Shown here: positions 1 to 44,858 of the stretch, in pieces
How the letters are laid out: the number at the start of each line of letters is the position of its first letter
Numbering within the stretch: the first letter of the stretch is position 1
Assembly (NCBI RefSeq): GCF_024518575.1
Contig: NZ_JANIHG010000010.1
Coordinates: forward strand, 1 to 44,858
DNA length: 44,858 bases
Reading direction: 5' to 3'
Source of the DNA: Methanothrix sp.
GTDB lineage: Archaea; Halobacteriota; Methanosarcinia; Methanotrichales; Methanotrichaceae
Program-made: the position numbers and the translations under genes
Notes under the pieces: generated by a model
The model's database searches: none
What the model saw: only the letters and a program-made list of their open reading frames with translations
Told to the model about the DNA's origin: nothing

Positions 1-375
1 GACAAGCCGCATGCTTCTCATGATCCCATGAATCAGTATGCCAGTGCATGCTGATTTCTTAAAGCATCTTCAGCTAATGATCCACCTGGGGCGCATGGGT
101 GGTGGATACCCACGAAACGCATCCATTAATGTACATTTGATGGAAGAGACCGCGCAAATGGAGCTCAAACACTTTTGCACGGTGTAAAGGCGCGTCAAAC
201 GCTACCGCCCACGTCGGAAGACTTCGACGAAGCAAAAGAACGCAGGAAGCCCGCTCATTCAGGGCGGAGCTCTGAAGAAGCACGGATGAAGCTGATATTC
301 GTGGAGTGCCTCATGAACCTGAAGTCGTCCCAAAACCCGCATGCTACAGTACAGGCGTGCAAAAAGGAGGTACCC

Positions 376-545
376 ATGATGTTAGTTGCTGATATTGGCA
401 CAGAGACGCCGCTGTTGAGTTTTCGCGTTGGATTGCCGATCTCAAGAATCCATCTGCGCTAGCAGAGCTGATGCAGCCTCTCTCAGGAGACCGTTTTGGA
501 GCAGCTGGATGTACTGGGATGGTTTGTTCTCATCCGGCTTAACTC
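376..545 (+). pseudogene. possible small frameshifted gene remnant
   Basis: ATGATG at 376 follows an excellent ribosome binding site, AAGGAGGTACCC. In frame it gives only 28 residues, beginning MMLVADIGTETP. From about 408 another frame continues as a coding-like peptide, starting AAVEFSRWIADLKNPSALAE and running to a TAA near 541. A +/-1 shift near 408 would join both into a protein of about 55 residues. I do not recognise the family. It may be a decayed gene, a genuine very short gene, or chance. Confidence 0.25.
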
Positions 546-575
546 GAGATATCCCTGCACAACAATCAAACGATA

Positions 576-585
576 TTAATATATC
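576..585 (+). promoter_or_regulatory. TATA-like box for the crystallin-like gene
   Basis: TTAATATATC matches the archaeal TATA pattern. It lies about 80 bp before the ATG at 662, which would leave a leader of roughly 55 nt carrying the Shine-Dalgarno GGCGGTGAT. Confidence 0.4.
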
Positions 586-661
586 TTCGATCGCAATATC
601 TCTTCAGAAAATGTATGACGGAATAAAAAAAGAAATTCTTTAAGAAGGCGGTGATAATAAT

Positions 662-1078
662 ATGAAAAACAAAATATTGCTTACATTCTGCATGGCGATC
701 CTGATCGGCCTTTTATGCGTCAGCGCGCAGCGGAACATAATGATGCCAGGGGGCTTCGGACCCGGTGTATCCGACCTTCAGGGCGTGGTGGCAGGCGCCG
801 GAGCTGCTGCCACAAGCGGTCCGTCGGAGGTCGTGCTCTTCGCGGAGGCGAACCAGAGGGGTGCCCACAAACACGTGTTCGAGCTCGATTCCGATGTCGG
901 AGCGGACAGCGCATTCAACGCAACCCCCGGGTCGATGGTCGTGCTGAGCGGCGTCTGGCGTCTTTACAGAGAGCCGAACTTCCAGAACCCCTATGACATG
1001 GAGTTCGGGCCAGGCATCTACCCATCGCTCCTGGACTACGGCATAAACGCGATCGGGTCGATGAAGAGACTACGCTAA
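662..1078 (+). CDS. secreted beta/gamma-crystallin-like protein
   Basis: A 138-residue protein with an N-terminal signal peptide (residues 1-22, ending near VSAQ), a Gly/Ala-rich linker, and one beta/gamma-crystallin domain from about residue 56. The domain shows the family layout of two Greek keys: VVLFAEANQRG, then FNATPGSMVVLSGVWRLYRE, then PNFQ, then GPGIYPSLLDYG. M-crystallin of Methanosarcina is a known archaeal relative that binds calcium. Here both calcium motifs, normally (N/D)(N/D)xx(S/T)S, are degenerate (NATPGS and INAIGS), so calcium binding may be weak. Start supported by GGCGGTGAT. Its stop overlaps the stop of the convergent ABC permease by 4 bp. Function is probably extracytoplasmic and structural, but unknown. 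Confidence 0.75.
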   Translation: MKNKILLTFCMAILIGLLCVSAQRNIMMPGGFGPGVSDLQGVVAGAGAAATSGPSEVVLFAEANQRGAHKHVFELDSDVGADSAFNATPGSMVVLSGVWRLYREPNFQNPYDMEFGPGIYPSLLDYGINAIGSMKRLR

Positions 1079-1842
1079 TCTATATCGCTCGTCTCGAACA
1101 TGTACGCACCTATCGCCATGGTCGCTGCGCAGCATCCTGTGAGGAGGATCGTATCCATCACGATGGGAAAAGAGTTCGCTCCAACGAGACAGCCTCTCAG
1201 CGCATCGACCCCATAAGTGAGGGGATCGATATAGGAGAGGATCCTGACCGGCTCCGGCAGGTTCTGCACAGGAAAGAGCGCTCCTGATAGCAGGAAGACC
1301 GGGAATATCATGAAGTTCATTATCATGCCGAATCCGGACATGTCCTTCATCCTGGATGCGAATGCGAGACCGACCCCTATGAACGTCGCGGATATGAGGA
1401 CCATGAGCGCAACTGATAGAATCAGCCCAGTCAGCCCCTTTATTCTCACGCCCATCGCTATCCCGGGTATCAGTATTATGATGCCCTGGAGCACGGCCTG
1501 GGTCACGCCTCCTGCGGTTCTTCCCAGGACTATCGAGAGCCTCGTCACCGGCGCGACCATTATCTCCCTGAGGAAGCCAAACTCCCTGTCCCAGAGAACC
1601 GACATCCCCGCGAACGTCGAGCTGAAGAGCAGCGTCATGCCTATTATTCCGGGGGCGAGATAATTGATATAATCAACTCCCGCCGGAACCCTGGCCGCCA
1701 TCCCGCTGAAGCCTGTGCCGAGGAAGGTCAGGAAGAAGAACGGCGGGGCTATTGAACCCACAACCCTTGATTTAAGCCTGAAGAACCGTATCATCTCCCT
1801 CAGCCACAGGCTGTATATCGCGTACGGATCGAACACCCTCAT
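1075..1842 (-). CDS. ABC-2 type exporter permease
   Basis: A 255-residue integral membrane protein with about six hydrophobic segments and the ABC-2/DrrB family pattern. A middle stretch, LWDREFGFLREIMVAPVTR, matches the conserved cytoplasmic region of these permeases, and LSGALFPVQNLPEPVR precedes the last helices. It begins one base after the end of its partner ATPase (1844-2821), so the two genes are one operon and presumably form a dimeric exporter, two permeases with two ATPases. The substrate (drug, lipid or polysaccharide) cannot be told from sequence. Confidence 0.88.
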   Translation of the reverse strand: MRVFDPYAIYSLWLREMIRFFRLKSRVVGSIAPPFFFLTFLGTGFSGMAARVPAGVDYINYLAPGIIGMTLLFSSTFAGMSVLWDREFGFLREIMVAPVTRLSIVLGRTAGGVTQAVLQGIIILIPGIAMGVRIKGLTGLILSVALMVLISATFIGVGLAFASRMKDMSGFGMIMNFMIFPVFLLSGALFPVQNLPEPVRILSYIDPLTYGVDALRGCLVGANSFPIVMDTILLTGCCAATMAIGAYMFETSDID

Positions 1843-1843
1843 G

Positions 1844-2821
1844 CTACCTCCTCATCAAAGCTCTCACAAGATCACCCTTCCCAGTCTCATCCCTCATGCT
1901 CCTGCCTGTGTACCTCAGAAACACATCCTCCAGGGTCGGCTCATGGACGCTCACAGATTTTATCCGAACACCAGCACGGCACGCGGCCAGCACGACCTCC
2001 GGGATCCTCGACTGCGCTGAATCCACGCTCAGCCTCACGTATCCGTTGCTCGCGTCGAATGAGCGCACCCACTCGAGCCCCAGCAGGACATCGCGGAGCC
2101 GCTCCAGACCATCCCTAACCTCCAGAGTGAGAGTATCGGTGCCGATCATGCTCTTCAGGGACGTTGGGGTGTCGAGGGCCACGATCCTGCCATGGTCTAT
2201 GATCGCGACACGATTGCAGAGGTTGTCCGCCTCCTCCATGTAGTGTGTGGTGATCACAACAGTGACATCCTCCTCATTCAAATCCCTGATGTAATCCCAT
2301 ATGTAGCGACGGGTCTGAGTGTCCAGACCGAGCGTCGGCTCATCCAGAAAGAGGACATGCGGCCTGTGCATCAGCCCCCTGGCGATCTCGAGCCTCCTCC
2401 GCATGCCACCCGAGAACTCCTCGAGGAGCACATCCGCCTTATCGGAGAGCTCCACAAGCTCCAGAACCTCCTCGATTCTTCGTTTCCTCTCTGCCCCTGG
2501 CATTCCATACATCCTGCCGTGGAAATCCAGGTTCTCCCTCGCTGTGAGCTTTCCATCGACGCTCGGATCCTGGAAGACCACGCCGATGCAGCTTCTCACC
2601 GCATCCCTCTCGCGCACGATGTGGTGGCCCCAGACATACGCCTCTCCCTCAGTGGGCCGGAGCATCGTGGTCAGCATCTTGATTATCGTGCTCTTTCCCG
2701 CGCCGTTCGGGCCCAGCAGGCCGAAGATCTCCCCTCGTCTCACGGACAGGTTCACGTCATCAACCGCTACAAGACCATCAAACCTCTTTACAAGTCCCCT
2801 GGTCTCTATGGCATGCTCCAT
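1844..2821 (-). CDS. ABC exporter ATPase, DrrA-like
   Basis: A 325-residue nucleotide-binding subunit. Walker A GPNGAGKST is at residues 38-46, the Q-loop at VFQDPS, the signature FSGGM at 136-140, Walker B VLFLDEP at 156-162, and the switch histidine in ITTHYMEEAD near 193. A C-terminal extension of about 100 residues is typical of the daunorubicin-resistance (DrrA) type. It powers the ABC-2 permease encoded immediately downstream. Substrate unknown. Confidence 0.92.
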   Translation of the reverse strand: MEHAIETRGLVKRFDGLVAVDDVNLSVRRGEIFGLLGPNGAGKSTIIKMLTTMLRPTEGEAYVWGHHIVRERDAVRSCIGVVFQDPSVDGKLTARENLDFHGRMYGMPGAERKRRIEEVLELVELSDKADVLLEEFSGGMRRRLEIARGLMHRPHVLFLDEPTLGLDTQTRRYIWDYIRDLNEEDVTVVITTHYMEEADNLCNRVAIIDHGRIVALDTPTSLKSMIGTDTLTLEVRDGLERLRDVLLGLEWVRSFDASNGYVRLSVDSAQSRIPEVVLAACRAGVRIKSVSVHEPTLEDVFLRYTGRSMRDETGKGDLVRALMRR

Positions 2822-3019
2822 TGAACCGGCGCAGTCTCATGATGGGCTGCGCCATCACCAATTTTAACGGTATGCGGCATGTTTTAAAAAGATGCTCCTC
2901 AGCCGGAGCTTCGACGGCGCAACTAGCCAATCGTCATGCATCTCATATCGACCGTCCAGCTGATGAGCTGTTCGGAGACCAATTCTATATGTGCGAATCT
3001 TCAGCAAAGACAGAGTGAT

Positions 3020-3733
3020 ATGATAGAGGAACGCACATGCATAAGAGTCGATGGCCTGAGTTACTCAGTGGTAAGTGATGCAGTCGCAGAGGAGATCCAG
3101 ATCGAGCTGCTCATCAATGGAGATCTGCTCAAGAGAGTATCGCTGAGTCCATCCGGTATCAGAGAGTTCGTCGTCGGCCATCTCCTCTCTGAGGGGTACA
3201 TAGGGGAGCTGGAGGAGATCGCCGCCATGCACATTGAGGGCCGCAGGGCAAATGTTACCCTTCGCAACGCAGGGATGCAGAACCGCAAAGGTCATGCTGA
3301 AAAGACTGAATGGTTTGCGGTTAGCAGAGATGGCATATTCCGCTCGATGCACATGCTTCTCGACTCAGATGCTCACAGGATCACAGGTGGTTTCCACCGC
3401 GCTGGAGTCTTCTGTGAGGATGGTACGGCATGGATGGCGGAGGATATAGGAAGGCATAACGCGATGGACAAGGCCATAGGCCACTGCCTGCTCGAACGCA
3501 TCGATCTCTCGAGAGTGCTCGTCCTGATGACAAGCCGCATCTCCTCAGGACTCGCTCTGAAGTGCTCGCGCGCGAGGATCCCGATCCTCGCGTCCAGGGG
3601 CGCGCCGACCAGTCTTGCCATTGAGATAGCAGATGCCGCAGGGACCACACTAATAGGATTTGTCCGCGGGGAGAGGATGAACATCTACACCCATCCGGAA
3701 AGGATCGCGGATCTGACGCTCACCACAAAGTGA
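3020..3733 (+). CDS. FdhD-like protein lacking the catalytic CXXC
   Basis: About 237 residues from the ATG at 3020. The open frame extends further upstream, but family homology starts near MIEERTCIRVDG. The FdhD core is clear: SGIREFVVGHLLSEGYI, then AEDIGRHNAMDKAIG, then MTSRISSGLALK, and a C-terminal GFVRGERMNIYTHPERI. FdhD proteins are sulfurtransferases that sulfurate the Mo/W-bis-MGD cofactor of formate dehydrogenase through a CXXC loop (CGxCG type). Here the expected region (after NVTLRNAG) has no cysteine pair; the nearest is a single Cys in VFCEDG. It may act without persulfide transfer, or only as a cofactor-binding chaperone. No formate dehydrogenase gene is nearby. Confidence 0.85.
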   Translation: MIEERTCIRVDGLSYSVVSDAVAEEIQIELLINGDLLKRVSLSPSGIREFVVGHLLSEGYIGELEEIAAMHIEGRRANVTLRNAGMQNRKGHAEKTEWFAVSRDGIFRSMHMLLDSDAHRITGGFHRAGVFCEDGTAWMAEDIGRHNAMDKAIGHCLLERIDLSRVLVLMTSRISSGLALKCSRARIPILASRGAPTSLAIEIADAAGTTLIGFVRGERMNIYTHPERIADLTLTTK

Positions 3734-3824
3734 GAACATTTGAAGGCCCCGCAGATATCCCATGCTGATATCCGGCCAAGCGACGGAAATTCCGCTGCTT
3801 ATGGCGTGAGAGTGGCAGCCAGAT

Positions 3825-4382
3825 CTACCTGGCAGCCTTTGCCACACGCTCTATGCTGTCCTTCCTGCTGACAGCGAAGCTCTTCACGTCGTAGTTTGCA
3901 GCAGCTATTATCTCATCCGCAAGGCAGCTCTGGATGGAGCGCTTGCTCTTGAATGATGCCTGCCACGCGCCCTTTGCTATGAGCATCAGCGCGGTATCGA
4001 CACGCCTCTGAGGCGCGGTATCCACTGCCTTTGGGACAGTGATGCCGCCGTACTTGAGCCTGACGACCTCCTCGCGCGGTCCAGCATTTGAGATCGCCCT
4101 GATCAGGACTGAGAGCGGGTTCTCCTTCGTCCGCGAATGGATTATATCGAATGCCTCATCGACTATCCTGTAGGCGGTCTGCTTCTGGCCCGTGTTCTTC
4201 TCCCGCCTCATCATCTTGTTGATCAGACGCTCGACGATATGCAGCTCCGACTTCTTGAACTGCTGCTTCGCATGCCTGCCGCCGGTGTGCATCACAGCCC
4301 GTGGCTTCAGGTTGATGTAGCCCCTCACGCTCAGATCCGGGATCTCCACCTCGGATGCGTCCCATTTGCCAAATACCTTCAC
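3825..4382 (-). CDS. rps7: 30S ribosomal protein S7
   Basis: A 185-residue archaeal uS7. Family segments are visible: [12 protein letters not shown] near the start of the conserved core, [48 protein letters not shown] and the C-terminal [16 protein letters not shown]. It binds 16S rRNA in the head of the small subunit. It is the last gene of the polymerase-ribosomal operon and ends convergently with the fdhD-like gene; the 91-bp gap between them has small inverted repeats. EF-2 and EF-1alpha genes, which often follow S7 in archaea, are absent. Confidence 0.97.
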
Positions 4383-4386
4383 AAGA

Positions 4387-4815
4387 TCACCTTACCGGCT
4401 TCTCCTTGCGGCCCGAGACCATCTCCTCGAGAGAGACGTTGTTCACCGCGACGACCTTGAATCTAACTCCTGGTATGTCGCCCATCGACCTGCCCATTCT
4501 TCCGCCGATCCTCTCGACGATGACCTCGTCGTGCTCGTCTATGAACCCTATGGCTCCATCGCCTGGGCAGAATGCCGTGACCTGCCTTCCGTTCTTTATC
4601 AGCTGTATCCTGACGCACTTGCGTATGGCTGAGTTCGGCTGCTTAGCCTCGACGCCCACCTTCTCAAGAACGATTCCCCTTGCTCTGGGGGCCCCGCCCA
4701 GAGGATCAGCCTTGACCTTGAGGCCGAGAGCCCGCCTGCAGTAATGAGGATCGCTCCACCTCAGCTTCTTCCAGTCACCTTCCATCTTCCTGGCCGCATT
4801 GATTCCCATTCCCAT
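4387..4815 (-). CDS. rps12: 30S ribosomal protein S12
   Basis: A 142-residue archaeal uS12 with the decoding-site loop [15 protein letters not shown] and the C-terminal half [18 protein letters not shown]. It sits at the A site of the small subunit and contributes to tRNA selection. It lies 4 bp before S7 and 55 bp after nusA in the operon. The initial [11 protein letters not shown] leaves two possible ATG starts two codons apart. Confidence 0.97.
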
Positions 4816-4870
4816 TTAATCACCGTTGATCGTGAATTTGTGATAGCGCTCTTTCAGGGCGTTGTTCAGC

Positions 4871-5294
4871 TCACTGTATGATTATATCATCAACGCCATG
4901 ATGCCTCTGTGCCAGCATCTTGGCTTTAAGTATGTTTCGGCCGTCCCGCCCTATGGCGATACCCTTGTCCTTGTTAGCTACCTCTACATAAGCCAATCGC
5001 TTGTTGTTCTTGTTGACCACCATTATGTTCTTGACATCCGCCGGCTGGAATAGGTTCTGCAGGAACTCCTTTACATCGTCGCTGTATTCGACTATCTCTA
5101 TCTGCTTCCCTATGGACTTCTTGACGCGGTTTATATTGCTCCCCTTTCTTCCGATAGCAGCCCCCATGTCGCCCTTCTGTATGACGAATATTATCCTGTC
5201 GTTCTCCTCGTCAACAATGCAGTCCCTCGCCATTCCGCCAGTCAGGCTCTCAAAGAGCGCTATGTATCTCATCCCCTCTGTGGTGAGCTTGAAC

Positions 5295-5302
<8 letters not shown>
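4871..5302 (-). CDS. nusA: archaeal transcription factor NusA (KH domains only)
   Basis: A 143-residue short archaeal NusA. It has two KH-type RNA-binding units, with GXXG loops visible in AIGRKGSNINRVK (middle) and AIGRDGRNILKAK (C-terminal). The bacterial N-terminal polymerase-binding and S1 domains are missing, as is usual for archaea. It overlaps the end of L30e by 8 bp, indicating translational coupling within the operon. Confidence 0.94.
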
Positions 5303-9384
<4,082 letters not shown>

Positions 9385-9392
9385 TCCATCAC

Positions 9393-11210
9393 CTAAACTG
9401 CATCCTCAAGCATGAGGCGCGGTGCCACGCCCAGTGATTTTATCTCATCAAGCAGAAGCTTGAACGCGTAGCTCATCTCCACAGGATATATGTCGGAGTC
9501 AGTGCCACAGACCGGGCAGATGTCCACGTTTCTTCTTCGATCATGAACCGCTATGACTCCGCATTTGCTGCACACGAGCTCTGTTACTTTATCTGACTCC
9601 TCAACGAGCCGCTCCTTCAGCGCGAGAGCAGCGCCATGCGCTATGAGCACATCGCGCTCCATCTCTCCGAACCTTAGGCCGCCCTCCCTCGCCCTGCCCT
9701 CTGTTGGCTGCCTGGTGAGCACCTGCACAGGGCCACGTGATCTCGCATGCATCTTTCCCGTTACCATATGGTACAGCTTCTGGTACAGGATCACCCCGAC
9801 AAATATGTCGGCCTGTATCCTCTCGCCTGTCGCTCCGTCGTAGAGGACCTCCTTGCCTGTGTGGGCGAATCCGAGCCTTGTCAGGGCGCTCCTGAGATCG
9901 TCCTCCCTCTCACCAAGAAACGCGGTCGCATCTATGAACCTGCCCTCTAGCGAACCGACCTTTCCGCCGATCATCTCAAGGACGTGTCCGACGGTCATTC
10001 TCGATGGGATCGCGTGCGGGTTGAGGAGCAGATCTGGGACCATCCCGCTCTCGCTGAAGGGCATATCCTCTTGTGGAAGAAGAAGACCTATAACGCCCTT
10101 CTGGCCGTGGCGTGATGCGAACTTGTCTCCGAGCTCAGGGACCCGCTGATCGCGGGTCTTGACCTTTGCGAGCCTGTTGCCGTTCTGCGACTCTGTGAGT
10201 ATCACCAGATCGACAACGCCCTTCTCGTTTGATCTCATCGTTACAGATGTCTCACGCCTCTGCTGCGGGCTGATACCGAACTCCGTCGGCTCCTCGAGGA
10301 ATCTCGGCGGGCTGGTCTTGCCTATGAGCACATCGTTTGGACCTACATCTGCATTGGGATTCACCAGACCATCGGCATCGAGCTGCCCGTATGTCTCCGA
10401 TCCCCTCGCGCCCCTGACCTCGAGATCCGGAATCTCAAACTTGTCCTCCTGACCTCCGGGGTACTTCCTCTCCTCGGCCTCAGATACCCTGAAGAAATGG
10501 GATCTTGCAAGACCGCGCTCGACAGCGCTCCTGTTCATCACCAGCGCGTCCTCGATGTTGTATCCCTCGTATGCGAGAACCGCCACGACGAAGTTCTGGC
10601 CTGCAGGCCTTTTATCGAAGCCTATCGCTTTAGCGGTCCGTGTGCTCACTATCGGCTGCTGCGGGTAATGGAGGTAGTGGCCCCTTGTATCCGGCCTCAG
10701 GCGGAAGTTCGCCATCGGGAGACCAAGACACTGCTTTATCATGCCAGCACCCATCGTGTTCCTCGGGCTCGCGTTGTGCTCCGGATACGGAACCAGGGCT
10801 GTGCATATCCCCAGGATCAGAGATGGATCGACCTCGAGATGGGTGTGTTCCTCTGTGAGGTCCTTCTCCCATATCGCTATGTAGGCATTCTCCTCCTCCT
10901 CGGCATCGAGATACTCTACCTTTCCCTCCCGAACGAGATCGTCGAAGGTCGCCTCACCCCTCTCAAGTCTTCGGATATCCTCTTCGGTGACTAGAGGCCG
11001 TCCATTCTCCACGATGATCAGAGGCCTCCTCGCCCTGCCAGAATCCGTGTTTATGACGATCTCGTTTGTCCTGTCATAATATGCGACGTTGATCTGATTG
11101 CTTATAACGCCGGATCTTCTCATACGCCTTATCTCGGCCACGAGCTTCTCGGGCTCAGGATGGTGCCCAACAATCTCTCCGTTTATGAAAACCCTGGCCT
11201 CAGCCACCAT
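9393..11210 (-). CDS. rpoB1: DNA-directed RNA polymerase subunit B'
   Basis: About 605 residues, the C-terminal part of the split second subunit. It has the catalytic hybrid-binding segment [20 protein letters not shown], the anchor region [14 protein letters not shown], and a C-terminal zinc ribbon (VCSKCG, then CPVCG). I place the start at the ATG at 11210 with AGGTGG just upstream; an in-frame GTG two codons earlier lies inside that ribosome binding site. It overlaps the end of rpoB'' by 11 bp. Confidence 0.98.
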
Positions 11211-12690
11211 AACCACCTACCGGCCTCACACCGAGATTGATCAGCATGGTCTTGACCTCCTCATACTCCTCAACGCCCTTTGAGAGCTCCACTCCCTGGG
11301 CGAAGTTCTTGACCAACCCGCAGTTCGGCCCCTCTGGAGTCTCGCTAGGACATATCCTGCCCCACTGTGTCGCATGGAGATCCCTGGCCTCGAAGTGCGG
11401 CTGCGATCTCGAGAGCGGCGATATGACCCTCCTGAGATGGCTCAGGCTCGCCATGTAATCCGTTCTATCCAAAAGCTGTGACACACCTGTTCTTCCACCA
11501 ACCCAGTTGCCTGTTGCAAGGGGATGTATCATCCTCTCCGTCAGAACATCAGCTCTCACCGTGGTGATGACATTCAGCTCCCTGTTCCTCATGCTGGCAC
11601 GCTCGAGCTGGTACTTGATATCCCTGGTGAGCCTGTTGAAGGCGACCCTGAAGAGATCCTCCATAAGGTCCCCTGAGAGCTTCAGCCTCTTGTTTGCATA
11701 ATGATCCTTGTCGTCCTCCCCTCTTTTCCCGAGCGCGAGCTCGAAGCATGCCTCGGCCATCCTCGAGAGGAAGAGCGCCTTGGCGTACCTGTCCTTCTCC
11801 TCCACGCCTATATGCGGAAGCAGGTATCTGTCCAGGACATACGCGGCGCGCTTCTTCTGGTACTCCTTCGCCTGGCCTGCCGCGACCCTGTGGCCTATCT
11901 TCTCCAGAGCCTCCTCGGTCGTCGAGACCTCCGCCTCCTCGAGGTTCTCGAGCATGAACTTCATGATCTCCGGGTTATCGGATACAGCCTTCACTATATC
12001 CATATCAGTCTCAAGTCCCAGGGCCCTGACGAGAGTCACGAAGTTTATTCTACCTGCGACAGATGGGAAGGAGACCTCGAGTATCGATCGCTTGCCGCGC
12101 TCCACTATGACAAGAGACCTGTAGCCCTGCCTCTGGCTGAAGACCTTCGCGACCTCTATGAACTCATCATACCTCTGGTTGTACTCGACGAGTATCTTGT
12201 TGGGCGCCAGATCCTCGAGCGTCATTATAACGCGCTCGGATCCGTTAACTATGAAGTATCCTCCGGGATCGAGGGGGTCCTCTCCGTAGGAGATCATCTC
12301 CTCCTCGCTCATTCCGCAGAGGTTGCAGACCTTCGACATCACCATGATAGGGAGCATGCCGATCATCGCCTCGACCGGCTCCTTCTCCTCGCCATTATCG
12401 ACGATGGACATCTCGAGCCTTATGGGCGATGCGTATGTCAGGTTCCTCAGACGCGCATCGTTCGGGTAGAGCCTCTCGACAGATCCATCCGCCTCCATAA
12501 CCACAGGCCGCTCCACCCGGATCTTGCCGAGCTTGACATATGTATTTTCGATGTTCGTCTCTATTATCCTGACCTCATCTATCACCTTCTGCAGACCTCT
12601 GTCTATGAACTCGTTGAACGAGTTTATGTGGTGGTGTACCAGCTTGTCCTTGGTAAAATAGGCCCTGTAAAGAACGCTTCTGTCCAGCAA
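11200..12690 (-). CDS. rpoB2: DNA-directed RNA polymerase subunit B''
   Basis: A 496-residue N-terminal part of the split second subunit, with protrusion and lobe segments such as [35 protein letters not shown] and the fork region [14 protein letters not shown], then [20 protein letters not shown]. The start codon is TTG, preceded by GGTGAT at good spacing. It follows rpoH by 17 bp and overlaps rpoB' by 11 bp. Confidence 0.98.
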
Positions 12691-12707
12691 ATCTTAAATC
12701 ACCCTCT

Positions 12708-12944
12708 TCAATCGATAACGAGCCTGTAAAATATCGACTCCTTTGCCGTGGGGCTCTTGCGCTTTATCTTTATTATATCCCCTACCTTGGCGCCAATCTC
12801 CTCGGCCACCGGATCCGTTACGTGGATCTTGGGCAGATATCGCGCCTCGACACCGTACTGCTCCAGGACCTGCTGAGCCTCCTCTGGAGTGAGGAGGATG
12901 TGTTCCGGTACCAGCTCGTGATCCTGTACGGCAAACCGCTTCAT
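12708..12944 (-). CDS. rpoH: DNA-directed RNA polymerase subunit H
   Basis: A 78-residue archaeal RpoH, equal to the C-terminal domain of eukaryotic RPB5. The family signature HELVPEHILLTPEEAQQVLE is followed by LPKIHVTDPVAEEIGAKVGD and IIKIKRKSPTAKESIFYRLV. The ATG has a strong GGGAGGAGATCAG upstream. It is the first protein gene of the polymerase operon, only 27 bp after a tRNA-Lys gene on the same strand. Confidence 0.97.
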   Translation of the reverse strand: MKRFAVQDHELVPEHILLTPEEAQQVLEQYGVEARYLPKIHVTDPVAEEIGAKVGDIIKIKRKSPTAKESIFYRLVID

Positions 12945-12971
12945 CTGATCTCCTCCCAGAAAAGCTACATA

Positions 12972-13059
12972 CGGGCTCGGGGGGATTTGAACCCTCGGCC
13001 ACCTGGTATCTCCATAAAATTTAAAAGCCAGGCGCTCTGCCTAACTGAGCTACGAGCCC
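12972..13059 (-). tRNA. tRNA-Lys (anticodon TTT), intron-containing
   Basis: On the minus strand the 5' acceptor GGGCTCG pairs with 3' CGAGCCC, with discriminator G and no encoded CCA. The D arm GCTC/GAGC is intact. Anticodon stem halves CCTGG and CCAGG are separated by 21 nt instead of 7. With loop CTTTTAA the anticodon is TTT, leaving an intron of about 14 nt, at the short end for archaeal introns and at the usual place after position 37. The T arm has loop TTCAAAT and one A-C mismatch in the stem. I could not fold a convincing bulge-helix-bulge by eye. Confidence 0.9.
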
Positions 13060-13144
13060 CCATGAGCATACGAGCCCACGAACCGCGAATGTTGAGCTGC
13101 ACTGTTCCCCTGTTTAAAGAAACATGCATAAAGCTTTTTCCCTT

Positions 13145-14269
13145 TTATACGCTCCTGACAAGCCTGGCTATCTCATCCCCTACCTCAGATGTGGTGGAGC
13201 TGCCGCCCAGATCGTAGGTCCTCACCCTCCCCTCACGCAGGTTGAGCTCTATTGCTTTCACCACATCTCTGGCCGCCTCCCTCTCGCCCAGGTGCTCCAG
13301 GAGCATCGCGCCTGCCCATATCGTTGCGATCGGGTTGATCTTGTTCATGCCCCTGTACTTCGGAGCGCTGCCATGTATCGGCTCGAACATGCTCGTCCCC
13401 GCTGGGTTCAGGTTTGCACCAGGCGCAAGCCCGAGGCCACCCTGTATCATCGCCCCGAGGTCTGTGATGATATCCCCAAACATGTTGGGCGCGACAACTA
13501 CATCAAACCATTCTGGATTCTTGACGAACCACATCGTTATAGCATCAACAAAGTTGAAGTCGGTGGTGACCTCAGGGTATCCCTTCCTGACATCCTCGAA
13601 GACCTCGCGCCAGAAGCCGTAGATATCGCTCAGCACGTTCGCCTTGTCCACGCTTGAGACGTGCTTTCTTCTCTGCATCGCAAGATCAAAGGCATACCTG
13701 ATCACCCTTGTGCATCCCTCCCTCGAGACCATGCCTATCTGGTATGCGATCTCATCGCTGTCAGAATCTATATCGAGGCCGAACTTCACGCTGTAGAGAG
13801 CCCGGCGGACCTCGAGATCGATATGGCTCCTACCCGACCTGGCCCTGCCACCCTGGCCTATGTAGAAGTCCTCTGTGTTCTCCCTCACCACCACAAAATC
13901 TATGTCCTTCGGACCCTTGTCCCTGAGCGGTGTCCACACGCCCTCCAGGAGCTTAACTGGCCTGAGGTTGATGTACTGGTCGAAGTAGAACCTCATCGCC
14001 AGGAGAATCCCCTTCTCAAGAACCCCGGGCTTCACTCTGGGATCGCCTATGGCCCCGAGGTATATCGCTCTGTATCGCCCGAGCTCCTTCAGCGTGTCCT
14101 CGCTCACGAGCTCCCCTGTCCTAAGGTAGTGATCCGCGCCAAGTGGATACTCGATCCACTCGAGTCCGAAGCCGTGCTTGTCCGCAGCAGCCTCCAGCAC
14201 CTTCTTGCCCTCTGCGATGATCTCCGGCCCTATGCCATCGCCCGGTATGACAGGTATTTTGTAATTCAT
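13145..14269 (-). CDS. leuB: 3-isopropylmalate dehydrogenase (isocitrate/IPM dehydrogenase family)
   Basis: A 374-residue NAD(P)-dependent beta-decarboxylating dehydrogenase. It begins with the family [14 protein letters not shown], has the substrate arginine region [12 protein letters not shown], catalytic [33 protein letters not shown] with the metal-binding aspartates, and the adenine loop [13 protein letters not shown]. It overlaps leuD by 4 bp, so the pair catalyses two consecutive steps of leucine synthesis. In methanogens close paralogues (AksF) act on homoisocitrate in coenzyme B synthesis; the partner's sequence favours leucine here. Confidence 0.85.
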
Positions 14270-14760
14270 GCTCTCACCACCTGTTTCTTTGTATAATTCA
14301 AAAGGCCTCCCGATCTCACGATCTCCTGTAGGAACGGAGGCAGGGGTGTTGTCGGATAAGACTCTCCTTTGGAGATGTTCTGAACGATGCCCTTCGAGAT
14401 ATCCACCACCACAGAGTCGCCATCATCTATTTTCTCCGCATCCGCGCAGATGAGCAGAGGCAGCCCGATGTTTATAGAGTTCCTGAAGAAGATCCTTGCA
14501 AAGGACCTCGCAACAACCGCCTCCACTCCGGCTGCCTTGATGGCGAGCGGAGCGTGCTCTCTGGATGAACCGCACCCGAAGTTGGTTCCCGCGACTATGA
14601 TATCTCCAGGTCGGACGCTCTTCGCGAACTCCGGCCTGATCCCCTCAAAGAGGTGCTTGGCCAGCTCCTCTGGATCATTTATCACAAGATACCGCCCAGG
14701 GATGATCACATCCGTGTCGATATCGTTTCCGAACTTCCAGGCTCGTGCCAAAATACCCAT
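14266..14760 (-). CDS. leuD: 3-isopropylmalate dehydratase small subunit
   Basis: About 164 residues, the swivelling small subunit that pairs with an iron-sulfur large subunit encoded elsewhere. It has the typical opening [20 protein letters not shown] and the [14 protein letters not shown] motif. The substrate loop reads YLVI. From memory, YLRT marks homoaconitase and YLV(Y/M) marks isopropylmalate isomerase, so IPM isomerase is favoured. The ATG at 14760 fits the family N-terminus; a TTG two codons upstream is possible. A TATA-like TTTAATATAC lies near 14796-14806. Confidence 0.85.
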
Positions 14761-14766
14761 CTCCAA

Positions 14767-15249
14767 CAGGTGGACTATCTACCAATAACAAAGCAGTATA
14801 TTAAACTGATGGAGCCGGTATGACCTGCACAGCAGCTGCCTGGCCGATGGGCTGGGGCGCGATACAGCGAATCCCGGTCTTGTGCTCGAACAGCTTAATT
14901 CAGGATTCAGCACGCATTGGCGCAATGCCAAATGAATCCCATAACGTCGCATGTCTCCGAAATCGCAGCGCTCAATCAGTCCAGATACATGGAGGGGCTC
15001 GCCCGTGGCTGTCGATTCCACCAGAATCATTCGGTTATTCAAGCCCACAACCTGAGGTTTCAGATCGATCGGCAATCCAGCAAACGGCATGTCGCAGAGG
15101 GGGATGATAACAACTCTCTTTTTTGAAAATCGCTTTTAAATTCCGATGATAAGGTATATATGCATCAAAGAGAGCTCGGAATGCGAATATGGGATCTTTT
15201 CGGCGGCATCGATAGAGTTGCGCCGAGGGTCTCGAGGAGGGAGCAGAAT
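14767..15249. other. divergent intergenic region between leuD and the histone gene
   Basis: No gene recognised in about 480 bp. The left edge carries the leuD TATA-like box (minus strand). The right edge carries two TATA-like boxes for the histone gene (TTTTAAAT at 15134 and TATATAT at 15155). The open frames across the middle show no family features. Confidence 0.55.
15125..15161 (+). promoter_or_regulatory. promoter region of the histone-gatE operon
   Basis: A BRE-like GAAAATCG at 15125 is followed by TTTTAAAT at 15134-15141. A second TATA-like run TATATAT is at 15155-15161. The ATG at 15160, the first of the open frame, lies inside this second box, so it cannot be the translation start if that box is used. 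Confidence 0.5.
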
Positions 15250-15477
15250 ATGGCGGTACTTCCTGTCGCCCCGGTTGCCAGGCTGATAAGAATGGCGGGG
15301 GCAAAGAGGGTGAGCGAGGATGCGAGCATCGAGCTTGCTGCGATTCTTGAGAGCTATGGCATAGAGATAGCGAAAGAGGCGGTAGACTGGGCCAATCATG
15401 CGAAGAGGAAGACTGTGAGAGCTGAGGATATAAAAGAGGCTGCAAAGCGAGTGAGACCTGTAAAGCAGGGAGAATGA
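15250..15477 (+). CDS. archaeal histone (histone-fold protein)
   Basis: About 75 residues from the ATG at 15250, preceded by a strong AGGAGGGAG. The histone fold is clear: VLPVAPVARLIRMAGAKRVS, then ASIELAAILESYGIEIAKEA and KRKTVRAEDIKEAAKRV. Archaeal histones of this length dimerise and wrap DNA. The frame stays open back to 15160, but the extra 30 residues are not histone-like and overlap the promoter. It lies 7 bp before gatE in an apparent operon. Confidence 0.93.
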   Translation: MAVLPVAPVARLIRMAGAKRVSEDASIELAAILESYGIEIAKEAVDWANHAKRKTVRAEDIKEAAKRVRPVKQGE

Positions 15478-15484
15478 GGCTCCA

Positions 15485-17392
15485 ATGGGAAGAGATGGCA
15501 TCGATATGGACTACCGCGCGCTTGGTCTCGTCTGCGGCATAGAGATACACCAGCAGCTCGATACCAAGTGCAAGCTCTTCTGCCGCTGTCCCACAGTCCA
15601 CAGAGAGGTTGAGGACTCGAACTTCGAGTTCTTCAGATACCTCAGGCCTGCGAGGAGCGAGCTCGGGGAGATCGACAGAGCCGCTCTTGAGGAGACGCTT
15701 GTCTCGAGGAGGTTCATATACAAATCCTACGACACAACCTGTCTGGTGGAGGCGGATGAGGAGCCTCCGAGGGAGCTCAACCGGGAGGCTCTCGAGATCG
15801 CCCTGGTGATTGCACGCCTTCTGAGGATGCGCATCGTTGATGAGATCCACACGATGCGCAAGACCGTGATAGACGGCTCGAACACATCTGGATTTCAGAG
15901 GACCGCGTTCATCGCGTCCGGCGGATCCATAGACACATCATGCGGGCCTGTGGGCATAGGCATACTCTGTCTGGAGGAAGAGGCTGCCAGGATAATCGAG
16001 GATCGTGGGGATGAGGTGGTGTATTCTCTCGACCGGCTGGGCATCCCCCTTGTCGAGATCGGGACCGCTCCAGATATAGTATCTCCGCAGCATGCGAGGG
16101 AGGTGGCTCAGCACATCGGCATGATACTCAGATCCACAGGCCGGGTCAAGCGCGGCCTCGGCACGATAAGGCAGGACGTGAATGTATCGATTGCAGGCGG
16201 CGCGAGGGTCGAGATCAAGGGCGTTCAGGAGCTGAACCTTATAGAGAGGATCGTTGAGCTGGAGGTCCTCCGCCAGGTCAGGCTGCTCGAGATAAGGGAT
16301 GAGCTCCATAGAAGAGGCGCCCGGGTATGTGGGGATATCGTCGATGCAACCGGGCTCTTCTCAAACTCACGCTCGAAGGTCATTGCGAGGGCCCTAAAGG
16401 GCGGCGGCGTGGTTCTCGCCACTAGGCTTGACGGCTTCAACGGGATGATCGGAAAGGAGGTGCAGCCCGGGAGGCGTCTCGGCACAGAGCTCTCGGACAG
16501 GGCGAAGCGCGCAGGTGTCGGTGGCATATTCCACACCGACGAGCTGCCAGCCTATGGGATAACAGAAGAGGAGGTATCATCGCTCAGGAGCCTGTTGAGC
16601 TGCGGGGAGAGCGATGCTGTGGTGATGGTGGCAGCGCCTCCTGAGAGGGCTAGAAAGGCGATGGAGGCTGTGATCGAGCGCGCGAGAGAGACGCTTGTGT
16701 GCATTCCTGAAGAGACAAGGAGAGCGCTTCCTGACGGCACATCTGAGTACATGCGCCCGCTGCCGGGATCGGCGAGGATGTACCCTGAGACGGATGTACC
16801 GCCTGTCGTTATAAATGAAGAGATGGTTGAGCAGCTGAGGCTTCCAGAGCTTGTCGTGGAGAGGGCCGAGAGGTACCAGAGGGAGTACGGGCTCAGCCCT
16901 GAGCAGGCGAGGATAATGGCGGCCTCATCCAACTACCAGCTCTTCGAGGAGATTGTGAATTCATACAGGGTACAGCCGTCGCTCGTCGTGCGATCGCTGG
17001 AGTCCACTCCCGTCGAGCTTGCGAGGGATGGCGTGCCGGTTTACAGGCTCAGCGACAGGCATTTCATGGGATGCTTTGAGCTGCTCTCGCAAAACAGGAT
17101 CGCGAAGGAGGGCATACCCGCGCTCCTCAAGGCCATGGCCGAGAATCCGGATCTTGAGCCGGAGATGGCAGCGCAGGCGGCAGGTCTGATGAGCCTGGGC
17201 GCATCAGAGGTCGAGAGGATCGTCCACGAGATCGTCTCCGCAAAGATCGATCTGGTCAGGGAGAGGGGCGAGCGTGCGATCGGGCCACTCATGGGGCTCG
17301 CGATGGAGCAGCTTAGAGGCAAAGCGGACGGTGCGGCTGTGAGCGCTCTCATAAAGAGAGAGATAAATGCGATTCTCGGGAGAGCTGACTGA
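15485..17392 (+). CDS. gatE: glutamyl-tRNA(Gln) amidotransferase subunit E
   Basis: A 635-residue archaeal GatE, the tRNA-binding and kinase subunit of GatDE, which converts Glu-tRNA(Gln) to Gln-tRNA(Gln). It opens with VCGIEIHQQLDTKCKLFCRC, has the GatB/E core (RKTVIDGSNTSGFQRTAFIA, then RQDVNVSIAGGARVEIKGVQ), an AspRS-like insertion in the middle, and the YqeY-like tail ending LIKREINAILGRAD. The subunit GatD gene is not in this window. It lies just after the histone gene. Confidence 0.96.
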   Translation: MGRDGIDMDYRALGLVCGIEIHQQLDTKCKLFCRCPTVHREVEDSNFEFFRYLRPARSELGEIDRAALEETLVSRRFIYKSYDTTCLVEADEEPPRELNREALEIALVIARLLRMRIVDEIHTMRKTVIDGSNTSGFQRTAFIASGGSIDTSCGPVGIGILCLEEEAARIIEDRGDEVVYSLDRLGIPLVEIGTAPDIVSPQHAREVAQHIGMILRSTGRVKRGLGTIRQDVNVSIAGGARVEIKGVQELNLIERIVELEVLRQVRLLEIRDELHRRGARVCGDIVDATGLFSNSRSKVIARALKGGGVVLATRLDGFNGMIGKEVQPGRRLGTELSDRAKRAGVGGIFHTDELPAYGITEEEVSSLRSLLSCGESDAVVMVAAPPERARKAMEAVIERARETLVCIPEETRRALPDGTSEYMRPLPGSARMYPETDVPPVVINEEMVEQLRLPELVVERAERYQREYGLSPEQARIMAASSNYQLFEEIVNSYRVQPSLVVRSLESTPVELARDGVPVYRLSDRHFMGCFELLSQNRIAKEGIPALLKAMAENPDLEPEMAAQAAGLMSLGASEVERIVHEIVSAKIDLVRERGERAIGPLMGLAMEQLRGKADGAAVSALIKREINAILGRAD

Positions 17393-17397
17393 TCCTC

Positions 17398-17545
17398 GAT
17401 GTGCCTTTTTCATCCTTTTGGCACGCCTCTGCTGTCGCATGTGCTTTTTTCATCCAGTAGATCCTGCAGGGTGCAAGTTCAGAGATTCACCGTCTCCGAG
17501 CTGCCAGGTCGCATGTGCCGTTTTCATCCAGGAGATCCTGCAGGG
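17398..17545. repeat. three imperfect T-rich repeats, probable terminator zone
   Basis: Between the convergent gatE and trm5 genes the motif ATGTGCYKTTTTCATCC-like occurs three times, near 17399, 17439 and 17513. The last two belong to 38-bp copies (17434-17471 and 17508-17545) differing at only three positions, 74 bp apart, each ending GATCCTGCAGGG. The first copy is also framed by GTGCC and GGCAC. T-runs in the gatE direction suggest repeated termination sites. Confidence 0.6.
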
Positions 17546-17582
17546 ATGGCATTATCCCTTAGGGGCACTCTGCGACGTAAAT

Positions 17583-18605
17583 TCAGATCCCATTCTGAGA
17601 TGTGGATGCATCTTTCTTCACCATGAAGTCGATGACCACGTTGTAGATCCTGGGCGCATAGCTTCTGACGATGCCTCTGTACAGGATAGATGCCTCGCAT
17701 CCAAGCTCCCTGGCTTTTTCCTCTATGGTTTTTGCATCCCTGTAGAGGTCATCCTCAGGGGCGAACGTGTAGTAGTGCACCACGCCCCCGCTCTTCGCAG
17801 TGCGTATCGCCTCTGAGAGGAAGATCGACGCAGAGTGCGGCAGGTTCATCACGACATGATCCGCCTGATCTGCAAGATCTTCTGTGAGAGCGGCGGCGTC
17901 ACCCTCGCGTACCTCAACATCCAGACGGTTCATCCTCGCGTTCTCCCTGAGAAGCTTTACTGCATACGGATTCTTGTCGATCGCGATCACCCTTGCGCCC
18001 CGTTTCGCCATGAGAAGCGAGAAGGGGCCCACGCCTGCGAACATATCGACCACGGTATCGCCGGGGCGCACCTGCTCCGCAACCCTGAGCCTCTCGGTGC
18101 CCAGCCTCGGCGAGAAGTATGCTCGCTCGAGATCCACCATGTAGCGGATGCCATGCTCTCTGTGAACTGTGAGCGTCTTCTTCTCGCCAGCCACGTATCT
18201 GTACCTGCGGAGCCGGAACTCGCCCTCGACATCTGAAACGGGTGCGAGTACTGTGCGGATTCCCCTGTGCACAGCCATGATCGCATCCGCGACCCTCTCA
18301 GGCTCCTCATCCTCAACCACAGCTATATCCCCGATGGTCTCGAAGCTCGGTTTTCTTCCCAGGATCTCCTCAACTGTGACCCTTCTTCGATCCTCCTCGA
18401 ACTCCATGCGGACGATCTCGACATCCGCGATACCCTTCAGTAAATCAGAGTTGATGCTCTCAAGAACTGGAATGTATATGTGGGAACCGTCGGATCGGAT
18501 GCGCTTTCCTCTGTCGAGAGCTCCCATCTCGATGAGGATCCTCCTTATACGCTCGCCCATCGAGCGCGGCGCCTTCACACCAAACGAGATCTTAGATCCG
18601 CACAT
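17583..18605 (-). CDS. trm5: tRNA (guanine37-N1)-methyltransferase, Trm5 family
   Basis: A 340-residue class I SAM-dependent enzyme that makes m1G37 in tRNA and so prevents frameshifting. It has the N-terminal D1/D2 domains, then the Rossmann fold: VRPGDTVVDMFAGVGPFSLL, the acidic loop VIAIDKNPYAVKLLRENARM, and the catalytic VVMNLPHSASIFL motif. The arginine/aspartate region FSPRLGTERLRVAEQ is conserved. It could also act in wyosine synthesis, as some archaeal Trm5 proteins do. It converges with gatE. Confidence 0.93.
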   Translation of the reverse strand: MCGSKISFGVKAPRSMGERIRRILIEMGALDRGKRIRSDGSHIYIPVLESINSDLLKGIADVEIVRMEFEEDRRRVTVEEILGRKPSFETIGDIAVVEDEEPERVADAIMAVHRGIRTVLAPVSDVEGEFRLRRYRYVAGEKKTLTVHREHGIRYMVDLERAYFSPRLGTERLRVAEQVRPGDTVVDMFAGVGPFSLLMAKRGARVIAIDKNPYAVKLLRENARMNRLDVEVREGDAAALTEDLADQADHVVMNLPHSASIFLSEAIRTAKSGGVVHYYTFAPEDDLYRDAKTIEEKARELGCEASILYRGIVRSYAPRIYNVVIDFMVKKDASTSQNGI

Positions 18606-18702
18606 TTTAACACGATGCCTGTGAAATCAGGATGAGCTAAATCGCATCAACAGCCTTCCAAACTCATCTCAGACGCATCTGCCTAAGGCAAGATCTTCCG
18701 TG

Positions 18703-19089
18703 TCACCGCAGCACAAGCTGCAGTGCGCGGTGGGGACATGCTGTCACGCATGCTCCGCACTGGATGCACTTGCCCGGGTCTGCCACAACCTTCCAGTCGT
18801 CGAACCTGAATGTGCCGGTGGGGCATATCGCGATGCATGCGCCGCAGTGGACGCATTCCTCCTCGTTTCTTATCACAGGGATCTCGAGCAGTATGACGTC
18901 GACGCCCCTGCTCTCGAATGCGTCTTTTACCTGTTTGCATTTATCGTCTGAGACATCGAGGACGATCTCGCCACTGACTGCATCTATGCTCGCTCTCTCG
19001 ATGTTTATGAGCGCGCCGGTCTCCAGGATGACTGAAGCTATCAGGGGCTTTCTGACTATGCCCGGCGCGACCCTGAGCATCAGCTTCAT
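18703..19089 (-). CDS. NIL-domain ferredoxin of homocysteine synthesis
   Basis: A 128-residue protein: an N-terminal NIL domain (about 1-75), then two 4Fe-4S clusters with ligand sets ECVHCGACIAICPTG and KCIQCGACVTACPHR. It overlaps the end of the DUF39 gene by 4 bp. In Methanosarcina acetivorans the homologous pair MA1821-MA1822 makes homocysteine from aspartate semialdehyde using sulfide, with the ferredoxin as electron or sulfur partner (established from genetics, as I recall). Same role inferred here. Confidence 0.9.
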   Translation of the reverse strand: MKLMLRVAPGIVRKPLIASVILETGALINIERASIDAVSGEIVLDVSDDKCKQVKDAFESRGVDVILLEIPVIRNEEECVHCGACIAICPTGTFRFDDWKVVADPGKCIQCGACVTACPHRALQLVLR

Positions 19090-20597
19090 CTAAATCGCCT
19101 CCCCGCAAACAGCCTGCTCAGGTCGTTGCTTGTTATCATCCCTATGACGCGATTATCCTTATCCACAACGGGCAGCGCAGAGATGCTGTGTGTATCCATC
19201 ATCCTCGCAGCAAGCTCTATCGGCTCGTCCGGGGTCGCTGAGTACACCCGTCGGGTCATGATCTCCGAGACTCTTGAGATGTTGCCGTTTGCAACCGCCT
19301 TGGATATGTCCCATGTCGTAATTATGCCCATGAGCTTTCCATCATCAGAGACCACAGGGAGATGATCGAATCTGCTTCCGACGATTACACGTGCTGCCTC
19401 AGGAACGCTGATGTTCTCCCCCACTGTTACAACATCCCTGTTCATGACATCCCCGACGTACGGGAGCTCCTTCGTCTGCTTCATCGGCCTGCTGATGCCA
19501 CTTCTCGGCAGAGGCTCTGCCGGTTCGGTCAGCAAGAACTCTCCCCTCTCGATCCACTCCTTTAGAGTCCCCGCAACCCTTCTGGCCATGTGGAAGCTTG
19601 AAAGCGATGCTGTTGGAACCTCTTTTCCGTTTATCTCCACGGAACCTGACTTCAGCTCCGCGTAGCTCGTGCTTCTCAGCACAGGCCTGTCCCTTCGCTG
19701 CACGCCATAATCGACTATAGGAACGGTGATGTCACTGTCCCTGACAGCGGTGCTCAGCGCGAGCCTCTCGTTCAGTATCGGTATCGGAACGCCAACGCCA
19801 ACATAAAGCGTCGGGCCGTACCTTGTGAAAGTAGCAGCTCTTAGGAACTCGCTGCTCATTCTCTTGAGGTCCCCTGCGACCATGAGCGTGGCGAACCCTG
19901 TATCAGGGCTGTGCTGTGTGCCGGGTCCCACGATGTAACCCTGTGCGCCTCCGAGGAATATCCTGACCCCAGTGCCTATATACTCAAACTCCGGATCGTT
20001 TGAGATCGGGTTGAGAACGCCCGCGCCGCTGTAGTGGACGTTCCCGAAGCGGGGGAGCAGCGTGCCCATGTATGTATGAAGAGTCCTGTCAGACGAGTTC
20101 GTGGCAGCGTTGTACCTCTGATACGCGTTTCTTGGGTTGACCATCAGCGCCTGGTTGAGGTCCTCCAGATGGAGAGTCGTCTCGATCTCCATCCTGGGAT
20201 AACAGTCTGTGCCCACGCCCTCGCCCATCACATCCACAGCCCTCCCGGAGACGAGATCCTCTATGACGTGAGCGCCGCCGTACTCTATGCCTTTATCCTC
20301 AGATGGCTGGGTCGCTCCGAGAAAGAGATCGACTGCGGCAACCCCACCGTATGCCTCAACCCGGTTCAGCCAGGCCCTCGAGATCTTTATCGGCGGATCG
20401 CTGTGCCCGAGGTTCAGGAAGACTCCGGAGGAGCACATCGCCCCAAAGGTGCCAGTGGTCACGACATCTACCTCGCGCACTGCGCCATCCGGCCCCAGCT
20501 CTTCGACAATGGAGGGCATCTCCTCCGCGGTCACAACCCTGACGCTTCCGTCACGTATCCGCTCGTTGATCTCGGATAGCGATTTCTCTGCTGCCAC
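19086..20597 (-). CDS. L-aspartate semialdehyde sulfurtransferase (DUF39) with CBS pair
   Basis: About 503 residues from a GTG at 20597. A DUF39 domain (about 1-365) carries two conserved cysteines, FGAMCSSG at C55 and GVGTDCYPRM at C132, which fall within one residue of the C54/C131 I recall for MA1821. Two CBS domains close the protein (VGDVMNRDVVTVGENISV and VSEIMTRRVYSATPDEPIEL). It forms homocysteine from aspartate semialdehyde and sulfide. The frame is open 91 codons further upstream without homology. A TATA-like box at 20620-20630 lies about 26 bp before this GTG, so the message may be leaderless. It couples to the NIL-ferredoxin. Confidence 0.9.
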   Translation of the reverse strand: MAAEKSLSEINERIRDGSVRVVTAEEMPSIVEELGPDGAVREVDVVTTGTFGAMCSSGVFLNLGHSDPPIKISRAWLNRVEAYGGVAAVDLFLGATQPSEDKGIEYGGAHVIEDLVSGRAVDVMGEGVGTDCYPRMEIETTLHLEDLNQALMVNPRNAYQRYNAATNSSDRTLHTYMGTLLPRFGNVHYSGAGVLNPISNDPEFEYIGTGVRIFLGGAQGYIVGPGTQHSPDTGFATLMVAGDLKRMSSEFLRAATFTRYGPTLYVGVGVPIPILNERLALSTAVRDSDITVPIVDYGVQRRDRPVLRSTSYAELKSGSVEINGKEVPTASLSSFHMARRVAGTLKEWIERGEFLLTEPAEPLPRSGISRPMKQTKELPYVGDVMNRDVVTVGENISVPEAARVIVGSRFDHLPVVSDDGKLMGIITTWDISKAVANGNISRVSEIMTRRVYSATPDEPIELAARMMDTHSISALPVVDKDNRVIGMITSNDLSRLFAGRRFR

Positions 20598-20619
20598 GGC
20601 TGGGGCTTGCACCTTTTCC

Positions 20620-20630
20620 GATAAAAAGAT
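20620..20630 (-). promoter_or_regulatory. TATA-like box before the DUF39 gene
   Basis: ATCTTTTTATC on the minus strand. Its centre is about 26 bp from the proposed GTG start at 20597, the distance expected for a leaderless transcript. Confidence 0.4.
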
Positions 20631-20907
20631 ATCCCAACAGACGCCAACAGTGCGATTTCGAAAGAACTGTGCGGTCAGTCTTTCGCACGCCCCTCCCTGA
20701 CGGGCGGGCTTAATGCGCTTCGAATGCACGTCGGGCCTCTTGAGTACGTCGAGAACTGCCGAAGGTTTCTCAGGTTCGGCTTCATCCGATATGCTTCTGC
20801 TGGCGTGGAAGCAGCGGCTTCCATAAAGCCAGAGGAGAGATCCTGTGTTTGGGTAAGAGGCGGTCTCCATGCGGATATGGATGCGGCGAGAGAAATCGGA
20901 TAAAGTT

Positions 20908-20936
20908 TAAATTAAAAAATAATAAAAATAATTTTT
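20908..20936 (-). terminator. T-rich intrinsic terminator of aquaporin
   Basis: Directly after the aquaporin stop, the minus strand reads several T-runs (TTATTTTTATTATTTTTTAA). Such tracts, without a required hairpin, are the usual archaeal intrinsic terminator. Confidence 0.65.
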
Positions 20937-21674
20937 TTATTCTCTCGCGAGCATATCGTATAGAAACGCTGCCACAAGAGCGCCGAGCACCGGACCTATG
21001 ACGTATATCGGATAGTGGCTCCAGAGCACAGGGCCGCCCATGATGTGGTCTATCAGGTATGGCCCAAATGTCCTGGCCGGGTTCAGGGAAGAGCCGGCGA
21101 TGTTCCCTGTGGTCGTTATGACGCCTCCCACTGTCAGGCCTATTATCAGACCAGCAAATCCCTGAGGTGCACGCTCGTCGACGGCGACGCCCATGATCAC
21201 CATCATCAGCAAGAACGTCCCCATCGCCTCTGCGAGCACCGCCTGACCGAATGATATGCCCGGGAACGGCGCGGTCGCTCCGAGCCCGCCGACCATCACA
21301 GCATCAGATCCTGCGCTCGCGGCGAAGAGGAGAGAGCCGAGGGAGGCGCCGATGAGCTGTGCCACTATGTATGGAACAACATCACCGCTCGGGAACCTCC
21401 TTGTTGCCCAGAGCGCTATCGTCACAGCCGGATTTATGTGCGCCCCTGATACCCTCCCGAGAGCGTATATGACGCCAGCGATCGCTATGGCGAACGCCAT
21501 CCCTATCGCGAACCAGTCGCCTAGGCCGCCCAGAGCGCCGATCCCTATGTTGAAGGGGTTAGGCGGGCTGGAGCCCTTCGAGATCATGAGTGTGATAGCA
21601 GCAGCTCCAGCGCCGAAGTATACCAGAATCGCTGTCCCGATGAGCTCAGCAAGACATCTCTTGGCCAGGGACAT
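20937..21674 (-). CDS. aqpM: aquaporin/glycerol facilitator, AqpM-like
   Basis: A 245-residue membrane channel of the MIP family with six transmembrane helices and both half-helix motifs: GAHINPAVT at 78-85 and SLNPARTFGP at 196-205. The N-terminal half has the family CLAELIGTAILVYFGAGAA. AqpM of Methanothermobacter conducts water and some glycerol; the same is inferred. It lies 3 bp after the DUF2180 gene, so it may share a transcript with DUF2180 and DUF2193. Confidence 0.94.
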   Translation of the reverse strand: MSLAKRCLAELIGTAILVYFGAGAAAITLMISKGSSPPNPFNIGIGALGGLGDWFAIGMAFAIAIAGVIYALGRVSGAHINPAVTIALWATRRFPSGDVVPYIVAQLIGASLGSLLFAASAGSDAVMVGGLGATAPFPGISFGQAVLAEAMGTFLLMMVIMGVAVDERAPQGFAGLIIGLTVGGVITTTGNIAGSSLNPARTFGPYLIDHIMGGPVLWSHYPIYVIGPVLGALVAAFLYDMLARE

Positions 21675-21677
21675 CTT

Positions 21678-21887
21678 TCATCCCTCGTGGTATACAGCGT
21701 AGCATGGCTTGCAGAGAATCCTGGGAAGCTTTCTCTTCAGCTTCTTCGAGGGGAATGGGTATCCCCCTTCCCAGACCTCGATCTCATCCCTGACGAGATG
21801 ATCCATGCAGACGCCCATCCCGCAGACTATGCATATCGCGACCGCCTCGGTGGTCTTGCCATCGAGGGCGCAGAGATAGCATCTCAT
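21678..21887 (-). CDS. DUF2180 small zinc-finger-like protein
   Basis: A 69-residue protein with cysteines arranged in pairs: MRCYLC, then ICIVCGMGVCMDH, and a C-terminal ILCKPCYAVYH. The Cys/His pattern suggests one or two structural zinc sites. It matches what I recall of DUF2180, a family of unknown function in methanogens. It lies between DUF2193 (8 bp upstream) and aquaporin (3 bp downstream), in the same orientation. Confidence 0.8.
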   Translation of the reverse strand: MRCYLCALDGKTTEAVAICIVCGMGVCMDHLVRDEIEVWEGGYPFPSKKLKRKLPRILCKPCYAVYHEG

Positions 21888-21895
21888 TCAATCCC

Positions 21896-23395
21896 TCACA
21901 CGGCTTCCTTCCACTGGCAGTACTGATGCCTGAAGTCTATCAGCGATGCAGCAGCGCAGTCCTTGCACACTCTCGCCGGAGACGCAGGCTTCTCCTTGTG
22001 CAGTGCTATTATGTTTGTCATCATCGTAGCTGTCACAGGCTCGCTCGTGAGCAGGCACGGATAATCAGCAAGCCTCATCAGAGCTGAGAATCTGACAGAT
22101 ATGGCGCATCCCGGATACGCGTACCTCTGCGGGTTCATCAGGACATCGTTTCTGTGTATCGGATCGAGATCGACATCGAATCCCAGGACCTTCGGGACGA
22201 TCTTCGTCTTTGCGCCGTTCCTCATGCGCATTGCCTTGTCCAGGTACTTCCATCCTCTGAGTATCATGTCCATGAAGTCGCAGTTGTGAAGCTCCGCGGC
22301 TGCGCTCCTTGTGGGGTAAAGCTGCACGTAGTTGTGGAATCTCTTTGTGAGTAGGTCTACAATCATTATCGCGTTGAAGCCATCAAGCTCCAGGATGTGC
22401 TCTACAGCGCATGCTGATGCTCCAGTGGCGAGCGCGAGCGGCTGGTACTCGTTCTTGAATTTATCAACGGCATTGTTCAGCGTGGACTCCATGACCTCTG
22501 TTGTGGCCTCGATCGTCGCCATCACAACATCATCCTTGCACATGTTGAATGTCGACTGAGCGATGTGGTGCGCTATGTCCCCGACGCAGTATGCTGGCAC
22601 TGTTACTATGTTGCCGTAGTGCACACCGTCATCCATCGCAGCCTTGACCGCGCCCTTCATCCTGCTCTTGTAGCTCTGCATGTACTTTCTCACATCGAAT
22701 GATGTGTGTCCCGCAGCATCCATCAGCCTTGCCTGCGCCTCGATGGGCGTTCTGTACACAGCCTGAATCATCTCGATCTCTTTCTTGATGGCATCTGAGA
22801 GCGTAGCACCCTTCTCGATCTCGTGCGCGAAGACCTCGCCTATGCCATAGGATGTGTTCATGCCCCACGATTTCGCAGCGAGTATCGCCTGCTTGTGGTG
22901 CTCCGGAATGTTCACTGTTTTCAGTATCCTGTTCACGACGTTGCTCGTCGATCCCGGGATCAGCGCGAAATCAACGACGCATGTCGGACCGTAGAACCCG
23001 CCGTATCTCCTGACCACCTCCAGTCCGATCAGGGCCTCCGCCTTTCCCACTGCCTGTATGAACGCCTCGACGCTCTTCCTGAACTTTTCGTCCTCCTCGT
23101 AGAGTATCTCCATTATGGCCGGTGTCTGGTAGTGCTCCACAAAGGGATCGTCCTCCGGACGTATTGTCTTTGTTAGAGAGCTCAGTATATCGTAGTGAGC
23201 GTTCACCGAGTCGACGTGGAGCTTTATCACAGCCTTTGACTGGCCATCCGCGACGGTCATCTTGTTGACCACATCGACATATGCCTTCGTATCTGATATG
23301 ACGAAGTCCTGGCCTCTCTTTCTCTTCACAGTCTCAACATCTGCACGCTGGGCCATCATGGCCTCGTCAACCATTTTTTTGTATAGGTCTGACAT
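21896..23395 (-). CDS. DUF2193 protein of unknown function
   Basis: About 499 residues from the ATG at 23395, which follows GGGGTGGTGA; two in-frame GTG codons lie just upstream in that site. It is soluble, mostly helical, with no signal peptide. Recognised from memory as DUF2193, a conserved methanogen family. A C-terminal Cys cluster (ARVCKDCAAASL, then HQYC) and internal cysteines could bind metal. A TATA-like TTCTTATATCC is near 23486. It is the first gene of a three-gene cluster with DUF2180 and aquaporin. No function can be assigned. Confidence 0.85.
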   Translation of the reverse strand: MSDLYKKMVDEAMMAQRADVETVKRKRGQDFVISDTKAYVDVVNKMTVADGQSKAVIKLHVDSVNAHYDILSSLTKTIRPEDDPFVEHYQTPAIMEILYEEDEKFRKSVEAFIQAVGKAEALIGLEVVRRYGGFYGPTCVVDFALIPGSTSNVVNRILKTVNIPEHHKQAILAAKSWGMNTSYGIGEVFAHEIEKGATLSDAIKKEIEMIQAVYRTPIEAQARLMDAAGHTSFDVRKYMQSYKSRMKGAVKAAMDDGVHYGNIVTVPAYCVGDIAHHIAQSTFNMCKDDVVMATIEATTEVMESTLNNAVDKFKNEYQPLALATGASACAVEHILELDGFNAIMIVDLLTKRFHNYVQLYPTRSAAAELHNCDFMDMILRGWKYLDKAMRMRNGAKTKIVPKVLGFDVDLDPIHRNDVLMNPQRYAYPGCAISVRFSALMRLADYPCLLTSEPVTATMMTNIIALHKEKPASPARVCKDCAAASLIDFRHQYCQWKEAV

Positions 23396-23809
23396 GCTCA
23401 CCACCCCACAGAGTAAGGGATTGAGGTATCCTGCCCATCATCGATCTAACTGCCCTCAAACCCCAAAAGCAATATGTCCATTAAGGATATAAGAATTTTG
23501 TTTTGTTGTTTGCTAACACAGTTCCATCATGGATCTCCATTCCACCAACCGGCCAGCTGCTTGATCAAGGCATTCTGCTGATTCCGGACCCCTCTCAAAA
23601 CAGCCAGACGTCTTTGATTGTCAATATATCGTCCTGCAACCCAGAGACGCTGCAGATCATCTTCACGGTAGTTGCTGATGCAGTTTACCGGTGACACCCT
23701 CTCTTCCTCCGAAGTGAGGGGGTCTTCTGCCTGATTTCCTTTAAACTTGCGGACATGCGCCCATCAAATATATCCGCTCTGCCATCATATTCGATATGGA
23801 GGTTCTGTC
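23396..23809. other. divergent intergenic region before the DJ-1 gene
   Basis: About 410 bp. The left part carries the DUF2193 promoter (minus). Near 23694-23729 an imperfect hairpin, ACCCTC paired with GAGGGGGT, stands alone. AAATATATCC near 23766 could be the TATA box of the gene at 23810. No coding sequence is recognised. Confidence 0.5.
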
Positions 23810-24358
23810 ATGAGGGTTGTGGTGCCGCTTGCTGAGGGCTTTGAGGAGATCGAGTTTGTGACAGTGGTTGACATCCTCAGGCGCGCTGGAATCGATGTAG
23901 AGGTCGCCGGCCTCAGGGACGGTCCGGTCCAGGGCTCACATGGTGTGAGGGTTATTCCGGACACCACCTTCGACCGGGTGGATTTCAACAGAGCTGATGC
24001 GATAGTGCTCCCTGGAGGGAATCCCGGATTCATAAATCTCGGCAAAGACGAACGCGTTCTCGATGCTGTACGGAGGATGTCTGCAGCTGGCAAGTACGTG
24101 GCCGCGATATGCGGCGCTCCATCTGTCCTGGTGAAGGCCGGGGTTCTGAACGGCCGGATTGCCACAGTGCATCCGGCAGGAAAGGACGAGGTGGCTGCCT
24201 GCGCGCGGTACCTGGACGAACGCGTCGTGGTGGATGGGAATGTGATCACGAGCCAGGGGCCTGGCACAGCCATGGACTTCGCCCTGAAGCTCGTCGAGCT
24301 CCTCGCCGGAAGGGAGGCCATGCTCAGAGTTGGGAGGGAGACGCTGGTCCTGAGATAA
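23810..24358 (+). CDS. DJ-1/PfpI family protein
   Basis: A 182-residue protein of the class I glutamine amidotransferase-like fold. The start is the ATG at 23810 with GGAGGT upstream; the frame extends 21 codons further without homology. The nucleophile elbow is AAICGAPSVL with Cys101, and the N-terminal glutamate is in GFEEIE. It resembles DJ-1 rather than the longer PfpI proteases. Members are deglycase/hydratase or chaperone-like enzymes for carbonyl stress; the exact activity here is open. Confidence 0.9.
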   Translation: MRVVVPLAEGFEEIEFVTVVDILRRAGIDVEVAGLRDGPVQGSHGVRVIPDTTFDRVDFNRADAIVLPGGNPGFINLGKDERVLDAVRRMSAAGKYVAAICGAPSVLVKAGVLNGRIATVHPAGKDEVAACARYLDERVVVDGNVITSQGPGTAMDFALKLVELLAGREAMLRVGRETLVLR

Positions 24359-24432
24359 GCACATCTCCTCCCCTCCACCATATCACCACCGCGATATCAC
24401 AACAGCGGCTGTGATGATGAAGAGATAAAGCC

Positions 24433-24450
24433 CCGGCCTTAAACGGCCGG
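24433..24450 (-). terminator. hairpin after leuS
   Basis: A perfect 6-bp stem, CCGGCC and GGCCGG, around a TTAAAC loop, starts 7 bp after the leuS stop. On the minus strand it is followed by a moderately T-rich run (GCTTTATCTCTT). It lies between convergent genes and could serve either side. Confidence 0.5.
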
Positions 24451-24456
24451 CTGCTC

Positions 24457-27309
24457 TCACTCTATGTATATCGCGGGCCTTCCGGGCTCTGCATTCTGGG
24501 CCCTGCCCTTCGGATCGTACTGAGGTTTGTCCGCAGCGTAGACCTCAACCGGGCAGCTGAACACCTGGGAGAGATACTCCTTCTCCCTCGAGAGGATACC
24601 GAGTTCGTCCAGCTCAAGCACATCTCCGCTCAGGGCATGCGCTGACTTCGCAAGCCTGCCTGCATACTTTTGAGCATCCTTCTTGTGGCTCTGTATCTTC
24701 GGATGGCTCATAGCGGATTTCATCAGAGCGCCCATGTCGAGCCTCCCGCCTTTCGAGACCTCAAGAGCCAGGCGAAGCATCTCTCTCTTCCACGCGGGAG
24801 TTGTGTACAGCACGATCCTTCCGGGCTTTGTCTTTGTCACCCTTATGATCTCCTCGACATCCCTCTGTGTCTGCTCCAGGTACGCCTCTGCTCGCTCTGC
24901 ATGCTCATCAATGAGAGAGATCTCCGGCACCGGCCAGGGAGCTCTTGAAACATATCCCTCGCCAATGTTCTGCCAGATCTCCTCGCAGATGTGAGGGGTG
25001 AACGGAGCCATAAGTCTTACCCAGACATTCAGTATCCTGCGGAGCTGGTTCCTTCCACCTCTCCTCTCATACCATCTCAAATCGTTGAGCATGTGGTAGA
25101 ACGCGCTCTGAAGCGCCCTTCTCGTCTGGATGTTGTTCAGCGCATCTGTCGTCTCGATGATCCTGCGCTGAAGTCGAGATAACATCCACCTGTCGATCAG
25201 CGTCAGTTCCGCGCTCTCATCTATGTCATTCCTTTCGATGATCTCCCTGGCGAGCGCGTAGAACCTCTCGACCTGACCGCGTGTCGCCTGCGCGCCGTCA
25301 TTCCTCCAGTCCGCATCCTGGGTGTACTCTGCATTCGCAAGTATGTACAGCCTGGTCACATCAGCGCCGTTCTCTGCGACAGCCTGCTTGAGCGTGAGTA
25401 TAGGCCCTCTGGACTTCGACATCTTCTGGCCCTCGAGAGAGACGAACCCGTTCACGGCTATCGCCCTGGGCCAGAGGCTCTCCGGAAATATCGCCACATG
25501 GTGATACAGGAAGAAGAGCAGGTGGTTTGCCACCAGATCCTTTCCGGAGGTCCTGAGGTCCACGGGATACCAGTACTCGAAGTCCTCGCGTATACGCCTG
25601 ACAGTCCCCACGTCCAATCCTGTAATAGATGCGACCTCCTCAGGCGAGCCCTTTCCGAGGAAGATGTAGTCGAAGAACTGCGGGACCAGCCGGTCTATCC
25701 TCATGCCCGCGTTGACATACTTCGCCAGGATGTAGAACGCCATGTATATCGTGCTGTCCGCCAGCGACTCGATCAGCCACTCCTTGTCCCAGGGAAGCCT
25801 TGTCCCGAGACCCTTCCGCCTTGCGCATGCCTTGTCCTTGAGCCAGTCGATCTTGTTGATGAACTCCGCGCGCATATCCTCGGGAATGATCCGCATGCCA
25901 GCAAGACACTCCAGCACCCTGGACTTCCAGACGGGATCAGAGTACTCCAGGAACCACTGATCGCGGACCATCTTGACGACACACCTCGCCCCGCATCTGC
26001 AGATCACCGGAGTCTCACTGAACTCGTAGAATATCTCCGCCTTCCCCTGATCTATAAGGTCCTGTAGCAGTATGTCCTTTATCCTGTGCACCGGAGTTCC
26101 TGCGTATCTTCCGGTGATCTCCTTCAGCACCCCGTTGTGAAACTCCCGGCGGTAGACGAGCTTCGTCGCCTCCTCAGCCTTCGGATCGTTCTGATCCTTC
26201 ACACCCAGCTCGTTAACGGCATCAACTGCCGGGAACTCTCCATACTCCGGCACAGATATCAGAGAGATGAATTTTATGTTGCGGAGATCCTCTGTTATGC
26301 CGTACCTGCTTAGATCCGCATCGTAGAGATCCCTGAGCGCGAGGTAGTCCAGAGGCGCATGCGCGGGCACGGACATGACTATGCCTGAGCCGTTATCAGG
26401 ATCGACGAATGTGGCAGGGAGGATGATGATCTCATCTCCAGTTACAGGATTCCTGGCCTTCTTACCGATCAGCTCCTCCCCCGGGATCTCGCCGATCTTC
26501 TCCACAGCTCTATCTGTGAAAGTCAGCTTGTAATATGCCTGGGGGCTTATTATCCAGACCTCATCATTCACCCTTGCGATGTAATGAACGACATCTGGAT
26601 TCACCCACAGGTTCGTCACCCCGAAGACCGTCTCAGGGCGGAGGGTGGCACATGGCAGCACCTTATCATCGATCCTGAACTTTATCAGGGTGAAGTCCAG
26701 TATCGTCGCGTCCTCTCCCCTCAGTATATCGTGATCCTCTACAGGATTCTGATCGTTGGGGCACCACCTTACAGGATGCGAGCCCTTGGTGACATATCCC
26801 TTCTCCCGGAGTATTCCGAACTGCCACTCGATGAACCTGTTGTACGCTGGATCTGTTGTTGTGAACTCCCTCCTCCAGTCTATGGAGTAGCCTATGCTCC
26901 TCATGGCGAGCTTCGCCTGCTTCCTGAAGTAATCGACTATGGCCTCGGGAGTGGTCAGCTGCTTCAGCTCCTCCTCGGGTATGCCGTGCAGCCTGGTGTA
27001 GACATCCCATATCAGAGGATCGCGGTTCGCGATCAGCTCGCTGAGCCCGACTATGGGGGTACCTGTCGCGTGGAACGCCATCGGGAAGAGGACGTTCTCG
27101 CCCAGCATCCTGTGGTACCGCGCTATGGCATCGCCTATCGTAAAGGTGCGTGTATGTCCAGCGTGAAGGTTGCCGTTCAGATATGGATATGGTATCGTCA
27201 GAAAGAACTTATCTCTCGAATCAGGCTCCGCGTGGAATACGCCCTCCTCCTCCCATATCTTCTGCCACTTCGCCTCTATCTCATGCGCTGAATACTCTTT
27301 ACGCAACAT
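24457..27309 (-). CDS. leuS: leucyl-tRNA synthetase
   Basis: A 950-residue class Ia synthetase of the archaeal/eukaryotic type. The HIGH motif appears as HAGH at residues 49-52 (YPYLNGNLHAGHTRTF), the CP1 editing domain runs through about 150-400, and the KMSKS loop is GQKMSKSRG. The archaeal C-terminal extension is present. It charges tRNA-Leu. It follows the aminotransferase gene by 11 bp on the same strand. Confidence 0.98.
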   Translation of the reverse strand: MLRKEYSAHEIEAKWQKIWEEEGVFHAEPDSRDKFFLTIPYPYLNGNLHAGHTRTFTIGDAIARYHRMLGENVLFPMAFHATGTPIVGLSELIANRDPLIWDVYTRLHGIPEEELKQLTTPEAIVDYFRKQAKLAMRSIGYSIDWRREFTTTDPAYNRFIEWQFGILREKGYVTKGSHPVRWCPNDQNPVEDHDILRGEDATILDFTLIKFRIDDKVLPCATLRPETVFGVTNLWVNPDVVHYIARVNDEVWIISPQAYYKLTFTDRAVEKIGEIPGEELIGKKARNPVTGDEIIILPATFVDPDNGSGIVMSVPAHAPLDYLALRDLYDADLSRYGITEDLRNIKFISLISVPEYGEFPAVDAVNELGVKDQNDPKAEEATKLVYRREFHNGVLKEITGRYAGTPVHRIKDILLQDLIDQGKAEIFYEFSETPVICRCGARCVVKMVRDQWFLEYSDPVWKSRVLECLAGMRIIPEDMRAEFINKIDWLKDKACARRKGLGTRLPWDKEWLIESLADSTIYMAFYILAKYVNAGMRIDRLVPQFFDYIFLGKGSPEEVASITGLDVGTVRRIREDFEYWYPVDLRTSGKDLVANHLLFFLYHHVAIFPESLWPRAIAVNGFVSLEGQKMSKSRGPILTLKQAVAENGADVTRLYILANAEYTQDADWRNDGAQATRGQVERFYALAREIIERNDIDESAELTLIDRWMLSRLQRRIIETTDALNNIQTRRALQSAFYHMLNDLRWYERRGGRNQLRRILNVWVRLMAPFTPHICEEIWQNIGEGYVSRAPWPVPEISLIDEHAERAEAYLEQTQRDVEEIIRVTKTKPGRIVLYTTPAWKREMLRLALEVSKGGRLDMGALMKSAMSHPKIQSHKKDAQKYAGRLAKSAHALSGDVLELDELGILSREKEYLSQVFSCPVEVYAADKPQYDPKGRAQNAEPGRPAIYIE

Positions 27310-27320
27310 ACACCCTCCTC

Positions 27321-28475
27321 TCAGAGATTCCTCAGCCTTTCAGCAGCCATCTCGATCCTCTCTGTGGGCTGGGTCACAGAGAGCCTTATGTAACCTTCGC
27401 CATGCTCGCCGAATCCGACGCCTGGTGTCACAACTATACCCGTCCTCTCGAGAAGCATCTTGGCGTACTCCCTGGAGTCGCCGCCGGTCCACGCCCAGAG
27501 GTAGAACGTCGCCTTCGGCTTCGCGAGCTCGAGCCCAATATCGCAGAGCGCTGAGTACAGGATATCGATCCTCTCCCTGTACACGGACCTCAATCCATCA
27601 ACCATCTCCGGCGGGCTTCTGAGAGCAGCTATCCCCGCGTCCTGTACAGCTCCAAAGTTCCCGGAGTCTATGTTCGACTTGACCCTGCCGATGCCCTCAA
27701 TGATCTTAGCGCTTCCTGAGACCATGCCTATGCGCCAGCCAGTCATGTTGTACGTCTTTGAGAGCGAATGAAACTCGACAGCCACATCCTTCGCTCCGGG
27801 TACCTGAAGTATGCTGGGAGGTCGCCTCTCGAAGTATATCTCAGAGTACGGGTTGTCGTGCATCACCAGAATCCCGTACTCGCGGGCGAGATCCACCAGC
27901 TCCCTGAAGAAATCCAATCCAGCGACCGCGCCGGTCGGATTGTTCGGGTAATTCAGAAAGATCAGCCTGGGCCTCCAGTTCGGGTCTTGCTCCAGCCTCT
28001 CCCTTATTCTCCTGAGATCGGGGAGAAACGAGTTCTTCTTCATTAGAGGCATCCTCTCAGGAATGCCACCTGCAAACATCACCGCTGTGCTGTAAACCGT
28101 ATACGCTGGATCCGGAACGAGGGCTGTGTCCCCTGGATTTACGAACGCCAGCGGGGCATGCGCAAGCCCCTCCTTCGATCCTATTAGTGTCAGTATCTCT
28201 GTGAAGGGATCCAGATCGACGCTGAAGAGATTGCGATACCACTCAGCCACTGCCTCTCTGAACTCGATCTTTCCCTCATACGATGGATACTGATGGTTTG
28301 CAGGTCTCTTCACGGCCTCGCACATCTCTCTGACTATATGCTCAGGCGTTGGGATGTCCGGGTCGCCCACGCTAAGATCTATGACGTCAACGCCCCTCTC
28401 TCTCGCTCTCCTCTTGATTCCGTCGATCTCGGCGAACAGATATGGAGGAAGGGATTTTATCCTATCAGCGTACAT
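27321..28475 (-). CDS. dapL: LL-diaminopimelate aminotransferase, DapL type
   Basis: A 384-residue fold-type I PLP enzyme. The opening ADRIKSLPPYLFAEIDGIKR and DVIDLSVGDPDIPTPEHIV match the DapL2 group as I recall it. The PLP lysine is K240 in SLSKTYNMTGWRIG; FLNYPNNPTGAV binds the cofactor phosphate region. It converts tetrahydrodipicolinate to LL-diaminopimelate for lysine synthesis. Other aspartate-type aminotransferase roles are possible. It is transcribed divergently from hel308 and ends 11 bp before leuS. Confidence 0.82.
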   Translation of the reverse strand: MYADRIKSLPPYLFAEIDGIKRRARERGVDVIDLSVGDPDIPTPEHIVREMCEAVKRPANHQYPSYEGKIEFREAVAEWYRNLFSVDLDPFTEILTLIGSKEGLAHAPLAFVNPGDTALVPDPAYTVYSTAVMFAGGIPERMPLMKKNSFLPDLRRIRERLEQDPNWRPRLIFLNYPNNPTGAVAGLDFFRELVDLAREYGILVMHDNPYSEIYFERRPPSILQVPGAKDVAVEFHSLSKTYNMTGWRIGMVSGSAKIIEGIGRVKSNIDSGNFGAVQDAGIAALRSPPEMVDGLRSVYRERIDILYSALCDIGLELAKPKATFYLWAWTGGDSREYAKMLLERTGIVVTPGVGFGEHGEGYIRLSVTQPTERIEMAAERLRNL

Positions 28476-28532
28476 TCATATCTCTCCGAAGATGCTGGAG
28501 GATCCAGATGCTGCCGCAACTACTAGCGCTGT

Positions 28533-28543
28533 TTAGTATATAA
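28533..28543 (+). promoter_or_regulatory. TATA-like box for hel308
   Basis: TTAGTATATAAG lies about 19 bp before the ATG at 28558, close enough that the hel308 transcript would have little or no leader. Confidence 0.45.
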
Positions 28544-28557
28544 GAGTAAGGGGTTTC

Positions 28558-30675
28558 ATGCTCACGATCAGAGATCTGAGGAGATGGCTGCCAGAGAGCG
28601 TCATCGAGCTCTATGAAGCATCGGGGATAAGCGAGCTCTACCCTCCACAGGCCGATGCGATAGAGCGCGGGCTTCTCGACGGAAGGAACATGATCATATC
28701 AGTGCCGACTGCGGCTGGAAAGACCCTTCTCGCGGAGCTTGCGATGCTCAGGGGCGCGCTCTCAAGAAAAAGGGCGCTTTACATAGTCCCGCTGCGCGCT
28801 CTGGCCTCGGAAAAGTTCGATAGCTTCAGCAGGTTCTCCAGGCTCGGCCTTAAGATAGGGATCAGCACCGGGGATTTTGAGAGGAGGGACGAGAGTCTGG
28901 GCAGGAACGATATAATCATAGCGACATCTGAGAAGGCGGACTCTCTGATACGAAACGGGGCCTCCTGGGTGCGTAAGATCGGTGTTCTGGTCGTGGATGA
29001 GATCCATCTCCTGGACTCCGCAAACAGGGGCCCGACCCTGGAGATGACGATGACGAAGCTCATGCATCTCAATCCTGAGATGCAGGTGATCGGGCTCAGC
29101 GCGACGATAGCCAACGGAGAGGAGATCGCGGACTGGATAAAAGGGGAGATCGTCTCGAGCGACTGGCGGCCTGTCAGGCTCAGGGAGGGTGTGCTGCTGG
29201 AGGACAGACTTGTCTTTCCGGATGGGGGGATACAGCTCGAGAACCGGAGCAGGGATCCTGTGCTGAACCTTGTTATGGATACAATTGACCAGGGCGGACA
29301 GATGCTGATATTCGAGAGCACCAGGAGGAATGCTGAGGCGATGGCTCAGAAGCTTGCCGGAGCTCTCCGGGAATCCGAGGAGACGATCGAGATTGCAGAG
29401 AGACTAAGCGGCGAGGGCGAGACCTCGAGGAAGCTCTCCATATGCCTGAGACGCGGAGCCGCGTTCCATCATGCAGGACTTCTGCCCGAGCAGAGGCGTT
29501 TGATAGAGATGGGGTTCAGGCAGAATATCATAAAGGTGATAGCATGCACCCCGACCCTCGCTGCGGGACTGAACTTACCGGCGCGCAGGGTTCTCATAAG
29601 GAGCTACAAGAGATATGAAGCGGGTCTCGGAACCCGCCCGATTCCGGTCATGGAGTACAGGCAGATGGCTGGGAGAGCTGGCAGGCCGGGGCTCGATCCA
29701 TATGGAGAGTCGCTCATCATGGCCAGAAGCGAGGACGAGCTCCAAAAGCTCATGGAATACTACGTGATGGGCGAGCCTGAGGAGATATGGTCGAAGCTGG
29801 CCAGCGAGAGAGCGCTCCGCACGCATGTGCTTGCAGCGATTGCTTCTGGATTCGCAGATTCGATAGATTCCCTGAGCAGACTCATGGCATCGACATTCTA
29901 CGCTCGCCAGCAGGATCCATCGCATCTGGGAGAGACCATAGATTCTGTTCTCGAGTTTCTCGTGAGGAGCGATATGATCGAGGAGGATCTCAGTCCCACA
30001 CCCCTCGGCTCTCTTGTATCCAGGTTGTATCTGGATCCGCTGAGCGCCGTGAAGATGATCCAGGGGATCAGGGGCGTTCGCAGGCCCTCTGAGCTCACGC
30101 TTCTGCATGTGATAACGATGACCCCTGACATGGAGCTCCTCTTCGTTCAGCAGAGCGACAGCTGGCTAGAGGATTTCATCTCCGAGCACTCATCAGAGCT
30201 CGGGAGCGAGGAGAACCTCGACTGGCTACTCAGGGAGGTGAAGACAGCCTCCATGCTCCTGGACTGGATAAACGAGGCTCATGAGGACAGGATCGCGGAC
30301 ATGTACAATATCGGCCCGGGAGATGTCATGAGAATTGCGGAGACCGCGGAGTGGCTCATGAGCGCGCTGCACAGGATATCGAAGCATATGGATCTAGGAG
30401 TCACGTATCTGGCTGAGAGGCTGGCGCTCAGGATACACTACGGCGCAGGCGATGAGCTCCTCCAGCTGCTGGAACTGAAGGGCATAGGCAGGGTAAGGGC
30501 CAGGAAGCTCTACCAGGCCGGCTACAGGAGCTTGGAGAGCCTCAAAGCCGCGGATAAATCCACCCTGTCAGAGATCCTCGGCCCGAAGATAGCGGAGATG
30601 GTGATATCACAGCTGAAGGAATCTGATGTACAAGCATGGTCCTCCAGCCTCAAAATGTCCAGCAGCAAGCGGTAG
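28558..30675 (+). CDS. hel308: ATP-dependent DNA helicase Hel308
   Basis: A 705-residue superfamily 2 helicase of the Ski2-like Hel308 group. The Q-motif region is LYPPQADAIERG, Walker A PTAAGKT at 50-56, Walker B VVDEIHLL, motif III GLSATIAN, and motif VI YRQMAGRAGRPG. The C-terminal ratchet and a helix-hairpin-helix LLELKGIGRVRARKLYQAG follow. It unwinds 3'-to-5' at stalled forks. The length and domain order are normal. Confidence 0.97.
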   Translation: MLTIRDLRRWLPESVIELYEASGISELYPPQADAIERGLLDGRNMIISVPTAAGKTLLAELAMLRGALSRKRALYIVPLRALASEKFDSFSRFSRLGLKIGISTGDFERRDESLGRNDIIIATSEKADSLIRNGASWVRKIGVLVVDEIHLLDSANRGPTLEMTMTKLMHLNPEMQVIGLSATIANGEEIADWIKGEIVSSDWRPVRLREGVLLEDRLVFPDGGIQLENRSRDPVLNLVMDTIDQGGQMLIFESTRRNAEAMAQKLAGALRESEETIEIAERLSGEGETSRKLSICLRRGAAFHHAGLLPEQRRLIEMGFRQNIIKVIACTPTLAAGLNLPARRVLIRSYKRYEAGLGTRPIPVMEYRQMAGRAGRPGLDPYGESLIMARSEDELQKLMEYYVMGEPEEIWSKLASERALRTHVLAAIASGFADSIDSLSRLMASTFYARQQDPSHLGETIDSVLEFLVRSDMIEEDLSPTPLGSLVSRLYLDPLSAVKMIQGIRGVRRPSELTLLHVITMTPDMELLFVQQSDSWLEDFISEHSSELGSEENLDWLLREVKTASMLLDWINEAHEDRIADMYNIGPGDVMRIAETAEWLMSALHRISKHMDLGVTYLAERLALRIHYGAGDELLQLLELKGIGRVRARKLYQAGYRSLESLKAADKSTLSEILGPKIAEMVISQLKESDVQAWSSSLKMSSSKR

Positions 30676-30927
30676 ATACATGAAGTCCTATGATGTCCTC
30701 AGCCCAGATGCATTCCGACGATCGCTTATCGCGTCGATTTAATTTGAGTGGAAAATACACTGAATATATGTGAGTGGCGATTTTGAAAGAACAAAGAGAG
30801 CAGGGATGCTCTTCAACTCGATGCTTTAGGTGGGCCGCTACCTCACCAACAAGTTAAAGTATTACTGGGTTTGAATCATAATTATGTGTTAGCACTGAAG
30901 TGGGGGTAGCTGAAGGGGTGTAGCTCT

Positions 30928-31842
30928 GTGTCAATTGCTGTGATCTCTGATACGCATTTCGGCTCAAAGTGCTCTGCTCTTTCAAGGCGCGATAATGTTG
31001 ATTACCTCATATGGGAGCTCTGGAGGTACGGAGAAGGCATAGATGAGGTTGTGCTTCTCGGCGATATCCTCGATCTCTGGAGGGCCCGGATGGAGAATGC
31101 CATACGAGATGCCAGCTATTTCTTCAGGCGGCTGGACGAGCTGGGCGTGAGGGTGAGCTATGTGGTGGGCAATCACGATCACCACATGACGATCATACGC
31201 CAGGAGCTCTCTCTTCTCGAGAGGGCCGCGAGGGGTGAGCCTTTCGCAGTTTATCTACCCAACCTGAGATGGTCGATGAATCTCGCGGGACTGAAGATGA
31301 CATTCCATTATCCCACGTATGAGATATCGATGGGAAGCAGGCGCCTTCTTTTCACACACGGCCATCATCTAGATGGCATTAAATCGCTGCCTGTGCAGAT
31401 ATTCGAGGGAATACGCAGGCTATCGGGGGAGCCTGTGCTGCCCGCTGATCTCGAGAGGATGATGGCGTATGCATATGAGAGCATCTACAGGTCCTGCTAC
31501 CTGGGCGAGACTGTGGAGATAGAGGAGTCGCTCTGGAGGGTCACGGGCATATTCGAAAAGGTGAGATCTGGATTGCTCAGGACGCTGAGATACAGCCCTG
31601 TTGAGTCTCAGTACGATGCCATCCTCAGGTTCATCAGAGAGAGGCATCCAGGCAGGGTAGATTGCTTCGTCTATGGCGATACGCACCAGGCTGCCATCTA
31701 CAGAAAGGATGATGATCTCCTGGTTGCAAACGCAGGCTCGCTAGCTGACGGTGGTGACAACACGTATCTCATACTCACAGATGATGAGATCCGCCTGAGA
31801 GGATTTGGCAGGCATGAGCCGCTGAGGAGAATGCATTTTTGA
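30928..31842 (+). CDS. calcineurin-like metallophosphoesterase
   Basis: A 304-residue protein with the two-metal phosphoesterase motifs in order: VISDTHFGS, LLGDILDLW, VVGNHDHHM, FTHGHHLDG and YGDTHQAAIY. It starts with GTG. The layout resembles LpxH-type UDP-2,3-diacylglucosamine hydrolases, but archaea lack lipid A, so the substrate is unknown. It stands alone after a 250-bp gap that shows no other gene. Confidence 0.88.
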   Translation: MSIAVISDTHFGSKCSALSRRDNVDYLIWELWRYGEGIDEVVLLGDILDLWRARMENAIRDASYFFRRLDELGVRVSYVVGNHDHHMTIIRQELSLLERAARGEPFAVYLPNLRWSMNLAGLKMTFHYPTYEISMGSRRLLFTHGHHLDGIKSLPVQIFEGIRRLSGEPVLPADLERMMAYAYESIYRSCYLGETVEIEESLWRVTGIFEKVRSGLLRTLRYSPVESQYDAILRFIRERHPGRVDCFVYGDTHQAAIYRKDDDLLVANAGSLADGGDNTYLILTDDEIRLRGFGRHEPLRRMHF

Positions 31843-32012
31843 GGCGCCATTCCGTTCCTCAAGGACGTGAAGAGATCATCCAGAAATTCCCTTTTGCAAA
31901 AAGGATTTGGCGCATGTCCGTTATCCCGTGCTGGAGACTGACACCTTCTTGGTATGGCCATCTCCCTCGTATCCCGCTGGATGGGCGGAAGAGGGCTGCA
32001 TATAAAATTTAG

Positions 32013-32097
32013 CGCCGAGGGAGGGATTCGAACCCTCGATCCCCGAAGGGGAACAGGTTTAGCAAACCTGCGCCCTACCTGGCTAGGCTACCTCGAC
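32013..32097 (-). tRNA. tRNA-Ser (anticodon GCT)
   Basis: Minus strand: acceptor GTCGAGG pairs with CCTCGGC, with one T-G pair, discriminator G and no encoded CCA. Anticodon stem CAGGT/ACCTG encloses loop TTGCTAA, giving GCT. The long variable arm (CCCC, TTCG, GGGG) marks a class II serine tRNA. T loop TTCGAAT lies in a perfect stem. 85 nt, no intron. Confidence 0.97.
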
Positions 32098-32225
32098 ACA
32101 GATAAATCCAATCATTGCAGGTGCATCGTCGCATCTTGCACGCCGGCTCCGCGCCGCCCGCTCGTGGCAGAAGCGCTCGCTGCAAGAGTATGCGTCTCCA
32201 CCTTACCATAAATAGATATCGTTGG

Positions 32226-32612
32226 TCACTTCACGCAGCGCAGGAGGTCCTTGCTGGTGATGATGCCGACAAGCGCTCCTTCCTGGACCACTGGAAGACG
32301 GCGTATGTTGTGGCGCATCATGAGCTCAGCCGCCTCTCTGCTGGTGGCATCTGGAGAGATCGTGACAAGCGGGGCTGGAGTCATTATGTCTGCCACGCAA
32401 ACCCTCTCAGGGTCCAGGCCGGCTGCGAAGACCTTGGTGAATATGCGACTTGTTGTGACAATGCCCTTTACCTCTTTGAGAAGGCCACCCTCTGCGACGA
32501 TAACGCAGCCCTTCGGCCCGCTGGACATCAGCCTTATCGCATCTATGACCCTCGCATTCGGCGGCACTGTGAGCACCGGATAGCTCATCAAATCCATAAC
32601 CCTAGCAGGCAT
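32226..32612 (-). CDS. two-CBS-domain protein
   Basis: About 128 residues: two CBS motifs, ARVMDLMSYPVLTVPPNARV and VADIMTPAPLVTISPDATSR, ending GALVGIITSKDLLRCV. I take the ATG at 32612 as start; the ATG at 32648 lies inside a TATA-like box (ATTTATATGC, near 32645-32654) about 35 bp upstream. Such stand-alone CBS pairs bind adenosyl ligands and regulate partners; the partner is not evident from the neighbours. Confidence 0.88.
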   Translation of the reverse strand: MPARVMDLMSYPVLTVPPNARVIDAIRLMSSGPKGCVIVAEGGLLKEVKGIVTTSRIFTKVFAAGLDPERVCVADIMTPAPLVTISPDATSREAAELMMRHNIRRLPVVQEGALVGIITSKDLLRCVK

Positions 32613-32661
32613 CCAACCCACTTCGCAATGTATTATGGCAATACGCATATAAATACTGAAC

Positions 32662-33327
32662 CTATTCCGCCCTCAGCCACTCCACATCCATACCATCAAG
32701 ATCTATAAGCGCAGCATACCCCATGCGCGCCTCTCCAACGTTAACCACCAGCGTGCCTCCGAGCCATGAGGCGCCACGGTCCTCGTGGATGTGGCCGCAT
32801 ACAACCAGATCCGGCTGATGCTCCTCGATCACCCGGCGCAGGCCAACGCTTCCAGAGAGCTCCCCGTTGTAGAGACGATCTCTCACCCCTCTAGGTGGCT
32901 GGTGGACCACCACCACCCGCTGCTCGAGATCGCGAATGGACTGGAGCAGATCCGTCAGGGTGCGGTAAAGATCCTCATCGCTGTGGTAGTACCTTGTGGG
33001 ATCTCCGATCCTCCTGGGGTTCCTCGCCACCATCCCGCCCATGCCCACAAAACCCACATTCCCCAGCAGAAATGACGACCGATGGATCGGTATGAGGCCA
33101 TGCCTGCGCCAGAGAGCCTCAGCAAAGCTCCTGGGATCCATATTGCCAGGGACTATGAGCTTCATCTGCGGAAAGCGGGAGAGCTCGTCGAGAACATATG
33201 CCGCATCCTCCGGTGTCCCATCATCGTGAAGATCTCCTGCTATCACCATCAGATCCGCAGAGCAACCTTTCAGAAACCCCAGGCCGGGGTACGCATCATG
33301 AACATCAGCTATGCAGAGCAGCCGCAT
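32662..33327 (-). CDS. metallophosphoesterase, YfcE/MJ0936-like
   Basis: About 221 residues from an ATG at 33327 with GGTGG upstream. The metal-binding motifs are LCIADVHDAYPG, IAGDLHDDG, VPGNMDPR, VVHQPPRG and VCGHIHEDRG. It is shorter than the phosphoesterase at 30928 and belongs to a different group (small archaeal phosphodiesterases). Substrate unknown. It lies 49 bp upstream of the CBS gene on the same strand. Confidence 0.88.
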   Translation of the reverse strand: MRLLCIADVHDAYPGLGFLKGCSADLMVIAGDLHDDGTPEDAAYVLDELSRFPQMKLIVPGNMDPRSFAEALWRRHGLIPIHRSSFLLGNVGFVGMGGMVARNPRRIGDPTRYYHSDEDLYRTLTDLLQSIRDLEQRVVVVHQPPRGVRDRLYNGELSGSVGLRRVIEEHQPDLVVCGHIHEDRGASWLGGTLVVNVGEARMGYAALIDLDGMDVEWLRAE

Positions 33328-33468
33328 AAGAAACCACCACGCGGAATAGATCACATTAGATCATGATATTGGTATGGGATTTGGAGGTTTCTCTCGAATT
33401 GTTGATGCATCTTTGCGCGGATCACCAAAATACATTTTGTGCGCGCTTGTCATCGAATGGTAAATTCC

Positions 33469-33584
33469 TGCTGTGTTGAATAATTAAGAGCTCTAAGGTC
33501 GATAGCTATCGATTTTTACTAGAATTGCAATTCGTATGAATCGAGCCTCTGCTATCTGATTCTCAAACATTATTCAACACAGCA
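33469..33584. mobile_element. 116-bp MITE-like insertion with perfect inverted ends
   Basis: TGCTGTGTTGAATAAT at 33469-33484 is repeated exactly inverted at 33569-33584. The element is flanked by a perfect 8-bp direct duplication TAAATTCC (33461-33468 and 33585-33592). It encodes nothing. Inside are three perfect palindromes: AGAGCTCT, TCGATAGCTATCGA and GAATTGCAATTC. This is the structure of a non-autonomous transposon derivative; the mobilising transposase is not in the window. Confidence 0.88.
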
Positions 33585-33595
33585 TAAATTCCCAC

Positions 33596-33631
33596 AAAAA
33601 GAGGAGGTGTAGCTCAAACCGCTGAGCTACA
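33596..33631 (-). terminator. hairpin-T terminator of the DNRLRE gene
   Basis: An 8-bp stem TGTAGCTC/GAGCTACA (33608-33631) with an 8-nt loop is followed on the minus strand by CCTCCTCTTTTT. The stem begins inside the stop codon of the DNRLRE gene. Confidence 0.65.
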
Positions 33632-34190
33632 TTCCCGCGACATACTTGAGCTCGGTTGAGCCACGCGATAACTCCGAGGAGGCAAGTCCGATCGACGCGT
33701 CCCCTTCAGCGACGATCTTCAGACCGTACGGACATCCCTCTGTGCATGTCCTTACAGCCTCCTTGACGATGTCTGTGGCATCCAGCGTATACTCGCCTGG
33801 GGATTCGATCTCGATCTCTGCGGATACGTTCTCCACAGCTTCGGGGGCATCATTCCATGTGAGCTCAGGGCTGATATAGCCGTGGACAAAGTAGACTTTG
33901 ATGGCTCCTGGCTTCTCCACCTCTGAGACCGTCAGCTTCAGTGTTGCGGTGGAGACCTGATCAGGAGAACTGATGCCCTGATTGCCAAAAGCATTTACAA
34001 ATCCGATGTATGCGATCTTCACAGGCTCTCCTGCCTGTGATGCCACCCACAGCGTGGTCTCACCGCCGAATGTCGCATCCGGATTGTCTCTATCAACATA
34101 TGTATCTACATCGAGGCCTGCTGTGAAAGTGCCCGCAAAGGCAGATCCCAGCAGCAGGAAAAGCACCACTGTTGCATAGACAAGCTTCAA
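33627..34190 (-). CDS. secreted DNRLRE-domain protein
   Basis: About 187 residues with a signal peptide ending near SAFA. The rest is one DNRLRE domain, the disaggregatase-related family: GLDVDTYVDRDNPDATFGGE near the start, IAYIGFVNAFG, ATLKLTVSEVE, and ELTWNDAPEA toward the end. In Methanosarcina such domains occur in cell-surface and disaggregatase proteins, so a surface role is inferred. I start at the TTG at 34190, 5 nt after GAGGTG; a GTG at 34199 inside that site is the alternative. TATA-like TTTATATG lies at 34217-34224. Confidence 0.8.
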   Translation of the reverse strand: MKLVYATVVLFLLLGSAFAGTFTAGLDVDTYVDRDNPDATFGGETTLWVASQAGEPVKIAYIGFVNAFGNQGISSPDQVSTATLKLTVSEVEKPGAIKVYFVHGYISPELTWNDAPEAVENVSAEIEIESPGEYTLDATDIVKEAVRTCTEGCPYGLKIVAEGDASIGLASSELSRGSTELKYVAGM

Positions 34191-34199
34191 ACCAAACAC

Positions 34200-34575
34200 C
34201 TCATGCCCTGATGATCCATATAAATTAAAAAAGATTTGTGTTCATCTCGGATCTACATGAGATCTATACGATCACCTGCCATTACTTAGCTCGCATATGA
34301 CATCGACAAATATTGATGCGTTCGATCTTCCTGATTTACGGTTTTTGCCATCGTTGTGCTGGTCGTGGGCTCTGATGACGAACACGCACGCGAATCTGCA
34401 GATACACGATGCCACATTGATCCCTCAGGGTCGCATGCATATGACTCAACGATTGCGGGACTTTGGGAGCAGGCCGTCTCAAAGCTGTAAGGGCAATGGG
34501 ACAGATACAGCGCATCTGGTTTTCAGGATACCAATGTCAACTCCAGATTGTATCTGGCACTTTACGGGTCCCCGG
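34200..34575. other. intergenic region between the DNRLRE and GDT1 genes
   Basis: About 375 bp. It holds the DNRLRE promoter at its left end. The remainder has an open plus-strand frame with no protein-family features. Nothing else recognised. Confidence 0.5.
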
Positions 34576-35130
34576 CTAGAGAAGGAGAAGCCCCACGCCC
34601 ATCGCCAGGAAGATCAGCCCCGCTGCCAGGGAGATCGTCCGCCGCTTTATGTATCTCAGTATGAACCTTCCAAGGTATATGGCGCTCAGCGAGAGCATGA
34701 ACAGAGCAAGCATGGTGCCGCTGAGGACCATCCACGGGTTGTACTGTGTCGCGAATATCGCGGATGCGATCTGTGTCTTATCCCCCCACTCAGCCAGAAA
34801 TATCACCAGAAAGCCAGACAGGAATGGGCTGTCATCAAATCTCCTGCTCTCCTCCCCATCCCCATCAAGATCTCTAAGTGTGGTTATCCCGAATAGGAGG
34901 AAGATCGCACCTGAGATGATCTTCAGAACGCTCGCCGGAACGACCTCTGTTATCCACGCGCCGAGAAGTATGGCGAAGCCGTCGACGATGAAAAAGGCGA
35001 GCATCACCCCTGTGAGCAGCATCAGATGTCTGCCTGTTCTGGTGGACAGCAGGAGAACAGAGAGCTGTGTTTTATCGCCGAACTCCGCGATGGCAATGGT
35101 GATAAAAGGGATGAGCAGATCCGCGAGCAT
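34576..35130 (-). CDS. GDT1/UPF0016 family cation exporter
   Basis: A 184-residue membrane protein with two inverted halves, each with the signature E-x-G-D-K-T: AIAEFGDKTQLSVLLL near residue 15 and LAEWGDKTQIASAIFA near 115. About six transmembrane helices and a charged central loop (DLDGDGEESRRFDD). Relatives export Mn2+ or Ca2+ in exchange for protons. It lies near a cation diffusion facilitator gene, but the two are 225 bp apart. Confidence 0.92.
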   Translation of the reverse strand: MLADLLIPFITIAIAEFGDKTQLSVLLLSTRTGRHLMLLTGVMLAFFIVDGFAILLGAWITEVVPASVLKIISGAIFLLFGITTLRDLDGDGEESRRFDDSPFLSGFLVIFLAEWGDKTQIASAIFATQYNPWMVLSGTMLALFMLSLSAIYLGRFILRYIKRRTISLAAGLIFLAMGVGLLLL

Positions 35131-35355
35131 CCCTCAGCGGTTGTCCGCCTTATTTATAGCGATTTCTCTCGAATCCACTGCTTTCTACCATGCAGAACAG
35201 CAATGTCTATGGCTTCTGCAGAGAGCATGCAGAGGCTCGCAGTGTTCGGGAACTTCATGCTCTATTATTTGGTGGTCTCTCGTCGGTTCGAATGCTTCTG
35301 AAAATCAGTGAGGCTTGGAGAAGGTGTTGGACGAATAACATTTAGCGGTCTCTCG

Positions 35356-36252
35356 TCAGTTCAACTGCTTCCGGGCTACAACCGTGCCCTGGCCGCAGTA
35401 CTCGTTCTCGAGCTGTATCGTCGTATGCTCTATCCCGAAGATGGACCTTAGCCGCTCTCGTATCTCGTTGAGCGTCCTCTGATGGTCAGACCCAGGAAAG
35501 ACCACCACATGTGCGCTGAGCACGATGTTCGAGGAGCATACGCCCCATATGTGAAGATCGTGGACCTGAATCACCCCGGGCGCAGTGGATATCTGGTTCG
35601 CGACCTCATCGGATCTTATGCACTCAGGCACGCCCTCCATAATCAGGCGGAATGAGTCTTTGAGGAGCCTGTAGGAGCCGGCAAATATCAGAGCAGAGAT
35701 GAACACGCTGATGATCGAATCTGCGGGGTACCAGCCGGTCCTCCAGATCACAAGCGCTGCTGCGATCACGCCAAGAGATGCTGCTGCATCCCCAAGGACG
35801 TGAAGGATCGCGGATCTGAGGTTCAGATCCTCCACGTGGCCGTCCCTGCTCAGAACAAAGGCGACGATGAGGTTCACGATGAGCCCGAAGCTCGCGATGA
35901 GAAGCAGATCCAGGCCCTTCACGGGCTCAGGCTCCAGAAGTCTCCTGTACGCCTCGATGAGAACGACCAGGGCCACAAACCCAAGGGTGAGACCGTTAGC
36001 AAGCGCCGCAACCACCTCGAAGCGGTGGAAGCCGTAGCTGTACCTCTCGCTGGCCGGAAGCGCTGAGATCCTGATCGCGAACCAGCTCAGACCGAGCGCG
36101 AAGAGGTCGAGGAATACATGCGCTGCATCCGATAGCAGCGCCAGGCTGCCAGTCCACCAGCTCCCTGCCAGCTCCGCTACCAGTATGGATACCGTGAGGA
36201 TCATGGCCAGCGCAAAGCGCTGCTCAATCACTCTGATCTCGTGTGCCTTCAT
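35356..36252 (-). CDS. cation diffusion facilitator, zinc/divalent-metal exporter
   Basis: A 298-residue CDF protein with six transmembrane helices and a cytoplasmic C-terminal domain. The metal-site motifs are LLSDAAHVFLDLFAL in helix II and AILHVLGDAAASLGV in helix V, both the HxxxD kind expected for Zn2+ exporters (ZitB/CzcD type). The C-terminal domain has VHDLHIWGVCS and HTTIQLE. Confidence 0.93.
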   Translation of the reverse strand: MKAHEIRVIEQRFALAMILTVSILVAELAGSWWTGSLALLSDAAHVFLDLFALGLSWFAIRISALPASERYSYGFHRFEVVAALANGLTLGFVALVVLIEAYRRLLEPEPVKGLDLLLIASFGLIVNLIVAFVLSRDGHVEDLNLRSAILHVLGDAAASLGVIAAALVIWRTGWYPADSIISVFISALIFAGSYRLLKDSFRLIMEGVPECIRSDEVANQISTAPGVIQVHDLHIWGVCSSNIVLSAHVVVFPGSDHQRTLNEIRERLRSIFGIEHTTIQLENEYCGQGTVVARKQLN

Positions 36253-36427
36253 GGAGGATTTTAAAGCACAGAGCGGCTGGCTCTGAGCCTTTGAATGTTT
36301 TGATGCCTGTAGGCTTGCCGGACTGCCCTGACAGGGGATATGAGGTTGCGTATGAGGTGCTCAGATGAATCGTCAGCCAATCCGGCCTGAAGACCGGAGT
36401 TTCCACTGACCCTGCGCCTCGGGGGCA

Positions 36428-36889
36428 CTATGAATAGCGCAGATCTATGTAAACCCCGCTCAGATATCCGTCCCTGTCCACCATGGCGATTACAGGATAT
36501 GCGCCCCTCCTTGTGTGAATCTTGACCACGCCGATCGGGTTCTGGGTGTCGGCATCGAGCACGCTGAGCATGCCGCTATCTACCGTAACATATCCAAGAA
36601 CTGTTCCCTCTCTGAGGGAGATGCTTTTCAGAGAGCTGTACCTCCTGTCGCGGTACTCTGCTGCCAGACCTCCAAATGGATCGTAGAATCTGTAGCTGAA
36701 GCCGCGAACAGGCATCGTGGTGCATCCGTAGAGCCATGGGGCATGCTCGCTTATGAGCCAGGGCCTTCCAACACCCATGTTGAAGAGAGCCTCCGCCCTC
36801 CTCTCACCGGGTGCGTACTCGACCTGCGCACTTACCGAAGCGACAGAGAGCAGCGCAAGGAGCAGAAGACAGACTCCCAATCTTCTCAT
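36428..36889 (-). CDS. secreted protein of unknown function
   Basis: A 153-residue protein with a clear signal peptide (MRRLGVCLLLLALLSVASVS, cleavage near SAQ). The mature part is aromatic-rich, beta-strand-like (SEHAPWLYGCTTMP, FSYRFYDPFGGLAAEYRDRR), with no family I recognise. Two cysteines. It stands alone; upstream GATTAAATTCC may be part of its promoter. Function unknown. Confidence 0.75.
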   Translation of the reverse strand: MRRLGVCLLLLALLSVASVSAQVEYAPGERRAEALFNMGVGRPWLISEHAPWLYGCTTMPVRGFSYRFYDPFGGLAAEYRDRRYSSLKSISLREGTVLGYVTVDSGMLSVLDADTQNPIGVVKIHTRRGAYPVIAMVDRDGYLSGVYIDLRYS

Positions 36890-36998
36890 GGAATTTAATC
36901 TGATGTGATTGTAGTTATCTCTTTCGCATTGGCCGGAAGATCGCTTACTCGATAAAATCCCAAAGATTAAATAACATCGCCAGGTATTGGAGCGCTGA

Positions 36999-37874
36999 AT
37001 GAATCAGAAGGAGTTTGCCAAGGCATTTGCGATATTCGTGGGCGCTGTGATGGTGCTATCCGCGTTTGCGGGGTTTGTTCTGCGGAGCGGGGATGTGGAG
37101 ACCCGGTCTGGGCCGGAATCGGTTGAGACAGCACCGCTCTCCGCCTTCGGAGTTAGGGGAAATCTGGTGGACATGAGCTTTTCCAGCATGCAGGACCTGC
37201 TTGAGATGTGCCCTGAGAGCACAACATTCGCATACTGGATCGATCTCGAGGCATCGCAGAACATAACAGATGCTGCAGCCTCTGTGATTCCTGAGATCTA
37301 TCCACCTGCAGCAGGGCTGATCTACAGAGATAAGATGTACCCCACGGAGATCAAGCGAGAGGCATCGGTATTCTTCAACGATACATGGGCTGAGTTCCAC
37401 TGGGTAATGCCATTCAGCTACAACTACCAGGGGCTTGTGATACCCTACAGCGATTTCATGATCATACCTGCGACCGGAGATCTGGGAAGGGTTTTCGGGA
37501 GGCCGACGCTATTCGGCCCTGAGAGCGCGCTGAAGCAGATAATCGACGTGATTCTTGGCGGATTCCCGACAGATCGACTGACCCTGGCGTACGACGAGAT
37601 CGCGGATCTGCAGATCGCAGGCGTCGGTGGCGTCGAGAACGCACCGCTCGGCGGCGGGTACGATGAGTTCTATGCAGGCATATCTCAGAGAGGGAACGAC
37701 GTTTATGTGAGCTGCAAGTTCATGTCGCCATCTGGGAACACGCTGACAAGAATACAGACGCTCGCCTCCAAATACAACATGAGCATCTCGCGCGATGGCA
37801 GCATTCTGCGACTCGACGGAAGCGTACCACCAGAGGGGCTGAAGGGCATGATCGCAGATCTGCTCGCGCCCTGA
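36999..37874 (+). CDS. membrane-anchored or secreted protein of unknown function
   Basis: A 291-residue protein with an N-terminal hydrophobic anchor (AKAFAIFVGAVMVLSAFAGF, about residues 7-27) and a long outward domain. I see no catalytic motif. Segments such as FAYWIDLEASQ and EFHWVMPFSYNYQGLVIPYS have no remembered family. The ATG at 36999 overlaps TGA in TGAATG; ATTAAATAAC near 36966 may be the TATA box. It is probably methanogen-specific. Confidence 0.75.
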   Translation: MNQKEFAKAFAIFVGAVMVLSAFAGFVLRSGDVETRSGPESVETAPLSAFGVRGNLVDMSFSSMQDLLEMCPESTTFAYWIDLEASQNITDAAASVIPEIYPPAAGLIYRDKMYPTEIKREASVFFNDTWAEFHWVMPFSYNYQGLVIPYSDFMIIPATGDLGRVFGRPTLFGPESALKQIIDVILGGFPTDRLTLAYDEIADLQIAGVGGVENAPLGGGYDEFYAGISQRGNDVYVSCKFMSPSGNTLTRIQTLASKYNMSISRDGSILRLDGSVPPEGLKGMIADLLAP

Positions 37875-37950
37875 CAGCGTAAGCTTTTTAGATACGGAGA
37901 TGTAGCTGGATCTGTTCATTCGAGTGAGGCAATTTTCCACGATGAATGAT

Positions 37951-37968
37951 GATGGGCTGGTGCCCTGA
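37951..37968 (+). promoter_or_regulatory. kink-turn-like hairpin in the L7Ae leader
   Basis: GAT-GGGC-TGGT-GCCC-TGA can form a 4-bp stem with the tandem sheared pairs (G-A, A-G) and a U-U pair of a kink-turn, the L7Ae binding site. It ends 1 nt before the Shine-Dalgarno GGAG and 14 nt before the rpl7ae start. The other (C) stem is weak. L7Ae is reported to repress its own mRNA through such a leader in other archaea. Confidence 0.5.
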
Positions 37969-37982
37969 AGGAGATGTGTGAT

Positions 37983-38351
37983 ATGGCTAGACCGATATAT
38001 GTGAGGTTTGATGTTCCACCTGAGCTGGCATCCAAGTCGCTTGAGGCGCTTGAGCTGGCTCGAGACACCGGAAGGATAAAGAAGGGAACGAATGAAGCTA
38101 CAAAGGCCGTGGAGCGAGGGGTTGCGAAGCTCGTGATAATTGGAGAGGACGTGGAGCCACCAGAGATAGTGGCGCACCTGCCCCCGCTCTGCGAGGAGAA
38201 GAACACCCCCTACGTGTATGTGAAGAAACAGAGCGATGTGGGGGCGGCTGCCGGTCTGAGCGTGAAGAGCGCGGCAGCGGCGATAATAGAGCCGGGAAAG
38301 GGAAAGGAGCTGTTGGAGGAGATAATCCAGAAACTCCAGGCTCTGAAGTAG
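37983..38351 (+). CDS. rpl7ae: 50S ribosomal protein L7Ae
   Basis: About 122 residues from [13 protein letters not shown]. It is a K-turn-binding protein of the large subunit and of box C/D, H/ACA and RNase P RNPs. The core [20 protein letters not shown] and [20 protein letters not shown] are canonical. I prefer the ATG at 37983; the ATG at 37974 would place GGAG directly against the start. It leads the L7Ae-S28e-L24e-Ndk cluster. Confidence 0.97.
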
Positions 38352-38361
38352 GTGATAAATA

Positions 38362-38574
38362 GTGGCTGAGGAGAACGGCGTCCCCGCTGAGGTCATAGAG
38401 GTCATCGGGGTCACCGGAATGCATGGAGAGGCCACCCAGATCAAGTGCAGGATACTGGAGGGCTCGAACAAGGGCAGGATCATAACCAGGAACTGCATGG
38501 GACCTGTGAGGGTTGGCGATGTCCTGATGCTTCTGGAGACCGCGCGCGAGGCCAAGAAGCTGACTGGCAGGTGA
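38362..38574 (+). CDS. rps28e: 30S ribosomal protein S28e
   Basis: A 70-residue eS28 with the OB-fold core [20 protein letters not shown] and the C-terminal [20 protein letters not shown]. The start is GTG, 5 nt after GGTGAT, and it follows L7Ae by 10 bp. Confidence 0.96.
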
Positions 38575-38580
38575 TCCCCA

Positions 38581-38751
38581 ATGGAAGAGAGAAGATGCTC
38601 ATTCTGCAGCACCAAGATCACTCCTGGCACGGGGAAGCTGTACGCAAAGAAGGATGGGACTGTGTACTACTTCTGCTCGTCCAAGTGTGAGAAGAACATG
38701 AGGCTTGGCCGGGTGCCCAGAAAGATAAAGTGGGCTCGAAAGGGGGCGTAG
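38581..38751 (+). CDS. rpl24e: 50S ribosomal protein L24e
   Basis: A 56-residue eL24, too short for many ORF filters. [20 protein letters not shown] carries the first zinc cysteine pair, and [12 protein letters not shown] the second. The tail is rich in Arg/Lys. It begins 6 bp after S28e and its TAG stop is immediately upstream of the Ndk reading frame. Confidence 0.95.
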
Positions 38752-38754
38752 AGG

Positions 38755-39204
38755 CTGGAGCGCACATTTGTTATGATCAAGCCGGATGGCGTGCAGAGAG
38801 GGCTTGTCGGCAGGATAATCCAGCGGATCGAGGAGAAGGGCTTCAAGATAGTGGCGATGCGCCTCTCGGTCATGGAGAGAGAGCGTGCTGAGAAGCACTA
38901 CGCAGAGCACGCGGGAAAGCCATTCTACAGGGACCTTGTCGATTTCATAACCTCCGGCCCGTCTGTGCAGATGGTCGTTGAGGGAAAGGGAGTCATCTCC
39001 GCAATGAGGAAGATGAACGGCGCGACCAACCCTGCAGAGGCGGCTCCCGGCACGATCAGGGGGGACTTCGGAATAGAGACCGGTCGCAACGTGGTTCACG
39101 GCTCTGACTCGCCTGAGTCTGCAGCCCGCGAGATAGCCCTCCACTTCAGCGACTCAGAGATCTTCGAGTACAGACGCATCGATGAGCCCTGGCTTTACGA
39201 GTGA
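38755..39204 (+). CDS. ndk: nucleoside diphosphate kinase, probable CTG start
   Basis: About 149 residues. The family N-terminus [18 protein letters not shown] includes the first beta strand, so translation must begin before the ATG at 38773. In frame between the L24e stop (38749-38751) and that ATG the codons are AGG CTG GAG CGC ACA TTT GTT, so only the CTG at 38755 is a plausible start, with GGGGG about 7 nt upstream. The catalytic histidine lies in [10 protein letters not shown]. It equilibrates NDP/NTP pools. Confidence 0.93.
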
Positions 39205-39445
39205 GCAGGGGCTCAGGCACATATTTTATCAAAGATTGTCGATATGCCATCCAGCGGTGTTCGCGCTCTTTTGGAGCTCATGCTCATATCTTTTATCAAC
39301 ATTCTCAGATTTGGAATGCGATCTGTGGCGCAGGCCTGGAAGCCCTGGCCTTCAGGGAAGGGAGCATTCACGCCAACAACTTAAAATGCCATCCCGACAG
39401 AGATGCTATGGCGCTCCGAAGGCGCTCATTTAAGAGGTGAGTCGG

Positions 39446-39778
39446 TTGCCTCCTGTCAACAAGGCTATAGTCTTCCTGGGGCCTGAGGATTGCTACGGCC
39501 CGTGTGGCTGCGGAATGGACATGGCCATTCTGCCTGTGCTTGTGCCAAAGGACTGGTACCTTGAGGAATGCCCTCCTGAGGTGGCGAACGATTTCTTCTG
39601 CATGGGTGAGGACTTCAGAAGGATATGTGGATTCACAATAAACAATGTGTTTGAATATGAGATGAACGGCGTCGAGTACTTTGCGAACTTCTCATGCTGC
39701 AGGGAGTGCGCAGAGCGCGCAGTGAACCAGGGATACGCTGTCTGGGCTGACAGGGACTATCCCATGTCTCTGAGGTGA
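39446..39778 (+). CDS. cysteine-rich protein of unknown function
   Basis: About 110 residues from a TTG at 39446, 5 nt after GAGGTGA; a GTG at 39437 lies inside that site. It has nine cysteines, including EDCYGPCGCGMDM and FSCCRECAERA, suggesting metal or iron-sulfur binding, and no signal peptide. I do not recognise the family. The glutaredoxin-like gene starts 6 bp downstream, so the two are probably a redox pair. Confidence 0.8.
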   Translation: MPPVNKAIVFLGPEDCYGPCGCGMDMAILPVLVPKDWYLEECPPEVANDFFCMGEDFRRICGFTINNVFEYEMNGVEYFANFSCCRECAERAVNQGYAVWADRDYPMSLR

Positions 39779-39784
39779 AGGTGT

Positions 39785-40021
39785 TTGGCATGCAGGATCT
39801 ACACAACGCCTGACTGCCCGAGATGCGAGCAGTTGAAGGCGTTTCTTGAGAGCAGGGGCGTGAGTTTTGAGGTGGTTGATATGACAACAGCCGAGGCCCT
39901 CACCGAGCTCAGGGTCAATGGAGTGTTCACGATGTCCGCTCCGGTGCTGGAGCTGGACGGCAGGTTCTACACAACCGGAGATCTCTTCGATGGGGATCGG
40001 CTCAAGGAGCTGAAGCTCTAG
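39785..40021 (+). CDS. glutaredoxin-like thiol redox protein
   Basis: A 78-residue NrdH/glutaredoxin fold with active site CPRC in YTTPDCPRCEQLKAFLE and the cis-proline segment MSAPVLELDG. The start is TTG, about 6 nt after a GAGGTGA that overlaps the upstream stop, indicating coupling. Its stop overlaps the stop of the convergent ACT gene by 4 bp. It may reduce its Cys-rich neighbour or a ribonucleotide reductase. Confidence 0.9.
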   Translation: MACRIYTTPDCPRCEQLKAFLESRGVSFEVVDMTTAEALTELRVNGVFTMSAPVLELDGRFYTTGDLFDGDRLKELKL

Positions 40022-40698
40022 AACTCCATGCCCTTCACCCTGTTTATATCGAAGACTGCAGTCCTGGCTACATGCATGACCGCGAAGGTTCCCGCCTGGA
40101 TCGGATCTGTAACAACTAGATCGGCCTGCTTAGGCACAGTGCCTGCCATCTTCAGGGCTATGACGGGTATTCCCTCCTTCTGGAGCTTCGCAACCTCCTC
40201 TGTTATGCGCCCGCCCATCAGTGCGCCTGCCAGGATTAAGATCGAGGCTCTGTGTAGTCTGCTCACAGCGCTCACGGCATCAGCTATCGCATCCTCTCCC
40301 ACAAGCGGGATCGTGTCTACGCTTATCCTCTCGCCACGCAGGTTGTGCCTGTCGGCCTCGCTGACCGCTCCAACGGCTGCCTGAGCAACCTGGGCACCCC
40401 CTCCTATGATTATGACTCTGGAGCCGTAGATCTGGTTGAATGAGGGGTGCACTGTGACCTCGTATACCTGTGGCATCGACCTGAGAGACTCCACCACGCC
40501 TTCAACCCCACCACGCACATCCCCCTCTATCTCCATGTATACCGTCCCCTTCCCCCTGTTCACCCCCCTGTCCAAGACGAACTGCTGGGTGTAGACGATA
40601 TTGCCACCATGCTCCGCCACCACGCCGGCTATATCGCGCAGCATCCCGGGCCTGTCCTCGCATATTATGTTTATCGCAAAGCTCTTCTTCTCCCCCAT
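40018..40698 (-). CDS. ACT-domain protein, DUF5612
   Basis: A 226-residue protein. The N-terminal ACT domain (about 5-85) begins INIICEDRPGMLRDIAGVVA with the ligand-binding glycine region GGNIVYTQQF. A second domain follows (VIIIGGGAQVAQAAVGAVSE, then GRITEEVAKLQKEGIPVIAL), which I recall as DUF5612, common in methanogens. It may be an amino-acid-responsive regulator; no target is evident. Confidence 0.8.
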   Translation of the reverse strand: MGEKKSFAINIICEDRPGMLRDIAGVVAEHGGNIVYTQQFVLDRGVNRGKGTVYMEIEGDVRGGVEGVVESLRSMPQVYEVTVHPSFNQIYGSRVIIIGGGAQVAQAAVGAVSEADRHNLRGERISVDTIPLVGEDAIADAVSAVSRLHRASILILAGALMGGRITEEVAKLQKEGIPVIALKMAGTVPKQADLVVTDPIQAGTFAVMHVARTAVFDINRVKGMEF

Positions 40699-40945
40699 GA
40701 TCTCAGCCTCCTAAGACCTCTGGATGAGCACCAGATGAATTTTTGGCCACATTTGAGTTAAGTTCATCGCAGGCCGGCCAGACGCTCTGGGCTCAGCTCC
40801 ATCTCCTCAGGCTCTCGCCGGTGAGTCTGGATCTCTGACCGGGTCGATCTCGCTCGCATAATCCGGCCTCCCGGAAACCGGCGGTCCCCTTTGAATCTGT
40901 GAGCTGCAAGTCACCGGAGTTTCAGGCCTCGATGCGCAATACGAC

Positions 40946-41749
40946 TCAATTCTGCTTTGTCCCATCTTGATGCTCGTATATCGGCCTCTCAGGCACCAGG
41001 TATATCGTCCAGAATGAGAGCAGCGTGACGATTGCCTTCACAACGATATTCGTCTGGAACATCTGGATCATCGCATCGAATCCGATTATTCCGGTGAATG
41101 CTATCAGTGGGAATAAAGTGCTGTCTACAGGTATCGATATCGCGTTGGACACCGCGACCCTGGCCCACTGAGGTCTGTTCCTGCCCCAGCCGGTGACCCA
41201 GAGGTGATAGATCTGGGTGTCGATGAGCTCTGCTATGACCATGGTTATCACCGAGCCGAGAACTATCCTGAGCTGGAGGGAGAAGATCGACTGCCACCAG
41301 GGGCCGCCAGACGTCTCGAATATCCCGAAAAGGAACTGCCATGCAGCCTGCCCGCCATTTGCAGCCCATTCAGGCTCCGCAGGCATCAGAACCACGATCT
41401 GAAAGTAAAGGGCTGCCAGGATGTTTACAAACGCGCTCAGCCAGATCGTGGTGATGGCAGCTCTCTTTCCGAGCTGCTTGTGTATCAGGTCCCTCCATGT
41501 GAATGTCATTGAGTATATGAAGCCAGCATCCATGACAAGGCTCCCGAAGTAGGTGACCTTTGTCGCGGCTATGTTGCCGGCCAGCGAGAAGAATATGTAA
41601 AGCCCGCAGATGATTATCGTCGCCTGTGTTTTATCGATATGGATCCTGAAGCGAGAGGATCCAGATGCTGGACGACGCGATGAAAAACGTTCTCCACCAT
41701 CAGCGTGACCACCAGCAGGATCGCTGCCGGACCTCCCATTATGTCTCAC
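40946..41749 (-). CDS. YhhQ/VUT-family transporter (queuosine precursor type)
   Basis: A 267-residue membrane protein of COG1738 with about six transmembrane helices. Family segments: YIFFSLAGNIAATKVTYFG, the arginine/aspartate motif FTWRDLIHKQLGKRAA, and AELIDTQIYHLWVTGWG, then SNAISIPVDSTLFPLIAF. Bacterial members import preQ0/preQ1. It overlaps the end of the tgt gene by 11 bp, so transport of a 7-deazaguanine base is the natural inference. The first 40 residues are hydrophilic and unusual; no later ATG/GTG/TTG fits. Confidence 0.87.
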   Translation of the reverse strand: MRHNGRSGSDPAGGHADGGERFSSRRPASGSSRFRIHIDKTQATIIICGLYIFFSLAGNIAATKVTYFGSLVMDAGFIYSMTFTWRDLIHKQLGKRAAITTIWLSAFVNILAALYFQIVVLMPAEPEWAANGGQAAWQFLFGIFETSGGPWWQSIFSLQLRIVLGSVITMVIAELIDTQIYHLWVTGWGRNRPQWARVAVSNAISIPVDSTLFPLIAFTGIIGFDAMIQMFQTNIVVKAIVTLLSFWTIYLVPERPIYEHQDGTKQN

Positions 41750-42944
41750 TCTTCATCCACCTTCTCTTGAGTGCGCTGAACCTCCCTCCTCTTATCGATC
41801 TCCTTATCGACTCCATAAGCCTGAGCATGAAGTACACGTTATGGACGGTGGCAGCTCGGAAGTAGGAGAGCTCCTTCGAGATGTAGAGGTGTCTGAGATA
41901 TGCCCTGCTGTACATCCTGCATGTCGGACATCCGCATCTCGGATCAACCGGCCTTCTGTCGTCCTTGAAGATCGAGGACTTTATGCTTATCCTGAACTTG
42001 TTTTCGATGCATCCTCCAGATGCAGGGGATATGTAGAGGTTGCCTCTGCGTGCGATTCTTGTCGGATGGACGCAGTCGAATGTATCGATCCCCCTCTCAA
42101 CACATTCGAAGATGTCCGGGATCTCCCCGATTCCGAGGAGGTGTCTTGGACGCTCGTCAAGCCTTGGGATGACCCAATCAAGAACCTGGTGCATGTCCTC
42201 CTTGCAGTTTCCGAGAGAGCCTCCGATCGCGATGCCGTCGAAAGGCAGCGATCTTATGAAATCCGCGCTCTCCCTCCGGAGGTCCTCGAACCAGCCTCCC
42301 TGTATGATGCCATATATCGCCTGTCTCCTGTCGTGGTACCTCAAAGACTGCACAGCCCAGCGGTGGGTCCTCTCCATCGCTTCTCTGGTGTAGTCATAAT
42401 CGGAGAGCGGAGATGTGCATTCGTCGAACGCCATGACGATGTCAGATCCGAGCCTGCTCTGGATACGCATGGCGCTCCTGGGATCGAGAAAATGCCATCC
42501 ACCATCGATTAAGGATTTGAAGGCGACGCCCTCATCCGTGATCCTTGTCAGGTTCTCTCTCCTCTCTCCAGATCGTCTCCCCTGCGGGAAGATGCTTCCT
42601 ATCTTGCTTATGTTGTGCTCCCTTCCGAGTCCGAGGGAGAAAGCCTGAAACCCGCCTGAGTCTGTGAAGATGGGGCCATCAAAGGACATGAACCTGTGGA
42701 GACCGCCCATCCTCCTGATGAGATCCTCTCCTGTTCGCAGGTGCAAATGATACGTGTTTGCGAATATAGCCTGCACACCAAGAGCCTTCAGATCATCTGA
42801 TCCGAGAGCCCTGACAGATGCCACGGTGGCGACGGGAATGAACTCGGGGGTCTCTATGACCCCCCGGCGTGTCCTGATCACCCCGAGCCTCGCGCGCGTA
42901 ACCCTTGACCGCTTCAGAACATCAAAGGAGAAATGCTCAGCCAT
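41739..42944 (-). CDS. tgt: tRNA-guanine transglycosylase, bacterial type
   Basis: A 401-residue enzyme that exchanges guanine in tRNA for a 7-deazaguanine base. It is like bacterial Tgt, which acts at G34, not the longer archaeal ArcTGT with PUA domains. The motifs are FTDSGGFQAFSL (D95), MAFDECTSPLSDYDY (D174), GIIQGG, nucleophile D290 in GIDTFDCVHPTRIARRG, and zinc ligands C337, C339, C342, H368 at the bacterial spacing. There is an insertion at about 105-132, and the loop normally GGLAVGE reads GGSLGNC. From memory, similar sequences occur in Patescibacteria. It overlaps a YhhQ-family gene. Confidence 0.93.
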   Translation of the reverse strand: MAEHFSFDVLKRSRVTRARLGVIRTRRGVIETPEFIPVATVASVRALGSDDLKALGVQAIFANTYHLHLRTGEDLIRRMGGLHRFMSFDGPIFTDSGGFQAFSLGLGREHNISKIGSIFPQGRRSGERRENLTRITDEGVAFKSLIDGGWHFLDPRSAMRIQSRLGSDIVMAFDECTSPLSDYDYTREAMERTHRWAVQSLRYHDRRQAIYGIIQGGWFEDLRRESADFIRSLPFDGIAIGGSLGNCKEDMHQVLDWVIPRLDERPRHLLGIGEIPDIFECVERGIDTFDCVHPTRIARRGNLYISPASGGCIENKFRISIKSSIFKDDRRPVDPRCGCPTCRMYSRAYLRHLYISKELSYFRAATVHNVYFMLRLMESIRRSIRGGRFSALKRRWMKSET

Positions 42945-43499
42945 CTGCAGCTCTTCCCAGCTCTTGCTGGATCACATGAAGCTCATTATTAGCTATTTAG
43001 CACTTCGGGTTGTGTATCTGAACGCCCAGCGGTGTGGAAGCGATGGGCAGCCGGCGACAAAAAGATCAAAGAGGGTGCAACATACTGTGGCTTCAGCTTC
43101 CGAGGTGCGCAATCAAATTCAGGTGAACGCTCCCCGTCCTGAATGGGGTCTTCCCGTGCGCCCCCACTCCCAAAGACATGCCGCCTAAATCTATGGATTG
43201 CTCTTTTGACCACTGATGAGTCGTGGCTGAGAGCTGCCCCAGGCGCCTTTGTCTTGATCTCACCCTCAATGCTTCCCTGTCCTCTGGCATGGCTGAGACG
43301 AAGTGATCCTCTGACGGCATCGCTGGCCTAAGGGTCGCATATGCAGGACAGCATGCTGTGTCTCAGTGATGTGAGGCACTGGCGGATCGGCTTCTACCTT
43401 TGCCTCCATGCGACAATGAGACGGCAGAGGCGTATGCCATATCATGTTGCACAGATCTCGCACGCTCCACAATGGATCCGCCTCTGCCTGGCGATCCAC
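42945..43499. other. 555-bp region between purP and tgt with no recognised gene
   Basis: Both flanking genes run on the minus strand, so this holds the tgt promoter and purP 3' region. A few short frames are open but have no family similarity. Near 43390-43490 related GGATC/GCCTCTGCC strings recur, giving weak repeats. Nothing firmer is seen. Confidence 0.5.
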
Positions 43500-44570
43500 T
43501 CAGCTTATGACCTCTTCCAGCGCCCCCATGCTTCTTGCGAGCGAGATCTCCTGGGCGATTCTCCTTCCTGTGGAGAGCCCGCTCTCAATGAGATCTGAGT
43601 AAGGTGAGCCGCTTATGAAGAGGTTCGTACCTGCGACTATCCTTGCAGATATCTCGAAGACCTTGAAGTCCAGGTCGTCGGTGACTATCGTCTCGAGGCT
43701 GAACGGCCCCACCATGCCGCCGAAGAGCTCTATCGAGGTCTCGACGACCCTCTCGCCGAGGTCGAAGACCTTTGGGAGGAGCGACTCCCTCAGAACCAGC
43801 GGGAGGTTCCCGGTCACGACGAAGCTGGGGTATATCCCTGCAGCCTCAAGCTCGTTCACAGATCCTATCCTGAATATTTCGTCTGCGTTGGATTCGACGC
43901 GCCTGTCGATCCCGAGCATGTCAAGTGTGCCCCTACGCAGACGGTAGCCCCTCTCCCTTATGGGGGAGTAGAAGAAGTGGATGTAGTATCTTGTTCCCAA
44001 GATGAACTCCTGTATGGTGTATTTCTGTCCCCTCTGGATCTTCGACTGGAACTCCTCCTTGTTCTTTGCTATGAAGAACCCCTTCCCGCCCTTGGCGCCG
44101 TGGTACTTGACTATGACAGGCCTGTCTATCAGCTCAGCGCTCTCGAACCTCATGGGGACGTTCACACCCGCCCTGAGAAGCCACTCCCGCTCCATCTCGC
44201 GGTCGCTCTCCCAGGCGAGGCATCTTCTGTTCCCGAAGGTCGGCACAGCCAGAGCCTCGAAGTTCTGGATGCCCAGATACTCTACCATCGAGCCGTGAGG
44301 TATTATTATGGCATTCTCCTCGATCAGACGATCGCTCTCATCCAGCATGGCTTTATAACTGTCCAGCGATAGAAAGGCATCCGGTTTTGCAAGTGGAAAT
44401 GCATCATAGAACCTTGGAGGCGGCCCTATGCATATGCCGAGCGTCCGGAAGCCCTCCTTTTTCGCGCCGTGAAATATCTGGAGGCTGCTGTGGGAGCAGA
44501 CCGTGGCTATGGTGATGTTCTCCAGATCGTACCCATTCAGTATCTCCAAAATCTCCTCTTTCGAAATCAT
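43500..44570 (-). CDS. purP: FAICAR synthetase PurP
   Basis: A 356-residue ATP-grasp enzyme, the archaeal route that makes FAICAR from AICAR, formate and ATP, replacing the folate-dependent PurH step. It has ATVCSHSSLQIFHGAKKEG at the N-terminus, PRFYDAFPLAKPDA, IIPHGSMVEYLG, RPVIVKYHGAKGGKGFFIAK (ATP-grasp loop) and metal-binding FEISARIVAGTN near the end. Length and motifs are normal. Confidence 0.95.
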   Translation of the reverse strand: MISKEEILEILNGYDLENITIATVCSHSSLQIFHGAKKEGFRTLGICIGPPPRFYDAFPLAKPDAFLSLDSYKAMLDESDRLIEENAIIIPHGSMVEYLGIQNFEALAVPTFGNRRCLAWESDREMEREWLLRAGVNVPMRFESAELIDRPVIVKYHGAKGGKGFFIAKNKEEFQSKIQRGQKYTIQEFILGTRYYIHFFYSPIRERGYRLRRGTLDMLGIDRRVESNADEIFRIGSVNELEAAGIYPSFVVTGNLPLVLRESLLPKVFDLGERVVETSIELFGGMVGPFSLETIVTDDLDFKVFEISARIVAGTNLFISGSPYSDLIESGLSTGRRIAQEISLARSMGALEEVIS

Positions 44571-44714
44571 GACTACGACCTTTTCTCCCCTCTATTCAAT
44601 CCTTTGAAACATGCAGGTTGGCGTCCCACTAGATAATCTCTTCGTTTGGGCATCTGACTTCGGTGCATCTCCTGCGCAGATGCTCTCCGATCGCATCCAC
44701 ATGTCGTGACTACT

Positions 44715-44734
44715 CCCGCCAATGAATTGGTGGG
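44715..44734 (-). repeat. hairpin just downstream of tnpB, possible right-end/omega-RNA element
   Basis: CCCGCCAAT and ATTGGTGGG pair around a GA loop, a 9-bp stem with one G-T pair. It starts 4 bp after the tnpB stop. IS200/IS605-family elements carry end hairpins, and the RNA guide of TnpB comes from this 3' region. Confidence 0.5.
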
Positions 44735-44737
44735 CAT

Positions 44738-44858
44738 CTAGGCTTTCGCCACAGACTGTAGCCCCAGTCTGAGAACGTTTATGGCTGCATTATGATCTCT
44801 ATCCAGAGTCAGGCCGCAGAAAGGACATCTGTGGACTCGCTCGGATAGATCTTTTTGA
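44738..44858 (-). CDS. tnpB: TnpB-like protein, C-terminal end (cut by the window edge)
   Basis: The last 39 codons of a minus-strand gene extend beyond the window. The visible end, LSERVHRCPFCGLTLDRDHN then AAINVLRLGLQ, is the closing half of the zinc ribbon (CPFC) and the third RuvC aspartate (DRDHNAAINV) of IS605/IS1341-type OrfB. TnpB is an RNA-guided nuclease. Whether the gene is intact cannot be judged. Confidence 0.9.
   Translation of the reverse strand, partial: QKDLSERVHRCPFCGLTLDRDHNAAINVLRLGLQSVAKA

What the first reader, a model, noticed from the sequence alone, without database searches (positions are those of the whole stretch)
40946..42944. Bacterial-type Tgt overlapping a YhhQ-family transporter in an archaeon
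Archaea normally use ArcTGT at position 15 for archaeosine. This Tgt has the bacterial length, catalytic D95/D174/D290 and CxCx2C...H zinc site, and no PUA domain. The next gene, overlapping by 11 bp, is a queuosine-precursor-type importer. Seen: motifs and overlap. Known: bacterial Tgt plus YhhQ salvage 7-deazaguanines for tRNA position 34. Inference: this methanogen may import a base and modify G34 of GUN tRNAs, which would be new or rarely described in archaea.
Basis: partly seen in the sequence, partly recalled or inferred. Interest (0 to 1): 0.8.

Follow-up and report, generated by a model that had tools for sequence, protein, structure and literature searches.

The report
Archaeal operon likely salvaging queuine for tRNA
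This methane-producing archaeon, besides the usual archaeal tRNA-modifying enzyme, carries a bacterial-type enzyme joined to an importer, which together probably take up the bacterial vitamin-like base queuine and put it directly into the anticodons of four tRNAs; the same gene set is widespread in two archaeal families but Q has not been shown in any of them.

Summary
In detail: a 401-aa bacterial-type Tgt (41739-42944, minus) overlaps by 11 bp a PF02592/QPTR (YhhQ-family) transporter (40946-41749, minus). Both are under strong purifying selection, and the genome also has its own ArcTGT, ArcS and QueC.

This genome lacks QueA, QueH, QueG and QueF, so preQ1 cannot be made or matured here. In its family (Methanotrichaceae) 35 of 50 genomes have this Tgt, 32 with a QPTR next door and none with QueA. 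Archaeoglobaceae and two small families carry the same Tgt subfamily: 38 genomes, 0 with QueA, 37 with QPTR. Three other families of the class show the mirror image: standard-pocket Tgt next to QueA, with QueH, no QPTR. The subfamily has a shortened pocket loop (GGSLG instead of GGLAVGE). Its nearest bacterial relatives sit beside Qng1, the queuine-releasing hydrolase, or QPTR, never QueA.

Best reading: direct queuine salvage, as in Chlamydia and eukaryotes, acquired from bacteria. Bacterial Tgt/QueA/QueH in archaea is already published (PMC8204110); I found no report of this queuine-salvage branch. Substrate and tRNA position are inferred.

The parts
41739..42944 (-). tgt: bacterial-type tRNA-guanine(34) transglycosylase, 401 aa, GGSLG subfamily
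   Evidence: TIGR00430 462 bits; AlphaFold model pLDDT 86.7, nearest solved folds Z. mobilis and T. maritima Tgt, TM-score 0.83-0.86 normalised by the query
40946..41749 (-). QPTR (YhhQ/COG1738/PF02592) transporter, 267 aa, GTG start
   Evidence: PF02592 and TIGR00697 above cut-off; PF02592 within 2 kb of tgt in 32 of 35 family genomes
41739..41749 (-). 11-bp overlap of tgt stop and transporter start (GTGAGACATAA), suggesting translational coupling
   Evidence: sequence; frame preserved in five congeners
41757..41763 (-). Shine-Dalgarno-like AAGGTGG, 7 nt before the transporter GTG
   Evidence: sequence; present in congeners but also inside tgt coding sequence
42210..42224 (-). substrate-pocket loop GGSLG (residues 241-245) in place of GGLAVG(E)
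   Evidence: alignments
42660..42662 (-). D95, equivalent of the general acid/base Asp of Tgt
   Evidence: invariant
42075..42077 (-). D290, equivalent of the nucleophilic Asp of Tgt
   Evidence: invariant
41841..41936 (-). zinc site C337-x-C339-xx-C342 ... H368
   Evidence: invariant
42552..42629 (-). about 25-residue insertion after FSLG (residues ~106-131), a mark of the GGSLG subfamily; predicted disordered (residues 109-128)
   Evidence: alignment; pLDDT < 50

Best explanation
The two genes are a translationally coupled queuine-salvage operon. The QPTR protein imports queuine released by neighbouring bacteria. The Tgt exchanges it in one step for guanine 34 of the GUN-anticodon tRNAs (Tyr, His, Asn, Asp), giving Q34 without QueA/QueG/QueH. 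In the same cell the ancestral ArcTGT/ArcS pathway uses home-made preQ0 for archaeosine at position 15. Shown here: gene identities, overlap, purifying selection, absence of the preQ1-to-Q enzymes tested, conserved pairing with QPTR, placement in a Tgt subfamily linked to Qng1 or QPTR. Inferred: queuine as substrate, G34 as target, direction of transport.
For: Own genome: no QueA, QueH or QueF and no QueG above cut-off, while QueC, ArcTGT and ArcS are present. Methanotrichaceae: Tgt in 35/50, QueA 0/50, QueH 0/50; QPTR within 2 kb of Tgt in 32/35. Of the 3 exceptions, one Tgt is cut by a contig end, one is split over two contigs with the QPTR on the second, one keeps decayed QPTR remnants next to tgt and a QPTR of another type elsewhere. 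G189 shows a QPTR remnant next to tgt followed by a different QPTR, so an importer is retained although its subfamily changed. Archaeoglobaceae, f11, f31: 0/38 QueA, 37/38 QPTR, all readable pockets GGSLG. Three other families of the class: pocket GGLSIGE in every Tgt read, QueA neighbour, QueH, no QPTR. Bacterial GGSLG Tgts: 4 next to Qng1/PF10343, 4 next to QPTR, 0 next to QueA; salvage gene in the flank 9/11 vs 1/68 for standard pockets, p = 2.6e-9, phylogenetically related loci. Q-salvaging bTGTs depart from GGLAVG in this loop (PMC11570991), and enlarging it at Val233 is needed to house queuine (PMC3660597).
Against: No biochemistry. GGSLG does not exactly match the published queuine motif GG[LS][AS]G; both alignments put Leu, not Gly, opposite Val233, in a loop one residue shorter, so the pocket argument is suggestive only. 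Cys176 (Z. mobilis Cys158) is kept as in preQ1 enzymes, and V233G alone did not let Z. mobilis Tgt use queuine (PMC3660597). Bartonella has tgt+QPTR without QueA yet prefers preQ1 (PMC11570991). Qng1, QueK and QueL were not searched in this genome.
Confidence: 0.68

Rival explanations
1. preQ1 salvage with preQ1 as the final base: QPTR imports preQ1, Tgt inserts it at G34 and nothing follows, as proposed for Bartonella.
For: Bartonella precedent with the same gene set (PMC11570991); Cys158 equivalent retained; QueF and QueA absent.
Against: The preQ1-type loop GGLAVGE is lost, including the position of Glu235, while Bartonella keeps it; GGSLG relatives in bacteria sit beside Qng1, whose product is queuine; the archaeal Tgts that probably use preQ1 (next to QueA) all have GGLSIGE.
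Confidence: 0.12
2. The Tgt puts preQ0, made by the cell's own QueC pathway or imported, at position 34, or backs up ArcTGT.
For: QueC is present; QPTR proteins can carry preQ0 (PMC5372724).
Against: An importer would be superfluous for a cell that makes preQ0; Tgt falls in the G34 family and far below the ArcTGT cut-off; a separate, different PF02592 protein exists elsewhere in the genome and could serve preQ0.
Confidence: 0.07
3. The imported base is another, perhaps undescribed, 7-deazaguanine, or a queuosine nucleoside or nucleotide processed by an unrecognised hydrolase before insertion.
For: The GGSLG loop and 25-residue insertion match neither the characterised preQ1 nor the human queuine enzymes; Qng1-type processing accompanies the bacterial relatives.
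Against: No positive evidence for another base; QPTR proteins characterised so far carry preQ0, preQ1 or queuine (PMC11570991).
Confidence: 0.1

Closest known systems
Direct queuine salvage of Chlamydia trachomatis (bTGT + QPTR; PMC11570991 and works cited there)
   Same: tgt and QPTR present, QueA/QueG/QueH absent, direct insertion inferred
   Different: Free-living archaea that also make archaeosine; loop GGSLG rather than an exact GG[LS][AS]G; extra insertion; genes overlap in one operon
Eukaryotic QTRT1/QTRT2 with Qng1
   Same: Direct queuine insertion without on-tRNA maturation; Qng1 accompanies the bacterial relatives of this Tgt
   Different: Sequence is closer to bacterial Tgt (303 vs 233 bits); no QTRT2-like subunit was seen among the genome's three TGT-domain places; human loop keeps its length, with Gly replacing Val233 (PMC3660597)
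Archaeal Tgt/QueA/QueH pathway of DPANN and Methanosarcinales (PMC8204110)
   Same: Bacterial-type G34 Tgt in archaea, same taxonomic class in part
   Different: That set has QueA and QueH, standard pocket and no QPTR; single acquisition with this one is rejected (p-AU 6.7e-5)
ArcTGT/ArcS archaeosine pathway
   Same: Same TGT superfamily fold and chemistry
   Different: Position 15, preQ0, PUA-bearing proteins; this genome has it separately at C9:90596 onwards

Membership tests
Bacterial-type tRNA-guanine(34) transglycosylase (TIGR00430) | Score above curated cut-off and above ArcTGT | tested here: met
   462.3 vs 306.75; TIGR00432 112.4 vs 350
Bacterial-type tRNA-guanine(34) transglycosylase (TIGR00430) | Catalytic Asp residues and CxCx2C...H zinc site | tested here: met
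   D95, D174, D290, C337, C339, C342, H368 invariant
Bacterial-type tRNA-guanine(34) transglycosylase (TIGR00430) | Groups with bacterial Tgt, not ArcTGT, in a tree | tested here: met
   single very distant ArcTGT as outgroup; archaeal GGSLG clade nested among bacterial Tgts (99)
Bacterial-type tRNA-guanine(34) transglycosylase (TIGR00430) | Exchanges G34 in GUN tRNAs | not testable with these tools
   needs biochemistry
QPTR / YhhQ (PF02592, TIGR00697) | Scores above curated cut-offs | tested here: met
   107.7 vs 27.2 and 62.3 vs 50.95
QPTR / YhhQ (PF02592, TIGR00697) | Transports a queuosine precursor | not testable with these tools
   needs uptake assay
Direct queuine salvage pathway | tgt and QPTR present | tested here: met
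Direct queuine salvage pathway | QueA, QueG and QueH absent from genome | tested here: met
   genome 99.3% complete; for QueG only the 8 best of 24 first-look candidates were scored
Direct queuine salvage pathway | Published queuine pocket motif GG[LS][AS]G | tested here: inconclusive
   GGSLG: departs from the preQ1 motif but is not an exact match (PMC11570991)
Direct queuine salvage pathway | Q in tRNA depends on external queuine | not testable with these tools
   needs culture and LC-MS
De novo / preQ1 queuosine pathway | QueF and QueA present | tested here: not met
   absent from own genome
ArcTGT | TIGR00432 above cut-off; PUA domain | tested here: not met
   112 vs 350 bits; no PUA hit

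The most novel reading that the evidence does not exclude
Two archaeal families, Methanotrichaceae and Archaeoglobaceae, depend on a bacterial micronutrient, queuine, for the anticodons of four tRNAs, with a distinct Tgt subfamily (short GGSLG loop plus a flexible insertion) that inserts it directly. The same cell would then carry both archaeosine at position 15 and queuosine at position 34.
Probability: 0.6. Interest if true: 0.8.

Novelty: new variant of a known kind. Interest (0 to 1): 0.66.

Why it matters
The papers found here state that queuosine occurs in bacteria and eukaryotes and archaeosine in archaea (e.g. PMC8204110, PMC10639084). A conserved import-and-insert module in aceticlastic methanogens and Archaeoglobales would mean that common archaea of digesters, sediments and hot systems take a bacterial vitamin for decoding NAU/NAC codons, a new cross-domain dependency. 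Members probably include long-sequenced genomes (contig sizes fit, from my memory, M. thermoacetophila, M. soehngenii and A. fulgidus), so it can be tested now. The GGSLG/Qng1/QPTR association also gives a sequence marker that separates probable queuine-using from preQ1-using Tgts.

Tried and rejected
A single archaeal acquisition of bacterial Tgt shared with the QueA-bearing families was tested and rejected. 'The pocket is simply human-like V233G' was considered and not adopted: alignments place Leu there and shorten the loop. The AlphaFold model gave no coordinates I could measure, so it could not settle the pocket; it only shows the Tgt fold and a disordered insertion. No known RNA family such as a preQ1 riboswitch lies near tgt (gathering threshold). 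Literature searches found no report of tgt-QPTR queuine salvage in archaea, but most subscription papers are not searchable here.

Full report
OBSERVATION. Tgt has the bacterial length and domain content, no PUA domain, and scores 462 bits on the G34 family against a cut-off of 307, but only 112 on the ArcTGT family against 350. The catalytic aspartates and the zinc ligands are invariant among 22 relatives. The transporter passes PF02592 and TIGR00697. Against five congeners dN/dS is 0.035-0.052 (tgt) and 0.055-0.127 (transporter core). In all six genomes the transporter frame stays open back to the overlapping GTG, with in-frame indels only, which supports translation from there even though the first ~35 residues are variable.

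HOST. The window is contig 66 of a 1.66-Mb, 99.3%-complete assembly. Its family f1 is Methanotrichaceae: genome G192 of f1 contains the same 19,391-base contig as the named record JAFGMR010000011.1 'Methanotrichaceae archaeon'. Archaeal RNA polymerase, GatE and a methanogenesis-marker-like protein lie on the same contig, so the pair is not bacterial contamination. All five sampled congeners carry it too. The genome also has ArcTGT (617 bits on TIGR00432), directly followed by ArcS, and QueC, so it makes preQ0 and archaeosine in the usual archaeal way.

METABOLIC CONTEXT. The own genome has no QueA, no QueH, no QueF and no QueG above cut-off (for QueG only the 8 best of 24 first-look candidates were scored). 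It can therefore neither make preQ1 nor mature preQ1-tRNA to Q by known enzymes. If the Tgt works at all, it needs an imported base, and if the product is Q that base must be queuine.

TWO ARCHAEAL SYSTEMS. In 238 genomes of the class, bacterial-type Tgt above cut-off occurs in 83. They fall into two sets. (A) Methanotrichaceae: 35 of 50 genomes have Tgt; 0 of 50 have QueA or QueH; QPTR lies within 2 kb of Tgt in 32 of 35. Every readable pocket loop is GGSLG. (B) Three other families (f3, f4, f6; unnamed, by my guess ANME-2 lineages): standard-length Tgt, loop GGLSIGE in every one read, QueA next to Tgt, QueH elsewhere, and no QPTR at all. In the wider phylum the GGSLG Tgt also occurs in Archaeoglobaceae (family f10, with the named Geoglobus locus L007 inside it) and in families f11 and f31: 38 genomes, 0 with QueA, 37 with QPTR. 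A tree puts set A with the Archaeoglobaceae, f11 and f31 sequences in one clade (SH-aLRT 99) nested among bacterial GGSLG Tgts, apart from set B. Forcing all archaeal bacterial-type Tgts into one clade is rejected (p-AU 6.7e-5), so there were at least two transfers from bacteria.

THE TRANSPORTER LINK. The tgt-adjacent QPTRs of set A and f11 form their own clade and are not close to the second PF02592 protein of the same genome (branches are long). In G189 only a remnant of this transporter is left after tgt and a PF02592 protein of another subfamily stands next to it. In G228 only remnants remain beside tgt and a relative of the G189 transporter sits elsewhere in the genome. An importer is thus kept even when its subfamily changes, which argues for a functional tie. 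In several Archaeoglobaceae a QPTR also lies beside tgt, mostly in the opposite orientation; in others it is elsewhere in the genome.

WHY QUEUINE. Tgt relatives in bacteria with the same loop and insertion sit next to Qng1 (PF10343 Q_salvage) in Desulfobacterales-type and Anaerolineae genomes (L008-L011) or next to QPTR in alphaproteobacteria including Holosporales (L013-L015, L044). None has QueA in the flank. Standard-loop bacterial Tgts in the same scan have QueA in 25 of 68 flanks, QPTR in one and Qng1 in none; salvage genes 9/11 vs 1/68, Fisher p = 2.6e-9. Loci in a clade are not independent, so the p-value is descriptive. Qng1 releases queuine from queuosine-5'-monophosphate (title of a work listed in PMC11130926). 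Published work ties this loop to base choice: preQ1 enzymes have GGLAVGE, queuine users GG[LS][AS]G (PMC11570991), and Val233 blocks queuine in Z. mobilis Tgt (PMC3660597). GGSLG departs from the preQ1 motif and lacks the Glu235 position, but it is not an exact queuine motif: the loop is one residue shorter and alignments put Leu opposite Val233. I count the loop as a subfamily marker with suggestive, not decisive, value; the gene-content evidence carries the argument.

MECHANISM. Proposed: QPTR brings in queuine from bacterial turnover; Tgt, a (beta/alpha)8-type enzyme (AlphaFold pLDDT 86.7; TM-score 0.83-0.86, normalised by the query, to Z. mobilis and T. maritima Tgt), displaces G34 through an aspartate (D290) covalent intermediate with D95 as acid/base and installs queuine, as established for the family. 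The ~25-residue insertion is predicted disordered and its role is unknown. Steps shown: genes, linkage, selection, absences, phylogeny. Steps inferred: substrate, tRNA target, transport.

NOVELTY. I found no paper describing the QueA-less, QPTR-coupled branch in Methanotrichaceae and Archaeoglobaceae, within a library that lacks most subscription journals. I rate it a new variant of a known kind: it works like Chlamydia/eukaryote-type direct queuine salvage, but membership is unproved because the pocket motif is not an exact match and no activity has been measured.

Noticed in passing
L004 1444-2157 (G000:C38:16541-17008): A second PF02592 transporter in the same genome, distant from the tgt-linked one and beside an ion-channel-like protein (my reading of its sequence); it might be the preQ0 importer for archaeosine or something else.
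   Followed up: partly
L095 (G189) and L165 (G228): Decayed remnants of the original tgt-linked QPTR, with a QPTR of another subfamily beside tgt (G189) or elsewhere in the genome (G228).
   Followed up: yes
L159 (G226:C187:20304-21169): A short QueF-like ORF about 170 bp from a PF02592 transporter in one Methanotrichaceae genome; could be a preQ0/preQ1 or archaeosine salvage pair, or assembly contamination.
   Followed up: no
L218, L219, L220 (family f11): Tgt active-site motif reads DSAGFQ instead of DSGGFQ in all three f11 genomes; effect unknown.
   Followed up: no
L083: A Dehalococcoidia Tgt with a standard-type loop (GGLSIGEP) next to a QPTR without QueA in the flank, an exception to the loop/partner rule.
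   Followed up: no
window 12972-13059 (-): tRNA found by Rfam but missed by ARAGORN; it looks like an intron-containing tRNA-Lys (UUU).
   Followed up: partly
L167, L100, L165 and other genus g9 loci: The insertion after FSLG is longer in g9 Tgts (hits up to about 1370 bp instead of 1155), so its length varies within the family.
   Followed up: no
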